Positions 1-64,000 of a stretch of DNA of 64,000 nt are shown one piece after another (the stretch's first letter is position 1; every line of letters starts with the position of its first letter). The position numbers and the translations under genes were made by a program. The DNA comes from Hymenobacter taeanensis (GTDB lineage: Bacteria; Bacteroidota; Bacteroidia; Cytophagales; Hymenobacteraceae), in contig NZ_CP053538.1 of NCBI RefSeq assembly GCF_013137895.1, forward strand, positions 3,379,001-3,443,000, written 5' to 3'. A model generated the notes under the pieces. The model did no database searches and was not told the origin of the DNA. It saw only the letters and a list, made by a program, of their open reading frames with translations.

Positions 1-142
1 CTGATGTACTGAACCAATCTGCCAAATAGGGCTTTGCTGCCGCGAAAGCACTGGCGGGCTCCTTTGCCCGTCTCGTAGATTAGCCTTCGTAGCTGGTCGA
101 AACGGTGGCCTAGGCCACTGCCACAACACCCACCTTTGTGCT

Positions 143-1168
143 ATGGAGCGCGTCAAAAAAATCTTCTGGCTGATTCACGTATTCGTTTGGGTCTTGTTCA
201 CCTTGTTGGTCGGCTTGCAACTCAAGAGTGATACCGATGCCCATTGGCGAAGCACAACGGCGGGTTTTATTGCGACCTGCCTGTATGTTTTTTACATGCA
301 TTTCTACCTGCTGACCCAATACGGCGGTAAGAGAAAAGGAAGAGAGTACTGGTTTCGGTTGGGAGGTATTGCCTTGAGCGGCCCCTCGCCTTTTTTGTTC
401 TTCCACCAGGAGCAGTTTGATTTTGGGTACTATTCAATGCACGTCATCACGACGGTACCCATCTTTCTCTTCCTGAGCTGGCTGGCCCGGGTCACCGAGA
501 CGCTGGTGCTCAACACTATCCGGAAAGAGCAGCTGGAGAAACAGGCCGCGGAAGCAGAACTGAATTATCTGAAGTCGCAGATCAATCCGCACTTCCTGTT
601 CAATACCCTCAACAACATCCACACGCTGGTTTACAAGCAAGCCCCCGCCGCCCCGGAGGCGGTAATGCACCTGGCCTCGCTGATGCGCTACATGATTTAT
701 GAGTCAAACGCGGCTACGGTGCCCCTGGCCCGGGAGATGGACTATTTGCAGGATTATGTGAGTTTGCAGCAGCTCCGTTACAAGAATAGCCCCGTGGTAG
801 ACCTGCAGCTAGTGGGCGAAACGGAATCCTACTACATTGCCCCTCTGCTGTTCATTCACCTGCTGGAAAACGCCTACAAGCACAGCCCCGCCCGCCTAGC
901 CCCCGGCGACCTGAAGGTGCGGGTGCTGATAAAAGATGATACCCTGACTTTCAGCGTGCAGAACCCAATTGCCACAAAATCGGCTAACGCCCTAAGCGAG
1001 CCCGGAGGCATCGGGCTGCCCAACGTCCGGAAGAGGCTGGCGTTGTTGTATCCCGGCCAGCATACCCTGAGCACCCAACACACCACCGAAACCTTTACGG
1101 CCCGCCTTACCATTCAAGGTCTTCACGCATTAGCCCATGAAAGAGAAGCTCACCTGCTACATCATTGA
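143..1168 (+). CDS. LytS/YehU-type sensor histidine kinase
   Basis: A membrane sensor kinase that would phosphorylate the LytTR regulator encoded directly downstream. The N-terminal ~120 residues contain several hydrophobic segments (about 8-27, 34-58 and 100-118). They are followed by a short coiled stretch and the His_kinase box with the phospho-accepting H150 in the motif NPHFLFNTLNN, typical of the LytS/YehU family. A C-terminal ATPase follows, with an N-box (LLENAYKHS) and a degenerate G-box (GGIGLPNVRKRL). The length of 341 aa is normal for Bacteroidota members. The ATG at 143 is used, and the 3' end overlaps the regulator gene by 32 bp, so the two are almost certainly co-transcribed. 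The signal sensed is unknown. A perfect GTGGCCTAGGCCAC palindrome lies at 105-118, just upstream. Confidence 0.93.
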   Translation: MERVKKIFWLIHVFVWVLFTLLVGLQLKSDTDAHWRSTTAGFIATCLYVFYMHFYLLTQYGGKRKGREYWFRLGGIALSGPSPFLFFHQEQFDFGYYSMHVITTVPIFLFLSWLARVTETLVLNTIRKEQLEKQAAEAELNYLKSQINPHFLFNTLNNIHTLVYKQAPAAPEAVMHLASLMRYMIYESNAATVPLAREMDYLQDYVSLQQLRYKNSPVVDLQLVGETESYYIAPLLFIHLLENAYKHSPARLAPGDLKVRVLIKDDTLTFSVQNPIATKSANALSEPGGIGLPNVRKRLALLYPGQHTLSTQHTTETFTARLTIQGLHALAHEREAHLLHH

Positions 1169-1865
1169 GGACGAGCATCTGGCCCAGGAGATTCTGGAAG
1201 AGTACATCCGAAAAGTACCTTTTCTGGAGTTGAAAGGGGCCTACGAAAGCCCCCTGGAAGCCGCCGGTCCGCTGAAGGAAGACAATCCCGACCTGCTGTT
1301 TCTGGACATTAACATGCCGGATCTGGATGGGCTCAGCTTCATCCCGATGCTGAATCCCAAGCCCATGATTATCCTCACCACCGCCTACGACCAGTACGCC
1401 TTGAAGGCGTATGAGCTGGAGGTACGGGATTACCTGCTGAAGCCCTTCACGTTTGAGCGGTTTTATAAAGCTGTTTTGCGCCTGTACCAGGAACAGCGCC
1501 CCCGCCAGCTCCTGGAAAAGAAGCAGGATACAGCCGACGCTAAGCCAGAGCAGGAGTATATTTTTCTGAAGGTAGGCCACCGCATCCAGAAAGTAGCCAC
1601 CCATGATATTCTCTTTGTGGAGGGTATGAAAGACTACCTGCGGATTCACACCCCGCAGGAGAAGATTCTGACGCTGTTGAGCTTTGCCAAACTAGAGGAG
1701 CTGCTACCCAAGCAGGAGTTTGCGCGCGTGCACCGGTCCTTTCTGGTGGCTCTGAACAGGATTGACCACATCGAGAAAAACCGAATTCAGATCAGAGACC
1801 AGCTCATTCCCATCAGCGATACCTATGCCGAGGCGTTTTATAAAATGTTGAAAGGGCTTCAATAG
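1137..1865 (+). CDS. LytTR-family response regulator
   Basis: A transcriptional response regulator partnered with the upstream LytS-type kinase. Residues 1-125 form a receiver domain with acidic residues near the N-terminus (EDE, 11-13), the phospho-accepting D57 in FLDINMPDLDG, and the late K in YLLKPF. Residues ~135-240 form a LytTR DNA-binding domain (FLKVGHRIQKVATHDI, then FARVHRSFLVALNRI). The ATG at 1137 lies inside the end of the kinase gene, giving a 32-bp overlap. The stop codon overlaps the stop of the convergent PAS kinase by 7 bp, so there is no room for a terminator between the two converging genes. The regulon cannot be told from the sequence. Confidence 0.94.
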   Translation: MKEKLTCYIIEDEHLAQEILEEYIRKVPFLELKGAYESPLEAAGPLKEDNPDLLFLDINMPDLDGLSFIPMLNPKPMIILTTAYDQYALKAYELEVRDYLLKPFTFERFYKAVLRLYQEQRPRQLLEKKQDTADAKPEQEYIFLKVGHRIQKVATHDILFVEGMKDYLRIHTPQEKILTLLSFAKLEELLPKQEFARVHRSFLVALNRIDHIEKNRIQIRDQLIPISDTYAEAFYKMLKGLQ

Positions 1866-4678
1866 GGCAGGTAAACGCCCACAGTAGTACCAACCCCCGG
1901 TTGACTTTTTACTTCCAGGTGGCCCCCGGCATTTTCCACCATGCGCTTCACCATATAGAGGCCAATACCGGTGCCCTCTACGTGGGTGTGGAAGCGCTGG
2001 AACATGGTGAACAACCGCGGTAACTGGTCAGGGTGAATGCCCAAACCGTTGTCTTGCACTTCGAGCACCGTGTAGCCCGGTTGCACCCGGGCCCGCAGCT
2101 CTACCTGGGCTGGCCGGCCCGGGTGGCGGTACTTAAGGGCGTTGCTAAGCAGATTATACACCACAGAGCGCAGGTTCTTCTCCGAGAACTGCACCCACGG
2201 AACCTGCTCAACGGCCACCACCAGCTGAGCCGCCGTTTCTTTTACAAGCGGTTGCAGGTCGCGGCGTACACCTTCCACCACGGCAGCTAAGTCTACGGCG
2301 ACTGTGGCAGGGGCATACTCTTTTTGCAGCTTAGAAACTTCCGTCAGGTGGCTGATGGTCCGCTTGAAGCGCTCCACCGACTCAAGCATAAGCATGAGGG
2401 TGGGAGCAATGGCCTCGTCTGCAGCCACGGCGGGGGGGAGCTCCTCGCTTAGCAAGGAGAGCAACCCCTCAATGTTCGCAATGGGCGCTTTCAGGTCATG
2501 CGAGGCCGTGTAGATGAAGTTATCCAGATCAGCATTGGTGCGCCGCAATTGCTCGTTAGTCTGCTTCAGCTCCGTGATATCAATGGCCGAGCCCACGTAG
2601 CCGTACAGCTCGCCGCCCTGCAGATAGCTGGGTGCACCCTGGGCCAGCAGCCAGCGGTACTCCCCATCGTGGCGGCGCATACGGTGCTCCAGAGTGTAGG
2701 GCTTGCCCTGCGCAATGGCCTGCGTTAAGGTGGCCTGCGTGTGCTCAAACTCGTCCTCCGGGATATATGATTTCCAGCCCGTAGCAATGTACTGCTGCTC
2801 ATTTTCCAGGCCTACAAAGTCGAGGAAAGCGCGGTTGATGTAGCGGATAGAGGAGTCGGGGTACACGGCCCACACCATATTGGGAGCGGCGTCGGCCATG
2901 GTGCGGAAGCGGGCCTCACTTTCCTGCAGCTCGCCGGTCAGCCCCTCAAGGCGCTGTTGAGCTAGGGCCAGGTCGGTGACGTCGGCGGCCGTGTTAAGGA
3001 TGCCGTACACCTGGCCACGGCTGTCGCGTAGGGGCCCGAGGCTGTAGTTGTAGTAGTAGGTTTGCGGCTGGCCATGAATGAGCACCTCTAGGCGCTGGTT
3101 GCGCAGGTGGAGCGGTACGCCGCTAGTCAGCACCTGCTGAAATTGTGCCGTTACGCCCTGCGGCACCAATTCGGGTAGCACGTCGGCAAAGCGCTGACCA
3201 AACACCTGGGGGCCCTTGCCCCAGGCTGTTAGCATTGCCTCGTTGGCCAGCTGAATGCGAAACTCAGGGCCTACGCATACACTGATAGGGAAGGGCACTC
3301 CCTCCACAAGAGCTCTAATCTGCAGCTCACTTTCCCGCTCGCGTTGCCGGGCCACCACCTGCTCCGTTACATCGTAGGCAAAGGTAGATACGCCCACAAC
3401 AGCCCCGTTTTCGCGGTAGGCCTGGTATGTGAAATTGAAGTAGCGGACCTGATCAGGGGCGGCGGCGGTGTGGCTGGTGAAGTTCAGGGGCTGCTCAGTG
3501 CCGAAAAAGGTTTCTCCGGTCTCGTACACCTGGTCTAATAGTGCCAGGAGCCCTAACTCACTCGCTTCCGGTAGGGCTTCGGCTACGGTGTGGCCTAGCA
3601 ATTGCCGGCCCGCAAATAGCACCTCACTGGTAGGATTAATGTAGATATAGCGGTGGTCGGGGCCGCGCGTAATGGCAATGGCTGCGGGAGTTTGCTCCAG
3701 TACCTGATATAGCTCTTCCCGGTCCTGCACGCGCCGCTCAGCGGTGGCCAGGGCCTCGGTTTGCGTTTCGGCTAGCTGGCGCGTACGCTCTGCTACCCGT
3801 GCTTCCAGCTCCTGGTTGAACTCCTGCACCTGCTGGCGGCTCAGCACCTGCTCGGTTACCTCAGTGCCAATGGACCGAATACCACTAACACTGCCATCAG
3901 GATCAAACTCGGGTTGGAACACGAAGTTCCAGTACACCGGCTCCGGCCGGCCGTGGCGGTCAATGAGGGTGAGTTGTTCGTGGGCTGTGTGCGGGTTGCC
4001 CGTGGAGTATACCTGGTCGAAGATTGCCACCACCTCGGGAGTGGCTGCCTCGGGCATAACCTCAAACACTGGTCGGCCGAGTACGTCGGGCAAAGTGCGG
4101 CCCCAGATTGCCAGGGTGGTAGCGTTGGCTAGTTCCACGCGGTAGCGCGGACCCCGGTACACCGCCACAGCCACCGGAGCTTGCTCCACAAAGTCGCGCA
4201 GGGCATTACGCTGGTGTTCAGCCTCCGTGCGGAAGGCTTTCTCCCGGGCCTGGCTGGCACGCAGGGCCTCCTCAACGGCACTGCGGTTCTGATTTGCCGT
4301 GTCGGTGAAGCTTACTACCAGCCAGTTTCCGCTGCGCCGGGCCGATAGCTGGAAATAGTTGTCTAGGCCATCGGCCTGGTAGTTAACCTCATATACCTCA
4401 GAAATTCCTTCGGTGTACACGCGCCGGTAATAGTTGAATATGCCAGCGGTAACGGCGTGCGTAAAACGAGTGAGCAACGTGCCGCCAGGGCGCTCCGGAA
4501 GACCAAGCATGCGCTGGCCGGCGGGGTTCAGGTACTCAATGGTGAAATCAACAATTGCTCCCGCCGGGCTATAAACCGGTTGCATTGCATTGACACCCGT
4601 GAGCGAGGTGGCCAGCAGATCGTAAAATAAACTAGCCGGTAGGAAAGAGGAAAGAGACAAGTTAGGAGCGGAATCCAT
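1859..4678 (-). CDS. Multi-PAS hybrid-free sensor histidine kinase
   Basis: A large kinase of 939 aa without obvious membrane segments, so probably cytoplasmic. Five PAS-like domains are readable at about 20-130, 160-280, 325-445, 455-575 and 590-705. The fourth and fifth are followed by PAC-like DVTD/DITE ends. Coiled linkers (around 280-325 and 575-595) connect them. The HisKA domain carries H727 in YTASHDLKAPIAN. The ATPase has an N-box (NLLSNALKYRH), a G1 box (DNGLGI) and a G2 box (GTGIGLYMVKRMVENAGG), matching phytochrome-like/KdpD-class kinases. No receiver domain is fused and no regulator is adjacent except the convergent LytTR gene, which has its own kinase. The ligand or redox cofactor for the PAS domains cannot be assigned. 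Confidence 0.9.
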   Translation of the reverse strand: MDSAPNLSLSSFLPASLFYDLLATSLTGVNAMQPVYSPAGAIVDFTIEYLNPAGQRMLGLPERPGGTLLTRFTHAVTAGIFNYYRRVYTEGISEVYEVNYQADGLDNYFQLSARRSGNWLVVSFTDTANQNRSAVEEALRASQAREKAFRTEAEHQRNALRDFVEQAPVAVAVYRGPRYRVELANATTLAIWGRTLPDVLGRPVFEVMPEAATPEVVAIFDQVYSTGNPHTAHEQLTLIDRHGRPEPVYWNFVFQPEFDPDGSVSGIRSIGTEVTEQVLSRQQVQEFNQELEARVAERTRQLAETQTEALATAERRVQDREELYQVLEQTPAAIAITRGPDHRYIYINPTSEVLFAGRQLLGHTVAEALPEASELGLLALLDQVYETGETFFGTEQPLNFTSHTAAAPDQVRYFNFTYQAYRENGAVVGVSTFAYDVTEQVVARQRERESELQIRALVEGVPFPISVCVGPEFRIQLANEAMLTAWGKGPQVFGQRFADVLPELVPQGVTAQFQQVLTSGVPLHLRNQRLEVLIHGQPQTYYYNYSLGPLRDSRGQVYGILNTAADVTDLALAQQRLEGLTGELQESEARFRTMADAAPNMVWAVYPDSSIRYINRAFLDFVGLENEQQYIATGWKSYIPEDEFEHTQATLTQAIAQGKPYTLEHRMRRHDGEYRWLLAQGAPSYLQGGELYGYVGSAIDITELKQTNEQLRRTNADLDNFIYTASHDLKAPIANIEGLLSLLSEELPPAVAADEAIAPTLMLMLESVERFKRTISHLTEVSKLQKEYAPATVAVDLAAVVEGVRRDLQPLVKETAAQLVVAVEQVPWVQFSEKNLRSVVYNLLSNALKYRHPGRPAQVELRARVQPGYTVLEVQDNGLGIHPDQLPRLFTMFQRFHTHVEGTGIGLYMVKRMVENAGGHLEVKSQPGVGTTVGVYLPY

Positions 4679-5455
4679 TGGTAGAGCAACAAGGAATAGG
4701 CAGCGCGGACGAGCAAGCTATCCACTTTCAAGCAGGATATAAAGTAACGCGAAGCTCCGGGTTAGGTACAGTAGCGGGGAGGGCGTGTACTGGCCCTTCC
4801 TCTGATGGAGAGGTAGTGCCCGTCAACTCCCTGTAGTGCTCCAGTTAGCGGCTGCAATCTAAGTAAATGCAGGCAGCGGCGAGTGATTGGTGGCCTGGGA
4901 GCAGGAACAATAAGCCAGCGCCAACCGGAGGACTGCAGGAAGCCTTTGCATTGACAACCATACCCCCAACGTGAAGGCGAAGGTGTGAACCAGTTCGCAA
5001 ACAACGTAGTGTATAACTGAGAGGCCGGCGCGAGTGCCGGTAGTGGTCTTGCGCATCGGCGAGGCGGAAGTTCTTTGTCGTAGGTTTTGTAGTCGCGCCC
5101 GTAGTTGTAGGTCCCAAAACCCTGCTGCTCCAAGCCCGAAGGCACCACTATTTTGTTCTGGTGGCTGCTGTAGCGCCCACCCGTGCAGTAAACGTCTTAC
5201 TGCACCGTTGGTCGGATGTCGCGGCCTGAGAGATACCGCACCTGCTTTTGCGCAGACTACTGCGCGCGCCCAGGCCCGGCAAACGGGTATAAAGCTATGC
5301 AGCAACTGAAAAACGCAAAAACGCGCAAGTGAGAACCAGCCATGAGTAGCGCAGTGTGAGCCAGGAGCCGGAGTGACAGCAGTAAGCCCTAACCTACTTA
5401 CCTCTGCCCATCTGGCTTCTCTGTAGTTTCCTGCTTGCGCCAGAGAAAGTACCCT
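4679..5455. other. Long intergenic region holding a decayed reading frame
   Basis: About 780 bp separate the PAS kinase start from the terminator of the next minus-strand gene. Open frames here (the longest about 200 codons on the minus strand) have no family resemblance and poor composition. The only protein-like signal is the broken minus-strand frame listed separately at 5068-5241. The rest holds presumed promoter DNA for the kinase, with nothing recognisable. Confidence 0.5.
5068..5241 (-). pseudogene. Remnant of a small, Tyr-rich protein gene
   Basis: Reading the minus strand from the GTG at 5241 gives a sequence of natural composition (VRYLSGRD, then GGRYSSHQNKIVVPSG, then GFGTYNYGRDYKTYDK). 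It is broken by an in-frame TAA at 5197-5199. After YKTYDK the sensible reading shifts frame (NFRLADAQDHYRHSR). One stop plus one apparent frameshift suggest a decayed gene of fewer than 120 codons. The parent family was not identified. This is a pattern-based judgement; without a homologue it could be chance. Confidence 0.4.
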
Positions 5456-5497
5456 GCAAAAAAGCCCCATCCGGGGGGGCGGATGGGGCTTTTTTGC
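5456..5497 (-). terminator. Rho-independent terminator of the small exported protein gene
   Basis: A perfect 18-bp inverted repeat (5456-5473 and 5480-5497) with a six-G loop. The stem is flanked by runs of six A and six T, so it reads as a terminator in either direction. It lies 15 bp past the stop of the minus-strand gene at 5513. Confidence 0.9.
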
Positions 5498-5512
5498 GAA
5501 AATCAGGTCAGC

Positions 5513-5836
5513 TTAGTGGCGGTAGCCATAGTCGTGGTCATGGTCGTCGTGGCGGTGCTGTGCCTCCCAGCGGGCCCGCTCGGCGGCGCGTTGTTGCTCC
5601 AGGCGGCGTTGGGCCTCCAGGCGGGCCCGCTGCTGGGCGGCAAGCTGGCGCTGGCGTTCCAGTTCATACTTGCGCTGGGCGGCTTCGCGGCGGGCCCGCT
5701 CTACTTCAGCTTTGCGGTCGTATTTGATAGCCTCTTTGCGGGCTTTGTACGGACCATAAGGAGCCACGGCGGCGAAAGAAGCAGAGCTGGCAAACAGGCC
5801 TAGAGCGGCCACGAGGGAAAACAGAGAAGCTTTCAT
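5513..5836 (-). CDS. Small exported Arg/Gln/Ala-rich coiled-coil protein with His-rich tail
   Basis: A 107-aa protein of unknown function. Residues 1-23 form a clear signal peptide (hydrophobic core, then SSASFAA). The middle (about 30-92) is one long, highly charged helix dominated by R, E, Q and A, predicted to be a coiled coil. The C-terminus ends in HRHDDHDHDYGYRH, which could bind divalent metal. In the DNA the GCGGGCCCGCT motif recurs three times with similar spacing, so the helix probably grew by short duplications. It stands alone between a long upstream intergenic region and a strong terminator. Similar small secreted His-tailed helices are common but uncharacterised in Bacteroidota. 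Metal binding is inference only. Confidence 0.75.
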   Translation of the reverse strand: MKASLFSLVAALGLFASSASFAAVAPYGPYKARKEAIKYDRKAEVERARREAAQRKYELERQRQLAAQQRARLEAQRRLEQQRAAERARWEAQHRHDDHDHDYGYRH

Positions 5837-6211
5837 GATAAGAAGGGAAAAAGGTTGGGAGAAAGGAGACTAAATAAGTAGCAAGCGCTTGCCAACCCAA
5901 TTGCAAGCCCAGTGCCAGCTTGCTCGTAAGAGGGTTTTCGGGCGCAGTTACTCTCTCAACTGCCGCGTAGTATCGGCCACCTTCCTTGTTTTATCTACCA
6001 AGCAACAGGTGCATTTAAGTTAATACCTCCGCCGGAGCTGCTTCCTGGCACAAACGAAACAACCTACTGGCCTACGGGCTTCATTCTTGATAAATGGCCG
6101 GCCAACGCACAGGCGTTATCTGCCCGTTGGCCCTGCGCGTAAGCTACTGGCTTAACCCCGGGTGGTAAAGCTTGCGTAGTGTAGAGTACGCGTAATAATC
6201 AGGACCCCCTT
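5837..6211. other. Divergent promoter region, nothing else recognised
   Basis: 375 bp between the divergently transcribed small exported protein gene and the GH63 gene. It is less GC-rich than its surroundings in places (for example around 5985-6030) and should carry both promoters. No repeat, RNA or confident promoter consensus was identified. Confidence 0.4.
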
Positions 6212-8839
6212 ATGACTGCCGAGCAACAACGCCTCACGGAGGCCAATGCCCGCAAAGCCCCCTGGCGCAAGTGGGGGCCCTACCTTTCGGAGCGGCAATG
6301 GGGCACGGTGCGCGAAGATTACTCCGCTAACGGGCAGGCCTGGGAATACATCACCCACGACATGGCCCGCTCATACGCCTACCGCTGGGGCGAGGAGGGC
6401 TTGGGCGGCATCTGTGATGACCAGCAGCGCTTGTGTTTGGCCCTGGGCCTCTGGAACGGCCACGACCCCATCCTGAAAGAGCGGCTGTTTGGGCTGGCGG
6501 CACCCGAAGGCAACCACGGCGAAGACGTGAAGGAGGTATACTATTACCTGGAGAACGTGCCCACCCACTCTTACATGCAGATGCTGTATAAGTACCCGCA
6601 CCACGCTTTCCCTTACTCCTGGCTGGTGCAGGAAAATGCCCACCGGAGCCGGCATGAGCCGGAGTTTGAGCTCCTGGATACGGCAATTTTCCATGAGAAC
6701 CGGTATTTTGATGTGTGTATAGAGTACGCCAAAGCCAGCCCCGAGGACCTGTTGCTGCAGATTACCGTGCACAACCGGGGCCCTGAGGAAGCGGAGGTAC
6801 ACGTGCTGCCCCAGCTCTGGTTTCGGAATACCTGGGCCTGGGAGACTGATAGCTACCGCCCGGAGCTGATTGAGGAGGCAGGAGCCATTGCCGTTCGGCA
6901 CCGCGAGCTGCCTCATCTGTGCCTGTACGCCGACCACGCCCCGGCTCTGCTCTTCTGCGACAACGACACCAACCCCCACCGGTTGCCCCACCTGGCCCCG
7001 CCCACCCAAACGCAGTTTTACAAAGACGGCATTCAGGACTGCATAGTACATGGGGCGCCCACTGTAAACCCAACGCAGGTGGGTACCAAGGCCGCAGCTC
7101 ATTATACGCTAACGGTAGCTGCTGGCAGCTGCCAAGCAGTGCGGGTGCGGCTGGCTCCTGCGGGGCAGGCCACCCCGTTTGCCGATTTTGATGAGGTGCT
7201 GAACCTGCGGCGCCAGGAAACCGACCAGTACTACGCGCACCAGCAGCGTGGCCTACCCGACCCCGACACTCGCAGCGTGCAGCGGCAGGCCTTTGCCGGC
7301 ATGCTCTGGAGCAAGCAGTACTATAACTACGATGTAGCCCAGTGGCTGCAGGGCGACCCTGCGCTGCCCAAGCCACCCCCGGAGCGGCAGCACGGCCGCA
7401 ACAGTGCCTGGCCGCACCTCAACAACGGCGACATTATTTCCATGCCCGATAAGTGGGAGTACCCCTGGTATGCCGCCTGGGACCTGGCTTTTCACTGTGT
7501 GCCCCTGGCGCAGCTTGACCCCTGGTTTGCTAAGTCCCAGCTGCGCCTGCTCTGCCAAGACTGGTACATGCACCCCAATGGCCAACTGCCCGCCTACGAG
7601 TGGAATTTCTCCGACGTGAACCCTCCCGTACACGCCTGGGCCACGTGGCGGGTGTATAAAATGTGCCAGAAGCAAAGCAACGACACCGGCGACCTTGACT
7701 TTCTGAGCACGGTATTTCATCGTCTGCTGCTAAATTTTACCTGGTGGGTAAACCGCAAAGACCGGCACGGGCATAACATTTTTGAGGGCGGCTTCCTGGG
7801 GCTTGATAACATTGGCGTCTTTGACAGGTCAGCACCTCTGCCCGATGGTACCTACCTGGAGCAAGCCGATGCCACAAGCTGGATGGCTATGTACGCCCTG
7901 AACATGATGCGCATTGCGCTGGAGCTGGCTAAAACCAACCCCGTATATCAGGACCTGGCCAGCAAGTTTTTTGAGCACTTCCTTTATATCGCCGGGGCCA
8001 TGACCAATATGGATGCCGACGAGCTTGACCTGTGGGACCTGGAGGATGAGTTTTACTATGATGCTCTGCACACCCCGCAAAACGGCCGGCAGTTTCTAAA
8101 AACCCGGTCGTTAGTGGGACTGATTCCGCTGTTTGCGGTGGAGGTGCTCACAGATGAAGAGTTGCAAGGCATGCCCACCTTTGTGGCGCGTATGAACTGG
8201 TTTCTGGAGAACCGCCCGCAACTGGCCAGCCAGGTTTCGCGGTGGCGGGAGCCTGGCCGCGGCGACACTCACCTGCTTTCCCTGCTGCGCGGGCACCGGG
8301 TAAAGCGGCTGCTGGCACGGGCCCTGGATGAGAACGAGTTTTTATCGGAGTATGGCATCCGCTCCCTGTCTCGCTACCACCAGGCGCACCCGTTTTACCT
8401 GGCCTATGATGGGAAGAAGATGAAAGTGCAGTATGAGCCCGGGGAGGCAGAAACCGCACTGTTTGGCGGCAACTCCAACTGGCGGGGGCCCATTTGGTTT
8501 CCCCTGAACTTCCTGTTGATTGAGTCGCTGCAGCGCTTCCACCACTACTACGGCGACGATTTTAAGGTAGAGTACCCCACCCACTCGGGCCAGTACAGCA
8601 CCCTGCTCGAAATTGCCGATGCCCTGAGTAGTCGCCTCACCAAGCTGTTTCTGCGTAACGACGAAGGTATTCGGCCGGCTCTAGGCCAGGAGAAGCGCTG
8701 GCAAACCGACCCTCATTTCCGAAACTACGTGTTGTTTCACGAGTATTTCCACGGCGACACGGGGCAGGGCCTGGGCGCCAGCCACCAAACCGGCTGGACG
8801 GGCCTCATCGCCAAGCTGCTACAGCCGCGCAATCCCTAA
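6212..8839 (+). CDS. GH63-family glucosidase (mannosyl-oligosaccharide glucosidase-like)
   Basis: An 875-aa glycoside hydrolase. The N-terminal ~350 residues form a beta-rich domain (WGPYLSERQWGTVREDYS at the start; YLENVPTHSYM). The rest is an (alpha/alpha)6 barrel with the conserved late motif GGNSNWRGPIWFPLNFLL and an acidic LGLDNIGVFDRS segment, as in bacterial GH63 proteins. Family members hydrolyse alpha-glucosides such as glucosylglycerate or mannosylglycerate or short alpha-glucans; the substrate here is unknown. There is no signal peptide, so it is cytoplasmic and probably acts on an internal solute or imported sugar. It is monocistronic, with no transporter or other sugar gene adjacent. 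The ATG at 6212 gives the expected N-terminus. Confidence 0.85.
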   Translation: MTAEQQRLTEANARKAPWRKWGPYLSERQWGTVREDYSANGQAWEYITHDMARSYAYRWGEEGLGGICDDQQRLCLALGLWNGHDPILKERLFGLAAPEGNHGEDVKEVYYYLENVPTHSYMQMLYKYPHHAFPYSWLVQENAHRSRHEPEFELLDTAIFHENRYFDVCIEYAKASPEDLLLQITVHNRGPEEAEVHVLPQLWFRNTWAWETDSYRPELIEEAGAIAVRHRELPHLCLYADHAPALLFCDNDTNPHRLPHLAPPTQTQFYKDGIQDCIVHGAPTVNPTQVGTKAAAHYTLTVAAGSCQAVRVRLAPAGQATPFADFDEVLNLRRQETDQYYAHQQRGLPDPDTRSVQRQAFAGMLWSKQYYNYDVAQWLQGDPALPKPPPERQHGRNSAWPHLNNGDIISMPDKWEYPWYAAWDLAFHCVPLAQLDPWFAKSQLRLLCQDWYMHPNGQLPAYEWNFSDVNPPVHAWATWRVYKMCQKQSNDTGDLDFLSTVFHRLLLNFTWWVNRKDRHGHNIFEGGFLGLDNIGVFDRSAPLPDGTYLEQADATSWMAMYALNMMRIALELAKTNPVYQDLASKFFEHFLYIAGAMTNMDADELDLWDLEDEFYYDALHTPQNGRQFLKTRSLVGLIPLFAVEVLTDEELQGMPTFVARMNWFLENRPQLASQVSRWREPGRGDTHLLSLLRGHRVKRLLARALDENEFLSEYGIRSLSRYHQAHPFYLAYDGKKMKVQYEPGEAETALFGGNSNWRGPIWFPLNFLLIESLQRFHHYYGDDFKVEYPTHSGQYSTLLEIADALSSRLTKLFLRNDEGIRPALGQEKRWQTDPHFRNYVLFHEYFHGDTGQGLGASHQTGWTGLIAKLLQPRNP

Positions 8840-8954
8840 TTCAATTACTGCTTGCGCCCCACTCCAAGCCCAGGACCGTCGGAAAATACCTGAATCCGTA
8901 TCAGTAGGTAACAAGAACTCGGGTATCGTTTGGTAACCACAGCACGCAAGGCAT

Positions 8955-9764
8955 ATGCGCAGTCATCCAACCACCAGTCAGCCGCAGCAGTCAGATACGG
9001 AAGAAGCCAGAAGCTGGCGAAGGGCCAGTGCTGGCCTAGGCCACCTCCGCAAGTGCGCCGGTAAGGCGCTAGGGGGCGTAGTAGTACTCCTGGCAGGGCT
9101 GGTGGCGTGCTCAGATGATAAGCCGGTTGGTAACGAGCGAGCAGCCTCGAACGGCCCAACTGAGACTATAGCTGCCGAAGAGACGGCGCCCAGCTCCGAG
9201 GCCTCCACCGCTACCGAGCCAAGAAAGTATAAAGTGATGGCCGGTACCACGTACTTCTTTGCTTCTCCCACGCCTGCAAGCAAGCCCACGGGCAATTATT
9301 TGCTTCGCGGCGACGTGCTTTATGGGGATGAAGTGCGTAACGGGTTCGTCCGGACGCAGTTTAAGCTGCCCAACGGCGCTACCGCCACGGGCTGGTTAAA
9401 GCAGCAGGAGCTGGGCCTGCTGGCCAGTAGGGCTGCTGCTCCGGCCAGCACAGTACAAGTTTCCACAAATACCCCCGCCGCCCCAACGCCCAACGTGGAG
9501 CCGGCGCCCGCCGCTACCCCGGCCCCACGGACGGGTACTGTACCCCATACGGCCGCCACCCCCCAGGCGGTAGTGCAGGTGGCGCGCTCTTACTTTTACA
9601 ACTCGCCTGATTTGCGCCAGCCCCGCAAAGCTCACTGCGTGCAGGGCGACAAGGTGTGGCTGGGCGATGTGCAGGGAGAGGCCGTGTACGTGACGTTTAC
9701 GAACTGGGAAAAGGTAACCACCCGAGGCTGGATGCGAAGAGATGCGCTCAGGCCAGTGCGCTAA
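8955..9764 (+). CDS. Putative lipoprotein with two SH3-like domains
   Basis: A 269-aa protein with an unusually long N-terminal leader. A hydrophobic segment at about 39-51 ends in the lipobox LVAC with C52, so the mature protein would be an outer- or inner-membrane lipoprotein. It continues with an Asp/Ser/Thr-rich tether. Two short beta-rich repeats follow (about 93-150, KYKVMAGTTYFFASP; and 205-265, VARSYFYNSPDLRQPRKAHC). They resemble bacterial SH3b cell-wall or scaffold domains and are separated by an Ala/Pro/Thr linker. No catalytic domain is present. A later non-ATG start would shorten the leader, but no in-frame ATG precedes the lipobox. The function is unknown; a periplasmic binding role is inferred. 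Confidence 0.65.
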   Translation: MRSHPTTSQPQQSDTEEARSWRRASAGLGHLRKCAGKALGGVVVLLAGLVACSDDKPVGNERAASNGPTETIAAEETAPSSEASTATEPRKYKVMAGTTYFFASPTPASKPTGNYLLRGDVLYGDEVRNGFVRTQFKLPNGATATGWLKQQELGLLASRAAAPASTVQVSTNTPAAPTPNVEPAPAATPAPRTGTVPHTAATPQAVVQVARSYFYNSPDLRQPRKAHCVQGDKVWLGDVQGEAVYVTFTNWEKVTTRGWMRRDALRPVR

Positions 9765-9973
9765 TTCTGCGGCCGGTGCTGCGCAGGGGAGGGCCCCGGG
9801 GGTACCGGCCCGCAGTGCCGCGGCTACCACCTTAGGGCACTAATTAGAATAAAAGCCGTACGTTTACGGCCGTTAAGGCAAATTGTCTTCTGTCACTACC
9901 ATCAATTCGCGTGCTGAATAATAGTAGAGTTCCGTTGCCAGTTGCTATTCTTTCAATTCTTTCCTAAAGCATC

Positions 9974-10165
9974 ATGTCAACAGGAACCGTAAAATTTTTC
10001 AATGAAACCAAAGGCTTTGGCTTCATCAACGATGCCGCCACCGGCCAAGACGTATTCGTTCACGCCACGGGCCTCATCGATGAGATTCGTGAGAACGACA
10101 AAGTAGAGTTTGAAGTAGAAGAAGGCCGTAAAGGCCTGAGCGCCGTTAAAGTTCGTCGCGCGTAG
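9974..10165 (+). CDS. CspA-family cold-shock protein
   Basis: A 63-aa OB-fold nucleic-acid chaperone. It has the RNP1 motif (KGFGFI, about 14-19) and RNP2 (VFVHAT, about 28-33), and the normal Csp length. It begins MSTGTVKFFNETKGFGF. Such proteins melt RNA structure during cold shock or growth transitions. The 209-bp upstream gap is long enough for the structured 5' leader typical of csp genes, but no specific element was identified. A strong terminator follows 26 bp after the stop, so it is monocistronic. Confidence 0.96.
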   Translation: MSTGTVKFFNETKGFGFINDAATGQDVFVHATGLIDEIRENDKVEFEVEEGRKGLSAVKVRRA

Positions 10166-10191
10166 TTTCTGCTTCTAACCCGAAGCCCAAC

Positions 10192-10227
10192 AAAAAAGGA
10201 GCAGGCCACTTGGCTTGCTCCTTTTTT
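10192..10227 (+). terminator. Rho-independent terminator after csp
   Basis: A 16-bp stem (10192-10207 with 10212-10227), one G-U pair and a four-base loop, flanked by six A and six T. It is bidirectional and also serves the convergent gene ending at 10251. Confidence 0.9.
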
Positions 10228-10250
10228 GCTTTTAGCGCTACCAGGCCGCT

Positions 10251-10985
10251 CTAGGGGCGGGCATTCAGGGCTTTGAAAACGGCCACCCAGTCGGCTTCGG
10301 TTTTGGCGGTTTTGGCGCCGGGGGTAGCCTGCAGCGCCGCCGACAGCTCCGGCACGGCGCTTTGTATTTGCTTCAGGTTCAGTTTTACGGGCACCGCCGT
10401 ACCATTTGAGCCGCGGACGTAATAGTTGGGTTTGTCTTCTAACTCATCCATGCGGTTACCATTGCTATACGCCCCGGTCTGGGCTTTGTGCAGGAGCTTT
10501 ACATATTGCTTCAGCAGGGAGAATTTTCCGTCCTGCAGCACCTCAACGTATTGCGTGCGGTGGGTAGCCACGGGGGCGTCGGTAAACCGGCGGAATACGC
10601 GTTGCCGGGCCGGGGAAATGGCCGTAGCGGGCTCCTGCAGAATAAATCTTTCCAGCAGGCGGTCATCCAGCTGCAGCGAGTCTTTGGGCCGGTCAACGAG
10701 GCGCATAAGCAGGCGCTTGTTGTACACGTCGTACTTCAGCGGCACGGGGGCCAGGGGTACTTTGTTGCTCATAATGAGCTGGGCCGGCAGCCAGCGCTGA
10801 TCGGCGTAGGGCGAGCCAATTACCTCATTACGAACGCTGCTAGGCAACACGGCCGGAGAGCCCGCCGCCAGCGCTTGTAAATTAGCCTGGCCAGCAGCAC
10901 CAACCTGCTCAATATTGGGCTGTTGGGCCAGGCAGAGCGTGGCCGGTAGCAGTAGCGCTCCGAGAAGGGACAAACGCAGTAACAT
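10251..10985 (-). CDS. Exported hypothetical protein
   Basis: A 244-aa protein not recognised as a named family. Residues 1-20 form a signal peptide (LLGALLLPATLCLAQ). The segment GSPYADQRWLPAQL followed by YDVYNKRLLMRL resembles uncharacterised Bacteroidota exported proteins that share a short beta-rich N-terminal domain; this is a weak impression. No lipobox or catalytic motif is seen. It converges on the cold-shock gene across a shared terminator and has its own upstream gap, so it is probably monocistronic. The location is likely periplasmic or outer membrane. Confidence 0.7.
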   Translation of the reverse strand: MLLRLSLLGALLLPATLCLAQQPNIEQVGAAGQANLQALAAGSPAVLPSSVRNEVIGSPYADQRWLPAQLIMSNKVPLAPVPLKYDVYNKRLLMRLVDRPKDSLQLDDRLLERFILQEPATAISPARQRVFRRFTDAPVATHRTQYVEVLQDGKFSLLKQYVKLLHKAQTGAYSNGNRMDELEDKPNYYVRGSNGTAVPVKLNLKQIQSAVPELSAALQATPGAKTAKTEADWVAVFKALNARP

Positions 10986-11138
10986 ATCAAAAGAGGATTT
11001 TATGGAGAGATTATTACCCTAATCTACCAATAATTTAGCTTTTGGCACGCCCACTCGCCGCCAGAATTGTTAGCTGGCGCTTCTGGAAGTGCGCAGCAAA
11101 CAGTTACTTTATACCTCTTTCAGTTTTCTCTACCCTCT

Positions 11139-12071
11139 ATGCAGGCAGCCTCCACCGTCTTTTTGGTCCGGCCCGTGCGGTTTTCGTTTAACGTTGAAAC
11201 TGCCGCGTCCAACCACTTTCAGCAGGCTGTAAGCGTTGGCAGTGAGGCAGAAGTGCAGGCGAAGGTGCAGGCAGAGTTTGACCAGGTAGTAGCTACCCTG
11301 CGCTTCAGAGGGGTGCGGGTTACGGTGTTTGACGATACGCCGGAGCCGCACACTCCAGATTCCATATTCCCCAATAACTGGCTTACCCTGCACCCCGATG
11401 GCCGGGTACTGCTGTACCCCATGTGTGCGCCCAACCGCCGCCTGGAGCGCCGCCCCGATATTTTGGCCACCTTGGGTCAACAGTTCCACATCAGTGAGGT
11501 GCTTGATCTATCGGGGCCAGAGTTGGCGGGGCAGTTTCTGGAGGGCACGGGTAGTATGGTATTTGATCATGAGCACCGAGTGGCCTACGCGGCCATCTCG
11601 CCCCGCACCGACCCCAATTTGTTCAGGCAGGTGTGCACGCTGCTAGGCTACCGGCCTGTGCTGTTCCATGCCTTCGATGAGCGTGGGCTGGCCATTTACC
11701 ATACCAACGTAATGATGTGCGTAAGCGCGGGAGTTGCCGTGGTGTGCCTGGAAAGCATTCCGGATGCGGCGGAGCGGGCAGCTGTGGTAGCAGCTCTTTC
11801 TGCCACTGGCCACCACCTGGTAGCCATAAGCCTACGCCAAGTAGCGCACTTTGCCGGCAACATGCTCAGCCTGCGAGGTGCTCAGGAGCAGCCGTTACTG
11901 GCACTTTCGCAGAGGGCTTTTGAGGCGCTTACGCCGGAGCAGCGCGCCACGCTAGGCCACTACTGCGAGCTGCTGCCCTTACCCATTCCCACTATTGAAA
12001 CCCTTGGGGGTGGCAGCATACGGTGTATGCTTGCGGAGGTGTATCTGCCAGAGAAAAATGAGGTTAGATAA
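11139..12071 (+). CDS. Amidinotransferase/arginine deiminase-related protein (CtlX type)
   Basis: A 310-aa pentein-fold protein of the arginine deiminase-related (CtlX/DDAH-like) family, which acts on guanidino or amidino groups of arginine derivatives. The motif DSIFPNNW (about residues 70-80) supplies substrate-binding acids. EGTGSMVFD follows in mid-protein, a catalytic His lies in the IYHTNVMM segment, and the nucleophile Cys lies near the C-terminus in SIRCMLAEV. The open frame extends upstream to a TTG at 11067, but the ATG at 11139 places the first strand (VFLVRPVRF) at the N-terminus as usual. No arginine-catabolism genes are adjacent. The exact substrate (arginine, citrulline or methylarginine) is not determinable. 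Confidence 0.85.
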   Translation: MQAASTVFLVRPVRFSFNVETAASNHFQQAVSVGSEAEVQAKVQAEFDQVVATLRFRGVRVTVFDDTPEPHTPDSIFPNNWLTLHPDGRVLLYPMCAPNRRLERRPDILATLGQQFHISEVLDLSGPELAGQFLEGTGSMVFDHEHRVAYAAISPRTDPNLFRQVCTLLGYRPVLFHAFDERGLAIYHTNVMMCVSAGVAVVCLESIPDAAERAAVVAALSATGHHLVAISLRQVAHFAGNMLSLRGAQEQPLLALSQRAFEALTPEQRATLGHYCELLPLPIPTIETLGGGSIRCMLAEVYLPEKNEVR

Positions 12072-12080
12072 TACAAAAAA

Positions 12081-12107
12081 AGCCGCCTGACATAACATCA
12101 GACGGCT
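12081..12107 (-). terminator. Bidirectional terminator between the CtlX-like gene and mqo
   Basis: A 10-bp stem (12081-12090 with 12098-12107) flanked by an A-run on the left and a T-run on the right. One pair is C-A on the plus transcript but G-U on the minus transcript, so the hairpin is more stable for the mqo mRNA. It serves two convergent genes. Confidence 0.8.
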
Positions 12108-12129
12108 CTTTTTGTATGATGGGCGCAGT

Positions 12130-13649
12130 TTACTGCGCGGCTTCGGCGGTGGCGTTGAGGCCTAGCACCTCGCTGGTGTGCGCCCGAAGCTGCTCTACCA
12201 GCTGCGGATTTTCATTCAGAGACTGGCCGAACGACGGAATCATCTCGCGCAGCTTGGTTTGCCACTCAGGCGTGTTAGCGTACTGCGGAAAGCAGCGCTG
12301 TACTAAGCCAAGCATAATGCTCACGGCCGTAGAGGCACCCGGGGAGGCACCCAAAAGCGCGGCAATTGAGCCATCGGCGGCTGAAACTACTTCCGTCCCG
12401 AACTCTAACACGCCGCCTTGCTTGGCGTCTTTCTTAATTACCTGCACGCGCTGGCCTGCAATTTCCAACTCCCAATCTTTGGGGTTGGCTTCGGGTAAGT
12501 ACTCGCGCAGGGCCGCAATGCGGTCTTCCGGCGACTGCCGCACCTGGTTGATGAGGTACTTGGTAAGCGGAATATTCTTGAGGCCCGCAATAATCATGGG
12601 GCGCATGTTACTCAGCTTCACCGACAGGGGCAAGTCGAGGTAGGAACCCTGCTTCAGGAACTTAGTGCTAAAGCCGGCGTAGGGGCCAAACAGCAGCTCC
12701 TGCTTGCCATTAATCACTCGCGTATCGAGGTGGGGCACCGACATGGGGGGGAGCCCACCGAGGCTTTGCCGTATACTTTGGCGTGGTGCTTGGCAATTAC
12801 GGCGGGGTTCACGCACTTCAGCCACTGCCCACTCACGGGGAAGCCGCCAAAGCCCTGGCCCTCCGGAATGCCAGACTTGATAAGCAAGGGCAATGAGCCG
12901 CCCCCGGCCCCAATAAATACAAAGGGGGCCCGCACCTTCACTTTATTGCCGTTGCTCAGGTCTACAGCCCGCACTCCCCAGCGCCCATCTTCCTTGCGTC
13001 TGATCTTATCCACATCGTGGTGGAAGTAGAACGAGACACCCGGCTTTTGCTGCAGCAGTGTGAACATGCCCCGGGTAAGAGCGCCAAAGTTTACGTCGGT
13101 GCCCAGGTTCATGCGGGTTGCCGCCACAGGTTGGTTTGGGTCGCGGCCGTCCATTACCAGGGGCATCCACTGCTCCATCAAATCATAGTCCTGGGTAAAC
13201 TCCATGCCCTGGAACAGCGGCGACTGCGTAAGGGCGGCGTGGCGCTTGCGCAGAAACTCCACGTTCTTATCGCCCCACACAAAGCTCAGGTGCGGAATAT
13301 GGTTGATGAAGCGCGTAACGCCCGTCACCTGGTATTTCTCCACCAGATACGACCAGAACTGCTTTGATTGCTCGAACTGCTCAGCAATGGCAATGGCTTT
13401 GGAAATATCGATGTGGCCGTCGGGCTTCTCGGGGGTGTAGTTCAGCTCACAAAAAGCAGAGTGGCCAGTGCCGGCGTTGTTCCAGGCGTCGGAGCTTTCG
13501 GCGGCGGCCACATCGAGCCGCTCAAAAATGGCAATGGTTAAGTCGGGTTGCAACTCCTTGAGCATCATGCCCAGTGTTGCGCTCATAATGCCAGCCCCAA
13601 TCAATACCACATCGGCAGAGAGGGTGGCGGAGCTATCAGTAGTACTCAT
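12130..13649 (-). pseudogene. mqo: Malate:quinone oxidoreductase, interrupted by a single-base frameshift
   Basis: Mqo is a membrane-associated FAD enzyme that oxidises malate to oxaloacetate and passes electrons to quinone. The start ATG at 13649 (MSTTDSS) leads into the dinucleotide-binding VVLIGAGIMSATLG, and the family sequence continues to KVYGKASVG. The remaining ~210 residues ([13 protein letters not shown] onward) lie in another frame. The break is at a run of seven G at 12745-12751. Eight G would restore one protein of about 506 aa, the normal family length, with no other damage. The downstream part alone lacks the FAD-binding domain and could not function. The cause may be sequencing error, a fresh mutation or slippage. 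The open frame upstream of 13649 overlaps the divergent SDR gene and is not coding. Confidence 0.9.
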
Positions 13650-13833
13650 GCGCAGATCAGAAATAGGACTTACGAAGTACGGGGAAAGTCCGAAAAGGTG
13701 GCCTTTGTTCCAGAAAGAATGTAAAGCTGAACCGTGTAACCAGCTCAGCCAAGGGCCATGAGGTCTGGCAACAAAAAGGGCTTCAGCCCGGTAGTACAGT
13801 ACATTTTTTCTCCTCCAACTTGTTCCTGAACTC

Positions 13834-14574
13834 ATGAATCTTAGCAATAACACCATCCTGATTACCGGCGGCGCCACGGGCATAGGCCTGGCGCTTACGG
13901 AACGGTTTCTGAAAGTGGGCAGCAAGGTTATAGTGTGCGGCCGCCGGGCCGAAGCTCTGGAACAAGCCCAGCGCCGCCTGCCGGGCCTGCATACCCGCGT
14001 GTGCGACGTGGCCCGCCCCGAGGAGCGCGAAGACCTGGCCCGCTGGGTGCAGCAAGAGTTTCCAGGCCTTAACGTGCTCATTAACAACGCTGGCATTCAG
14101 AACCGCTGGCAGCTGGCCGCTCCTGATACGTCTAGCAACTGGGCCGACTACCAAAATGAGCTGGCCATTAACGTAGAGGCGCCCATGCACCTGGCGCTGC
14201 TGCTGATACCGCACCTGCGTCAGCAGCAACATCCCGCCATCATTAATGTTACTTCGGGGCTGTCGTTTGCGCCAGCAGCTTTTGCGCCCATCTACAGTGC
14301 TACCAAGGCGGCCATGCACTCCTTTACGCTGTCGTTGCGGCATCAACTGGCCAGCACGCCCATTCGGGTGCTGGAGATTGTGCCCCCAGCCGTTAACACC
14401 GACCTCGGCGGACCGGGTCTGCACACCTTTGGGGCACCCGTTGATGCCTTCGCCGACTCGGTGCTGGAGCGCTTGGCTCAGGGAGAGCAGGAGGTAGGCT
14501 ACGGAACTTCGGAGGAAGCGCGCCTGGCCTCACGTGAACAGCTAAATACCCGGTTTAAGCTCATAAATAAGTAG
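13834..14574 (+). CDS. SDR-family oxidoreductase (DltE-like)
   Basis: A classical short-chain dehydrogenase of 246 aa with a Rossmann fold. It has the glycine motif TGGATGIG (11-18), the NNAG motif (84-87), and the catalytic S141, Y154 and K158 in YSATK. The arginines after the second strand (CGRR) suggest NADPH use. The overall sequence resembles the DltE/YusS-like group, whose substrates are generally unknown. It is transcribed divergently from mqo with a short shared upstream region. The spacing to the next gene (326 bp) is filled by a palindromic repeat, so it is monocistronic. Confidence 0.9.
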   Translation: MNLSNNTILITGGATGIGLALTERFLKVGSKVIVCGRRAEALEQAQRRLPGLHTRVCDVARPEEREDLARWVQQEFPGLNVLINNAGIQNRWQLAAPDTSSNWADYQNELAINVEAPMHLALLLIPHLRQQQHPAIINVTSGLSFAPAAFAPIYSATKAAMHSFTLSLRHQLASTPIRVLEIVPPAVNTDLGGPGLHTFGAPVDAFADSVLERLAQGEQEVGYGTSEEARLASREQLNTRFKLINK

Positions 14575-14625
14575 GCTAGGCCAGTAGCCTGCCACTCACT
14601 AACTACTAAGTCTGTTCAGGAAGCT

Positions 14626-14743
14626 AAAAGACCATCCTGCTGAGCTTGCCGAAGCATCTTTACCGCTTCTTCCTTACGATAGGGGGCAGCCAGCGGTAGA
14701 AATGCTTCGGCTGCGCGGATGCCAGATCAAGCAGGACCATTTT
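14626..14743. repeat. Palindromic intergenic repeat element (about 118 bp)
   Basis: The ends match as an inverted repeat (left 14626-14666, right 14691-14743), including AAAAGACCATCCTGCT against the reverse complement of AGCAGGACCATTTT. An internal pair CCGAAGCAT/ATGCTTCGG and a distal pair around TACCGCT/AGCGGTA complete it. The result is one long imperfect hairpin with small bulges and no coding capacity. The sequence around TGAGCTTGCCGAAGCAT is of a kind I associate with dispersed intergenic repeats in Hymenobacter (recollection, not tested). The rest of the 14575-14900 gap shows nothing else. Confidence 0.65.
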
Positions 14744-14900
14744 GTAAGGTAGGAGCAATTGCTAAACAACTTCATTGGCTGAAAGAGACACCTGACAGGG
14801 CGTTTCTTCTCCCTATCAATAGGTTTTTCCTGAGGTAAATATCCAAGGAAATAGTGAGCGGGAGGGAGCTATCCGGGGCTGCGGCGTGTTATAACTAGCT

Positions 14901-16019
14901 ATGACAAACCAGACCTTGGAGCTCTTCGATTTACCTGTGTTGAACGCTGCCCCGCAGCCCACCCCAGCGCCCCTGACGCATAACGCGCGGCTCTGGCTGC
15001 CCAAGCGGGTGCTCTTCACCCCCGATGCGTTGGATGAGCCCTTTGGCCAGCAGATTTATGAGCGCGTGGCCGCTCAAGGGCTGCCCATTGAGGTGCTGAA
15101 AAGCAACCGTATTACTGGCCTACGGGGTGAGGACGCGCGCGAGACGTACCGCAATGCCAAGAACACTATGGCTGTGGTGAAAGCCCCGGCCGGCGCGCTG
15201 CGCCTGCAGCCCACCCCGCCCTCCGCCGACTGGCAGATGAACCTGGCCGAGGGCTGCCCAGCGCACTGCCAGTACTGCTACCTGGCTGGTAGCCTACAGG
15301 GGCCACCGGTGGTGCGGGTGTTTGCCAACCTGCCCCAGTTGCTGCACAATACTGCCACCTACGAGCAAGCTGGCCGCCGCACCTCTTTTGAGGTGAGTTG
15401 CTACACCGATGTACTTGGTATAGAGCACCTCACGGGCAGCCTGGCCGAGTGCATCCGCTACTTCGGCACCCGCGAAGGTGCGCAGCTGCGCTTTGTGAGT
15501 AAGTACAACCAGGTTGACTCGCTGCTGGGCCTCCCTCACAATGGCCACACCCGAGCCCGGGTGAGCCTCAACGCCGAGCCCGTGGCCCGGCGGCTGGAAG
15601 GAGGGACTGCCTCAATAGAGGCGCGCCTGCAGGCTTTGCGCCAGCTGGCCCTGCCGCATGCCCAGGGTGGCGGTGGCTACCCCGTGGGGGTAGTGCTGGC
15701 TCCCATTATGCAAATCCCTAACTGGCGGCAGCACTACACGGAACTGTTTGACCGAATGGCCGCCGCGCTTGACTTTGAGTGCGACCTTACGGTGGAGTTC
15801 ATTACGCACCGCTTTACGCCCGGCTCCCGCGACGTGCTGCAGCAGTGGTACCCTAATACTTCCCTGGACTTTGATGAAGCCACTCGTGCTGTGAAGCGCA
15901 ATAAGTTTGGGGGCGTGAAGTACGTGTACCAGCCCGAAGACATGCGCACCCTGCGGCAGTTCTTCTATGAAGAGTGGCAGAAGCGCTTCCCTAATGCGCC
16001 TGTTCAGTACTGGACGTAA
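14901..16019 (+). CDS. splB: SplB-like radical SAM protein (spore photoproduct lyase family)
   Basis: A 372-aa radical SAM enzyme. The 4Fe-4S motif is C119-x3-C123-x2-C126 (GCPAHCQYCYLAG), the spacing used by spore photoproduct lyases. C167 in EVSCYTDVLGIEHL sits where the family's hydrogen-donor cysteine is expected. The second half contains family stretches (VSLNAEP, VEFITHRFTPGSRDVL). Spore photoproduct lyase directly reverses the 5-thyminyl-5,6-dihydrothymine UV lesion. The organism inferred here does not sporulate, so repair of a related lesion, or a different role, is likely. It begins with an ATG at 14901, is monocistronic, and is followed by a very strong terminator. The family assignment is firm; the substrate is inferred. 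Confidence 0.88.
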   Translation: MTNQTLELFDLPVLNAAPQPTPAPLTHNARLWLPKRVLFTPDALDEPFGQQIYERVAAQGLPIEVLKSNRITGLRGEDARETYRNAKNTMAVVKAPAGALRLQPTPPSADWQMNLAEGCPAHCQYCYLAGSLQGPPVVRVFANLPQLLHNTATYEQAGRRTSFEVSCYTDVLGIEHLTGSLAECIRYFGTREGAQLRFVSKYNQVDSLLGLPHNGHTRARVSLNAEPVARRLEGGTASIEARLQALRQLALPHAQGGGGYPVGVVLAPIMQIPNWRQHYTELFDRMAAALDFECDLTVEFITHRFTPGSRDVLQQWYPNTSLDFDEATRAVKRNKFGGVKYVYQPEDMRTLRQFFYEEWQKRFPNAPVQYWT

Positions 16020-16048
16020 GCCACCGCTGGTAGAAAATCGCCATGCTT

Positions 16049-16099
16049 AAAGCAAAAGGCCGGACTCAGGTATACAACCTGAGTCCGGCCTTTTGCTTT
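16049..16099. terminator. Strong bidirectional terminator
   Basis: A perfect 22-bp stem (16049-16070 with 16078-16099) and a seven-base loop. It lies between splB and the convergent acetyltransferase gene. T-rich sequence borders the stem on each transcribed side, so it can serve both genes. Confidence 0.9.
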
Positions 16100-16116
16100 G
16101 TACTGAAAAAGTGCAA

Positions 16117-16675
16117 CTACAAGGCTAAGCACTCGACCTTATTCTGGTGTAGGGCCTGCCACTCGGGTTGCAGCATGCTCATTTCCAGTAAGCTCCAGTA
16201 TTCATCGTTATACTTGAGTACGTCGCGGAAGAGGCCTTCGCGCTGCATACCGGCCCGCGTATAAGCTGAAATAGCCGCGGTGTTGAAGTCATACACCCCC
16301 AGCGTAATGCGGTGCAAATGAAGCTGCTCAAAACCAAAGCGCAGCGCTTCCACCAGCATACGCCGAGCAAAGCCCCTGCCCCGGGCTTCGGGGGCAATAA
16401 ACACGCGGCTTACGCGGGCTGCGCTGTTTTTTTTCGCTGATGCTACCCAGGGAGATGTGGCCTACTACGGTACCCGTGTCCGTATCAACGGCTCTGAAAG
16501 TAAACACCTCTGACTGGCCTAGCTCATTGCTGTCCTGTAAGTACCAGTCCAGTTTATCGCGGTTGAGGGGGAAGTTAAACATAGGGCCCGCCCAATTCAT
16601 GAGCAGGTGAGGAGAATCAATCCAGGTGATGAGTTGGTCGAAATCAGAAGAGGTGAAATATTCTAATTGAATCAT
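16117..16675 (-). pseudogene. GNAT N-acetyltransferase, interrupted by a single-base frameshift
   Basis: A RimJ/RimL-like acetyltransferase using acetyl-CoA. The ATG at 16675 starts MIQLEYFTSSDF and continues to VGHISLGSISEK. The acetyl-CoA-binding motif A (EARGRGFARRML) and the remaining ~95 residues are in another frame. The break lies in a run of eight T at 16427-16434. Seven T would give the smooth family-like reading ISEKNSAARVSRVFIAPEARG and a protein of about 185 aa. Everything else is intact, so this is either sequence error or very recent inactivation. The upstream frame begins earlier at 16711, but 16675 fits family starts. The substrate is unknown. Confidence 0.85.
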
Positions 16676-16793
16676 GTAAGCAGCAAGCAGAAGTAGACGC
16701 CGAACGGCCACGAAAATGACCGTTGGCTAAGTTTCAGAACCCGCTAAATTACGGCAAAAAATCCTATTTCTCAACTTCGTTAGTGAGGCTTGT

Positions 16794-17888
16794 CTACTCC
16801 TCGGGTGCCAGGGTAAAAGGCTGGTCTTTGGCCTCTACCAGGGTGCGGGTTTTGGGCAAGGCCTCGGGGTGATGCTGCTGAATGTAGGTAACCATGTGCT
16901 CGCGCACGGCGCAGCGCAAGTCAAAGGTGTTGCTGGAGTTGGTAGCACTCACCAGGCAGCGTAGCTCCAGGGTGCGCTCCTTTGAGTCAGTGACTTGCAG
17001 TACGCACACGCGCCGGTCCCAGAGGGAGTGGCCGTTTACGTAGCGCTCCAGCTCCTGCCTGATGGCCTCTATCGGGGCGGTATAGTCGGTGTAGAGAAAC
17101 ACGGTGCCCAGAAGCTGCGATGTGGTGCGCGTCCAGCTTTGGAAGGGTTTCTCAATGAAGTAGTTGAGCGGCAATACCAGGCGGCGCTCGTCCCAGATGC
17201 GCAGCACCACGTAGGTGAACGTAATTTCCTCCACGCGGCCCCACTCGCCCTCCACCACCAGCACATCATCCAGCCTGATGGGTTGGGTAAACGCAATCTG
17301 GAAGCCAGCCAGCAGGTTGCTGATAGAGCGCTGCGCCGCAAAACCCACAATAACGCTGGCTATACCCGCCGAGGTTAGCAGGCCGGTACCAATCTTACGG
17401 ACCGTGGCGAAGCTCATCAGAATAAGGGCTACGGCCACGAAGATGATGAGCGTGACTACCAGCTTCTTTATAAACTGAAGCTGCGTAAACAGCTTGCGTA
17501 CCCGCAAATTATCAGCTGAACCCAGGCGGTAATGGTCTTCTACCAAATCCTGAACTACGTCAACGGTTTTCACCAGGCCCCACGCAAACGTGATGAGTAG
17601 GGCTGTTTCTACAAACCGGCGCATTACCTCCAGGAAGTGCGCCTCCAGGTAGGTAAGCGGCAGCATAAAGGAGAGCACCAACACCGGAAAAAACCACGCG
17701 CTGGGGGCGCTCAGGTGCCGGGCCACTGATTTGGTGAGCAGCACGGGCTCGCGCCGGTTATAGGCGGCCAGCAGCGCAAACACCGCGTATTTAAGTAAGC
17801 TGCCGGCCAACAGGCTGCCCGCAATAACGGCCAGAGGCTGCAGCCAAACGCGGAGATACTCGGGAAGGTCAGAAAAGAAATCAAGCAT
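16794..17888 (-). CDS. MscS-family mechanosensitive ion channel
   Basis: A small-conductance mechanosensitive channel protein of 364 aa from the ATG at 17888 (the frame extends to 17957, but the added residues are unlike a leader). Several membrane helices occupy the first ~180 residues. The pore-lining helix and beta domain follow as IGTGLLTSAGIASVIVGFAAQRSISNLLAG, then the classic QPIRLDDVLVVEGEWGRVEEITFTYVVLRIWDERRLVLPL. A cytoplasmic alpha/beta C-terminal domain completes it. It releases solutes on hypo-osmotic shock. The stop at 16794 and the PncA gene upstream (87 bp gap, same strand) suggest possible co-transcription. Confidence 0.93.
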   Translation of the reverse strand: MLDFFSDLPEYLRVWLQPLAVIAGSLLAGSLLKYAVFALLAAYNRREPVLLTKSVARHLSAPSAWFFPVLVLSFMLPLTYLEAHFLEVMRRFVETALLITFAWGLVKTVDVVQDLVEDHYRLGSADNLRVRKLFTQLQFIKKLVVTLIIFVAVALILMSFATVRKIGTGLLTSAGIASVIVGFAAQRSISNLLAGFQIAFTQPIRLDDVLVVEGEWGRVEEITFTYVVLRIWDERRLVLPLNYFIEKPFQSWTRTTSQLLGTVFLYTDYTAPIEAIRQELERYVNGHSLWDRRVCVLQVTDSKERTLELRCLVSATNSSNTFDLRCAVREHMVTYIQQHHPEALPKTRTLVEAKDQPFTLAPEE

Positions 17889-17975
17889 GAGTACGGCGTC
17901 GGGAGTAAGGAGCGGCGCAGAGAAAAAGAACCCTTCTGTACCCCAAACCCGGCCCAAAGGTTAGGCCGGAGTGGC

Positions 17976-18572
17976 CTAGCGCGCCCCAAACCGCGCGCCG
18001 CGCCGCTGCAGCTCCTGCCGGGCCTGCGCGTAGCCATCGGGCGAAATGGCCCGCGTTGCTTCTTGCAGAAATACCACCTCAAAGCCTTCCCGCAGGGCAT
18101 CCAGCGCCGAGAAGTTAACGCAGAAATCAGCGGCCAGGCCGGCCAGGTGTACCTCACGCACCCCGCGGCCGCGCAGGTAGTCGGCTAGGCCAGTGCTTTT
18201 GCGGTGGCCATTATCGAAGAAGCCGCTGTAGCTGTCTATTTCAGGGTTGGTGCCCTTCCGAAAGATGGCTTCAATGCGGTGCTGGTCCAGGGCCGCGCTA
18301 AACTCAGCTCCGGAGGTGGTTTGCACGCAATGGTCGGGCCAGAGGGTTTGGCGAAGGCCATGCAGGTCTATTTGCTCAAAAGGCCCCCGGCCGGGGTGCT
18401 GGCTGGCAAAGCTTTGGTGGGTAGCGGGGTGCCAATCCTGAGTGGCTACTACCAGCTCATACGTGGGCTGGAGGGCATTAACCAGGGGCAGGATTTCCTC
18501 GCCGCCGGGCACAGCTAATGAGCCGCCGGGCAGGAAATCATTCTGTATATCGATGAGCAGTAATGCGCGCAT
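17976..18572 (-). CDS. pncA: Nicotinamidase/pyrazinamidase
   Basis: It hydrolyses nicotinamide to nicotinate plus ammonia for NAD salvage. The 198-aa isochorismatase-fold protein has the catalytic triad D8 (LIDIQNDF), K106 (FRKGT) and C151 (AADFCVNFSALDA). The metal site is D46 and H48 (TQDWHP) with H81. The ATG at 18572 is chosen because it places the first strand (MRALLLIDIQ) at the N-terminus; an upstream extension to 18632 is implausible. The TAG stop lies inside a CTAGGCCAC copy of the repeated motif. It is divergent from the BLUF gene and upstream of the MscS channel. Confidence 0.95.
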   Translation of the reverse strand: MRALLLIDIQNDFLPGGSLAVPGGEEILPLVNALQPTYELVVATQDWHPATHQSFASQHPGRGPFEQIDLHGLRQTLWPDHCVQTTSGAEFSAALDQHRIEAIFRKGTNPEIDSYSGFFDNGHRKSTGLADYLRGRGVREVHLAGLAADFCVNFSALDALREGFEVVFLQEATRAISPDGYAQARQELQRRGARFGAR

Positions 18573-18702
18573 AATGCAATAGATGTAAGTAAGTAGCTGG
18601 TAAGGAGAAGGTAGCAAACGTACTTGTGCCACCAGTAGGCTGCTTATGAACGGTTATAAGCAAAGGCGGGTTAAAACTAGTCTGCTTTCCATTCCTGCCG
18701 CT

Positions 18703-19137
18703 ATGACTACGCACCAAATTATCTACCTCAGCCGATTCAGAGAAAAGCCCACCGAGGAGCAGCTGACTCAGCTTTTGCACCAGGCGCGCAGTAAAAACCA
18801 CCGGCTCCTGATAACGGGTATTCTACTGTATGCTGACGGGCGGGTGCTGCAGGTACTGGAAGGGCAGGAGGCGGCAGTGCGGGCTGTATACAGCGCCATT
18901 ACCTCCGACAAGCGCCACCACCAACTAGTTACGCTGGTTGATACCACGGTACCGCAGCGCGTATTCCCCGACTGGAGCATGGGCTTTACCGTGGCCGACT
19001 CTGCCGAGTATGAGCGCCTGACGGGGTACGTGAACCCCGAAAAGCCGCTGTTTCCGCTGCCGCGGGCGCACAACGCCAGCCCGGCGCTTATGCAACTTCT
19101 GCGAAACTTTGTGGCTCTCCACCCTGTGCTGGCCTAG
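18703..19137 (+). CDS. BLUF-domain blue-light photoreceptor
   Basis: A 144-aa stand-alone BLUF protein that binds FAD non-covalently and switches hydrogen bonding on blue light. The key residues align: Y8 (IIYLS), N32 (KNHRLLITG), Q50 (VLQVLEG), W91 and M93 (DWSMGF). Only ~45 residues follow the sensor core, forming the cap helices, so there is no fused output domain and it must act through a partner. The ATG at 18703 is preferred to the upstream frame start at 18646. The stop TAG sits in a TGGCCTAG motif. Its neighbours do not reveal the partner, though an SplB homologue lies 2.7 kb away. Confidence 0.93.
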   Translation: MTTHQIIYLSRFREKPTEEQLTQLLHQARSKNHRLLITGILLYADGRVLQVLEGQEAAVRAVYSAITSDKRHHQLVTLVDTTVPQRVFPDWSMGFTVADSAEYERLTGYVNPEKPLFPLPRAHNASPALMQLLRNFVALHPVLA

Positions 19138-19193
19138 GCAGCGCCCGAAATAGCACCCGCGCCATTTCCTGCCTACCTTGTGCCCCGCTCAGC

Positions 19194-19222
19194 GCCCGCT
19201 GGTGTTGGGCGGGCTTTTTTTT
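19194..19222 (+). terminator. Probable terminator of the BLUF gene
   Basis: A six-base GC stem (GCCCGC at 19194-19199, GCGGGC at 19209-19214) is followed directly by eight T. It lies 57 bp after the BLUF stop and just before the ATG of the next gene at 19241, so it could also attenuate read-through. Confidence 0.6.
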
Positions 19223-19240
19223 CTGTTGGATTGCATACGA

Positions 19241-20167
19241 ATGACGCGTTTTTTCTTCCCCCTTGTTGTTGCCAGTTCTCTGGGCCTCTCGGTAGCGTCC
19301 GCCCAAACACCGGCCGCCGTACCGCGGCTTATTCCGGGCACGCACGTGGTGCTGGTGCCGCCAGATGGGTTTGGCCCGGCCCCCGGGCTTACCGGCGTCC
19401 GGAAGGGCAATGCTGCCATTCAGGTGTATGATTTGCCGGGCAGCAACTACTTCAAGAACGCCGCTTCATTTGGGAAAGCGCGCTTTGAGGCCCGCGGCAT
19501 GAAGGTGCTGGAATTTCAGGAGCTAACGGTGCAGGGTTACCCAGCCCGGCTGGCGCGGGTACAAAACTCGCCCACCCAGGAGTCGGCCCAGCTCATGTTC
19601 GGCGACTCCACGTTTGCGGTGCAGCTGGTAGGCGTGTACCCCGTGGCGGAGGCAAGTACGGGCACGGCCATTCGGGAGGCGCTGCTCACGGCTACTTATC
19701 AGAAAAACCTGGCCTCCGACCCCTTCGCCAAGGCCGTGTTTGCCTTCGATGAGAAGAAGTCGCCCTTTGCTTTCGCCAAAACCACGGCCAATCTTTACCT
19801 GTATGCGCTGGGTGGCCAGCAGAAGGACGATTACGGCACCGAGCCCCTGCTCACCGTTACGCCCTTGCCCTACAACCCTTCCCTAACGGCCGCCGATGTG
19901 AGTAATGAGCTACTCGGTACCCTCAGCCGCTTTGGGTTCACGGGCTTCACAGCGCGCAAAATGTCGTCGGCTAAAGTAAACGACCTACTCACCTATGAAA
20001 CCGAAGGCTTTGGCATGATGCAGGGCCAGCGTGTGCTGCTTTACCAGCAGGTAAGCATCATTGGGAATACCGCCGTGGCCATGCAGGGCTTAGCCCGCCA
20101 AGACTACGAAACGGCGCTAGGCCAGTTTAAATCCCTCACCCACACCATCACGCCCCGCAAGAAGTAA
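19241..20167 (+). CDS. Exported hypothetical protein
   Basis: A 308-aa protein with a cleavable signal peptide (MTRFFFPLVVASSLGLSVASAQ). It is not recognised as a named family. The mature part is mixed alpha/beta, with phrases such as VPPDGFGPAPGLTGVR and KVLEFQELTVQGYPARL that suggest a periplasmic domain duplicated once (a second similar half around FAKAVFAFDEKKSPFAFAK). No Cys-based anchor is present. The ATG at 19241 is selected because the frame upstream from 19178 would put extra residues before the signal peptide and would overlap the preceding terminator. It ends 3 bp before the convergent 2H gene's stop. Confidence 0.75.
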   Translation: MTRFFFPLVVASSLGLSVASAQTPAAVPRLIPGTHVVLVPPDGFGPAPGLTGVRKGNAAIQVYDLPGSNYFKNAASFGKARFEARGMKVLEFQELTVQGYPARLARVQNSPTQESAQLMFGDSTFAVQLVGVYPVAEASTGTAIREALLTATYQKNLASDPFAKAVFAFDEKKSPFAFAKTTANLYLYALGGQQKDDYGTEPLLTVTPLPYNPSLTAADVSNELLGTLSRFGFTGFTARKMSSAKVNDLLTYETEGFGMMQGQRVLLYQQVSIIGNTAVAMQGLARQDYETALGQFKSLTHTITPRKK

Positions 20168-20170
20168 TGG

Positions 20171-20698
20171 CTAGGCCACTTCACCGCTGAAAGCAAACTC
20201 CTGCAGCTTCTCCCAGGGCCCGCCGCGGTATGCCCACAGGTGTAGGCCAGTGCCGTTTACCTCAAAGGGGGTGAACTGCTCCGCTAGCTCTGCGTGAAGG
20301 GCGCGGGCCACGGCGGGGTTTACTTTGTTTTGCACGGTGATGTGGGGCTTCAGGCGCTGCTGGTCCTGGGGCGTCAGCCAAGCGGCCCAGGTGGTTTGTA
20401 GCTGCTTGTGTAGCTGCTGCAATACAGTGTTTTCAAGGTCGTAGGCCACTCCGCGGCCCATAAAGCGCAGGCCAGTCACGCGTAACGTAAGCGGAGGCAG
20501 GGGGCAGCTCAGGCGCCTCAGCTCCGCTTCAATGGCGGGTTTTTCAGCGGCGGGCAGGTGATGAAAAAGCGTTACGTGCGCCTGCAAGTAGTTGCGCTCT
20601 TTCGGAAAGTGCTCTTGCCGCAAGGCATTGAAGTGGGCCTGAGAAGCCGGGTCGAGGGCCAGCGTCAGGATGAGGGGGGCAGAATCGGGAGGAAGCAT
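20171..20698 (-). CDS. 2'-5' RNA ligase/2H phosphoesterase family protein
   Basis: A 175-aa member of the 2H superfamily, whose two H-x-T/S motifs form the active site: H41-V-T43 (HVTLFH) and H119-I-T121 (HITVQNK). Relatives hydrolyse 2',3'-cyclic phosphodiesters or ligate RNA ends; the substrate here is unknown. Length and motif spacing are normal. The TAG stop is embedded in a CTAGGCCAC copy. It is divergent from the methyltransferase gene with an 83-bp gap. Confidence 0.88.
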   Translation of the reverse strand: MLPPDSAPLILTLALDPASQAHFNALRQEHFPKERNYLQAHVTLFHHLPAAEKPAIEAELRRLSCPLPPLTLRVTGLRFMGRGVAYDLENTVLQQLHKQLQTTWAAWLTPQDQQRLKPHITVQNKVNPAVARALHAELAEQFTPFEVNGTGLHLWAYRGGPWEKLQEFAFSGEVA

Positions 20699-20781
20699 AG
20701 GCTTGGCACTGACTAGAAAGTTGGCTGTACGGAGCAGGCGCCAGGATAGGCAGAAAACAGGGCAGAAGTGTATCTTTCGTC

Positions 20782-21597
20782 ATGGCTACTGCTCCTGATT
20801 ATATTTCCTTGAACCGCGCCCTCTGGAATGCAAAGACTGAGCATCATCTCCACTCGGCGTTTTATGATGTAGCCGGTTTTCGGGCGGGGCGCACCTCGTT
20901 GCAGGAGATTGAGTTGGCATTGCTAGGCCAGGTCAGCGGTCAGCGGGTGCTGCACCTGCAATGCCATTTTGGGCTCGATACGCTTTCCCTGGCCCGAATG
21001 GGGGCCACGGTAGTGGGGGTTGATTTATCAGATGAGGCCATACGCACCGCCCGGCAATTAGCGGAGGAGCTGCAGCTGCCCGCCCGGTTTGTGTGTTGCG
21101 ACCTGTACAGCCTGCCCGAGCACCTGCCTGCGGAACCGGCATTTGACGTGGTATACACCACGTATGGGGTGCTCGGCTGGCTGCCCGACCTCGACCGGTG
21201 GGCCGCCGTGGTGGGCCGCTATCTGAAGCCCGGTGGGCGGTTGGTGCTGGTGGAGTTTCATCCGGTGGTATGGATGTTCAACGGCAGCTTTACTGAGGTG
21301 CAGTACAGCTACTTCAACCGCGAAACCATTGAGGAAACAGAAACCGGCACCTACGCCAACCGTGCCGCCCCCATCACCACTACCTCCGTGAGCTGGAACC
21401 ACGGGCTGGGGGAGGTGCTTGGCAGTTTGCGGCGGCAGGGCCTGCAGCTCCATGATTTTCAGGAGTATGATTACTCGCCCTACAACTGCTTCTCGCATAC
21501 CGTAGAAGTGGAGCCGGGGCGCTACCAGATTGAGCCCCTCAGAAACAAGCTGCCCCTGGTGTATTCCGTGGTAGCCGAGAAGCCTTCAGTGGCCTAG
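20782..21597 (+). CDS. Class I SAM-dependent methyltransferase
   Basis: A 271-aa Rossmann-type methyltransferase. Motif I is degenerate (VLHLQCHFGLDTLSLA, with QCHFG in place of GxGxG), as seen in a known subgroup of small-molecule methyltransferases. Motif II follows (VVGVDLSDEAI), and the post-motif region contains YLKPGGRLVLVEFHP. The C-terminal third carries the subgroup signature around SWNHGLGEVLGSLRRQG. The substrate is not predictable. The ATG at 20782 is clear. The stop TAG is in a TGGCCTAG motif, and hutI follows 75 bp later on the same strand, so an operon is possible though not functionally obvious. Confidence 0.88.
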   Translation: MATAPDYISLNRALWNAKTEHHLHSAFYDVAGFRAGRTSLQEIELALLGQVSGQRVLHLQCHFGLDTLSLARMGATVVGVDLSDEAIRTARQLAEELQLPARFVCCDLYSLPEHLPAEPAFDVVYTTYGVLGWLPDLDRWAAVVGRYLKPGGRLVLVEFHPVVWMFNGSFTEVQYSYFNRETIEETETGTYANRAAPITTTSVSWNHGLGEVLGSLRRQGLQLHDFQEYDYSPYNCFSHTVEVEPGRYQIEPLRNKLPLVYSVVAEKPSVA

Positions 21598-21672
21598 AGC
21601 TATCCGTTGGGCTGGCTGTAACGTAGCTGGCCACTTCCTCTGTTCTCCTCACAGCACCTATTTCAACGCGTT

Positions 21673-22941
21673 ATGGCCTATACTTTACTTGTGCGGCACT
21701 GTGGGCAGCTCCTGACGCTGGCCGGTGGCCCTGCCGGCCGGCCGCTGGTGGGCAGCCACCTGAGCAGCTGGCGCATTATTCCCGATGGCTACGTGGCGTG
21801 CGAAGAAGGCCGGATTGTGGCCGTAGGCCCCATGCACGAGCTGGATCTGAGTCAGGTGACGGCCGGAACGGCTATTATAGATGCGCGGGGCCACGTGGTA
21901 ATGCCCGGCCTGGTAGAGTGCCACACGCATCTGGTGTTTGGCGGCAACCGGGCGCACGAGTTTCAGCGCAAGCTGGAGGGAGAGGCCTACCTGGATATTT
22001 TGGCCAGCGGCGGCGGTATTCTGAGCACCGTGCGGGCTACGCGCGCCGCTTCAGAAGGAGAATTGCTTGACAACGCCATGCACCATTTAGCGGGCTTCCG
22101 GCGCTATGGGGTAACTACCGTAGAGGCCAAAAGCGGCTACGGGCTCGACCGTGAAACGGAACTGGCGCTGGTGCGGGTGGCGGGCACGGCTGGCCACCGG
22201 CAGGAGGTGCGGGTGGTGCGCACCTTTTTAGGCGCCCACGTGGTGCCCCCAGAGTACAAAGGCCGCCCCACCGACTACCTCAACTTTCTGGCCACAGACG
22301 TGCTGCCTGCTTTGCGGGGGGTAGCAGAGTTTGTGGATATTTTCTGCGAGGAAGGGGCTTTCTCGACTGAGGATGCCCGGGCTTACCTGGCAGAAGCCCA
22401 GGCACAGGGCTTCCGGCTAAAGATTCATGCCGAGCAGCTACACGACCTGGGCGGCTGCGAAATGGCCGCCGCGCTGGGCGCTACCAGCATCGACCACTGC
22501 GACTACCTGACCCCCGAAGCGGCTGCCCGCATTGCGCAGCTCACGGCTGGCCAGACGGTGGCCGTGCTGCTGCCCCTGGTGCCGCTGTTTCTGCGCCAGG
22601 AGAAATACGCGCCCGGCCGGCAGTTCATTGACGCCGGCCTGCCCGTGGCCATCAGCACCGATTTTAACCCCGGGTCCTGCCCCAGCAAAAACCTGTGGCT
22701 GGCCCTATCTATGGCCTGCCTGAAAATGGGGCTCACGCCTCTGGAGGCCCTGGCCGCCGTTACGCTCAACGCGGCCTGGGCCATTGGGCAGGAGCGAGAG
22801 TGCGGTAGCCTGGAGCCCGGTAAGCGCGCCGATATTCTGCTGCTCAGTGTGCCAACGTACGAAGAAATCCCATACTGGCTCGGTGAAAACCCAGTGCAGG
22901 AAGTTATTATCAATGGGGTGCGGATGGAGCGGCCGGAATAG
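21673..22941 (+). CDS. hutI: Imidazolonepropionase
   Basis: This enzyme hydrolyses 4-imidazolone-5-propionate to N-formimino-L-glutamate, the third step of histidine degradation. The 422-aa amidohydrolase has metal-binding CHTHLVFGGNRAHEF near residue 90, then KIHAEQLHDLGG, the SIDHCDYLT strand, and the catalytic STDFNPGSCPS segment. The length is typical. The other hut genes (hutH, hutU, hutG or ftcD) are not in the window, so the pathway is split elsewhere. The ATG at 21673 is clear. Confidence 0.96.
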   Translation: MAYTLLVRHCGQLLTLAGGPAGRPLVGSHLSSWRIIPDGYVACEEGRIVAVGPMHELDLSQVTAGTAIIDARGHVVMPGLVECHTHLVFGGNRAHEFQRKLEGEAYLDILASGGGILSTVRATRAASEGELLDNAMHHLAGFRRYGVTTVEAKSGYGLDRETELALVRVAGTAGHRQEVRVVRTFLGAHVVPPEYKGRPTDYLNFLATDVLPALRGVAEFVDIFCEEGAFSTEDARAYLAEAQAQGFRLKIHAEQLHDLGGCEMAAALGATSIDHCDYLTPEAAARIAQLTAGQTVAVLLPLVPLFLRQEKYAPGRQFIDAGLPVAISTDFNPGSCPSKNLWLALSMACLKMGLTPLEALAAVTLNAAWAIGQERECGSLEPGKRADILLLSVPTYEEIPYWLGENPVQEVIINGVRMERPE

Positions 22942-23113
22942 CTTCTCAACATCCAGTGGTAAAAAAGTGGGGCAGGCGAAGGATGCTAGGCTATACCAAC
23001 AACCAGGCAAATAGATAGCGTCAGCTGCAACAAATCGTACAGATAATTACCCGACAATATCTAGCTTCGCCCACCCGTCTGCAACTGCTGGTTGCCTAAA
23101 CACACTGCTCGCT

Positions 23114-23914
23114 ATGCTGCTGCCTATCTATCAGGTTGATGCCTTCTCTGACCGGCCCTTTGCCGGTAACCCCGCCGCCGTATGCCCTCTGGAAAGCTGG
23201 CTGCCCGCCGAAACCATGCAGGCCATTGCGGCCGAGAACAACCTTGCCGAAACGGCTTTTTTCGTGCCTAAGAGCGGGAACGAGTATGAACTGCGCTGGT
23301 TTACCCCGGCCGTAGAGGTAGAGCTGTGCGGCCACGCCACCCTGGCTTCAGCCCACGTATTGTACAACCACCTGGGCTTTTCCGACGCTGAAATCATCTT
23401 TCACTCCCGCAGCGGCCCTTTGCGCGTAAGTCGCGCCAGCGAAGGCCGCTTCACCCTCGACTTTCCCGCCAGGCCACCCAAGCCCCTTGCCATTCATCCC
23501 GATGGTTTGCTGGACGGCCTGCGCGCTACACCCTTGCAGATGCTGGCTGGCCCCGATCTGGTGTGCCTGTTCGCTACAGAAGCCGAGGTGCGTGCCATTC
23601 AGCCCGACATGGCCCACTTGGCTAAAGTGGAGTACCGGGCTGTTATCGTGACGGCTCCCGGCTCCGATGGTGTTGATTTCGTGTCGCGCTTCTTTGGCCC
23701 CCGGGTGGGCGTGCCCGAAGACCCGGTTACCGGCTCGGCTCACACCACGCTGGTGCCTTACTGGGCTGAGCGCCTAAGTAAAACCACCTTCCACGCCCGC
23801 CAAGTTTCACCTCGCGGCGGCGACCTGTGGTGCGAGCTACGCGGCGACCGGGTGCTCATGAGTGGCCACGCCATCACGTACCTGCGCGGCGAGATTGAGG
23901 TGCCGGTAGGATAG
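23114..23914 (+). CDS. PhzF-family isomerase/epimerase-like protein
   Basis: A 266-aa protein with the duplicated diaminopimelate-epimerase-like fold of PhzF relatives. The N-terminal QVDAFSDRPFAGNPAAV is diagnostic. The catalytic Glu is E46 (NNLAETAFF), and the second-half motifs are LRWFTPAVEVELCGHATLASAHVL and GVPEDPVTGSAHTTL. PhzF itself isomerises a phenazine precursor, but most relatives such as this one are of unknown substrate and no phenazine genes are nearby. It is monocistronic with a terminator behind it. Confidence 0.92.
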   Translation: MLLPIYQVDAFSDRPFAGNPAAVCPLESWLPAETMQAIAAENNLAETAFFVPKSGNEYELRWFTPAVEVELCGHATLASAHVLYNHLGFSDAEIIFHSRSGPLRVSRASEGRFTLDFPARPPKPLAIHPDGLLDGLRATPLQMLAGPDLVCLFATEAEVRAIQPDMAHLAKVEYRAVIVTAPGSDGVDFVSRFFGPRVGVPEDPVTGSAHTTLVPYWAERLSKTTFHARQVSPRGGDLWCELRGDRVLMSGHAITYLRGEIEVPVG

Positions 23915-23951
23915 GGAGCTTAGGTTCTTCATATTATTGAAGGTAAAAATA

Positions 23952-23991
23952 CAGGCTGCCTATTGCTTTAACAGAAGCAATAGGCAGCCTG
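23952..23991 (+). terminator. Perfect hairpin after the phzF-like gene
   Basis: A perfect 17-bp inverted repeat (23952-23968 with 23975-23991) with a six-base loop, 37 bp past the stop. A clear T-run is missing on the downstream side, so termination efficiency is uncertain. Confidence 0.65.
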
Positions 23992-24078
23992 ATGCTATAA
24001 CTGGGTGAGCAGAAAAAAATAACAAGCTTATCCGTCGCAAATATCTCACTTGTCCTTTCACCATCTTATTTATCTGTC

Positions 24079-25155
24079 GTGCTCACCTTTACTACCTACT
24101 CCCGCTGCTGGCTGCTGCTAGGCCTATGGGCCTTACCTATTCTTGGCTTTGCTCAGGCCGCCGATGTGCAACGGCTTGTGAAAGAAGGCATAGCTCTGCA
24201 TGACCAGGATCAGTTTGATGCGGCCGCAGCCAAATACCAGGAGGCGCTTAAGCTAGACCCCAGCAACGTAATGGCCCGGACGGAACTAGCCCTCTCGTAT
24301 AACTCGGCGGGCAAATATGCTGAGGCCGTAGAGCTGTGCCGGGAGCTGGTGAAAAGCCCCACCGGCATCGACCCCACCGTATTCGTGACCTACGGCAACA
24401 GCCTCGACGACTTAAAGCAGTCTAAGCAGGCGGCTGAGGTATATCAGGAAGGCATCAAACGCTTCCCCACCAATGGTATGCTGCACTTTAACCTGGGCCT
24501 AACGCATTACCATCTGAATCAGAGGGCCGATGCCATTACTGATCTGCAGCAGGCCGCCCGCCTCATGCCCCGGCATCCCAGCTCCCCGCTCTACCTCGGG
24601 ATATTCACGCTAGAGAGTGGAAACCGCATTCCGGGGATGTTGGAAATTGCGCGCTTTCTGGTGCTGGAGCCCCACAGCAAACGCGCCCCCAAACAAGTTG
24701 CCCTCCTGGATAAAGCCATGCAGCAGGGCGTTTCCAAAACCGGCGAAAACAACATCACCATTAGTGTAAACTCCAGTGTGCTGAAAGAGGCCGGCAAGAA
24801 AAAGGTGCAGCCCGATAACTTCGGCCCCTCCGACATGCTGCTCTCCATGCTGTCGGCCATGGATTACGACGACAAGAACAAAGGCAAAACCAGCACGGCC
24901 CGCTTCGCCGAGAAATTTGCCACCCTGTGCCAGAACCTGCAGGAGCTAAGCGGCAAGCGGAGCACCGGTTTCGTGTGGGAACAGTACGTGCCGTATTTCG
25001 TGGCCATGGAGAAGGCGGGCCACGTGCCAGCCTTTGCTTACCTCATTCATTCATCAGTACCCGACCAGCCCCACGTGCAGCAGTGGCTGGAGCAGCACCC
25101 CGATGAGGTAAAAGCCTTCCAGGAATGGTCAGTGGCTTACGAGTGGCCCAGGTAG
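24079..25155 (+). CDS. Exported TPR-repeat protein
   Basis: A 358-aa protein starting with GTG at 24079. A signal peptide covers residues 1-26 (LLLGLWALPILGFAQA). Three to four tetratricopeptide repeats follow, at about 32-165 (GIALHDQDQFDAAAAKYQEALKLDP begins the first; the motif LDPSN-MARTELALSY-AGKYAEAVELC is typical). A C-terminal ~170-residue region without TPR (NITISVNSSVLKEAG, then DMLLSMLSAMDYDD) looks like a conserved domain of unknown function in Bacteroidota. It is likely a periplasmic protein-binding scaffold. No interacting partner is adjacent. It ends opposite HtrA, with a large hairpin between. Confidence 0.8.
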   Translation: MLTFTTYSRCWLLLGLWALPILGFAQAADVQRLVKEGIALHDQDQFDAAAAKYQEALKLDPSNVMARTELALSYNSAGKYAEAVELCRELVKSPTGIDPTVFVTYGNSLDDLKQSKQAAEVYQEGIKRFPTNGMLHFNLGLTHYHLNQRADAITDLQQAARLMPRHPSSPLYLGIFTLESGNRIPGMLEIARFLVLEPHSKRAPKQVALLDKAMQQGVSKTGENNITISVNSSVLKEAGKKKVQPDNFGPSDMLLSMLSAMDYDDKNKGKTSTARFAEKFATLCQNLQELSGKRSTGFVWEQYVPYFVAMEKAGHVPAFAYLIHSSVPDQPHVQQWLEQHPDEVKAFQEWSVAYEWPR

Positions 25156-25218
25156 GTTACCCCCGCGCAGGTGCCCACTGATAGAGGGGGCCGCTTACTC
25201 TCTGCGCCCCTAATAAGA

Positions 25219-25271
25219 GGCCTAGAGCCTCACACCCACGCAAGTTGGTGGCGGGTGTGGGGCCCTAGGCC
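25219..25271. terminator. Bidirectional hairpin based on the GGCCTAG/CTAGGCC motif
   Basis: A 19-bp stem (25219-25237 with 25253-25271) containing one mismatch and one G-U pair. The loop is 15 bases. The outer seven base pairs are exactly GGCCTAG against CTAGGCC, the motif repeated across the window. It lies between two convergent genes and has no T-run, so termination is inferred from its position. Confidence 0.65.
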
Positions 25272-25313
25272 ACCTGTAAGCTCTGCTAAAAGCCCAGAAG
25301 CCATCCGATACGC

Positions 25314-26819
25314 TTAGGTGCCGAGCGAAAAATTGAACACCACCCGCGAACCATCTGGTGCAATAGCCATCATCTGAATCATGCCATTTTGAGCCGAAAG
25401 CAGAGCCCGGTCAATATCCTGAGGGGTATCAATGGCTTTGCCATTGATAAAAGCGATAATGGTGCCGCTGGGAATGCCAATGTGCTCAAAGAAGCCGCCT
25501 TGCCTAACCTCAGCAACCTGCACTCCGGCCTTTAGGTTGAGCCGTTGCTTTAGGGCATCAGGCACTGGGGCGAAACTGGCGCCGAGCTTGCTATAGATTT
25601 TATCGAGGTTGGCATTGCTTTTCGCCGTAACCGTAGTTTCCTCTCCCTTCAGTGTAGCCGAGGTAGAGCGAGCCTTGTTGTTGCGCAGGTAGGTTAGCTT
25701 AACCACATCGCCGGGCCGGTGCCGGGCAATTCTTTCTGAGAACTCTGAAGAGGAGTTCAGTTGCAGGCCGTCAATGCTCTGCACAATATCACCCTCCTGC
25801 AGGCCGGCCGCCGCTGCTGCACTGTTGTCTAGCACGCCGGTGATGTACACGCCTTTTACCACACCCGGCTCAAGACCCTGCTGCTGCAGAAACTGCGCCT
25901 CAGCAGTAGGAGAGGGGAACGATACGCCCAGCAGCCCCCGCTTCACCGAGCCATATTCTTTCAAGTCACCTAAAATCTTCTTCGCCAGATTCACCGGAAT
26001 GGCGAACGAGTAGCCAGCGTAGCTGCCAGTCTGCGAGGCAATGGCGGAGTTAATACCAATGAGCTCACCATTCGTGTTAACTAAAGCGCCCCCACTGTTG
26101 CCGGGATTAATGGCCGCATCGGTTTGAATGAAAGACTCAATGCCGGTATTACCCCGCGACCCCGAATAGCCATTGCCGCTGGGCCGGTTAATTATGCCAA
26201 TGCTACGTGCTTTGGCACTCACAATGCCCGCCGTAACGGTAGTATTCAGGGAGAAAGGATAGCCTACTGCTACCACCCACTCACCCACCTGCACGCTATC
26301 GGAGTTGCCGAGCTTTATGTGAGGCAGGTCATCGGCTTTTATTTTGATGAGCGCCAAGTCAGTGTTGGGGTCCCGGCCTATCAACTCAGCGGCAAACTGA
26401 CGATTGTCGGGCAGCACTACCTCAATTGTAGAGGCGTTTTCCACCACGTGATTATTCGTGGCAATGTAGCCGTTGCTGGTGACCAGTACCCCAGAGCCAG
26501 AGGCCATAGCTACTCCACCGCGGGAGGGTGAGCCGTACGTTTGGGCATATGGGTCATCGTAAGATGAGGCAGCCCCATACGAGGTTTTGATGTGCACCAC
26601 GGCCGGAGTAGCCGCCTTGGAGGCCTTTACAAAGTTGCCAATACCTGCAGCAGCCCCGTTTGTAGTGGTTTCGGTCGATGAGGGTTCGTCTGCCAGGAAA
26701 GCTGGAGTGCTACGCTTGTTGTTATTTTCCTCATTCGGGTTTTGCTTGGTTGTGCAGCTAACACTGCCCAGCTGTACTAAGCAAAAACAGCCGGAAAGCA
26801 GCAGAGTGGAAATTCTCAT
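25314..26819 (-). CDS. HtrA/DegP-family trypsin-like serine protease with two PDZ domains
   Basis: An envelope quality-control protease of about 501 aa. After an N-terminal signal segment (residues 1-22, with cysteines at 11, 13 and 22; a lipoprotein anchor is possible but the lipobox is not canonical) comes a low-complexity Asn/Thr linker. The protease domain has the catalytic triad His in ATNNHVVENA, Asp in NTDLALIKI and Ser in NPGNSGGALV. PDZ1 begins around GLLGVSFPSP (about 280-375) and PDZ2 near KQRLNLKAGVQVAEV (about 410-495). It degrades or refolds misfolded envelope proteins. The start at 26819 gives the signal sequence first; an extension to 26873 is unlikely. It is monocistronic. 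Confidence 0.94.
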   Translation of the reverse strand: MRISTLLLSGCFCLVQLGSVSCTTKQNPNEENNNKRSTPAFLADEPSSTETTTNGAAAGIGNFVKASKAATPAVVHIKTSYGAASSYDDPYAQTYGSPSRGGVAMASGSGVLVTSNGYIATNNHVVENASTIEVVLPDNRQFAAELIGRDPNTDLALIKIKADDLPHIKLGNSDSVQVGEWVVAVGYPFSLNTTVTAGIVSAKARSIGIINRPSGNGYSGSRGNTGIESFIQTDAAINPGNSGGALVNTNGELIGINSAIASQTGSYAGYSFAIPVNLAKKILGDLKEYGSVKRGLLGVSFPSPTAEAQFLQQQGLEPGVVKGVYITGVLDNSAAAAAGLQEGDIVQSIDGLQLNSSSEFSERIARHRPGDVVKLTYLRNNKARSTSATLKGEETTVTAKSNANLDKIYSKLGASFAPVPDALKQRLNLKAGVQVAEVRQGGFFEHIGIPSGTIIAFINGKAIDTPQDIDRALLSAQNGMIQMMAIAPDGSRVVFNFSLGT

Positions 26820-27126
26820 CAGGATGATTCTGGAGGTGAAACCGGAAATCTCTGCGCCGTGTGAGTAGGCCACTTTGCGCGCTTTCAGGGGCAGAGCAAA
26901 ACCATCTAAACGTAAAACAGCTCTGCCGAGGTGCGTAAATCACAGATTAGAAGCTCAGCCCAAGCAACCACAGGCCAGTTGAGAGACCGAAGTAGCTTGG
27001 TCGTTTCACCGGAACTTACTGCCTCTGCTGTGGCTGGCTCCCCATTTCCCCTGCTGGCTTCACAATTCAGGAGCTGCAGGTTAACGTTACTACAGGCTTT
27101 AGAGCAGTACGTTGCTGCGAACTGGC
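26820..27126. other. Upstream region of HtrA, nothing recognised
   Basis: 307 bp between two same-strand genes (the KTSC gene upstream and htrA downstream). It should contain the htrA promoter. No repeat or RNA was seen, and the one plus-strand open frame lacks protein-like sequence. Confidence 0.35.
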
Positions 27127-27348
27127 CTAGGAACCGCGCACCTGCTGGCGGCCATAGCCGCTGCGCTCAATCACCTGCTCCACAAACATAGCCTTGCCTG
27201 GCACTTGCAGTAATGCCTCATACAGAGCGGCTGGCACACCGGTATAGCGCACCAGGCTACCATGGCGGTACTCTATTTCCAGGGTCTCGGTGGTGGCATC
27301 ATAGCCCACCGCTTTAAGCGAGGTAGAACGGATTGGTCGGCGTTGCAT
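27127..27348 (-). CDS. KTSC-domain small protein
   Basis: A 73-aa protein consisting of a KTSC domain (the name comes from a Lys-Thr-Ser-containing signature). It reads RSTSLKAVGYDATTETLEIEYRHG, then VRYTGVPAALYEALLQ. The domain's function is not established; it sometimes accompanies nucleic-acid enzymes. The ATG at 27348 fits family N-termini better than the upstream 27387 start, which adds residues of poor composition. The TAG stop lies in a CTAGGCCAG copy. It is not part of an obvious operon. Confidence 0.82.
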   Translation of the reverse strand: MQRRPIRSTSLKAVGYDATTETLEIEYRHGSLVRYTGVPAALYEALLQVPGKAMFVEQVIERSGYGRQQVRGS

Positions 27349-27913
27349 AGGAATAGATGAATGGGAATAAAATAGAATGATTTCCATTAGTGAGACAGAC
27401 GAACACCCTACGCTCAGAAGGCTGTTTAACTGAGCCCAAAAATTAGATATAACTAATCTTGCATCAAACTATTCATGTCGGATTTGAGCTGCCATTTCTT
27501 GCATGAGCTCCGATATTCAACAGGCTGTAGGGACGAAAATAATGCTGTAGGCCAAGTTAAAGCGTTATTTTTCAAGACGTTTGAAAGTGACCCGATAGGG
27601 TAACTAATCCGGGTGAAATAGAAGCTGTGGAGGCTAGGAAGTTTTTGGACTGACGGAGCTTGAAAAAACTTAGCAAGTGGCCTAGAAGGCAGGACACGCC
27701 GAATTTTCTGTAAACATACCGGCGGTGATTGTACTTCATCACTATTCGAACATTGTCTTGCACAAAGCTGGTCGGCAGTGTGTAGATTTACTACTACCGG
27801 CTGACTGCGCTTATTAGTACTAACTGGTCATCAGGTTCCTTCTCTCAGGGCAGGGAGTAGTACTTTTCTTTAGAAGTATTCGTTTACCTATCTGCCCACT
27901 TACTTGCTCCATT
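27349..27913. other. AT-richer divergent intergenic region
   Basis: 565 bp between the KTSC gene and the large T9SS cargo gene, clearly less GC-rich than the coding DNA (for example 27420-27550 and 27700-27830). It should hold promoters for both divergent genes. A TGGCCTAG copy occurs near 27681. The short minus-strand frame at 27572-27763 is not convincing as a gene. No defined promoter or RNA was identified. Confidence 0.4.
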
Positions 27914-30900
27914 ATGCCCGCAGAGCTACCGCTTTCCGCCCGGTTTACTACCTATACTTCTTACCCGTTTCCCACTAAGCCAAACCGTTCATCGGGTGGT
28001 ATAAGCGCCTGTTGCTCAAGCGGGCGAAGGCTGCCTGGTATTAGGTGGCTACTTACCCTACTGCTATTGGTAAGCGGTGCCGCCTCAACGGCTCTTGCAC
28101 AAGCGCCAACATCCCCCGAGTGTGCGGCCGATGAGAAATTTGCCAACACGTGGTACTTCGGCTTTAAGGCCGGGTTAGACTTCAATCAGGCCTCCGCCGA
28201 TTCCCTCCCAAAGGTGCTCACCGATGGGGCCATGGATGCTCCCGCCGGCTCGGGGGTGATGTCGGATAAAAACGGCAAAATTCTCTTTTACAGCAACGGC
28301 GAAACCGTGTGGAACGGCGACGGCACCGTGATGACTAATGGCACTGGCCTAGCTGGCAGCCGCTTCACCACCGACGGCCCCTTACCTATTAAGCTGCCGG
28401 GCTTACCTGGAACAGGCCAGCCCACGCGCTACCTACTGTTCACTCTGCAAGACACCGTTGGCCTAAGCTATTCGGAAATAGAAATTCCTGCGACTGGCGG
28501 ACCGGGTACCGTCATAGCAGCTACCAAAAACACGCCTCTGGCCCGCGGTACGGCGGAGAAACTGACGGGGGTATTCCATAAAAACGGTTGCGATATTTGG
28601 ATTATCGCGCACGGTTGGGGCGCTGCCAAAACCGGCAACAACAACCGAGGCGACGCCTTTCTGGCCTACCGCGTGCGGCCATCAGTCGGCTATACAGGTC
28701 CGGTCCTCATTGATGCGCCCATTTCTTCGCCCGTTGGTAGCCTGCACGCGCCGAGCGTGGCGGCCCTGGGCTACAAAGGCCAGATGAAGATAACCCCCGA
28801 TGGGCAGCGGCTGGCCCTGGCCCGTTACAGCGAAGCGCTGGGCGACAGCACCAGCACCGTTGAGCTATTTGGGTTTGACACCGGCACGGGCCAGGTGAGC
28901 GTTAACCCCCAGGTTCCGTACATCGTGGACAAGGGCGAAGGAAAATACTATGGGGTAGGGTTTTCGTCTGGCAATTTCCTCTACGCCACAGTGCGCAACC
29001 CGCCCAAGCTGCTGCAATTTGATATCAGCGGCAACGGCCCGGTTACCAAGCAGGATATTCCGCTCAAGCAGAAGACCCCCGCCGACCTGGGCTCCCTGCA
29101 GGCCGCGCCCGACGGCAAAATATACGTGGCCCGCGACAACCAGCCCGCGGTGGGTTTTATTGCCTACCCCGACTCACTAGGGCCCAAAGCCCTCTACGCC
29201 GACGATAGTCTGCAGCTGGGCGGCAGCCGTACGAGTGGCCTAGGTCTGGTCAATTTCAACCAAAGCTCCTTGTTGCGCGTGGGACCGAGTGCGCAGATAA
29301 CGGGATGTCGGCAAATATCCTTTAGGGCTCCTCCCATTGACTTTGATGGGAAGACTTATGCATGGACGTTCGGTGACGGTAGCACCTCAACAGAAGAGAA
29401 TCCAGTTCATATTTATGCTACGCCCGGCAACTACACCGTAACGCTACGCATCACGACCAACTGTTTTTGCCGCGAAAGTTCAGTCACTATTCAAGTGCCA
29501 GATTTGCCGGTGCCTGGCAGTATTGCCAGCCCGCAAACTCTGTGCGCCGGCACAGCGTCGGCTCCGCTTACCAGCGCTGTTGATGCCTCCGGCGACGCCG
29601 GCCTGCCGCTCGTTTACCAGTGGGAGTCATCATCGGACAATACTACTTTCACGGCTATCAGTGGAGCGAATGGGCCAACTTACCAGCCCCCAACTACCCA
29701 AACCCCTGGCACGACGTATTACCGTCGGCGCGTGCAACTGTTGCTGCCTGACCAGTCAGGGCCGTACTGTACTCCCACCTTTACTGTCTCGGTAGCCATT
29801 ACCGTGTTGCCGGCCCTCACCCCCGGCAGCATCGCCGCCGACCAGACCGTGTGCGCTGGCACTGCCGCTACGCCGCTTACCACCACAGCCCCGGCTACAG
29901 GCGGCACTGGCACGTTTGCCTATCAGTGGGAATCTTCCCCGGACAACGTCACCTGGACACCGATTTCGGGTGCTACTAACCCGGAGTTTGCGCCCGGTAT
30001 ACTTACCACTACCACGTACTTCCGGCGGCAGGTAAGCTCTGGCGCCTGCGCTACCACGCCCTCCAATGTGGTTAAGATTACGATAGTGCCCGCCCTGGTG
30101 GCCGGTACTATTGCCGCCGACCAAACAGTATGCGCTAACGGTACGCCGGCGCCCCTCACCAGTGTCACGCCAGCCACAGGTGGCGCTGGCGCTATTGCCT
30201 ATCAGTGGGAGGTGTCAACGAACAACGCTACCTGGACGCCCATTCCTGGCGCAACGGGCGCCGACTATGCTCCCGGTCCGGTTACCACCAACACCTTCTT
30301 CCGGCGGCAGGCTAGCACAGGCACTGCCTGCGCTCCGGCAGTTTCTAATACGGTTGCCATTACGGTGCTACCCGTTCTAACAGCCGGTACCATTGCCGCC
30401 GACCAAGCTATTTGTCCGGGCGGTACGCCTGCTCCCCTAACCAGCACCGCTCCGGCCACGGGCGGGACGGGCGCATTCACCTACCAGTGGCAATCTTCCC
30501 CGGACAATACTACTTGGACGGCCATTACCGGCGCGACCAATTCGGAGTATGCCCCCGGTCCGCTCACCAGCACCACGTATTTCCGGCGCGGAGTAACTGC
30601 AGGAGCCTGTGGCCCCGTGTATTCACCCGCCGTTACTATTACAGTGTTACCAGTTTTAACAGCCGGCACTATTGCGGCCAACCAAACGGTATGCTCAGGT
30701 GCTACGCCTGCCCCTCTTACCAGCACGGCTGGACCTAGCGGCGGAACTGGCCGGTTTGCGTATCAGTGGGAGTCATCAACGGACAACGCTACCTGGACGC
30801 CTATTTCTGGGGCGAACACAGAAACATTCGCTTCTGGCGTACTAGCAGCTACCACGTACTTCCGGCGGCAAGTAGATTCCGGAACCTGCGGACCGGTATA

Positions 30901-32824
30901 TTCAAATGTTGTTACCATCACGGTATTGCCCGTGCTAACAGCTGGCACCATTGGGGCTAATCAAACGGTTTGTGCTGGCACTACACCTGCCCCACTGACC
31001 AGCACTACATCAGCGGCGGGTGGTACGGGCTTTTTGGCTTACCAATGGGAGTCATCAACTGATAATGCCACCTGGACTGCTGTGTCCGGTGCTACGGGGG
31101 CCGTATTTGCGCCCGGCCCACTGCCGGTAACTACCTTTTTCCGGCGGCGGGTGATGGCCGGAGACTGTGGACCAGTATATTCTAATGTTGTAACTATTAC
31201 CGTGGCTCCGGCGCTAACGGCCGGCAGCATTGCCGCCGACCAAACCGTTTGCCTGGGCGCAACACCGGCCCCCCTGACCAGTGCCACTCCTGCTACCGGC
31301 GGCACGGGCAGCTACACCTACCAGTGGGAAGCTAGCCCCAATGGCTCTACCTGGGCGGTGGTTGCCGGTGCCACTGGCGAAACCTTTGCGCCTGGTCCGC
31401 TGACAGCCACTACGTATTTCCGGCGTCGGGTGACCTCCGGGCCTTGTGGGCCGGAGTATTCACAGCCAGTAATTCTAAGGGTATTGCCAGTCCTGACGGC
31501 GGGTTCTATTGCGGCCGACCAGACTATCTGTACTGGTACTGTCCCCAACCCGCTCACCAACACCACTGACCCCAGCGGAGGTACTGGCACGTTTGCGTAT
31601 CAGTGGGAATCCTCGGCTGATAACTCAAACTGGTCAGCCATAGCCGGGGCAACTAACTCTACTTTCGCGCCGGGCACCCTCACGGCTACCACGTACTTCC
31701 GCCGCCGGGTAACGTCGGGCATGGGCAGTTGCGCAACGGTGGTTTCCAACGTGGTGACCATACAGGTGCAGCCTGCCGTGACGCCCACGGTAACTCTGGC
31801 TACTCCGCCCGTGCAGTGCCCTGGCACGCCGCTTACCTTCACGGCGGTGGTGACCAATGCGGGGGCCGCGCCTACTTTCCGTTGGCTCGTTAATAACGTA
31901 GCCGTTGCCACGGGGCCCACGTTCACCAGCAGCACCTTGGTCACCGGCGACCAAGTGCGGGTGGAGGTAACCCCCACGGCGGGGCTCTGCAGCACGGGGC
32001 CAGCCGTGGCAACGGTTACCGTAACGCGCACGCCCACTCCGCTACCCACGCTCACTATTTCGGTGCAGCCGGGCGGGCCCGTTTGCTTGGGCGCGCCCCT
32101 TACCTTCAGCCTCGTCAACGTAACGGAGGCTGGTCCGGCCCCTCAATACCAGTGGCAGGTGAATGGCGGAGACGTGGCCGGGGCTACGGGGCCAGTATTT
32201 ACTAGCACAACGCTGCGCGAAGGTCAGGTCGTGACCCTGCGGCTGCGTACAACCAACGTGTGCGGGCAACCAGTTACGGCCGTTTCTAATGGAATAACCG
32301 TGCAGATTCAACCACCGGTTGATGTAGACGCGGGCCCCGACCGGGAGATTCTGGCGGGTACCACTATTACGCTGGAAGGCCGCGCCGACGGCAATTACCC
32401 CGTGACGTGGACCGCGGCTGCGGGGCTGACTTTCCCGTTTAATGACCAGTTGCGGCCTAGAGTTACTCCCTTGGTAACTACCACCTACACCTTGTCGGCG
32501 GGCAGCGGGGGCTGCGCAGACAGCGACCAGGTCACCATCACGGTACGCCCCGCCATCCGCATTCCGAACGCCTTCACGCCCAACGGTGATGGCCGCGACG
32601 ATACCTGGCAGATTGAGTTTATTGAGCAGTTCCCCGAAAACACCGTGACCGTGTTTAACCGCTGGGGCAACAAAATATTCTCAGCTGAGAACTACAGCCG
32701 GGCCAATGAGTGGCGCGGCGACATCAACGGCCAGCCCGCTCCGGTGGGAACCTACTATTACGTCGTCGTCACGAAGGGACCGTTAGGCAAATCCTATAGT
32801 GGCTCCATTACCATTCTGTATTAA
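27914..32824 (+). CDS. T9SS type B cargo: giant surface protein with PKD and tandem Ig-like repeats
   Basis: A 1636-aa secreted adhesin-like protein. A long N-terminal leader with a hydrophobic core at about 43-62 (WLLTLLLLVSGAASTALAQ) serves as a signal peptide. Residues ~70-455 resemble a beta-propeller/WD40-like region (SDKNGKILFYSNGETVWNGDG, then KITPDGQRLALARYS). A PKD domain lies at about 465-530 (YAWTFGDGSTSTEENPVH). One diverged Ig-like repeat follows, then seven near-identical 93-95-residue repeats, then three diverged beta domains. The C-terminal ~85 residues are a gliding-motility/CHU_C type B sorting domain (IPNAFTPNGDGRDDTW, then FNRWGNKIF). Proteins with this signal are exported by the type IX system and often anchored through a PorP/SprF partner, which is encoded directly downstream. 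Confidence 0.93.
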   Translation: MPAELPLSARFTTYTSYPFPTKPNRSSGGISACCSSGRRLPGIRWLLTLLLLVSGAASTALAQAPTSPECAADEKFANTWYFGFKAGLDFNQASADSLPKVLTDGAMDAPAGSGVMSDKNGKILFYSNGETVWNGDGTVMTNGTGLAGSRFTTDGPLPIKLPGLPGTGQPTRYLLFTLQDTVGLSYSEIEIPATGGPGTVIAATKNTPLARGTAEKLTGVFHKNGCDIWIIAHGWGAAKTGNNNRGDAFLAYRVRPSVGYTGPVLIDAPISSPVGSLHAPSVAALGYKGQMKITPDGQRLALARYSEALGDSTSTVELFGFDTGTGQVSVNPQVPYIVDKGEGKYYGVGFSSGNFLYATVRNPPKLLQFDISGNGPVTKQDIPLKQKTPADLGSLQAAPDGKIYVARDNQPAVGFIAYPDSLGPKALYADDSLQLGGSRTSGLGLVNFNQSSLLRVGPSAQITGCRQISFRAPPIDFDGKTYAWTFGDGSTSTEENPVHIYATPGNYTVTLRITTNCFCRESSVTIQVPDLPVPGSIASPQTLCAGTASAPLTSAVDASGDAGLPLVYQWESSSDNTTFTAISGANGPTYQPPTTQTPGTTYYRRRVQLLLPDQSGPYCTPTFTVSVAITVLPALTPGSIAADQTVCAGTAATPLTTTAPATGGTGTFAYQWESSPDNVTWTPISGATNPEFAPGILTTTTYFRRQVSSGACATTPSNVVKITIVPALVAGTIAADQTVCANGTPAPLTSVTPATGGAGAIAYQWEVSTNNATWTPIPGATGADYAPGPVTTNTFFRRQASTGTACAPAVSNTVAITVLPVLTAGTIAADQAICPGGTPAPLTSTAPATGGTGAFTYQWQSSPDNTTWTAITGATNSEYAPGPLTSTTYFRRGVTAGACGPVYSPAVTITVLPVLTAGTIAANQTVCSGATPAPLTSTAGPSGGTGRFAYQWESSTDNATWTPISGANTETFASGVLAATTYFRRQVDSGTCGPVYSNVVTITVLPVLTAGTIGANQTVCAGTTPAPLTSTTSAAGGTGFLAYQWESSTDNATWTAVSGATGAVFAPGPLPVTTFFRRRVMAGDCGPVYSNVVTITVAPALTAGSIAADQTVCLGATPAPLTSATPATGGTGSYTYQWEASPNGSTWAVVAGATGETFAPGPLTATTYFRRRVTSGPCGPEYSQPVILRVLPVLTAGSIAADQTICTGTVPNPLTNTTDPSGGTGTFAYQWESSADNSNWSAIAGATNSTFAPGTLTATTYFRRRVTSGMGSCATVVSNVVTIQVQPAVTPTVTLATPPVQCPGTPLTFTAVVTNAGAAPTFRWLVNNVAVATGPTFTSSTLVTGDQVRVEVTPTAGLCSTGPAVATVTVTRTPTPLPTLTISVQPGGPVCLGAPLTFSLVNVTEAGPAPQYQWQVNGGDVAGATGPVFTSTTLREGQVVTLRLRTTNVCGQPVTAVSNGITVQIQPPVDVDAGPDREILAGTTITLEGRADGNYPVTWTAAAGLTFPFNDQLRPRVTPLVTTTYTLSAGSGGCADSDQVTITVRPAIRIPNAFTPNGDGRDDTWQIEFIEQFPENTVTVFNRWGNKIFSAENYSRANEWRGDINGQPAPVGTYYYVVVTKGPLGKSYSGSITILY
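29813..31774 (+). repeat. Seven tandem Ig-like coding repeats (about 279 bp each)
   Basis: Units start at 29813, 30092, 30374, 30653, 30932, 31211 and 31490. Periods are 279, 282, 279, 279, 279, 279 and 285 bp, always whole codons. Each unit encodes a beta-sandwich with conserved ADQTVC, PAPLTS, YQWESS-DN-TW, FAPG, TTYFRR and a second Cys before the VTITVLP end. A more diverged unit precedes them. DNA-level similarity is high enough for recombination, so copy number may vary between strains. Confidence 0.93.
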
Positions 32825-32832
32825 CAATCTGT

Positions 32833-32857
32833 CCCTGCTGCGTGTGTCGCAGCAGGG
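32833..32857 (+). promoter_or_regulatory. Intercistronic hairpin between cargo and porP
   Basis: A perfect 10-bp GC-rich stem (32833-32842 with 32848-32857) and five-base loop lie 8 bp after the cargo stop and 36 bp before the next ATG. There is no T-run. It may be an attenuator or an mRNA-stabilising hairpin that sets the ratio of cargo to PorP. Confidence 0.55.
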
Positions 32858-32893
32858 CTACCGCTTAGTTCTTACGCTAAGGTCCCAACTGTT

Positions 32894-33865
32894 ATGAAAA
32901 GAGCTTTAACTCTACTGCTGCTCCCGCTGCTGCTTGTGGCTGTCGTGCCGGCCCTGGCCCAGCAGCAGGCGCAGTACAGCCAATACATGAACAACAACTA
33001 CATCCTGAACCCCGGCGCCACCGGGGTAGAGGACTACATTGACGTCAAGCTTAGCTACCGCACCCAGTGGACAGGTCTGGAGGGAGCCCCCAAGACCTAC
33101 TACGCCAGCGCCAGCTCCTCGCTGGGCAAGTGGCGCACCACCGGCAAGCGCACCCTGCGCGACCGGCGCCGGCCGTTTCATGCCATAGGTGGCCTAGTGT
33201 ATAAGGATGAAACCGGCCCTACCAGCCGGACCGGTGCCTATCTTTCCTACGCCTATAACCTGGTGCTGCGGCCTAACCTGCGGGCGGCGCTGGGGGTGTC
33301 GGCAGGTATGCAGCAGTTTGCCGTTGATGGGCAGAAGCTGCAGTTTTTTGATCCTACCACTGTAGCCGCCAGCGCCGCCTCACGGGTGCTCGATGGGTCA
33401 GTAGGCCTATGGGTGTATAGTTCCGATTTTTACTTTGGCGTATCGGGGGCGCAGCTGCTGGGCAATAAGCTTAACTTTTCCTATGGCCCTAACTCACTGG
33501 AGGCAGGGGAGGGCAATACACTTAAGCGCCACTACTTTGCCACGGGCGGGGTGCGGGTACCCCTCAGTGATGATTGGTCGCTGGTGCCATCGGTGCTGGT
33601 GAAGGCCGTGCAGCCAGCACCGCTTTCTGTTGACCTCAACGCCAAGCTTAAGTACCAGGATCTGCTGTGGGGCGGCGTCTCGTGGCGCGCCTTTGACTCA
33701 TTCGTGGGCATGGTGGGCCTCAATTATGAGCAGTTTACGGTAGGATATTCCTATGACGCGGGCCTGTCTCAGTTGGCCGGCTACCACGGCGGCAGCCACG
33801 AGATACTGGTAGGCCTACGCCTCAAGAAAAAGGCGCAGGTGGTATGTACCAACCGTTTCTGGTAA
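32894..33865 (+). CDS. PorP/SprF-family type IX secretion outer-membrane protein
   Basis: A 323-aa outer-membrane protein. Residues 1-21 are a signal peptide (LLLPLLLVAVVPALAQ). The diagnostic start of the mature protein is QYSQYMNNNYILNPGATG, followed by beta-barrel strands ending near the C-terminus (EILVGLRLKKK). PorP/SprF proteins partner with type B T9SS cargo to secrete and anchor them. Its position 69 bp downstream of the cargo gene on the same strand is the usual arrangement. Other T9SS machinery genes are not in the window. Confidence 0.95.
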   Translation: MKRALTLLLLPLLLVAVVPALAQQQAQYSQYMNNNYILNPGATGVEDYIDVKLSYRTQWTGLEGAPKTYYASASSSLGKWRTTGKRTLRDRRRPFHAIGGLVYKDETGPTSRTGAYLSYAYNLVLRPNLRAALGVSAGMQQFAVDGQKLQFFDPTTVAASAASRVLDGSVGLWVYSSDFYFGVSGAQLLGNKLNFSYGPNSLEAGEGNTLKRHYFATGGVRVPLSDDWSLVPSVLVKAVQPAPLSVDLNAKLKYQDLLWGGVSWRAFDSFVGMVGLNYEQFTVGYSYDAGLSQLAGYHGGSHEILVGLRLKKKAQVVCTNRFW

Positions 33866-33910
33866 GCAAAGCCACATCAACCCACGTACCCGGCTTGCCA
33901 CTTAATGCGG

Positions 33911-34642
33911 TTAGAATACTTGAGCCAAGCCGGCCGCCACCACAGCGCCAACCAGGGTGTTGCAAAAGTTGACGATGTTGTTCGTAATATAATGTCGCCG
34001 CTCTAGTGTAGCGCCCAGGACAGAATCGGCCAGGTTGCCAGCTGTGCCCGCAACCAAGAGCAACCAGAAAGCTGACCCCAGGCCCGTGCTTAAGCAATAG
34101 ACCCCGGCAACCACCGCGCTACCCAACAGACCCAACGCAGTGCCTGCTACGCTTACTACTCCATTTTCGCCCCGCACATCAGGGCGCCAGGTGAGGATGT
34201 TAAAGTACCGCCGGCCATATACGTTGCCCAACTCAGAGGAGAGAGTATCAGCCGTTGCGGCCGCAAAGCTGCCGGCCAGCATGAGCTGAGCTACCGAGGC
34301 GTTGGCGGGGAACTGCCAGCCCCACCCCGCTACCAACGCGGCTACCCCCGCATTGGCCAGCACCTGTCCTGCCGTGCGCTGGCCCTTGTTGGCCTCTGCG
34401 AGGCCTAGCCGGCGCTTTTCGACTACCTTCCAGGAAGAAGCCACGGAGCCTAAGCCAAAAAATAAAGCCAGCAGGCCTACCCCCAGCAAGCCACAGCCGC
34501 TGTAGATAAGCAGGCCTAGCAGTCCCCCCGTCCAGATAGCCACCGGAGTTAGTTTATTCCGGCGCCAGCTATACACCATGCCGGCGGCGAGCAGCAGTAG
34601 TACCAGCAGAAGACGCGGCAGATCAGTCATGGCCGCAAACAT
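33911..34642 (-). CDS. DUF92 (TMEM19-like) integral membrane protein
   Basis: A 243-aa polytopic membrane protein with about six hydrophobic segments. It carries the DUF92 signature AATADTLSSELGNVYG and a late GNLADSVLGATLERR. Family members are found across bacteria, chloroplasts and animals, and some are proposed to be involved in phytol or CTP-dependent lipid metabolism; the role here is unknown. The start could be the ATG at 34642 or four codons later. It is convergent with porP, 45 bp apart, without an obvious terminator. Confidence 0.88.
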   Translation of the reverse strand: MFAAMTDLPRLLLVLLLLAAGMVYSWRRNKLTPVAIWTGGLLGLLIYSGCGLLGVGLLALFFGLGSVASSWKVVEKRRLGLAEANKGQRTAGQVLANAGVAALVAGWGWQFPANASVAQLMLAGSFAAATADTLSSELGNVYGRRYFNILTWRPDVRGENGVVSVAGTALGLLGSAVVAGVYCLSTGLGSAFWLLLVAGTAGNLADSVLGATLERRHYITNNIVNFCNTLVGAVVAAGLAQVF

Positions 34643-34809
34643 ACGGCCCTCGCAAGCAAACCGTACACCCCACCGCCAGGGCTATTTCACTAGTGCTACC
34701 CTAAAGCAGAGGAGCACCGTGAGGCAATTTTCTCGTGTCCCCGAAGTAGCTGCTCAGGAGAGTCGCTGTCCAGACTCTGGTGATAGTATTTTCAGCAAAT
34801 AGCAATCAG

Positions 34810-35445
34810 CTACGCCGCTGGCTTCTTCTTGCTGACTGCCGCCTTCTTGCCGGCCACGGGGGCCGCCAGCTTACCGGGGTTATCGGCAATGAACTTGCCC
34901 CAGCTTTTACCACCGGCTTTCACGTTGTTGCCTTTCTGGTAGTGGTGGCACATGGCCACGGCCAGGGCATCGGTAGCATCCAGGAACTTCGGGGCCTCCT
35001 CAATGGGTGGGAGCTGCAGGGTCTGGCGGAGCATGTGGGCTACCTGCTCCTTGGTGGCGTTGCCCGAGCCTGTTACCGACTGCTTCACCTTGGTGGGCGC
35101 GTACTCCACGTACGGGATCTGGCGGGAGAGGCACGCGGCAATGGCCACGCCCTGGGCCCGGCCCAGCTTGAGCATACTTTGCACGTTCACCCCAAAAAAT
35201 GGCGCCTCAATGGCCAGCTCGTCGGGTAAGAACTCGTCGATGAGTTCCACCATCCGGTCGTAGATCTTCTTTAGCTTTACGGCGTGATTCGAGCCCAGGG
35301 CTTTCATGTTAATCACGTCGTACTGCACCACGCGCACCCGCTGGCCCTGCACCTCAATAATGGCATAGCCCATAATCTGCGTGCCAGGGTCGACACCCAT
35401 GATAATCTTGGGTAGCAAATCGGTGGTGGCAAGGGGCAGAATCAT
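34810..35445 (-). CDS. ruvC: Crossover junction endodeoxyribonuclease RuvC
   Basis: The Holliday-junction resolvase. The 211-aa RNase H-like protein shows the four acidic catalytic residues: D19 (MGVDPGT), E80 (AIEAPFFG), D156 and D159 (DATDALAVAMCHH). SVTGSGNATKEQ is the family's DNA-binding segment. The C-terminus has a ~30-residue Lys/Ala-rich tail (PVAGKKAAVSKKKPAA) longer than in Escherichia coli, a common basic extension in Bacteroidota. No ruvA or ruvB is adjacent. It is divergent from the LPG-synthase-like gene. The ATG at 35445 is used; an internal Met16 start would also leave the active site intact. Confidence 0.96.
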   Translation of the reverse strand: MILPLATTDLLPKIIMGVDPGTQIMGYAIIEVQGQRVRVVQYDVINMKALGSNHAVKLKKIYDRMVELIDEFLPDELAIEAPFFGVNVQSMLKLGRAQGVAIAACLSRQIPYVEYAPTKVKQSVTGSGNATKEQVAHMLRQTLQLPPIEEAPKFLDATDALAVAMCHHYQKGNNVKAGGKSWGKFIADNPGKLAAPVAGKKAAVSKKKPAA

Positions 35446-35538
35446 GGCGGGGTAGGCGTAGTAGGTCGTTCAGATGGGGACTTACGCGGCTGTCGGCCGA
35501 TAAACCAAAGTAGCTAACCGAATACTATTTCCGCCGTT

Positions 35539-36585
35539 TTGCCCCCTGACCTTCTACAAAACTACGTCCAAAAGCCGGATAGTGCCGCTCGTCGGCGCGG
35601 GTTTGTGGTGATGGGCAAACTTCTCGTTACCCTGCTCACGCTGGGGTTGCTCTGGTACTCGGTGTTTCAGGACGCCGACACCGCCACGGCCTGGCGCGGC
35701 TTGCTTACCCGCACCCTAAGCGGGGAGGGGCGCGGGCCTATTCTGCTGGCCCTGATCCTGATGCCAGCCAACTGGGGCCTCGAGGCCTGGAAGTGGTGGC
35801 GCCTGGCCCGGCACCTGGAGCCGGTATCGTTTCGGCGCAGCTTTCGGGCAGTTCTGGTGGGCCTCACGCTGGGTTTCGTAACCCCTAACCGCGTAGGGGA
35901 TTACGCTGGCCGCATTATTGAACTCAAAAGCCGGCGGCTTGATGCGCTGGGGGCCGTATTTCTGGGGCGCTACTGCCAGTTGGTGGTTACCGTGCTGGCC
36001 GGCACTACGGGGCTGCTGTACTTTGTGCTGCGGTTTTACCTGCACGGCTACCCTGCCACTGGCCTAGGCCTGGTGGTGGCCGTGGTGCTAGCTAACCTGG
36101 CCGTGCTGTTGCCCTTGTACCGCTCACGGTTGCTGGTGGCGGCCGTAATGGCGGTGCGGCCGTTGCGGCGGTTCCGGCGGTTTCTGGCCGTTATGCCCAC
36201 GTACCCGGCGCGGGCCCTCACGGCAGTCCTGCTTATTTCGGGGCTGCGGTACGGAGTGTTTTGCGTGCAGTTTGGGTTGCTGCTAGTGGCCTACGGAGCC
36301 CATGCGCCATTCGGGCCGGGAGTAGCGGCTATTGCGGGCACCTTCCTGCTAAAGTCACTGGTGCCCTCGCTCAATGCCCTGGCCGATGTGGGCGTGCGGG
36401 AGTTGTCGGCTACGCATTTGTTTGGGCTGCTGGGCGAGCCGGTGTTGCCGGTGCTTAGCGCCAGCATCAGCCTGTGGGTTGTTAATATTGCCCTGCCGAG
36501 CGCCGCCGGCCTGGGCTTTGTGCTGCGGCTGAAGGTAGTTCGTAAGCGTGGCAAAGCACCCGCAAAGCCCGCCGCGCATGAGTAG
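35539..36585 (+). CDS. Lysylphosphatidylglycerol synthase-like (UPF0104) membrane protein
   Basis: A 348-aa membrane protein of the LPG_synthase_TM/UPF0104 family, with about eight hydrophobic segments. It lacks the soluble aminoacyl-transfer domain of MprF, so it is the flippase-like half only. Conserved stretches are ALILMPANWGLEAWKW, LGFVTPNRVGDYAGR and FLLKSLVPSLNALADVGVREL. The frame starts with a TTG at 35539; the first ATG is at 35611. The basic stretch RRRG before the first helix favours the longer form. Its 3' end overlaps the start of the GT2 gene by the sequence ATGAGTAG, so the two are co-translated. The pair probably handles a glycolipid precursor, as inferred from context. Confidence 0.8.
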   Translation: MPPDLLQNYVQKPDSAARRRGFVVMGKLLVTLLTLGLLWYSVFQDADTATAWRGLLTRTLSGEGRGPILLALILMPANWGLEAWKWWRLARHLEPVSFRRSFRAVLVGLTLGFVTPNRVGDYAGRIIELKSRRLDALGAVFLGRYCQLVVTVLAGTTGLLYFVLRFYLHGYPATGLGLVVAVVLANLAVLLPLYRSRLLVAAVMAVRPLRRFRRFLAVMPTYPARALTAVLLISGLRYGVFCVQFGLLLVAYGAHAPFGPGVAAIAGTFLLKSLVPSLNALADVGVRELSATHLFGLLGEPVLPVLSASISLWVVNIALPSAAGLGFVLRLKVVRKRGKAPAKPAAHE

Positions 36586-37801
36586 CTGGGAGTGGGGGAG
36601 TGGCCTACTGGCATTGCAGGTGCTGATTGCGGGTATTTACCTGTGGCAGATGCTGCTTTACCGCCGCGCCTGGTGCAACGCTCAGCCCTGCTCCCAAGGG
36701 GAAAGGGTGCCAGACGGCCCCAACGACCTATCCAGCACAGATTCCTTCGTCCATAATACAGCAGGAGCAGGAGAGAGGCCTGCGCCTGCCTTCTCTATTT
36801 TGATTGCGGCCCGTAATGAGGCCGAGAACTTGCCGCTGCTGCTGGCTGATTTGCAGCAGCAGTTGCCAGTGCCCGGCGGGTTTGAGGTGTTGGTGGCCGA
36901 TGACCATTCTACTGATGCCACTGCCGCAGTAGTGCTGGAGGCAGCGCAGCGCCTGCCGTTTTCGGTGCGGCTGTTGCAGCTGGCGAATCTGCCCGGTGCC
37001 CGTACCGGCAAAAAGGCAGCGGTAGAAGCTGCCGTGCGGGCAGCACAGGCGCCCTGGGTGCTCCTCACCGATGCCGACTGCCGGGTGCCCGCTGGCTGGC
37101 TACAGGCCTACGCTACCCTTGCCGCCGACCCTGCCGTGCAGTTCATCAGCGGCCCCGTGCTCCTGACGGGTACTGGCTGGTTGGCTGCCCTGCAGGGCCT
37201 GGAGCTGGCCGGTTTGGTAGGAGTAGGGGCCGCTTCTATTAACCGGCAACAGCCCACTATGTGCAACGGGGCCAACCTGGCCTACCGCCGCGCCGCCTTT
37301 GCCGCCGTAGATGGTTTCCGGGGCAATGAGGCCGTACCCAGCGGCGACGATGAGTTTCTGCTGCATAAGATGCACGCGGCCTACCCCGGTGGGGTACGCT
37401 TCCTGCAAAACCGGCAGGCAATTGTGCGTACGGCGGCGCAACCCACCCTGCGGCAGCTCCTGTGGCAGCGGGTGCGTTGGGCCAGCAAATGGCGCCATTA
37501 CCAGGCGGCCGCGCCCCAACGGCTGGCGGTGCTGGTGCTGCTGGCTAACCTCACCTTCCCAATAGGCCTAGGGCTTTGGCTGGGCGGTGCCTCTGCGGGG
37601 TGGTTAGCACCTCTGGCTTGGGGGCTGAAACTAGCAGGAGATGTAGTGTTTCTACGACCGGTATTGCAGTTTTTGGGAAGGGCGCACTGGTTACGCTGGG
37701 TGCCTGTGCTGCAACTGGCCTACGCGCCGTACGCGCTAGCTACCGGCCTATTGGGCCTGCGGGGCGGATATGTGTGGAAAGGCCGCCAGACCCAGACGTA
37801 A
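36578..37801 (+). CDS. Family 2 glycosyltransferase, membrane-anchored
   Basis: A 407-aa processive-type GT2. The start ATG at 36578 overlaps the upstream stop (ATGAGTAG), which decides it against an earlier GTG at 36548. An N-terminal membrane helix (about 5-27) is followed by a Ser/Gly-rich spacer. The GT-A domain follows (FSILIAARNEAENL, VADDHSTDA, TDADCRVP and the acceptor-site NGANLAYRR, SGDDEFLLHK, QRVRWASKW). Three or four C-terminal membrane helices complete it. It resembles the enzyme at 48906 in layout. It probably transfers a sugar to a lipid carrier or polysaccharide; acceptor and donor are unknown. Confidence 0.88.
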   Translation: MSSWEWGSGLLALQVLIAGIYLWQMLLYRRAWCNAQPCSQGERVPDGPNDLSSTDSFVHNTAGAGERPAPAFSILIAARNEAENLPLLLADLQQQLPVPGGFEVLVADDHSTDATAAVVLEAAQRLPFSVRLLQLANLPGARTGKKAAVEAAVRAAQAPWVLLTDADCRVPAGWLQAYATLAADPAVQFISGPVLLTGTGWLAALQGLELAGLVGVGAASINRQQPTMCNGANLAYRRAAFAAVDGFRGNEAVPSGDDEFLLHKMHAAYPGGVRFLQNRQAIVRTAAQPTLRQLLWQRVRWASKWRHYQAAAPQRLAVLVLLANLTFPIGLGLWLGGASAGWLAPLAWGLKLAGDVVFLRPVLQFLGRAHWLRWVPVLQLAYAPYALATGLLGLRGGYVWKGRQTQT

Positions 37802-37917
37802 GACGCTTTTTCTACTATATAGTAATCAGAAAATAAAAAGTCGAAAAGGAGTGGTAGGGTAGCAATTGAGCACTACTTATTGGCGAAAAGTTAGGTCTAT
37901 CCATAAGCTCTGGTGCT

Positions 37918-38454
37918 ATGTCCCATTTCAGCCTAAAAGCCCTGTTTCCGTTGCTGGTTGTGTTGTTGCTCTTCTTGATTGGTGGTGTCTTTTTCGCCGC
38001 TACCGGCGTCATAGAGCCTTTCCAAATGGGAACCACGGCACAAAGCGGCGCGCAGCCCGATTCACTTGCGCAAGCCCAGGTCGCCGGGCTCAATTCAGCG
38101 GGCCAAGCTATAGCCATGGGGCCTGCGCTATCAGAAACAGAAGTTGCTGGCGAAGCCTTATTTAAAGGCAATTGCGCTCAGTGTCACGCCATAAACGAGG
38201 TGGTAGTGGGTCCGGCGCTCATGGGGCTCGACAAGCGTCGGTCCGAAAGGTGGCTCCTGAGCTGGATTAAAAACTCCGGCAGGATGGTAGCCAGCGGCGA
38301 CGAGTATGCCATAAAGATCTTTAATCAATATGGCCAGCAGCAAATGCCCAGCTTCCAGCTTTCTGAATCAGAAATACGGCAAATACTGGCCTATGTGAAG
38401 TCTCATAAGGCAAGTGGTGCCGAGTATAACGGCGCCGTGGCGGTAGTTAAGTAA
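37918..38454 (+). CDS. Membrane-anchored c-type cytochrome
   Basis: A 178-aa monohaem cytochrome c. An N-terminal transmembrane segment (about 8-29) anchors it with the haem domain outside. The haem site is C86-x2-C89-H90 (NCAQCHAI), with M143 (QQMPSFQLS) as the sixth ligand. The linker between (about 35-75) is flexible and Gln/Ala-rich. It would carry electrons within the respiratory chain. No oxidase or bc1 genes flank it. The 116-bp upstream gap includes an AT-rich palindrome (ACTATATAGT) that may be part of the promoter. Confidence 0.9.
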   Translation: MSHFSLKALFPLLVVLLLFLIGGVFFAATGVIEPFQMGTTAQSGAQPDSLAQAQVAGLNSAGQAIAMGPALSETEVAGEALFKGNCAQCHAINEVVVGPALMGLDKRRSERWLLSWIKNSGRMVASGDEYAIKIFNQYGQQQMPSFQLSESEIRQILAYVKSHKASGAEYNGAVAVVK

Positions 38455-38608
38455 CAGCTGATTAAGGGGCGGCAGCCCAGCGGCGTGTGGTGCGCACTAA
38501 GCCCAGCTGGGTTACTTTCAGGTTCCGGGAGTAGCCTTTTCGCTGGTATCTGCTGAAATTGGGCGGGGCCTTTTACCTTTGTTCATCCTGCCAAGCCCCA
38601 TTCTGCCC

Positions 38609-38866
38609 GTGACCGACACCGAATTCGATATTCTCGATGAGCTGTATTTCGTCTGCTCCTTCTCCGATCTGGTTACCAAAACGCGGTTAGCTCCGGCTGA
38701 GCTGGAGCGTAACCTGCGTAACCTGTTAGCGCAGGACCTCATCCGCAGCTTCTGGCCCGACCCCGACACGGAGCTGGCCTACGAAGAAAGCTCCTTTGGC
38801 GCCATCGTGCGCGATAGTTTTTTTCTGGCCTCCAAAGAAGGCCTTTTGCAGCATAACACCCGCTAG
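38609..38866 (+). CDS. Small conserved hypothetical protein upstream of an OppC-type permease
   Basis: An 85-aa protein that reads TDTEFDILDELYFVCSF, then LERNLRNLLAQDLIRSFWPD, suggesting a winged-helix-like fold with no known function. The likely start is the GTG at 38609; the frame also opens at a TTG at 38579. It stops 3 bp before the permease's GTG, so the two are almost certainly co-expressed. I do not recognise a named family. A regulatory or assembly role for the transporter is inferred only from position. Confidence 0.65.
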   Translation: MTDTEFDILDELYFVCSFSDLVTKTRLAPAELERNLRNLLAQDLIRSFWPDPDTELAYEESSFGAIVRDSFFLASKEGLLQHNTR

Positions 38867-38869
38867 CCT

Positions 38870-40060
38870 GTGGCCATAGCTGCTCCTGTTTCGGCTACGC
38901 TGCCCCCGGCCCGGCCGCCGGGCTATTACGTACGGCGGCGGCTGTTGCGCAACCAGCCCGCCATGCTCGGGCTGGGCTTTATTGTGCTGTGTACCCTGGT
39001 AGCGGTGCTGGGCTATTGGGTGCTGCCTGATAATACTCCTAACGCCAACAACAGCCTAGTGGCCCTGCAGAAGCAGCCGCCCGGCTTACGGGTAAATGTG
39101 CTGCGTATTCCGCTGCCTGATTCAGCCCGCAGTGCGGCCCGGGTAGGCTTGCTGGGCCTGTGGTGGGGTGGGCAGCCCTCGCCGTACCGGGAGGTGCCCA
39201 TTGAAGCGCAGTACCGCACCACCCCCGACTCACTTTTTGTGCGCCCGTTCCAGACGTACCGGTCGGCAGGGGCGGCGCGGGTGGCTGAGCAGGGTGTTGC
39301 TCTGGCCAGCCTAACCAAAAACAGGCTCGCCAATAGTACCCCCCAATTCATTGCTGAGCAGGCCATCAGCTCCCGCACCTACCTGCTGGGTACCGATAAA
39401 GCTGGGCGCGACGAGCTCAGTCGTTTACTGCTGGGCACGCGCATCTCGCTCGGTATTGGTCTGGTGGCGGTGCTGATATCGGTGCTGCTGGGCATGGCCA
39501 TTGGGGCCGTGGCGGGCTACGTGGGCGGCTGGGTTGATAGCCTATTGCTGGGCCTCATGACGGTGGTATGGAGCATCCCCGGCATCATGCTGGTCATTGC
39601 CATATCCCTCGCCCTCGACAGCAAAGGCGTCTGGACTTCGTTTGTGGCAGTTGGCCTTACGATGTGGGTAGATGTGGCCCGCGTGGTACGCGGGCAGATG
39701 CTGAGCCTGCGCGAAAAAACCTTCGTGGAAGCCGGCCGGGTGCTGGGCCTGCCCCAGAGTCGCCTGATCTGGCGGCACTTACTGCCTAACATGACCGGGC
39801 CTTTGATTGTGTTAGCAACCAGTAACTTTGCAGCCGCTATCTTGCTGGAAGCGGGCCTGAGCTTTTTAGGCCTGGGCGTGCAGCCGCCGGCCCCTTCGTG
39901 GGGGCTGATGGTTAATGAGGGTTTTCAGCTGCTGGGTACCGAGGCTGGCTTGTGGCTCACGCTGCTGCCAGGTTTGGCCATCAGCCTGCTGGTGCTCAGC
40001 TTTAACTTGCTTGGCAACGGCCTGCGCGACGCGTACGACCCTAAAACGCCAGTAGGCTAG
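38870..40060 (+). CDS. ABC transporter permease, OppC/DppC type
   Basis: A 396-aa peptide/nickel-type ABC permease. After an N-terminal OppC_N segment (RRLLRNQPAMLGLGFIVLCTLVAVLGYWVLP), a ~120-residue extracytoplasmic insert appears (about 50-165). The BPD_transp_1 core follows with TDKAGRDELSRLLLGTRISLGIGL and the EAA loop VEAGRVLGLPQSRLIWRHLLPN that docks the ATPase. It starts with a GTG at 38870. OppB, ATPase and binding-protein genes are absent from this neighbourhood, so partners are encoded elsewhere. Repeats phased at 8 nt lie just downstream. Confidence 0.88.
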   Translation: MAIAAPVSATLPPARPPGYYVRRRLLRNQPAMLGLGFIVLCTLVAVLGYWVLPDNTPNANNSLVALQKQPPGLRVNVLRIPLPDSARSAARVGLLGLWWGGQPSPYREVPIEAQYRTTPDSLFVRPFQTYRSAGAARVAEQGVALASLTKNRLANSTPQFIAEQAISSRTYLLGTDKAGRDELSRLLLGTRISLGIGLVAVLISVLLGMAIGAVAGYVGGWVDSLLLGLMTVVWSIPGIMLVIAISLALDSKGVWTSFVAVGLTMWVDVARVVRGQMLSLREKTFVEAGRVLGLPQSRLIWRHLLPNMTGPLIVLATSNFAAAILLEAGLSFLGLGVQPPAPSWGLMVNEGFQLLGTEAGLWLTLLPGLAISLLVLSFNLLGNGLRDAYDPKTPVG

Positions 40061-40062
40061 CA

Positions 40063-40190
40063 CAGGTGAAAGGCAAATTTGTGAACTTGTGAGCCTGCTT
40101 TAAACCCAGGCTTGGTAAACCTGAAAAGCACCACCTCACAAGGGCACCCTTTCACTTCTCCACTACTTCACAAGCTCACCACTTCACCTG
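40063..40190. repeat. Octad-phased TCAC/GTGA repeats upstream of the PP2C gene
   Basis: Sites reading TCAC (or GCAC/CCAC) occur at 40128, 40136, 40144, 40152, 40160, 40168, 40176 and 40184, exactly 8 nt apart. At the left end GTGA copies on the other strand occur at 40066, 40081 and 40089, so the block is also an imperfect inverted repeat: CAGGTGAA at 40063 and TTCACCTG at 40183; TTGTGAA at 40079 and TTCACAA at 40167. The last unit abuts the ATG at 40191. It could form a hairpin on the mRNA or bind a protein array. Confidence 0.75.
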
Positions 40191-41429
40191 ATGTCTACTT
40201 CTCGCTCAATAAGCCCTGAGAAACGCCTACTACTGAAGGAGCGTGAATTGGGGGCTTTGCTGGAAATCACTCAAGCCATTAACCTCGATCCGACGGAAGG
40301 AGCGCTCTATAAAATCTTTCAGTTTACGCTGCTAGGCCAGTTGAATATTCGACGGCTGGTGCTGTACGTGAAGGATGAGGGTGCCTGGGAGTGCATGGTA
40401 TCCTTTGGGGCTGGGCTGCCTGATTTTCGTACGGTGAGCCTCCCCCTGGCCGTGCAGGAAGGTTGTACGGCCCTGCCGTGCCCGGTTAAGCACTTTGGGC
40501 TGAGCCCCGAGTGGCAGCATCTGGAGACGGTGATTCCGGTAGTATCGAATGGGAATGTGCAGGCTTACGTGTTTATCGGCAACGTGCACGAAGACTACGC
40601 CGATGAGGAAGCCACCAAGTTTCTGCAAACGCTGAGCAACATTCTTATCGGGGCCATTGAGAGCCGCCGGCTGGCGCGGCAGCGCGTAGCCGATGCCGCC
40701 ATCCGGAAGGAGATTGAAATTGCCCAGGAAGTGCAGACTATGCTCTTCCCACGCAAGCTGCCCAATGATGCCCAGGTGGCGGTGCAGGCCAGCTACGTGC
40801 CTCACACCGCCGTGGGCGGCGACTACTACGATGTGGTTAGCCTCGACGATAACCGGTTCCTGTTTTGCGTGGCCGATGTGTCTGGCAAGGGCGTGGCGGC
40901 CTCTCTGCTCATGTCGAACTTCCAGGCGGGTCTGCGCACCCTGCTGCGCCAGAAGGCCGACCTGGCCACGGTGGTGCATGAACTGAACAACCTCATTTTC
41001 CGCAATGCCGGCGGCGACAAGTTCATCACCGTATTCTTCGGGCTCTACGACCGGGGCACCCGCGTACTGCAATACGTAAACGCGGGCCACAACGACCCTC
41101 TGCTCATTCCTGACCAGGGCCCCATGCTGCTGCTCAAGTCGGGCACCATTATGCTGGGCGTGATGGAGGAGCTGCCCATGCTGCTGGTAGGGGAGGTAGT
41201 GGTGCCCCCACGTACGCTGCTGCTCACCTACACCGATGGCCTGACGGAGGTATTCGACAGCAACCAGGAGGAGTTCGGGGAGGAAGGCGTACTGCGTGTA
41301 CTGCGCCACAACCGCTATGCCCCGCTAGCGGTTGTGCATCGGGAGCTACTGCGCGAGATAGAGGCCTACAACGCCAGCGGCAACCGCTTCGCCGATGACG
41401 TAACCATTCTCAGCTGCCGCTTTAAATAG
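40191..41429 (+). CDS. GAF-PP2C (SpoIIE/RsbU-type) serine/threonine phosphatase
   Basis: A 412-aa soluble signalling phosphatase. An N-terminal GAF-like sensor (about 30-165) is joined by a coiled linker (EIEIAQEVQTMLFPRKLP) to a PP2C_SIG/SpoIIE phosphatase domain (about 200-410). Metal-binding acids are in HTAVGGDYYDVV, CVADVSGKGVAASLLM and the final DDVTIL. Such enzymes dephosphorylate anti-anti-sigma factors or STAS proteins in partner-switching cascades; no kinase, STAS or sigma gene is adjacent. The ATG at 40191 follows the octad repeats directly. Confidence 0.92.
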   Translation: MSTSRSISPEKRLLLKERELGALLEITQAINLDPTEGALYKIFQFTLLGQLNIRRLVLYVKDEGAWECMVSFGAGLPDFRTVSLPLAVQEGCTALPCPVKHFGLSPEWQHLETVIPVVSNGNVQAYVFIGNVHEDYADEEATKFLQTLSNILIGAIESRRLARQRVADAAIRKEIEIAQEVQTMLFPRKLPNDAQVAVQASYVPHTAVGGDYYDVVSLDDNRFLFCVADVSGKGVAASLLMSNFQAGLRTLLRQKADLATVVHELNNLIFRNAGGDKFITVFFGLYDRGTRVLQYVNAGHNDPLLIPDQGPMLLLKSGTIMLGVMEELPMLLVGEVVVPPRTLLLTYTDGLTEVFDSNQEEFGEEGVLRVLRHNRYAPLAVVHRELLREIEAYNASGNRFADDVTILSCRFK

Positions 41430-41507
41430 AGGAGTGGCCTAGCGGATGACGGATAGTGCCGTTACGGCTTAGAGCGCAACGCTGCGGAGTACCGGCAAGC
41501 CGCTAGC

Positions 41508-42992
41508 CTAGCTAATAGCGCGCTGTGCCTCTATGACTATGCCGCCCTCTTGCTTTGGCTTTAACCAGGTGCCCATCCGGATTAAGACGGCCAGATTAAA
41601 AAAGAAGAAGGAGCCAATCTTATCAACTTCTACCAGCTCATTCAGAAGCAGGTGAAACACAATAATAACAAAGCTAAGCCCGCAGGCCAGCACTACGTAG
41701 CGCAACTCTGAGCGCGGGACGGTGCGATGGTATAAGCGCTCAATCATCAGGAGGCTGATACCCAGCAGCACCACAAAGAGCAGCATGCCCGGAAATCCCT
41801 GCTCGGCCAGCAGCAACAGAAAATAGTTGTGCGTAGTGGAGCGCTCGGGGTTGTCGCTGACGTAGGTGCGGAAGCTGCGGACGGTGTAGCGCTTGTACTC
41901 GGGGTAAAATGTGCTGGGGCCGCTACCTACCAGGGGCTTGTCGGCCGTCATGCGGGCCGCCGCCACCCACCGGTACACCCGCTCCATCCCCGACATATCC
42001 TGTAGCTTATACGTAGCCTCCAGGTGTTTGCCAAAGTCTTTGCCGTTGAAAACGGTTTTCTCGAAGTCGGGAGCGTACAGCATGTAGTTGTTTTCGCTCA
42101 GAAAGTAGCTGACTCCCGCCAGCACGCCTACCAACGTGCCAACCAGTAGCAGGCGGGTTTGGCGCAGGCGCATAACCCCGTAGAAAATACCCGCCACCGG
42201 CAGTGCCAGAATGGAAGCACGCGTGTAGGCCGTCAGCAGTCCAAACAGCAGCAGACCCGTAGCCAGGTGCCAGCCCAGGCGGGCCAGGCCAGTACTATTG
42301 CGCGCTCCATACCATGAGAAGGGCAACAGCAGGGCCAGTACCGTAGCGTAGGTTACGTGGTTGCGGTAGAGGGGCTGCACCGCCGGGTTAATGGCATCAA
42401 AGGCAAAGCCATGAGCCGCGTGCCGTACAATTACAATGAGCACCGTAAGGCAGGTGCCAATTACGTAGAGCCGGGCCACCTGCCACACCTTCCCGGGGCG
42501 GCGCACCAGCAGGAACGTGCCCAGTATAAAGGGCGTCAAGTACCATATCTTGGCCAGAATGTACTTGATGGACTTGGTAGAATCGACGGAGAAAAACGAC
42601 GAGGTAACGGACCACAGTAGCATCAGCAGCAGCACCACAAGTACGGGGTGCAACAACTCCCGGGCCGGCAGCCGCACGCGGCGCATAAATAGGGTGGCCA
42701 TGATGCAGCCGGTAAGCGTCATCATCAGCGGCTCCGAGGGTACATCGAGGCTCAGGCCGCCCGGCACCGGAAACTCACGAGAGAAGGCCAGCGTCAGAAA
42801 CAGCAGGTAAAAGAGCAGCGTCCAGTCGGTAAATACCACCAACAGGCCTAGCGCCAGCACCACGGGCAACAAAGCCAGCGGCGTTTCCAGCAGGGCCGCC
42901 GTTGCGCCGCCCAGCATCAGCAGGAGCATAAACCCCACAAACAGGCGTTGGCTGGGGTCGGTGGGGCGAAACCGGTTCAGCAGCTCACTCAC
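41508..42992 (-). CDS. O-antigen ligase/Wzy-like polymerase
   Basis: A 494-aa polytopic membrane protein with about 11-12 hydrophobic segments and a long periplasmic loop (about 290-385). That loop carries the O-antigen ligase signature HNYFLLLLAEQGFPGMLLF after DKPLVGSGPSTF. It polymerises or ligates surface polysaccharide in the envelope. Its ATG overlaps the stop of the Wzz-like gene by 4 bp (ATGA), so they are translationally coupled. It transcribes away from the flippase gene at 44331. Polymerase and ligase functions cannot be told apart from the sequence. Confidence 0.88.
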   Translation of the reverse strand: MSELLNRFRPTDPSQRLFVGFMLLLMLGGATAALLETPLALLPVVLALGLLVVFTDWTLLFYLLFLTLAFSREFPVPGGLSLDVPSEPLMMTLTGCIMATLFMRRVRLPARELLHPVLVVLLLMLLWSVTSSFFSVDSTKSIKYILAKIWYLTPFILGTFLLVRRPGKVWQVARLYVIGTCLTVLIVIVRHAAHGFAFDAINPAVQPLYRNHVTYATVLALLLPFSWYGARNSTGLARLGWHLATGLLLFGLLTAYTRASILALPVAGIFYGVMRLRQTRLLLVGTLVGVLAGVSYFLSENNYMLYAPDFEKTVFNGKDFGKHLEATYKLQDMSGMERVYRWVAAARMTADKPLVGSGPSTFYPEYKRYTVRSFRTYVSDNPERSTTHNYFLLLLAEQGFPGMLLFVVLLGISLLMIERLYHRTVPRSELRYVVLACGLSFVIIVFHLLLNELVEVDKIGSFFFFNLAVLIRMGTWLKPKQEGGIVIEAQRAIS

Positions 42993-44191
42993 GTGGAGGC
43001 CACTACTGGGCGCTGGGTCCGGCGGTACAGCTCCAGCAGCGTGATGACCACCACCGACAACGCAAAGGTTAGGAACACCGAGCCAACGATAATCAGCCAG
43101 CGCACCGGCTTGCTCTTGCGGGTGGCTGGGTACGCCTTCTGCACTACATAAAGCGACGAGATACGCGCCTTAATAGACAGCTCCGCCGTTTCGTACTCGC
43201 CCTGAGCCTTCACCAGGCGGTCCTGCAGATCGGTTACGCGAGCCGTGAGCAGGTTCAGGGAGTCGATGCCGTTGATGTAGCTTTCTGCGTTGATGAGGTT
43301 GCCGCTGCTGCTGCTGGTAAGGCCGCGCAAGGCCCGGCGCAGGCTCGATGACTTGGGGCCGCCGCTACCTTGCTCGGCCAGGGCGCTTTGCGTTTCCACA
43401 ATCTCGCGGGCCAGGTAGCTTTCCGTATTGTTGGCCGTTTCCTGCTCGTTTTGCTTGATGCGCTTGAGCGCCTGGCGTAGGCCCTGCGTTCTTACGTACT
43501 GCCCCGTTTGGTTAAGCTCCCGCTCCAGACGCACAATCTCCCGCGACAAATACCGCGACTGTTGCTCTGGCCCGAAGATGCCGTAGCGGTGCCGGGCCTG
43601 CACTACCTGCTGGCGCGAGTGTTCATATTCTTTGTTCAGGAACTCGTAGCGCTGCTTGTATAGGCCTAGCACATTGCGCCGGTTCTCCAGCGTCAGCTGC
43701 TGGTTAATGGAGTCGATGACCGTCACCATAGTATTGGTGATTTGGGCCGCTAGCTTCTTATCCTGGTCCTGAAACGAAAGCTCAATAACATCACGCTCAT
43801 TGCGCACAATGTCGAGGTTGTCGCTGAACTCGCGCAGGGCATCGGTATCGGCCTTGTCGTTGCCGGGAGTGCCCACGCCGTAGTGCTGGTACAGGTTGAA
43901 GCGCTTGAGCATCAGCTCAGCTACCGGCTGTGATTCGCCCACGGTTATTACGCGGTCCAGGTCTTCGGTACGGCCACCCAGTTCCAGTTTCTGGCCCTCT
44001 ACAATGCGGTCAGGGTCAGAGTTTTGAGGGTTGGTGGGGAAGAATACTGCCTTCGATTGGTAGATGTTAGGTAACAGAAAAGCTACAAGGGTACTGAGCA
44101 CAAATGCCAGCACGAGAGCCGCCAGCACCAAGTTTTTCCAACGATTAATAATAGGCCACAGGCCAAGAAGAGAATACGGGCGCTCCGACAT
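42989..44191 (-). CDS. Wzz-type polysaccharide co-polymerase/chain-length determinant
   Basis: A 400-aa inner-membrane protein with the typical two-helix topology: TM1 at about 19-41 and TM2 near 362-385. A large periplasmic domain between them contains the Wzz region (YQSKAVFFPTNPQNSDPDR) and a long coiled-coil segment (about 185-330). There is no cytoplasmic tyrosine-kinase domain, so it belongs to the non-kinase class. It sets polysaccharide chain length together with the overlapping Wzy-like protein. It is divergent from the flippase gene, 139 bp apart. Confidence 0.87.
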   Translation of the reverse strand: MSERPYSLLGLWPIINRWKNLVLAALVLAFVLSTLVAFLLPNIYQSKAVFFPTNPQNSDPDRIVEGQKLELGGRTEDLDRVITVGESQPVAELMLKRFNLYQHYGVGTPGNDKADTDALREFSDNLDIVRNERDVIELSFQDQDKKLAAQITNTMVTVIDSINQQLTLENRRNVLGLYKQRYEFLNKEYEHSRQQVVQARHRYGIFGPEQQSRYLSREIVRLERELNQTGQYVRTQGLRQALKRIKQNEQETANNTESYLAREIVETQSALAEQGSGGPKSSSLRRALRGLTSSSSGNLINAESYINGIDSLNLLTARVTDLQDRLVKAQGEYETAELSIKARISSLYVVQKAYPATRKSKPVRWLIIVGSVFLTFALSVVVITLLELYRRTQRPVVAST

Positions 44192-44330
44192 AAGTATAGA
44201 TAGCCGCTCACCCCAAAGTGGAAAGGGGGCTGGCAGCGGCGAGCAAAGATAGAGGAAAAATGCCCTCTCCCGTGCGGATATCGGCTCTGAGGCCCGCCGG
44301 CTTTTTACGTAGTTTTGTGCCCTGGCCAGG

Positions 44331-45812
44331 TTGCCCTGTGGCGCCTGGAGCAGATTTATTCAGTTAAGCGCCGACGGCATCAAACGGTTTTTTGGAAATA
44401 TCAGTCTGGTAGTGCTGCTCAACCTGCTCATAAAGCCAGGCTGGGTGGTGCTGGAAAATATAGTGCAAGACCGCCTGGGGCACGCGGCTTTTGGCCTGTT
44501 TACGGCCCTCTCCGCCCTAACGCTGGTGCTGGCTACCGTCTCAGATCTGGGCCTGACGCACTACAGCGTGAAGCGCGTAGCCGCCGACCCTGCCTTCCTG
44601 ACCGAGTACTTCCCTACTATTCTGCCGTTACGTGGCTGGCTTAATGTGGCGGCCCTGTTTGCCATGCTGGGCGTGGGGTGGGTGATAGGTTACCGTAGCT
44701 ACCCGCTGGTGCTGCTCGGGGCCATTGGGGTAAGCCTGCTGCTGGCCCAGTACGGGCAGTTTTTGCGCGGTACCCTGCAGGCCCACCAGCACTTCAACAC
44801 CGATGCGGTGCTGTCGGTGTTTGAGAAGTTTCTGTTGCTGGGCCTGGTGCTGGTACTGCTGCCCCTGGGCCTCACGCTGGAGCGCTACGTGGGCGTGCGG
44901 GTAGTGGCAGCGGTGTTTACCACCGTTCTGCTCTATGGGCTCATGACGCGCCTGTTTGGGCGGGTGCGCTACCGCTGGCAGTGGGGGCAGGCCCGCACCG
45001 TGCTGCGCGAAACCGTGCCGTTTGCCGTTATCACGCTGCTGTATGGGGTGAATGAGCGCATTGACATGGTAATGCTGGAGCGCCTGGCCTCACCCACGGA
45101 GGCGGGCTATTACGCCGGGGCCTACCGCTGGGTTGATGCCGTGATGATGTATATCTGGACGATTCTGCCCCTCTTCTTCGCCAAGTTTGCCGGCGCCGTA
45201 AACAGCCGCCAGGAGCAGCGCGACCTGCTGTGGTTTGGGCAGCGGGTGGTAACGCTGCCCATGCTGCTGCTATGCGCCTTCGTGCTGTTTCGAGGTGAGG
45301 TGCTGTTCTGGCAGTTCAAACACAGCAGCCCGGCTGAAGTGGCCCGTATGGCGTGGTGCCTTAAAATTCTCTTCGTGAATGTGCTGGTACACTCGTTCTT
45401 CGCGCTTTACGCTTCCCTGCTCAACAGCACCCGCTTCGTAAGTACCGTGAGCCGACTGGTGGCCGTGAGCGTAGCCTTGAATATTGGTCTGAACTGGGTG
45501 TTCCTGCCGCAATTCGGCGCCATTGCCGCCGCCTGGAACACGCTGCTTTGCGCCGTGTTCGTGTCTGGCTGCTATGTGTGGCTGGTGCAACGCCACGCTG
45601 AAATAGCAGTGCCCTGGAAAATACTTGCCAAGCTGGCGGGTATATTTGGCTTGTTGTGCGCCGCGTGGTACGCCATGCAAACCTACCTGCAACTCTCGTG
45701 GTTAGTGGAGGCTATCGTGGCTGGTGCGTTATTTATGGTGCTGGTGCTGGCACTGCGCATTGTGCGGCCCGCCGAACTTAAACAGCTACGGCAGCGCAAA
45801 ACCGAAGCGTAA
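44331..45812 (+). CDS. Wzx-like oligosaccharide flippase
   Basis: A 493-aa polytopic protein of the MATE/MOP polysaccharide-transport group with about 12-14 hydrophobic segments. Sequence features are IKPGWVVLENIVQDRLGHAAFGLF near the N-terminus, ATVSDLGLTHYSVKRVA, and YGVNERIDMVMLERL in mid-protein. It would move lipid-linked sugar repeats across the inner membrane. The frame opens with a TTG at 44331. No better ATG exists before the first helix, so the exact start is uncertain. It is divergent from the Wzz/Wzy pair and upstream of fkbM, GT4, deacetylase and GT2 genes on the same strand. Confidence 0.87.
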   Translation: MPCGAWSRFIQLSADGIKRFFGNISLVVLLNLLIKPGWVVLENIVQDRLGHAAFGLFTALSALTLVLATVSDLGLTHYSVKRVAADPAFLTEYFPTILPLRGWLNVAALFAMLGVGWVIGYRSYPLVLLGAIGVSLLLAQYGQFLRGTLQAHQHFNTDAVLSVFEKFLLLGLVLVLLPLGLTLERYVGVRVVAAVFTTVLLYGLMTRLFGRVRYRWQWGQARTVLRETVPFAVITLLYGVNERIDMVMLERLASPTEAGYYAGAYRWVDAVMMYIWTILPLFFAKFAGAVNSRQEQRDLLWFGQRVVTLPMLLLCAFVLFRGEVLFWQFKHSSPAEVARMAWCLKILFVNVLVHSFFALYASLLNSTRFVSTVSRLVAVSVALNIGLNWVFLPQFGAIAAAWNTLLCAVFVSGCYVWLVQRHAEIAVPWKILAKLAGIFGLLCAAWYAMQTYLQLSWLVEAIVAGALFMVLVLALRIVRPAELKQLRQRKTEA

Positions 45813-45884
45813 AAGTCGATATTTGCCCGTCTGCACCCTGGCCTGACCAGCTTGCGGCCCCCTTTGCGTCTCTATTCTTAGTAC

Positions 45885-46793
45885 ATGAATTCCCTTTTAA
45901 AGCAGCTTGATGAAGTCGAAGCCCTTGCCAACGCTACTAAATGGCGGCGCCTGCTGCATGCCCCTGGGAAATACCTGTACGCCATAGGGTTTCGGCAGCT
46001 GGTGTACGCTCGCACCAAGAAAGGGCTGGTGAAACAAGTGAGCACTTTCTTCGGGATGCCCATGCAGGTGGTGCTGCCCGCTGGCACTGATATCTACCTG
46101 ACGGGAGGCAAGTCGCACAGCTCAGAAATTCGGCTGGCCCGTTTCCTGATCAACACCCTGCAACCCGGCGACACTTTTCTGGATGTGGGTGGCCACTTCG
46201 GGTATTTTGCGCTGCTGGCCTCACGCCTGGTGGGGTCTGCGGGGCAGGTACTGGCCTACGAGGCTTCAAGGAGCACCTATGCCGTGCTGGCTGAAAATGT
46301 GAAAGGTCAGGCCAACATTCAGGCCATCAACCAAGCCGTTTCTGACAAGCAGGAAACTATATCTTTCTATGAGTTTCCGGTGCTCTACAATGAGTTTAAC
46401 TCCATGGATGTGGCGCAGTTTGCCGATGAGAAGTGGTTTGCCGACTTCAAGCCCACGCGCATTGACATTCCGGCCACGCGCATCGACGACATCCTGAAGG
46501 CAAGCAACCACCAACCCGCCGTTATTAAAATTGACGTGGAAGGGGCGGAGCTCAAGGTAATTGCCGGGGCCGCAGAGAGCCTAGGCCATTTGCGCCCCTA
46601 TGTGGTAATGGAATACCTGGAGCCCAAACGCCATAATGCAGAGCACCAGAAGGCTGTGGCGTTGCTCCAGCAACTGGGCTACAGCGCCCACTCCCTGAAT
46701 GCGCTGGGCCAGCCCGTGCCGTGCGCTGATCTGAATGGCTTCCTGCAGGCGCATAGCTACGACTCTGATAACTTCGTCTTTATCAAGCAGTAA
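45885..46793 (+). CDS. FkbM-family methyltransferase
   Basis: A 302-aa SAM-dependent methyltransferase of the FkbM type. It has TFLDVGGHFGYFALLAS as the SAM-binding motif near residue 100, YEASRSTYAVLAENV as motif II, and KIDVEGAELKVIAGA as the third conserved block. FkbM proteins methylate hydroxyls on sugars or natural products; in this locus a polysaccharide sugar is the likely substrate (inference). The ATG at 45885 follows the flippase by 72 bp. Confidence 0.9.
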   Translation: MNSLLKQLDEVEALANATKWRRLLHAPGKYLYAIGFRQLVYARTKKGLVKQVSTFFGMPMQVVLPAGTDIYLTGGKSHSSEIRLARFLINTLQPGDTFLDVGGHFGYFALLASRLVGSAGQVLAYEASRSTYAVLAENVKGQANIQAINQAVSDKQETISFYEFPVLYNEFNSMDVAQFADEKWFADFKPTRIDIPATRIDDILKASNHQPAVIKIDVEGAELKVIAGAAESLGHLRPYVVMEYLEPKRHNAEHQKAVALLQQLGYSAHSLNALGQPVPCADLNGFLQAHSYDSDNFVFIKQ

Positions 46794-46923
46794 CCTGGGC
46801 TGTAGGCCACCCCGGCTTGCGCAAGCTACCAAGAGAGGCGGGTAAACGGGCGGGGCCGTAGCTGCGCCGTGGGAAATGACGTAGTATTCTTGTACCGGAA
46901 TCTGGTTTAGCCTTAGTCTTCAC

Positions 46924-48081
46924 TTGCCCACTTCTAGCCGTTTGGAAATAGCCGTTAATGTTCGTTTCCTGCTCCCCGGCGACAAGCTGGAAGGCATTGG
47001 GCGCTTCACCTACGAAACGCTCCGCCACCTGGTGCAGCAGCATCCGGAGCACACCTTTCATTTCCTGTTTGACAGGGCGTTTGACCCGCGCTACATTTTT
47101 GGCACAAACGTGGTGCCGCACGTGCTGAGCCCCCCGGCTAGGCACCCCGTGTTGTGGGTGGCCTGGTTTGAAGGAGCCGTGGCGCGGTGGCTGCGCCGCC
47201 ACCGCCCGGCTGTGTTCCTGAGCCCCGATGGCTATACCACGCTGCGCACCCACGTGCCGCGGGTTACCGTGCTTCATGACCTGGCCTTCGAGCATTTCTC
47301 GCAGGATGTAGACCGGCTCACGCTCCGCTACTACCAGTTTTTTACGCCCCGCTTTGCCCGGGCATCTGAGCAGCTAATTGCAGTTTCGGAGGCCACCCGC
47401 CAGGATATTGTGCGCACCTACGGCGTTGCGGCCGATAAAATCAGCGTAGTCTACAACGCCGCCGATGCTCAGTTTCAGCCGCAAACCGAGGCCGAACAGC
47501 AGGCCACCCGTGACCGGTACAGCGCCGGTAAGCCGTACTTTTTATTTGTGGGCGCCCTGCAGCCCCGCAAGAATCTGCTGAACCTGCTGCGAGCTTTTGA
47601 GCTGTTTAAGCAGCAAACTCAGGCGCCCACCAAGCTGCTGGTGGTAGGGCGCACCGCCTGGAAAGCCGGGCCCATATTTGATGTATACCGCCAGATGCAG
47701 TTTCGGCAGGATGTGCACCTGACCGGCCGCGTTACCGATGAAGAGCTGGTGCAACTGTACGCTGCCGCCCACGCCACGGCTTACGTGCCGTATTTTGAGG
47801 GTTTTGGCATTCCAATCATTGAGGCGCAGGCGTGCGGCTCACCGGTTATTACCTCCAACTGTAGTTCCATGCCCGAGGTTGCCGGCAACGCGGCTCAGCT
47901 GGTTGACCCGTTTCAGGTGGAGTCCATTGCGGCGGGGTTACGCGTGTTGTATGAGCAGGCCACTCAGCGGCAGGAGCTGGTAGCTCGTGGGTTCAGCAAT
48001 GTGCAGCGTTTTTCCTGGGAGCAGAGTGCTCAGGCGTTGTGGCAGGTGCTGGAAGCGGTGGGCAAGCGAAGCCAAGGGTAA
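46924..48081 (+). CDS. Family 4 glycosyltransferase
   Basis: A 385-aa GT-B fold glycosyltransferase. The N-terminal domain begins with LLPGDKLEGIGRFTYETLRHL. The C-terminal nucleotide-sugar domain has YFLFVGALQPRKNLLNLLRAF, VHLTGRVTDEELVQLYAAA and the E-x7-E motif FEGFGIPIIEAQACGSPVI. It resembles the mannosyltransferase-like group but the sugar is not certain. The start is a TTG at 46924; another TTG six codons later is possible and there is no early ATG. It lies in the polysaccharide locus. Confidence 0.9.
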   Translation: MPTSSRLEIAVNVRFLLPGDKLEGIGRFTYETLRHLVQQHPEHTFHFLFDRAFDPRYIFGTNVVPHVLSPPARHPVLWVAWFEGAVARWLRRHRPAVFLSPDGYTTLRTHVPRVTVLHDLAFEHFSQDVDRLTLRYYQFFTPRFARASEQLIAVSEATRQDIVRTYGVAADKISVVYNAADAQFQPQTEAEQQATRDRYSAGKPYFLFVGALQPRKNLLNLLRAFELFKQQTQAPTKLLVVGRTAWKAGPIFDVYRQMQFRQDVHLTGRVTDEELVQLYAAAHATAYVPYFEGFGIPIIEAQACGSPVITSNCSSMPEVAGNAAQLVDPFQVESIAAGLRVLYEQATQRQELVARGFSNVQRFSWEQSAQALWQVLEAVGKRSQG

Positions 48082-48218
48082 GACGCCCAGCCCGCCGGCA
48101 GCATGAGAGGAGGCTTGGGGCTGCTAAAAGCGGCGGGCTTGCGTACTTTGCGACCCGCAACCAGTGGCCTAGGCCCGTGGTCAGCACGCAACTTCAGTTA
48201 TTTAACTCCTCTGCTTCT

Positions 48219-48848
48219 GTGCGTTTGTTTCGAATGCCGGCTTTGGTGCGGCGCTTGTTTCCGGAGTGCCTCTGGCAGATGCCCGCCACCCAGCCTCCCA
48301 CGCTGTACTTGACCTTTGACGACGGACCTATTCCGGAAGAAACGCCCTTCGTGCTGGAAACCCTGGCCCAGTTCAATGCTAAAGGCACGTTTTTTTGCGT
48401 GGGCGACAACGTGCGCCGCCACCCCCACGTGGCCCGGCAGATTGTGGAGCAGGGCCACCGGCTGGCCAACCACACCTTTTACCACATAAGTGGCTGGAGT
48501 CACTCAAATGCCTCTTATCTCCAGGATGTAGCGGAGTGTCAGGCCGTATTGGATGAGCTGCAGCCTCAGGCTAAGCCGCTGCTGCGCCCGCCCTACGGTC
48601 GGATTACCAGGTCGCTGGCCCAGGCCTTAGCCCACAGCTACCAGGTAGTGATGTGGGATGTGCTGACCTACGACTACGACCGCAGCTTTGCGGCCGAGAA
48701 GTGTCTGCACCATGCCATTCAAAACACCCGGCCCGGCTCCATCACCGTTTTTCACGACAGCCTCAAGGCCAGCCGCAATATGCGCTACGTGCTGCCGCGG
48801 TATCTGGCGCATTTCGCCGAGCAGGGGTATGAGTTTGCGCTGCTTTAA
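48219..48848 (+). CDS. NodB-type polysaccharide deacetylase
   Basis: A 209-aa carbohydrate esterase family 4-like protein. It has the metal-binding motif TFDDGP (D34, D35) and H85-x3-H89 (NHTFYH), followed by LRPPYGR and a terminal ITVFHDS motif with the general acid His. It removes N- or O-acetyl groups from a cell-surface or polysaccharide substrate. The frame is open from 48039, overlapping the GT4 gene. The GTG at 48219 gives MRLFRMPALVRRLFPE, the usual family start, and removes the overlap. No signal peptide is seen, so it may act in the cytoplasm on a precursor, or the export signal is atypical. Confidence 0.85.
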   Translation: MRLFRMPALVRRLFPECLWQMPATQPPTLYLTFDDGPIPEETPFVLETLAQFNAKGTFFCVGDNVRRHPHVARQIVEQGHRLANHTFYHISGWSHSNASYLQDVAECQAVLDELQPQAKPLLRPPYGRITRSLAQALAHSYQVVMWDVLTYDYDRSFAAEKCLHHAIQNTRPGSITVFHDSLKASRNMRYVLPRYLAHFAEQGYEFALL

Positions 48849-48905
48849 TGCCGGTCGCGGGAGCAGCTGACAGATTCTGACTTCCCCGAGCGACCTTTGT
48901 GCCCG

Positions 48906-50006
48906 ATGCTGCTTTTCACGCTTTACTTTCTGGGCTGGTTTGGGCTGCTCCTGACCTCAGCGGTGCTGTTTGCCCGCCGGCGGGGGAGCCAGCCGGAGCC
49001 TTTGCCCCAGCTGCTGCCACGAGTGAGCATTCTGATTGCCGCTCGCAACGAGCAGGCCGCCATTGGCCGCTGCCTGCTGGCCATTCGGGCGCTGCAGTAC
49101 CCGCCGGAGCGGGTGGAGGTGCTACTCGGTGACGACGCTTCCACTGACGATACGGCCGCAGTAGCTCAGGCTGCTATGGCGGGCTATGCGGGCACATTTC
49201 GGGTAGTGCCCATCCGGGAGAACCTGGGTACGGCCCGGGGGAAAGCTAACGTGCTGGCCCACCTTACCCGCACGGCTTCCACGGAGTACTTCTTCATCAC
49301 CGATGCTGATATTGCCGTGCCGCCTACCTGGCTGCAGGGGTTGCTGGCTCATGCGCGAACTGGGGTAGGCATTGTTACGGGCCTGACCCTGGTGGAAGGC
49401 CCACGCCTGTTCCACCACATTCAGGGCCTCGACTGGCTGATGTCGTTGGGGCTGGTGCAGGTGGTAACGGACATGGGCCGCCCGGTAACGGCTATGGGCA
49501 ACAACATGCTCATAACCCGCGCCGCGTATGAGGCTACTGGCGGCTATGAGCAGCTGCCGTTTTCCGTCACCGAAGACTTTGAGCTGTTCAAGGCGGTGCT
49601 GCACCGGGGCTACACCTCCCGCAACCTATTTCGGGCCGAGGTATTGGCTGAGTCGCTGCCCATGTATACCTGGGCGGGGCTGCTGCACCAGCGGCGCCGC
49701 TGGATGCGGGGGGTAGAGGGGCTGCCCGGGTGGCTGAAAGGCTGCCTGCTGCTGTATGGCTCCTTTTATCTGGTGCTGCTGGGGCTGGCCTGGATAGCGG
49801 GACCAGGCGTGGCCGCGGCAGTGTGGGGCCTGAAAATGGTGCTGCAGGGTAGCCTGGCGGCACTCTGTTTCCGGCAAGTAGGCCGCCGCGCCCCGCTCCA
49901 TCTAATTCCGCTGTATGAAGCGTACAGTGTTTTCCTGACGGGAATGCTAACCGGGTTTCGGCTGTTACCCATCCGCTTCAGCTGGAAGGGGCGGCAGTAC
50001 CGGTAG
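48906..50006 (+). CDS. Family 2 glycosyltransferase, membrane-anchored
   Basis: A 366-aa GT2 with the same layout as the enzyme at 36578. It has an N-terminal helix (about 3-22), then VSILIAARNEQAAIG, LLGDDASTDDTA, FITDADIAVP, SVTEDFELFKAV and the QRRRWMRG box of processive enzymes. C-terminal membrane helices follow (about 270-345). The start is the ATG at 48906; the frame extends only three codons upstream to a TTG. It is the last gene of the polysaccharide cluster. The sugar transferred is unknown. Confidence 0.88.
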   Translation: MLLFTLYFLGWFGLLLTSAVLFARRRGSQPEPLPQLLPRVSILIAARNEQAAIGRCLLAIRALQYPPERVEVLLGDDASTDDTAAVAQAAMAGYAGTFRVVPIRENLGTARGKANVLAHLTRTASTEYFFITDADIAVPPTWLQGLLAHARTGVGIVTGLTLVEGPRLFHHIQGLDWLMSLGLVQVVTDMGRPVTAMGNNMLITRAAYEATGGYEQLPFSVTEDFELFKAVLHRGYTSRNLFRAEVLAESLPMYTWAGLLHQRRRWMRGVEGLPGWLKGCLLLYGSFYLVLLGLAWIAGPGVAAAVWGLKMVLQGSLAALCFRQVGRRAPLHLIPLYEAYSVFLTGMLTGFRLLPIRFSWKGRQYR

Positions 50007-50065
50007 GCTCTGCCCATCCCTTTTTCGCTTCAAGGCCCAACGTACTATTTACCACCTTTGCAGCC

Positions 50066-50863
50066 ATGCAACTCTCCGATTCGCACGCTCACGTTTACTC
50101 CGAGCAGTTTAAGCCCGACCAAGACGATATGCTGCGCCGCGCCTTCGACGCCGGCGTACTCACCATCTTCATGCCCAACATCGACCACACCAGCATAGAT
50201 GCTATGCTGGAAGTGGAGGCCAAATATCCCACCAACTGCTTTGCCCAAATGGGCCTGCACCCCTGCCACGTTACGCGCAACTTTGAGAAGGAGCTCTACG
50301 AGGTAGAAACCTGGCTGGGGCGCCGCCCATTTGCGGCAGTAGGGGAGTGCGGCATTGATTTGTACTGGGATAAAACCCACCTGGCCGAACAGCAGGAGGC
50401 TCTACGCATTCAGGTAGGCCTGGCCAGGAAGCACAATCTGCCCCTGGTGCTGCACACCCGCGACGCCTTCCGCGAAACCGCCGACATCATTTCTGCCACC
50501 CAGGATGGCTCCCTGCGCGGGGTGTTCCATTGTTTCTCCGGTTCAAAGGAAGAAGCCGAGGAAGTTATCAAGCTGGGGTTTAAGCTGGGCATCGGGGGCG
50601 TGGCTACGTTTAAGAATGGTGGCCTAGACAAGGTTCTGCCCGGTATTGGCCTGGAGCACCTGCTCCTCGAAACCGACTGCCCGTATCTGGCTCCCGTTCC
50701 GCACCGGGGCAAGCGCAACGAGCCCAGCTACCTGCCGCTGGTAGCGCGCCGCGTAGCTGAGCTGCTGGGCAAAGACGTGGAGGAAGTAGCGGCGGTTACT
50801 ACCCACAACACACGGGAGCTATTCGGGGAGCTGCCAACCCAGCAGGGCCCGCAGCCTGCGTAG
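50066..50863 (+). CDS. TatD-family metal-dependent hydrolase
   Basis: A 265-aa TIM-barrel hydrolase of the TatD DNase family. The first metal site is SHAHVY (H-x-H near residue 7-9), then CGIDLYWD, PLVLHTRDAFRET, FHCFSGSKEEAEE, and LLLETDCPYLAPVP with the final catalytic Asp. Family members have been reported to act as 3'-5' exonucleases and to help with DNA repair. The ATG at 50066 begins MQLSDSHAHV. The 203-bp gap behind it has no clear terminator. Confidence 0.93.
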   Translation: MQLSDSHAHVYSEQFKPDQDDMLRRAFDAGVLTIFMPNIDHTSIDAMLEVEAKYPTNCFAQMGLHPCHVTRNFEKELYEVETWLGRRPFAAVGECGIDLYWDKTHLAEQQEALRIQVGLARKHNLPLVLHTRDAFRETADIISATQDGSLRGVFHCFSGSKEEAEEVIKLGFKLGIGGVATFKNGGLDKVLPGIGLEHLLLETDCPYLAPVPHRGKRNEPSYLPLVARRVAELLGKDVEEVAAVTTHNTRELFGELPTQQGPQPA

Positions 50864-51066
50864 AGGTGAGTCCCACCCCCTGCCCTCAAAGAGAGGTATT
50901 TTACTTCGGCAAAGCCAGCTAATGAAGAAGTTGGAATGCTAGTCTGAACCCTGCTCTTGGGAGGAGGGGTGGGGGCTCCGGCTGACTTGGTCATATTTGT
51001 GTCTGGTCGCCGTTCTGTTTATACCTTCACCGCTCCTGCCAACAGTACCACCCAACCTGCCTGCCT

Positions 51067-52119
51067 TTGTTTACCCCTGCTGATACTTCCCCTGAAAAAG
51101 CCATTCTGGTAATTTATACCGGTGGCACGGCCGGAATGGCCTACAATAAATCTGGCGAGCTGGTGCCGATGAAATTTGAGCAGATCCGGAAAAAAATGCC
51201 GGAGCTGCGCCAGCTCAACATGCAGGTGGATGTCCTGAACCTGGGGCCACCCATTGATTCCTCTAACATTACCGTTGCCGATTGGCTGGCCCTGGCGGCC
51301 CTCATTCGCGACAACTACGCCCGCTACGATGGGTTTGTGGTGCTGCACGGCACTGATACCATGGCCTACTCAGCGGCGGCCCTGAGCTTCCTGCTCGAAA
51401 ACCTGGGAAAAACCGTGGTGTTTACCGGGGCGCAGGTACCCGTAGGCCGCATCCGGACCGATGCCCGCCGCAACCTGGTAACGGCCCTGGAAATGGCCGC
51501 CGCCTGCCACCCTGCGGGCGGTGCCGTGCGGGTGCCGGAAGTGTGCGTGTTCTTTAATGAGCTGCTGATCAGGGGTAACCGGGCCAAGAAGGTAGAAAGC
51601 CAGCAGTACGATGCTTTCCGGAGCGAAAACTATCCGCCGCTGGGCCGGGCGGGTATTGAGCTGGAATTTAACGACCGGCAGATTCGGCCGCTGCCCGCCG
51701 CCCCCCTGTGCGTGCACACCCACCTTGATGATAGGGTGACCATTCTGCGCCTGTTCCCTGGCCTCACCGAGCGCATGGTACGCGCCCAGCTGGAGGTAGA
51801 TGACCTGCGCGGCGCGGTGCTGGAAACCTATGGCTCTGGTAACGCCCCCACTGCGCCGTGGTTTCTGAACTGCCTGCGCGATGCCGCCGACCGGGGCGTC
51901 TGCCTGCTCAACGTAAGCCAGTGCGAGGAGGGGCGCGTGCTGCAGGGGCGCTATGAAACCAGCGCCCACCTTAGTGGCTTGGGCATTTTGGGTGGCGACG
52001 ATATTACGGTGGAGGCGGCCATCACCAAGCTTATGTTTGTGCTGGGCCTCAACCAGGCGCCCGAGGTAACGCGGCGCCTGCTAACCCAGGATTTGCGCGG
52101 CGAAATCACGTTAATCTGA
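51067..52119 (+). CDS. ansA: Type I L-asparaginase
   Basis: It hydrolyses asparagine to aspartate plus ammonia in the cytoplasm. The 350-aa protein has both active-site threonine blocks: YTGGTAGM (near residue 17-24) and VLHGTDTMAYSAAALSFL (near 97). The VFTGAQVPV strand and a C-terminal AnsA domain (GVCLLNVSQCEEGRV) complete the fold. No signal peptide supports the cytoplasmic type I form. The start is a TTG at 51067, the only credible start ahead of the first strand. tRNA-Ser lies 69 bp downstream. Confidence 0.93.
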   Translation: MFTPADTSPEKAILVIYTGGTAGMAYNKSGELVPMKFEQIRKKMPELRQLNMQVDVLNLGPPIDSSNITVADWLALAALIRDNYARYDGFVVLHGTDTMAYSAAALSFLLENLGKTVVFTGAQVPVGRIRTDARRNLVTALEMAAACHPAGGAVRVPEVCVFFNELLIRGNRAKKVESQQYDAFRSENYPPLGRAGIELEFNDRQIRPLPAAPLCVHTHLDDRVTILRLFPGLTERMVRAQLEVDDLRGAVLETYGSGNAPTAPWFLNCLRDAADRGVCLLNVSQCEEGRVLQGRYETSAHLSGLGILGGDDITVEAAITKLMFVLGLNQAPEVTRRLLTQDLRGEITLI

Positions 52120-52188
52120 TACGATAGAGGCCTGGGGCTTGCGTATCCGGAAAATCGGGTGTTATTTTGCGCCACTTCCCCGCATCCT

Positions 52189-52276
52189 AGAGAGGTGTCC
52201 GAGTGGTCGAAGGAGCACGCCTGGAAAGTGTGTATGGCTCAAAAGGTCATCGTGGGTTCGAATCCCATCCTCTCTG
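52189..52276 (+). tRNA. tRNA-Ser (anticodon GGA)
   Basis: An 88-nt gene with a fully paired acceptor stem (AGAGAGG at 52189-52195 with CCTCTCT at 52269-52275). It has a long variable arm, as required for serine tRNA, the T-arm loop GGTTCGAATCC, and the anticodon loop CTGGAAA with GGA at 52223-52225. It decodes UCC and UCU. The discriminator is G52276 and CCA is not encoded. A strong terminator begins 5 bp later. Confidence 0.95.
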
Positions 52277-52280
52277 CAGT

Positions 52281-52315
52281 AAAGCCTGTTTGCACCTTGC
52301 AAACAGGCTTTTTTT
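52281..52315 (+). terminator. Terminator of tRNA-Ser
   Basis: A perfect 13-bp stem (52281-52293 with 52299-52311), a five-base loop and a run of T to 52315. It lies 42 bp from the stop of the convergent TPR kinase gene at 52357 and may serve both. Confidence 0.92.
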
Positions 52316-52356
52316 ATGCTTGGCGGGCGGGCTGCTGAGCTTAGGCCGGCGGCCTG

Positions 52357-54615
52357 CTATACCGGGGCTTTGGTTCTTTCTACGGAAGGAGTTGGGCTGG
52401 TACGCGCCGGTGTGGGTACGGTGGGCAGGCATACCACAAACTCCGTGAACTCACCCTCCCTGGTTTCAACGCTCAGCGTGCCCCGGTGCCCCTTCGTGAC
52501 GATATCATAGCTCAACGACAGGCCTAGGCCAGTGCCTTCACCGGCGGGCTTGGTGGTGAAGAAGGGCTCGAATATGCGCTGCCGAACCGCCGCCGGGATG
52601 CCGTTCCCGTTGTCGCGTACCCTAAGGCGTACCGCCTTGCCGGTCTGCTCAGTCCGGATGCTGACTACCGGCTCGTAGTCTTTGCCCAGTTGCCGTTGCT
52701 TGTCGCTAACGGCATAAAAGGCATTGGTGAGCAGGTTCACCAGTACGCGGGTGAGGTCCTGGGGCACTACCTTAAGGTTGGGCAGGCCGGGGGCAAAGTG
52801 CGTATCAAGCGTGGCTTTGAAGTCTTTGTTGGTGGCTTGCCAGCTGTGGTAAGCCAGGCGCAGGCATTCCTCGGCCAGCGCGTTCAGGTCGGTGAACTGG
52901 GGCTGACCACTGCTGGCGCGGGAGTGCTCCAACATGCTTTTCACAATGCGGTCGGCGCGGCGGCCGTGCTGATGCATGCTGACCTGGTTTTGCTTGAGGT
53001 CGAGCAGCAGCTCCTCAATGGTGGCCCGGCCCTCGGGGGTAAGCGCCTCCTTGGCCAGCTCCTCCTGCAGCTCGGTGGTAAGCTCCACGCCCAGGTCAGA
53101 AAAGTTAGTGATGAAGTTGAGCGGGTTTTGAATTTCATGGGCCACCCCAGCCGTGAGCTGGCCCAGCGAGGCAAGTTTCTCGTGCTGCACCAGCTGGGCC
53201 TGAGTGGCGCGGAGTTCAATCAGGGCCTGGTCCAGGTCGTCGCGGTGAGCAGCAATCTGCTGATTGGTCTCGTTGAGGTGGCGGTTGATGCGCTGCTTCA
53301 GCAAGATGTTGCGTAGCAGCAGGCCCGCCAGCAGCAGTACCCCGGCCAAACCGGCCAGCAACGCGTACAGCTGCTGGCGCTGGCGCTCGGCGGTTTGGGC
53401 CTGCAGCTGCCGGGTTTTGTTGAGCAGCGCAATCTGGGCCTGCTTCCGGTCTAGCTCGTAGCCGTAGCGCAGGGCGCTGGTGCTGAGCTGGGTATCCTCG
53501 CCAAAAAGGGTGTCGTTGTAGGCCAGGTGCAGGGTGCGGTAGTGGTAGGCCTGCTCAAAGTGTTGCTGTTGGGCGTAGGCCTGGGCCAGGAGGTCGGTGG
53601 CGCTTCGGCTGGTGCCGTTGCTGCGGGTGTGCTGACTGAGCTGCAGGGCGTGTTGGGCCAGGCTAAGGGTACTATCGGGTTGATTTTGCAGCAGGTAGGC
53701 CCGGGCCAGCGCCAGCTCCGCCGTCGGCAGGTTAAACTCATCCTGGTTAGTGCGCACGAGCTGGCGGGCCCGCTGTCCATGAGCCAGAGCTGCGGCTGGG
53801 TCGCCCTGCAGACTGTACACTTCCGCCAGGCTCGTTTCGAAGCCGGCTTCGCCCACCTGGTCGCCGATGCGTTGGCTTAGCTCCAGGGCACGCTGGTAGT
53901 AGAGCAGGGCCTGGGGCCATTTTTTTAGCTTCTTGTAGGAGTCGCCTAAGTCGCCCAGTGCTGACAGCACCAGCTGATCGTCGCCCGTTTGTCGCCCGAT
54001 TTTCAGCGACGACCTCAGCAGCGGCAGCGCCTCAGCGTAGTTGCCCAGCTGGGAATACACATTGCCCATAGTGTAGCGTAGGCGGGCGATGGTTTGGGTG
54101 TCGCTGGCACGCTCTGCCAGGGGCAGGCCTTTAAGGGCTGCCTCCAGGGCTGCTGCCGGAGCAGACTGCAACACGTATAGGGTACTAAGCTGCAACCAGG
54201 CGCGGCCTTGGCCACGGGCATCGGATAGGCGTGCGAAGAGGCGCTGGGCCTGCTGGGCACTGCGGCGCGCTGCCTCAAAGTTGTTTAAGCGGCGGTAGAG
54301 GTTACTTAGGGCCAGTAGCGCCAGGCCTTCACCGGCGGGGTCAGGCAGCTGCCGGGCCAAGGCTAGAGCCTGCTGATTGGCTTGAATGGCTTGGGGGGCA
54401 TCCACCGTTTTCAGCTCCTGGCCTAGGGCCAGCAGGCGACGCACACGGGTAGTATCGGGGCGGGTAGCAGTGCGCAGCACGCGGCGCAAGCTATCGGCTG
54501 CGGGCGTTTGGGCCTTAGCAAGCAGGGGGAGCAGCAGGCCCAGGGCCAGCACCCAAAAGGCGCTATTCAGCAGCGCAGAGCATTGAGGTCTCAACATGCC
54601 GCAGGGAGGTAGCAC
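52357..54615 (-). CDS. TPR-containing sensor histidine kinase
   Basis: A 752-aa membrane kinase. An N-terminal signal or membrane segment (about 18-36) precedes a periplasmic region of six or seven TPRs (about 60-370, for example YRRLNNFEAARRSAQQAQRL). A transmembrane helix at about 417-436 leads to a coiled-coil linker, a dimerisation domain with H493 (GQLTAGVAHEIQNPLNF) and an ATPase (NLLTNAFYAVSD, DNGNGIP, GEGTGLGLSLSYDIV). The type is common in Bacteroidota. It starts 8 bp after the stop of a VOC-like gene and is probably the last gene of a three-gene operon. A receiver partner is not adjacent, and the signal is unknown. Confidence 0.9.
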   Translation of the reverse strand: MLPPCGMLRPQCSALLNSAFWVLALGLLLPLLAKAQTPAADSLRRVLRTATRPDTTRVRRLLALGQELKTVDAPQAIQANQQALALARQLPDPAGEGLALLALSNLYRRLNNFEAARRSAQQAQRLFARLSDARGQGRAWLQLSTLYVLQSAPAAALEAALKGLPLAERASDTQTIARLRYTMGNVYSQLGNYAEALPLLRSSLKIGRQTGDDQLVLSALGDLGDSYKKLKKWPQALLYYQRALELSQRIGDQVGEAGFETSLAEVYSLQGDPAAALAHGQRARQLVRTNQDEFNLPTAELALARAYLLQNQPDSTLSLAQHALQLSQHTRSNGTSRSATDLLAQAYAQQQHFEQAYHYRTLHLAYNDTLFGEDTQLSTSALRYGYELDRKQAQIALLNKTRQLQAQTAERQRQQLYALLAGLAGVLLLAGLLLRNILLKQRINRHLNETNQQIAAHRDDLDQALIELRATQAQLVQHEKLASLGQLTAGVAHEIQNPLNFITNFSDLGVELTTELQEELAKEALTPEGRATIEELLLDLKQNQVSMHQHGRRADRIVKSMLEHSRASSGQPQFTDLNALAEECLRLAYHSWQATNKDFKATLDTHFAPGLPNLKVVPQDLTRVLVNLLTNAFYAVSDKQRQLGKDYEPVVSIRTEQTGKAVRLRVRDNGNGIPAAVRQRIFEPFFTTKPAGEGTGLGLSLSYDIVTKGHRGTLSVETREGEFTEFVVCLPTVPTPARTSPTPSVERTKAPV

Positions 54616-54623
54616 TGAATCAG

Positions 54624-55073
54624 CTACCAGTTCGGGTTATGTAGTACGCCCAGGGTAGTATCGGTGCCCAGGGCCGTCTTGCTCGTGAACGTAACGCTGG
54701 CCAGTGTGAGGTGCACATGGCCTGTTTGGCTTGTCTCAGTAGCTAATACAGGAAACACGTCTATCGTTTGGAGCGGTATTTTGGGAGTGGCACCCAGGCG
54801 TATGGCAATCCGGTAGGCGTTTTCGACCAGATCAACGTCGGTGAGGTTGAGAAACAACGGCTCCGCTCGGGGGGTAAGCTGCTGGCTGTCATTCGTAGCT
54901 ATTATGTGCAACTCGCCGCCATCAGGCAGCAACAGAACTGCTTCGGGTGGGCCTGCCGGGTTGGGCTCCTGGCCCAGGGCTACACTATAATACTCCACTA
55001 CACTGGGCCACGTATCGGGGGGCACATAGAGGGTGAGGGTGCTGGTGGCTGACTCTGAGCTCATGGTGGCCAT
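54624..55073 (-). CDS. VOC/glyoxalase-like protein with C-terminal HNPNW (copy A)
   Basis: A 149-aa protein with a VOC-superfamily look: TLTLYVPPDTWPSVVEYYSVALGQEP, then LLLPDGGELHIIA and FLNLTDVDLVENAYRIA. It lacks clear metal-binding His/Glu pairs, so enzymatic activity is doubtful. The C-terminus LGVLHNPNW is identical in its last six residues to the neighbouring copy B at 55328. It lies 8 bp before the TPR kinase gene, so the two are likely co-transcribed. Upstream, 55080-55155 is very AT-rich and may hold a promoter. The VOC assignment is tentative. Confidence 0.7.
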   Translation of the reverse strand: MATMSSESATSTLTLYVPPDTWPSVVEYYSVALGQEPNPAGPPEAVLLLPDGGELHIIATNDSQQLTPRAEPLFLNLTDVDLVENAYRIAIRLGATPKIPLQTIDVFPVLATETSQTGHVHLTLASVTFTSKTALGTDTTLGVLHNPNW

Positions 55074-55231
55074 ATGTGATAGGTAACTGGTAGTGAAAGA
55101 TATAGGGTTAATATAATGTAACTTATTGGATATATAACTAGCTTATTTTTATAAGATGCAAACTGGGTAGCTGTTTGGTGCCCTACTGGCGGCAGCTCCG
55201 TTACCCAGCCCACCACAACCTCCGGCAGCAG

Positions 55232-55314
55232 GTAGCCTTAGCGGCACATTTACCCCCTGCTACAACAGCTATATTGCGGTTGCAGCAGGGGGCAAGGCGG
55301 CTAAGGCGTAGTAC
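55232..55314 (-). terminator. Long imperfect hairpin between the two VOC-like genes
   Basis: Left arm 55232-55266 and right arm 55279-55314 pair over about 30 positions with a few bulges; CCCCCTGCT/AGCAGGGGG is the inner core. It begins 14 bp past the stop of copy B (minus strand). There is no T-run. It may act as a terminator or processing site, or be a small palindromic repeat. No gene lies between 55074 and 55327. Confidence 0.6.
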
Positions 55315-55327
55315 CTGGGCTTTCTGT

Positions 55328-55741
55328 TTACCAGTTAGGGTTATGGAGGAGGCAGTCAGTGCGCTCCTGGATGAGGGCGCAGGGGTCACCGTATCCAATA
55401 AAGGCCGTGGTAACTTCTTTACCGGCAGGGCCAACCTCCCGCGGATCTTGGATGGAATACGCCGACTTATCGCTGTTCAGAAGGTCGCGGAATAATCTTC
55501 TCAGGGTTTGCCGGCCATTGGAGCCCCGCACTATGTGGTAGTAGGGCGGCTTTGTGTCGGAGGCATCTTTTTCGTCGGCTCTGGTGAGGTGCAGCTCAAA
55601 GTCAGCGTCAGCTGATGTAAAGGCCACCGTGGAAGCGCTGCGCTCCTGTGGCTGACCATAGAGCTGGGAGTAAAACCGCACAAGCTCATCCCATTCCGAA
55701 GACGGAACAATAACTTCAACTACATCAGCAGAATTTGTCAT
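55328..55741 (-). CDS. VOC/glyoxalase-like protein with C-terminal HNPNW (copy B)
   Basis: A 137-aa paralogue-like protein: VVEVIVPSSEWDELVRFYSQLYGQP at the N-terminus, ADFELHLTRADEKDASD in the middle, and the C-terminus LLHNPNW shared with copy A. The two proteins otherwise share only the VOC-like pattern, so they are old duplicates or convergent members of one family. The function is unknown. The ATG at 55741 follows an AT-rich upstream stretch of about 70 bp. It is separated from copy A by 254 bp with a large hairpin. Confidence 0.7.
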   Translation of the reverse strand: MTNSADVVEVIVPSSEWDELVRFYSQLYGQPQERSASTVAFTSADADFELHLTRADEKDASDTKPPYYHIVRGSNGRQTLRRLFRDLLNSDKSAYSIQDPREVGPAGKEVTTAFIGYGDPCALIQERTDCLLHNPNW

Positions 55742-55942
55742 GATAATCAGAAATAGTGTTAAATGAATATAATATATAAATTAAATGTTATAGTCGCTTT
55801 ATTTTTTTTAGTACTGCTACCCTTGCCCGGCAGCACCTGGCACCAAGCCTGCTGATAAAATCAGCTGTTGCGTGGGGTGGGGCAAACGCGGCAGGCTTGG
55901 AAGAACACTGCACTAGAAACACCGCGCGTTTTGGTTAAACAG
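55742..55942. other. Intergenic spacer, AT-rich near copy B
   Basis: Upstream region of copy B. The first ~70 bp are strongly AT-rich (TTAAATGAATATAATATA around 55759) and probably contain the promoter. The remainder is unremarkable. The whole gap to the type IIL gene is 324 bp and includes the terminator at 55943-55990. Confidence 0.4.
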
Positions 55943-55990
55943 AACGGTCAGGCTACAGGAAATACTTTCGTTTCCTGTAGCCTGACCGTT
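55943..55990 (-). terminator. Terminator of the type IIL restriction-modification gene
   Basis: A perfect 20-bp stem (55943-55962 with 55971-55990) and an eight-base loop, 75 bp past the stop codon of the minus-strand gene. The transcript runs right to left, and downstream sequence on that strand is moderately T-rich. Confidence 0.75.
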
Positions 55991-56065
55991 TTCTGCTGTA
56001 AGCGCTCAGCTGCTTTTATCGCTCCCATGCACCCGCTGCAAGTGGTGAGCTCCAAAGCAAGTGGC

Positions 56066-59000
56066 CTAGGCGGCGTAGGTGTCTTCCTCGGTGCGGCGCA
56101 GGAGGCTAAGGGCCGCGAGGGTATCCAGCAGGGGCTGCACTTTCTCGGGTTTCAGGCGGCGGAAGCGGGTGGCTACCTGAGCGGCGCTGACGGGCTGGCC
56201 CGCCTGCTGCACTACATCGCGCACGGCTTGCATCTGCTGGGCCAGCTCGGCGGGCCAGGGTTGGGGGCCGGTGGCTTCCGGGGTGGCAGTGGCTTGGGCA
56301 GCCTGCGCGGCGGGCAGCTCCAGGGCCGATTGTTGCAGCTCGGGGGCCTGGTAGGCGGGGCGCAGGTACCGGATGTGGCCCTGCTGCTCCTCGCGGGCGC
56401 GCTCGTGGTTGAGGCGCACGAGGCGGGTCAGAATCTCGGCATCGGGGAGGGCGCTAGGCCACCCGTAGGCCTCAGCTACGGCGGCATCGAGCTGCTGGTG
56501 GAGGCTGAGCACCACGGAGGCCAGGCCCTGCTGGTTGATGGTTTGCTCTTTGGCGGTGGACAGGGCCGTGCCGGCGCGCAGCTTCTCCACCACGTTGTAG
56601 AGGTCGGTGAGGGTGAGGCTGGGGTGCAGGGCCTGCTGGCGCTTGCGGTGGGCGTCGAGCTGTTCGGCCAGCTCCCGGATGCGCGCCTGCTGCTCCGCCG
56701 TGGCGGCGGGGAAGGGGAACGGGTCGAAACAGCGGGTTTTGTTATATATGGGAGTATTACCACCTAAATCACCTCCTGCGGCAAGAGCCCAAATATTATG
56801 AAACTTACTTGATAGTACTCCCAGATGGTAAGCATCATTCAGCGCGAATGCTATTAGCCTATGATCAGGGATAATATTGGATTCTAAGAATTGAAAAGTT
56901 CTATGTTTAGCTGTCTCTACCGTGGCTATAAACCGTTCTGTGCCAGCTATTGCGAGTCGCAAATTATCCCTGGTTCTTGCAAATAGCCACCACTTCTCTC
57001 TTATTCCTTTATCTCTATTTGCGTCTCTTTCAGGTTTGATTTTCTCAATAATATGTTGATACACTTTGGGGAACAGATTTAATATTTGGTCTGGGTTTAA
57101 GCCAAACATATCAATGACCATCGCTCCACGAGGTGTAGAAACCAAGTCTTTCCCATTACGATAGGGTTTGATATAATCAGATAGCTTCTCAACTGAGCCT
57201 AAGCCCAGAATATTAGCTTCCTCAGGAGTGACAATGAATCCTGAGCCCGCTAACATCATACCCATGCTAGTTACACCTTCGTTTGACAGTAATGCCTGAG
57301 TTCCCGCTACATCTGCACCTACGGTTAAATCGGAATTGATTATACCAGTTGTGTCAGTCAGTTCAACATTACGAGACTCGTCATCAGAAGACTCTTCATA
57401 AGTAACAGTAGAAAGTTTTCCAGGCTGTGCCCCTGCTTGTAGACTTGTCATAGCAATACGCACAGCAGCTCCATCGGCTCCGTCTACCCAAGGATGTTCA
57501 GGAATAGCGAATGAAAAGGAAATAGGGCTTTTGTCATTATTTAGATACTGCTCAATGATTCTTCGATTAAAAATCTGTGTGATAGAATTAGTTGTAATAA
57601 ACCCGAAGCGCTCAATTTGACCACCCTGAAGTAGTTTGGCAGCCTTATTCCACCAATACATCACAAAATCAGCTGAATCAGGTACTTGACCCTTATAAGC
57701 TTTCCGTAAAGCCTCCGTATAACCATCTCCTAAAGCTTCACGCATCCTTAGCTTTCCAATAAACGGCGGGTTGCCGACGATAAAATCGGCGGTAGGCCAC
57801 TCGGCGGGCTTGGGGTTGGGGTAGTCGAGGACGGGCGTGCGGGCGGTTTCGTCGGGGACGGGCTGGCCGGTGGCGGGGTGCAGGCGCGTGGTGCCGTCCC
57901 AGCGCGTGACGGGGTGGCCCAGGGCATCGAGACGGGGCACGGGCGCATCGTGTTGCAGGGCGGCATCCTGCTGGCGGATGTTCTGGTACTCATCCAGCAG
58001 GGGCTCGCGCAGCTCGGAGGGGCCGTAGGTGCGCAGGTGCCATTGCAGGTAGCCGATGCGCAGCACCACGTCGGCAATGGCGGCGGCGCGCGGGTTCAGC
58101 TCCAGGCCCAGCAGCTGGTGGGGGCTCACGGTGGTGCCGCCGCCCAGCTCCAGCAGGCCCGTGTGGCCGTAGCTGTTGATGGCGGCCAGCACCTCGCCCT
58201 CCAGGCGCTTGAGGTGCTCCAGCGTGACGTACAGGAAGTTGCCGGAGCCGCAGGCGGGGTCGAGGATGCGGATGGAGGTGAGGCGGCTCAGGAAGCGCAC
58301 CAGCTCCTGGCGGGCTTCTTTGGGGTTGCCTTCTTCGAGGCGGCGGGCCCCGGCGGCCTGGGCGGCGGCCCACTCGCGGCGGAGCGGCTCCAGCACCGTG
58401 GGCAGCACCAGGCGCTCTACGTAGCGGCGCGGGGTGTAGTGGGCGCCCAGGCTGTGGCGCTCCTTGGGGTCGAGGGCGCGCTCCAGCAGCGTGCCAAAAA
58501 TGGCCGGCTCCACCTCCGTCCAGTCGGCGCGGGCCGATTGCAGCAGCAGCTCGGCCTGGTCGGCGGTGAGGGGCAGGGCGGTGGCATCGTGGAAGAGCTT
58601 GCCGTTGAAGCGGCGCAGGCGGGCCTTGAGGTCGGAGGAGAACCCGCCCGTGTCCATGGTGCGCCAGAGGCCCTGGAGAGCATCGGGCAGAAACTCCAGC
58701 AGCTCGGGGGTGCGGTACTGGCCTAGCATGCCCGTGAAGGAGGTTTTCGGGATGAGGCCCACATCCTCGGAGAACATGGTAAACAGGCAGCGCATCAGGA
58801 ACTGCGCTACCACCTCGGGGGCGTGGCGGGCGCGCTCCAGCTGCTCCGAGAGCTTGGCCAGGCGGGCGGCCAGCTCCCGCGTCACGCGGGCGGCGCGGCG
58901 GCTGGGGTCCAGCTCACGCGGGGCCAGAAACACCTGCCGCAGCATGGCCCGCGTGCCCTCATCGGCCAGCGCCGACAGCGGCAGCCGGAACCGGGTCTGG

Positions 59001-59515
59001 TCGGGGAAGGGCACAAACGAATCACCGACGCCGGCAAAGTTGCTGTACACATCGAGGCAGTAGCCCACGTCGGCCACCAGCACAAAGAGGGGCCTGGGCT
59101 CCTCGGCGGGCAGGGCGCGCACGTACCCGAGGGCCTGCTGGCGGGCGGCCTGCATCATTTCGGCCCACTTGGCCGAGCCCCGCACGGCGTGGCCCTTGCG
59201 GCGCTTCTCGCTGGGCAGGCCCAGCTCGGCGCGGTTGAGGCGCTGCTGCTGATCGGGGGTGTCGGTGCCCTGCTTGGTTTCCAGCACAAAGCAGCCGCGC
59301 TTATAGAGGTCAATGCGGCCGGTGCTTTTCTTCTGGCCATCATTGAACTGCACGGCGCGCTCCAGCACGTATTGGTCTTGGGCGGGCGAGTCGGTGGTGG
59401 GGTCGGGGCGGGGTACTTCCAGCAGGTCGCAGAGGTCTTGCAGAAACAGGCCGTAGTTGGCCCGCTCCGCGCCGCCGGCGGGCTTCCAGCGGGCTTCAAA
59501 TTCGGGGTAAGTCAC
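56066..59515 (-). CDS. MmeI-like type IIL restriction-modification enzyme (single chain)
   Basis: A 1149-aa fused endonuclease, methyltransferase and specificity protein. The nuclease motif near the N-terminus is D69-x9-E79-T-K81 (GRIDLYKRGCFVLETK), the D-X9-EXK pattern of MmeI. A helical spacer follows, then the gamma-class N6-adenine methyltransferase: motif I ILDPACGSGNFLYV near 415-428 and motif IV VGNPPF near 580. The target-recognition region lies at about 760-940 (ending NTPIYNKTRCFDPFPFP), with a helical C-terminus. Type IIL enzymes recognise a short asymmetric site, methylate one strand and cut at a fixed distance. It is monocistronic, as is usual. The segment 56740-57765, from just after the NPPF motif through the recognition region, is far more AT-rich than the rest, pointing to replacement by recombination. 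The TAG stop is inside a CTAGGCCAC motif. Confidence 0.9.
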   Translation of the reverse strand: MTYPEFEARWKPAGGAERANYGLFLQDLCDLLEVPRPDPTTDSPAQDQYVLERAVQFNDGQKKSTGRIDLYKRGCFVLETKQGTDTPDQQQRLNRAELGLPSEKRRKGHAVRGSAKWAEMMQAARQQALGYVRALPAEEPRPLFVLVADVGYCLDVYSNFAGVGDSFVPFPDQTRFRLPLSALADEGTRAMLRQVFLAPRELDPSRRAARVTRELAARLAKLSEQLERARHAPEVVAQFLMRCLFTMFSEDVGLIPKTSFTGMLGQYRTPELLEFLPDALQGLWRTMDTGGFSSDLKARLRRFNGKLFHDATALPLTADQAELLLQSARADWTEVEPAIFGTLLERALDPKERHSLGAHYTPRRYVERLVLPTVLEPLRREWAAAQAAGARRLEEGNPKEARQELVRFLSRLTSIRILDPACGSGNFLYVTLEHLKRLEGEVLAAINSYGHTGLLELGGGTTVSPHQLLGLELNPRAAAIADVVLRIGYLQWHLRTYGPSELREPLLDEYQNIRQQDAALQHDAPVPRLDALGHPVTRWDGTTRLHPATGQPVPDETARTPVLDYPNPKPAEWPTADFIVGNPPFIGKLRMREALGDGYTEALRKAYKGQVPDSADFVMYWWNKAAKLLQGGQIERFGFITTNSITQIFNRRIIEQYLNNDKSPISFSFAIPEHPWVDGADGAAVRIAMTSLQAGAQPGKLSTVTYEESSDDESRNVELTDTTGIINSDLTVGADVAGTQALLSNEGVTSMGMMLAGSGFIVTPEEANILGLGSVEKLSDYIKPYRNGKDLVSTPRGAMVIDMFGLNPDQILNLFPKVYQHIIEKIKPERDANRDKGIREKWWLFARTRDNLRLAIAGTERFIATVETAKHRTFQFLESNIIPDHRLIAFALNDAYHLGVLSSKFHNIWALAAGGDLGGNTPIYNKTRCFDPFPFPAATAEQQARIRELAEQLDAHRKRQQALHPSLTLTDLYNVVEKLRAGTALSTAKEQTINQQGLASVVLSLHQQLDAAVAEAYGWPSALPDAEILTRLVRLNHERAREEQQGHIRYLRPAYQAPELQQSALELPAAQAAQATATPEATGPQPWPAELAQQMQAVRDVVQQAGQPVSAAQVATRFRRLKPEKVQPLLDTLAALSLLRRTEEDTYAA

Positions 59516-59605
59516 TGGGTAGGATAGCTGGGTAGATATTGAGTGGGGAAGATAAGTGGCCTAGGTGGATATAGTATAGAGAAAGTGGCCTAAAACCTAA
59601 AAACT

Positions 59606-59645
59606 AACGCCAGTGCTCCTCTCTGGAAGGAGGGGCACTGGCGTT
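59606..59645. terminator. Hairpin between gerW and the type IIL gene
   Basis: A 16-bp stem (59606-59621 with 59630-59645) with one G-U/mismatch and an eight-base loop. It lies 23 bp past the stop of gerW (minus strand). On that strand the following sequence is moderately T-rich, so it is the probable gerW terminator. Confidence 0.75.
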
Positions 59646-59668
59646 GGTTTTGGGTATGAGTTGACTAC

Positions 59669-60040
59669 TTACCGGTTACGGCGAAGCAGCTTGGGCACGT
59701 TGCGCAGCAGTAGCAGGGCCACCAGGCCACTCACGGCCACAAGCGGCACCACTGAGCCCCGGATGGGCCGGAAGCGCGACTTGCCATTGGCTATTTCGAT
59801 GTAGCCAATAGGTGTGAGAACCACGCCGGCGCCTCCGCCGGAGCCCTCGCCCTCGTTGGCCTTGGCGCCGCCCCCGCCCCCAAAGCCGTAGATGGACCGC
59901 GCCACGGGAATAACCGTGATGCCATCGCGCTCAGTGGGAGTGCCATAAATGGTTTGGGCGGTGGCAGAGAGGCCTAGCTGCCGGGCCAGGCGCTCTACCA
60001 GGGATGATGAGGGAGTTGCCGCAGAGGAAGGCGTTTGCAT
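59669..60040 (-). CDS. gerW: GerW/YtfJ-family protein
   Basis: A 123-aa member of the GerW (spore protein YtfJ) family. It reads VERLARQLGLSATAQTIYGTPTERDGITVIPVARSIYGFGGGGG, then a Gly-rich GEGSGGGAGV, PIGYIEIANGK, and a C-terminal transmembrane segment (VVPLVAVSGLVALLLL). In Bacillus the homologue is needed for spore germination, but family members are widespread in non-sporulating bacteria with unknown function. The ATG at 60040 gives MQTPSS; the upstream frame to 60136 is not coding. The next 263 bp upstream contain no gene. Confidence 0.85.
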   Translation of the reverse strand: MQTPSSAATPSSSLVERLARQLGLSATAQTIYGTPTERDGITVIPVARSIYGFGGGGGAKANEGEGSGGGAGVVLTPIGYIEIANGKSRFRPIRGSVVPLVAVSGLVALLLLRNVPKLLRRNR

Positions 60041-60303
60041 AAGATGGAAATAAGGAAGGCACAGGGTAGCTGCTCCGGCAAGAACCCGGCAGCAGTTGCC
60101 CCGGCCGCGCTCCAGCTGCCTGCCAATGTAGGCCACGGCAGGCAGTACACCTGGTGCCTGATGGGGTACCGGATTGCCGGGGCAGGCGCACGCTCACGCC
60201 GCTCAGGCAACACTAGTGTTGTAGGCTGTTTCCTGGGTGGCCTGGCGCGGTTGGAGCAAGGCCTGGGCAAGTACCCGGAGAGAATACGGAAGGAAGCGTG
60301 TGG

Positions 60304-60861
60304 CTATTTGGTAGGCGCAGTGAGGCTGGTGGGCATCAGCACCGTATCAATGGAATGAATTACCCCATTCTCGGCTACTATGTCGTCGTTGACGACGGTA
60401 GTGGTCATGCCTTTGGCGTCTTTGAGCATAATGGTGCTGCCCCGGCGCATAACGGTGAGCTTTTCGCCCTGCACGGTCTGGAGTTGCATGCCGTCTTTGA
60501 GGTTGGCGGCCAGGTAGCTGCCGGGCACTACGTGATACGCAATCAGGGCGGTGAGCTGGCCTTTATTAGCGGGCTTCAGCAACTCATCGAGCCGGCCAGC
60601 GGGCAGCTTCTCGAAGGCCGCGTTGGTGGGGGCAAACACCGTGTATTTGGTAGAGCCTGTAGCGGCTCCTTCCAGGCCGGCAGCTTTCACCGCCTGCATA
60701 AGCGTGGTGTGGTTAGGAGAAAGCCGCGACATGCCCAGCAGGTTGCCGTTAGCCTTGGCCGTTACCGGGTCGCCGGTTTGGGCCGAGGCCGTTGAAACGC
60801 CGGCACCTGCCAGCAGAAAGCCACAAAAGAGTACGGAGAGAATGGTTTTGTTATGCGCCAT
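60304..60861 (-). CDS. Fasciclin (FAS1) domain exported protein
   Basis: A 185-aa secreted protein with one FAS1 domain. A signal peptide covers residues 1-27 (VLFCGFLLAGAGVSTASAQ). The domain has H1 box YTVFAPTNAAFEKLP, the YHVVPG strand, and H2 box IHSIDTVLMPTS. FAS1 domains mediate adhesion or matrix binding. It is monocistronic, 118 bp upstream of the NhaA stop on the same strand. Confidence 0.92.
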   Translation of the reverse strand: MAHNKTILSVLFCGFLLAGAGVSTASAQTGDPVTAKANGNLLGMSRLSPNHTTLMQAVKAAGLEGAATGSTKYTVFAPTNAAFEKLPAGRLDELLKPANKGQLTALIAYHVVPGSYLAANLKDGMQLQTVQGEKLTVMRRGSTIMLKDAKGMTTTVVNDDIVAENGVIHSIDTVLMPTSLTAPTK

Positions 60862-60979
60862 GCCTGTGTAAATAAGTGGTTAACAAATAAGTTATTACGC
60901 AGAGGCAACTGTTGGGTTATACCTGGCCTGGAGGTGCTGGGGTAGGCGGCAGGGTCTACCCCTCGTGGGGCCCAGTCCG

Positions 60980-62326
60980 CTACGTAGCGGGCGGTACATG
61001 GGGTGGGGGCGAAGGCGGCATAGGGGTAGTTTGCAGCAGCAGAAAGCCCAGCGCACCCGCCACCAGTGAAGCCAGCAGAATAGCGGTTTTAGCCACCGCC
61101 TCTCCCTCAGAACCTTCGCCCAGGGCCAGCAGCGTAATAAAGATTGACATGGTGAAGCCAATGCCGGCCAGCACGCCGGCGCCCCACAAGTGGCGCCAGG
61201 TTACACCCACTGGCAGCGTGGCCCAGCCCAACTTCACGGTGGCCCAGGCCAGTAGGCCTATGCCCAGGGGCTTGCCCACCACCAGGCCCACCAGAATGCC
61301 CAGGCCCAACGGCGAAAACAGCTGCTCAAACACCGCGGGCTCAATGACCAGGCTGGTGTTGGCAAAGGCAAACAGCGGGATGATGCCGAACGCCACCAAC
61401 CCGTGCAGGCGCTGCTCCAGGCGCTGAGCCGGCGAGCTAACGGCTTCGGCCAGGGCTTCCAGCTCCTCACTGATGGTGCGGGGATCAGTTTCGTGAGTGT
61501 GTGCCTCTTGCTGCAGGAAGGCCAGCCGCCGCTCAATCAGGTGAAACAGTACCGGCCGGGTATGCCCAATGCGCAACGGAATGGTAACCGCCAGCAGCAC
61601 GCCCGCCAGCGTGGCATGCACCCCTGATTGCAGCGTAAAGTACCAAAGGGCAACCCCCAGGGGCAGGTAAAACCACAAGCTGCGCCCACCCAGCACGTTA
61701 ATAAACCACAGGGCCGACCAGGCCCCAAAGGCCATGAACAGGTAGGAGAGTTGCAGTTCCTGGGTGTAGAAACCCGCAATAACCAGCACGGCCCCCAGGT
61801 CATCAACAATGGCCAAAGCCGTGAGAAACACTTTGAGGGCCAGGGGTACACGCGGCCCCAACAGCTGCAGTACAGCCAGGGCAAAGGCAATGTCGGTAGC
61901 CATGGGAATGCCCCACCCGTTGGCAGTGGGCTGGCCCTGGTTGAAATAGGTATAGAGCAAAGCCGGCACCACCATACCGCCCAAGGCCCCCGCAATGGGC
62001 AGGGCAGCTTTCTGGAATGAGGCTAACTCTCCTTCCAGTACCTCCCGCTTGATTTCAAGCCCCACAATCAGGAAAAACACCGCCATCAGGCCGTCGTTGA
62101 TCCAGTGCAGCAGACTCTTATTCAGAGTAAAGTTGTTGATGCCAATTTGCAGGTGCTCTTCCCAGATACCCGGGAAATAGTTGGCTACGCCGCCTTTCAG
62201 GTTGGCTAGCACCAAGGCCAGCACGCTGCTAAGAAGCAGCATAATACCGCCGGCCGCTTCCCGCCGGAAAAACTCCGTGAAAGGCCGCACCAGGGGCCGT
62301 ACAAAATCACCAACTACTACTGTCAT
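60980..62326 (-). CDS. nhaA: Na+/H+ antiporter NhaA
   Basis: An inner-membrane sodium/proton exchanger of 448 aa with about 12 membrane helices. Ion-binding acids are conserved: MATDIAFALAVLQLLG (Asp equivalent to D133) and LAIVDDLGAVLVIAGF (equivalent to D163/D164). A ~45-residue hydrophilic insert around HTHETDPRTISEELE is seen in the longer NhaA group and makes it longer than the E. coli protein. The ATG at 62326 is used because the frame's upstream start at 62353 would be a TTG. It supports salt and alkali tolerance. Confidence 0.96.
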   Translation of the reverse strand: MTVVVGDFVRPLVRPFTEFFRREAAGGIMLLLSSVLALVLANLKGGVANYFPGIWEEHLQIGINNFTLNKSLLHWINDGLMAVFFLIVGLEIKREVLEGELASFQKAALPIAGALGGMVVPALLYTYFNQGQPTANGWGIPMATDIAFALAVLQLLGPRVPLALKVFLTALAIVDDLGAVLVIAGFYTQELQLSYLFMAFGAWSALWFINVLGGRSLWFYLPLGVALWYFTLQSGVHATLAGVLLAVTIPLRIGHTRPVLFHLIERRLAFLQQEAHTHETDPRTISEELEALAEAVSSPAQRLEQRLHGLVAFGIIPLFAFANTSLVIEPAVFEQLFSPLGLGILVGLVVGKPLGIGLLAWATVKLGWATLPVGVTWRHLWGAGVLAGIGFTMSIFITLLALGEGSEGEAVAKTAILLASLVAGALGFLLLQTTPMPPSPPPHVPPAT

Positions 62327-62557
62327 TTTTCTGATTAGAGGCTGAACATTCAACAGCTCCGCAAAGCTACTGCCCTAAGTAGGCAGGCACTTTCGTAGGC
62401 TAAACCGCCATTTTCAGCAAATAAACGAAAGCCAGCGAGCTGCCCCTGACAGGGGCATACGAGGAGAAAGGCCAAAACGCTGGCCCAGACCTCAGATTGA
62501 ACTCAGATCTGAATGCTGAACTACCAGCACCAGTAAGCCCTGGTTGTAGCTAATAGC
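62327..62557. other. NhaA upstream region
   Basis: Gap between NhaA and the beta-helix gene (344 bp in all; the right part is occupied by inverted repeats listed separately). It should hold the nhaA promoter. A small hairpin (GCCCCTG/CAGGGGC near 62442-62458) is the only structure seen. A Na+-responsive element was not identified. Confidence 0.4.
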
Positions 62558-62674
62558 CCTATGCTCTGAGCAATAGTGTATAGAGCATAGGCCACTCCCA
62601 CCACACCAGAGCCCACCGTTTCTACCACGAAAGCGACAGAAGCGGTGGGCTCTGGTGTGGTGGGAGTGGCCTAT
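62558..62674 (-). repeat. Very long inverted repeat with an overlapping competing stem
   Basis: A perfect 32-bp inverted repeat (62587-62618 with 62643-62674) with a 24-base loop; the right arm contains the stop codon of the beta-helix gene. A second 10-bp stem (62558-62567 with 62582-62591) shares bases with the left arm, so the two hairpins are mutually exclusive. It probably terminates the surface-protein transcript. Confidence 0.85.
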
Positions 62675-64000
62675 TCTACTACCATGCGGGCGTGAAACTT
62701 CTGCTGCCCATTCTGCATGGTTAGCAGGTAGGTACCAGCAGGTAGTTGCGCCGGGAGGCGCACTGCTGTTGGGGTAGAGGCGGCGGTAAGCTGGGTACGG
62801 AGCGATACCTGCCCGGTTAGGCTGGTGATGGTTAGCTGAGTGCTTTGACCCGACCATGCCGCCAGATCCAGGAACAACTCCTGCCCGCGTTTTACCGGGT
62901 TGGGGAACACGCTTAGCTCCTGTTTACCAATGGTGTTGGGGGTAACTACGGCCACCGTGCTATAGTGCGCCGAGCCATCGTGGTCGGTTTGGCGCAAGCG
63001 ATAGTACGCGGTTTGAGCAAATGGCTGCACGTCGTCCCAGGTGTAGGTACGGCCAATGGCGCTGTTACCTGCAGCCGCAACCTTCCCCAAGGTTACAAAG
63101 GCCTTACCATCTGTGGAGCGCTGAATTTCAAAGAAAGCGCTGTTGCGCTCCGTTGCGGTTGTCCAGTGCAGCCCCACCCGGTTGTTCTTGTATTGGGCAT
63201 AAAAGCTAACCAGCTCCACCGGAAGGGGGGTGCCGCCACTACCACCCTGCGCCCCAATGTTGGCCCTAGCGCCTCCCGACGGAATCGGAAACCCAAACAG
63301 GTCGTGGGTGCCAGGAGAGATGCCGAACCGTGCTTTCAGGTCCAGTCCGGCCCCAACCAGTGGTGAGGACGCCTGCAGCTGATAGGCTTTCCAGGCACTA
63401 ATAGGCTTATCAGGCCCCCAAGGGCCAGTACCACCCTGGCCCGGAGCCGTCAATTTAGGATCAGCTACCAAACCAGTGGGGGCACCGTCAAGCATTTCTG
63501 CTCCTGTATTGGCGCGCCACTGCTCCATACTGGTGTAAGTAGAGGAAAAGTGCCGCCATTCCGCAGGAGCCCCACTGCTCCAGTAGCAGTTACCCTGGAA
63601 TGTGACCGAACCGCTAACATCATTCAGAAACGGTAAGCCTGCGGTGGTTTGAAATACATTATTGCGGAGTGCTACGTTTTCTATGCCACCACTACCTACA
63701 TCAACTGCTTGCGGTATGTACCCGCCGGGAGTTGGAGATAGGAAAACAGTGTTATTATAGATATTAGCGTTTCTGATGCCCCCGCCTGCACCTGAAGACC
63801 ACAACGTGATACTACCTCTATAGCGGCGAGCATCATTTTCACTGACATTATACCGGATAGTCAGGTTTTCAAGAGCTATCGGTGCCCCAGCATATTGGGC
63901 CAACATGAGGCCCGGACCCGCATTGTCGTGCGAGTAGTTGTATTGTAGCGTAGAGTTCGTGCAGCCCCCATCCAGGTCGAACCCACCTCCATCAAGCGTG
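62671..64000 (-). CDS. T9SS type A sorting-domain surface protein, 5' end beyond the window
   Basis: The last ~440 residues of a larger secreted protein; the frame stays open through position 64000, so it is partial. The visible N-terminal part is a right-handed parallel beta-helix (TLDGGGFDLDGGCTNS, QYNYSHDNAGPGL, IYNNTVFLSP, ALRNNVFQTT). These repeats resemble polysaccharide lyases or pectate-binding proteins. A Bacteroidota-type linker follows (LPVELVSFYAQYKNNRVGLHWTT). The final ~75 residues are the type A sorting domain (LSVFPNPVKRGQELFLDL, then GTYLLTMQNGQQKFHARM), which directs export through the type IX system. Its stop lies in a 32-bp inverted repeat. The enzymatic activity, if any, is unknown. 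Confidence 0.85.
   Translation of the reverse strand, partial: TLDGGGFDLDGGCTNSTLQYNYSHDNAGPGLMLAQYAGAPIALENLTIRYNVSENDARRYRGSITLWSSGAGGGIRNANIYNNTVFLSPTPGGYIPQAVDVGSGGIENVALRNNVFQTTAGLPFLNDVSGSVTFQGNCYWSSGAPAEWRHFSSTYTSMEQWRANTGAEMLDGAPTGLVADPKLTAPGQGGTGPWGPDKPISAWKAYQLQASSPLVGAGLDLKARFGISPGTHDLFGFPIPSGGARANIGAQGGSGGTPLPVELVSFYAQYKNNRVGLHWTTATERNSAFFEIQRSTDGKAFVTLGKVAAAGNSAIGRTYTWDDVQPFAQTAYYRLRQTDHDGSAHYSTVAVVTPNTIGKQELSVFPNPVKRGQELFLDLAAWSGQSTQLTITSLTGQVSLRTQLTAASTPTAVRLPAQLPAGTYLLTMQNGQQKFHARMVVE

Follow-up and report, generated by a model that had tools for sequence, protein, structure and literature searches.

The window analyzed here, a stretch of 64,000 nucleotides from Hymenobacter taeanensis, carries a complete gene for an MmeI-like type IIL restriction-and-modification enzyme on its minus strand (56066..59515 in the ORF list; 1149 amino acids, GTG start). 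A Pfam search of the 1149-aa protein returned MmeI_N (4.6e-23), MmeI_hel (8.2e-16), MmeI_Mtase (4.3e-31) and MmeI_TRD (3.6e-8, spanning residues 753-937). The PADLOC type IIG model PDLC03627 covered residues 2-1149 with a score of 1463 bits. MmeI (PDB 5hr4) was the top match of the protein both by sequence and by fold; when an AlphaFold2 model of the enzyme (mean pLDDT 83, pTM 0.68) was compared using Foldseek, MmeI ranked first with an E value of 8.2e-35.

The protein could be divided into three parts, all encoded on the minus strand. The left arm (residues 1-585; 57761..59515) is GC-rich and comprises the nuclease domain, a helical spacer and the first half of the methyltransferase up to motif IV. 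An alignment of homologues placed a PD-(D/E)XK nuclease motif, D69-x9-E79-x-K81, at 59273..59311, and residues D69, E79 and K81 were invariant in 60 of the 60 aligned sequences (the window's included). These invariant residues and the MmeI_N match point to an N-terminal PD-(D/E)XK nuclease domain. In methyltransferase motif I, DPACGSGNF (residues 419-427; 58235..58261), D419-G423 and N426-F427 were invariant in all 60 sequences, and motif IV, NPPF, lies at residues 582-585 (57761..57772), where the left junction falls when the DNA of the window is compared with that of locus L002. The second part is the exchangeable AT-rich reader block (residues 586-926; 56738..57760), delimited by change points, GC3 and a separate tree. 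Near its start, just after motif IV, lies the loop K588-L589-R590 (57746..57754), identified by profile alignment to K487-S488-K489 of MmeI. Within the block, four-fold GC of the alleles and junction counts delimit a sub-block, M2 (residues 586-695; 57431..57760), that corresponds to the second half of the methyltransferase; Pfam MmeI_TRD and four-fold GC delimit the target recognition domain (TRD; residues about 700-926; 56738..57418). The third part, the GC-rich right arm (residues 927-1149; 56069..56737), contains the CFDPFPFP stretch, the C-terminal helices and a tail, and was defined by GC, identity, tree and model. The order is that of type IIL enzymes: a helical spacer is followed by a gamma-class amino-methyltransferase with motif I ahead of NPPF, then by a single TRD on the same chain and a C-terminal helical bundle, whose helices lie at residues 940-1044 in the predicted model. 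The activities characteristic of type IIL enzymes are m6A methylation of one strand and cleavage roughly 20 nt from the site.

The base composition changes abruptly inside this reading frame. Two change points were fitted in the coding sequence, at 57763 (residue 584) and 56737 (residue 926), with a 2dlnL of 262 as compared with at most 8.7 in 20 shuffles, which were scored on a coarser grid. For residues 1-580, 586-920 and 928-1149, the GC content was 0.70, 0.41 and 0.71, and GC3 was 0.90, 0.31 and 0.88, respectively. At four-fold sites, the GC content was 0.97 in the left arm, 0.26 in the block and 0.93 in the right arm, versus 0.72 in a sample of the host genome. A reading made earlier from the sequence alone (here called the sequence-only reading) had described such a change within the 1149-codon frame, with edges at 57765 and 56740, the left one just after NPPF and the right one just ahead of CFDPFPFP (residues 929-936; 56708-56731). 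Both edges are at most 3 bases from the fitted change points. Its estimates of about 70% GC for the flanks, about 40% for the block and about 28% for 57001-57060 agree with the measured values, a by-eye count giving G or C at 17 of 60 positions (28%) in the last interval. Its assignment of the block to the second methyltransferase half and the recognition region also holds, as the residues predicted to read the site lie within the block.

We then compared the gene with its host genome. The largest internal GC3 range, measured in 200-codon windows, was 0.65 in this gene and at most 0.245 in 98 other ORFs of at least 400 aa taken from 400 kb of the same genome. Among 198 ORFs of at least 250 aa in 400 kb of that genome, GC3 ranged from 0.35 to 0.82 with a mean of 0.69. 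The arms lie above and the block lies below all 198 host ORFs; therefore, the gene is a double outlier with respect to its host, rather than a native frame that received a single foreign piece. The body and the DNA-reading part of the enzyme have opposite, equally foreign base compositions. The GC-rich frame, which the sequence-only reading had taken as native, is as far from the host composition as the block is. Long antisense ORFs face the GC-rich arms on the plus strand (57878-58726, 58823-59527 and 55868-56767) and are probably a by-product of high third-position GC. At about 2.86 Mb of the same genome, an AT-rich island of three adjoining ORFs with a GC3 of 0.38-0.43 was found (L042, 9099-11910).

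Close relatives of the enzyme differ from it mainly in the block. The protein of Hymenobacter sp. 5414T-23 (P0121) was 100% identical to that of the window in the left arm (580/580 aa), 55.9% identical in the block and 95.5% identical in the right arm. The first difference was at residue 586, and the differences in the right arm reached about residue 1061; as this comparison was made at the protein level, the ends of the exchange tract are located on the protein only. No locus as close as that of 5414T-23 was found among 120 genomes of the genus. The protein of H. gelipurpurascens (P0122) showed 98.3%, 53.2% and 88.8% identity in the left arm, block and right arm, respectively. The best match to the block elsewhere was in P0002 (74%), whose left arm is 90% identical to that of the window, and the next block match was at 60%. 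Such conservation of the flanks, combined with strong divergence of the recognition segment between close strains, is the pattern by which TRD exchange is recognized.

The same was seen across the family, in pairs of homologues (14,181 of 14,535 pairs, from 171 full-length homologues of the 211 fetched). The identity of the left arm correlated with that of the right arm at 0.93, and the two halves of the left arm correlated at 0.97; the correlation between the left arm and the block was 0.205. Whatever the left-arm identity between 0.4 and 0.95, the median block identity of each bin stayed at 0.54-0.57. It was 0.61 for the 59 pairs with arms at 0.95-0.99 and 0.997 for the 18 pairs with arms above 0.99; the closest strains often still share the block. 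The two arms remain associated with each other as the block varies.

Phylogenetic trees of 32 proteins gave a consistent picture; these were quick trees under a simple model, and the groups tested were picked after the identities had been seen. The window's enzyme grouped with P0121 and P0122 in the left-arm tree (support of 97) and in the right-arm tree (support of 98), whereas in the block tree it paired with P0002 (support of 100) and P0121 paired with P0114 (support of 100). The group of the window with P0121 and P0122 was rejected by the block data (AU test, P = 1.4e-7), and the pair of the window with P0002 was rejected by the left-arm data (P = 6.9e-6), the latter test being run without P0121 because of identical rows. 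The comparison of arm and block trees had been suggested in the sequence-only reading, and the nearest relatives do differ between the parts. Its proposal of a spliced-in module stands as far as replacement is concerned, given the conflicting trees; composition as the mark of a single import does not stand.

Recognition domains often evolve fast, and an ordinary fast-evolving domain diverging in place could be considered for these data, as could an artefact. However, the median block identity was equal for distant and close homologues up to 95% arm identity, the arm and block trees conflicted with strong support, and the pattern was repeated in many independent assemblies. We consider either of these explanations highly improbable. 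Exchange of the block is well supported, and it is very likely that the gene encodes a type IIL enzyme in which recombination within the conserved arms swaps the site-reading part like a cassette.

The junctions of the exchanged unit were examined at the DNA level. The window and L002 were identical over codons 575-585, ending with NPPF, and divergent from codon 586; identity resumed at residue 930, within CFDPFPFP, and continued to at least residue 938. Among 127 close pairs, which are partly related and not independent, 40 inferred left junctions were at residues 580-589, 37 were before residue 580, and 39 were at residue 620 or beyond, 20 of the 127 being at residues 690-729 (left junctions were allowed within residues 450-760). 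The inferred right junctions were at residues 920-949 in 87 of the 127 pairs; this range and residues 580-589 on the left were the main modes. M2 was exchanged with or without the TRD. The left junctions beyond NPPF fit the composition of the alleles because M2 is GC-rich in some of them and AT-rich in others (four-fold GC mostly close to 0.9 or to 0.3, depending on the allele), and the TRD is AT-rich throughout L001-L030 (four-fold GC of 0.22-0.47 in all, the window's own locus included).

These boundaries can be related to the DNA contacts of MmeI. According to the excerpted description of its structure (PMC4833311), K487, S488 and K489, right after NPPF, make minor-groove contacts to base pairs 2 and 4, those of the lysines K487 and K489 being nonspecific; E806, R808 and R810 touch base pairs 6 and 4; and the flipped adenine is held by NPPF, H314 and W570. 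In a profile alignment, MmeI residues 487-489 and 806-810 aligned with residues 588-590 and about 919-923 of the window's enzyme, so the unit covers the reader but leaves out the portion of the adenine pocket formed by NPPF. By this alignment, the exchanged stretch corresponds to the region from the first to the last site-reading residue described for MmeI, leaving aside the flipped-adenine pocket. In a protein alignment, the window's enzyme and P0002 both had K-L-R, E867 and H885-R886 and differed near residue 921. P0121 and P0122 differed from the window's enzyme at every mapped site-reading place, as would be expected for enzymes with different sites.

We propose that incoming homologous DNA would recombine in the arms, often at the conserved NPPF and CFDPFPFP codons. 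The nuclease and the methyltransferase are predicted to share a single reader, so that one swap would move cutting and methylation together to a new site and leave the cell still protecting its own DNA. The recognized site would change with each swap of the block.

To see whether the valley in GC content is peculiar to this strain, we turned to other loci of the family. The block was GC-poorer than both arms in the window's locus and in 29 of 29 other Hymenobacter loci, which have divergent blocks. A total of 96 distinct loci (of 109) were then compared, from Hymenobacter, Pontibacter, other Bacteroidota, many Proteobacteria and a few other phyla. With the window included, four-fold GC was higher in the left arm than in the block in 95 of the 96 loci, and higher in the right arm than in the block in 87. 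For comparison with the host background, 82 of the 96 loci were kept, those without enough flanking genes being dropped. The left arm was above the background in 75 of the 82 loci, and the right arm was above it in 70, although in only 1 of 5 loci from other Bacteroidota or Rhodothermota. The block was below the background in 62 of the 82 loci: 33/35 in Hymenobacter, 5/5 in Pontibacter, 5/5 in other Bacteroidota or Rhodothermota and 19/37 in the others. Four Hymenobacter loci with more distant frames (L062, L212, L216 and L220) had TRDs with a four-fold GC of 0.62-0.84; therefore, AT-rich readers are no rule for every Hymenobacter enzyme. The GC mosaic characterizes the frame and the reader throughout the family, rather than being the trace of one recent event. 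The sequence-only reading had seen in the mosaic the sign of a swap in this strain; since the valley is also present in all 29 of the other Hymenobacter loci, it cannot date a swap to this strain. Similarly AT-rich segments in the orthologues had been named in the sequence-only reading itself as an outcome that would speak against it.

These data also bear on whether the valley can be explained by a single import, from an AT-rich lineage, of a recognition module that entered a native GC-rich frame. Such an import would fit a block whose GC3 of 0.31 lies under all 198 sampled host ORFs, and the nearest strain carries another block. However, divergent blocks show the valley in 29 of 29 other loci, and the frame itself lies above all 198 host ORFs. 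Furthermore, a search of 395 genomes from the phylum and 390 from the order, with some genomes in both sets, revealed no AT-rich donor for the block of the window's enzyme (best matches of 58% and 59%, respectively). One AT-rich import was rejected as the whole story because the valley is family-wide and no donor was found, and we regard this explanation as unlikely.

The left arm was next compared with a host gene. In 23 of 27 Hymenobacter hosts, the left-arm four-fold GC was 0.90-0.98 and that of rpoB was 0.44-0.77. The left-arm value was 0.62-0.84 in the other four (L023-L026) and 0.77 in L027, a locus outside the rpoB comparison. If codon selection were the cause, the frame would use preferred codons, on account of expression level or translational accuracy, and the block would be less adapted. 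The silent-site GC of the frame is nearly uniform along its length, in agreement with this idea. However, the difference between the frame and the host's own rpoB in those 23 hosts, the reading frame shared by the arms and the block, and the small dependence of four-fold GC on residue conservation (0.89-0.91 in the left arm and 0.43-0.52 in the block) all make codon selection quite unlikely. Because of its small effect on four-fold GC, residue conservation was itself rejected as the cause of the composition contrast.

The direction of change in the frame was then analyzed. Two orthologues, L007 and L015, each with one in-frame TAG and possibly decaying copies, were left out of the codon-aligned sets. 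In a set of 21 frames picked from the high-GC end, parsimony gave 157 GC-to-AT and 19 AT-to-GC changes, a ratio of 8.3 that exceeds those of a stationary simulation (1.7-3.4) and a decay simulation (3.5-6.7). Because a skewed composition biases parsimony, we turned to a likelihood model. The equilibrium GC for the 21 frames was 0.89-0.93 under four rootings, and the host value of 0.72 was worse by a 2dlnL of 21.5-88.8. With 36 frames (57 sites), the equilibrium was 0.83-0.86, and the host value was worse by a 2dlnL of 10.9-21.7. With 28 frames (the L001-L030 set, 167 sites), it was 0.91, 0.82 or 0.727 depending on the root, the last value, obtained with the midpoint root, being that of the host. 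The claim that the frame GC is maintained was dropped because the fitted equilibrium shifts with the taxa and, in the wider sets, depends on the root.

It is a serious possibility, if short of probable, that both parts are mobile, the frame coming from a GC-rich pool and the readers from AT-rich pools, with both drifting to the host composition. The frame four-fold GC did not track that of the host rpoB (rho = 0.12, 27 loci), and both the excess of GC-to-AT changes in the 21 frames and the midpoint-root equilibrium at the host value are consistent with drift. Plasmid-borne members of the family also exist, namely, L058 (Halomonas sp. Y3) and P0029 (Hymenobacter qilianensis, as named in the source), and are possible vehicles for reader cassettes. 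On the other hand, other roots and taxa gave an equilibrium of 0.82-0.93, with the host value of 0.72 worse by a 2dlnL of 10.9-107.5, the pool of origin was not found for either the frame or the readers, and the TRD GC partly tracked that of the host rpoB (rho = 0.54).

Another process that could produce the contrast is GC-biased gene conversion, in which the arms and common sub-block alleles recombine repeatedly and become GC-rich, and rare blocks without a partner stay at or below the host composition. Across several phyla, the left arm exceeded the background (75/82 loci) and the block (95/96 loci), and some of the above fits place the frame equilibrium above the host value, as this process would require. 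In addition, M2 alleles were richer in GC the more similar they were to their closest counterpart among the other alleles (rho = 0.85 for 28 Hymenobacter loci from L001-L030 and 0.68 for 45 loci), with a weaker trend for the TRD (rho = 0.50 and 0.47, respectively). However, this M2 correlation may stem from the descent of one common allele group that supplies most of the signal, and 74 loci from other taxa did not show the trend (rho = -0.05). Individual alleles also deviate from it: M2 of L028 is rare yet GC-rich, M2 of L007, L014, L019 and L020 is AT-rich despite partners with 91-93% identity, and two Pontibacter loci with 97% identical blocks have a block GC4 of 0.13-0.14. Moreover, GC is flat along the left arm, without the rise towards the junction expected under a simple conversion model, and the equilibrium fit depends on the taxa and the root. 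GC-biased conversion is thus possible but rather doubtful, and two drifting mobile pools are at least as likely.

A broader statement, that partnered segments (the arms and the common M2 allele group, at 0.64-0.98) are driven GC-rich regardless of the host and rare readers mostly lie at 0.2-0.5, is to be taken as doubtful too. If conversion were nevertheless the cause, swapping itself, and not AT-rich donors, would make the mosaic, and the family would be a natural experiment on GC-biased conversion. The within-gene contrast holds the host genome, expression and reading frame constant; therefore, whether recombination raises bacterial GC becomes directly testable.

Several known systems resemble the one described here. 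As far as the excerpted report goes, MmeI and type IIL enzymes (5hr4; PMC4833311) share with the window's enzyme the domain order, motif I, NPPF, PD-(D/E)XK and one reader for both activities. MmeI has 919 aa versus 1149 aa here, the C-terminal part being longer in the window's enzyme, and the specificity changes in the excerpts are made residue by residue, whereas here the whole reader is swapped as a block within a compositionally opposite frame. In Helicobacter pylori type I, IIG and III systems, the excerpted reports (PMC3077401, PMC3983042 and PMC7379913) describe recognition domains that move, likewise, between alleles by recombination, which is thought to use conserved or repeated flanking sequence. 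In the type I/IIG systems of those excerpts, the specificity subunit is separate, and its two TRDs trade positions or are replaced; unlike them, the window's enzyme exchanges one block at one position of a single chain, with half of the methyltransferase included and a strong GC mosaic. Domain movement (DoMo), as in the H. pylori S subunits, is marked by one TRD sequence occurring at two positions of the gene with repeats on either side. PglX/BrxX of BREX and DrmMI of DISARM have a related methyltransferase-TRD core. However, the NCBIfam BREX models scored far under their cutoffs (21.4 bits versus 900, and 20.2 versus 400), the nuclease motif sets the window's enzyme apart from PglX/BrxX and DrmMI, and a Pfam search found no BREX or DISARM partner domains in the six neighbouring genes.

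Exchange of recognition domains in restriction enzymes is already a known kind of event. The novelty lies in having mapped the exchanged unit for a type IIL enzyme and in the contrast in composition that separates frame from reader throughout the family. The titles and abstract openings of the literature searched make no mention of a GC mosaic in MmeI-like genes, which leaves its absence unproven. The natural specificity-exchange unit of a type IIL enzyme, now mapped, provides concrete junctions for laboratory chimeras. In this strain, it begins right after motif IV, at the loop that touches bases in MmeI, and ends past the last site-reading residues.

Two of the six neighbouring genes code for small proteins that match no Pfam family; the other four code for a TPR histidine kinase, a YtfJ-like protein, a fasciclin-domain protein and an Na+/H+ antiporter. 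In L053, L071, L056 and L011/L085, the restriction gene is adjoined by homologues of the kinase or the fasciclin protein, and in L002 by a homologue of the YtfJ-like protein; the gene therefore seems to occupy a shared place in several species. The two small proteins (54624-55073 and 55328-55741) both end in HNPNW, and distant homologues of them (34-36% identity) were found near the restriction gene in L071 and in L056, the latter from the genome that also carries L010. Additional partial copies of the C-terminal arm were present downstream of the gene in L018 (5946-6287) and L085 (13627-13815), possibly as scars of earlier replacement or duplication. Isolated C-terminal fragments also occur in other genomes.
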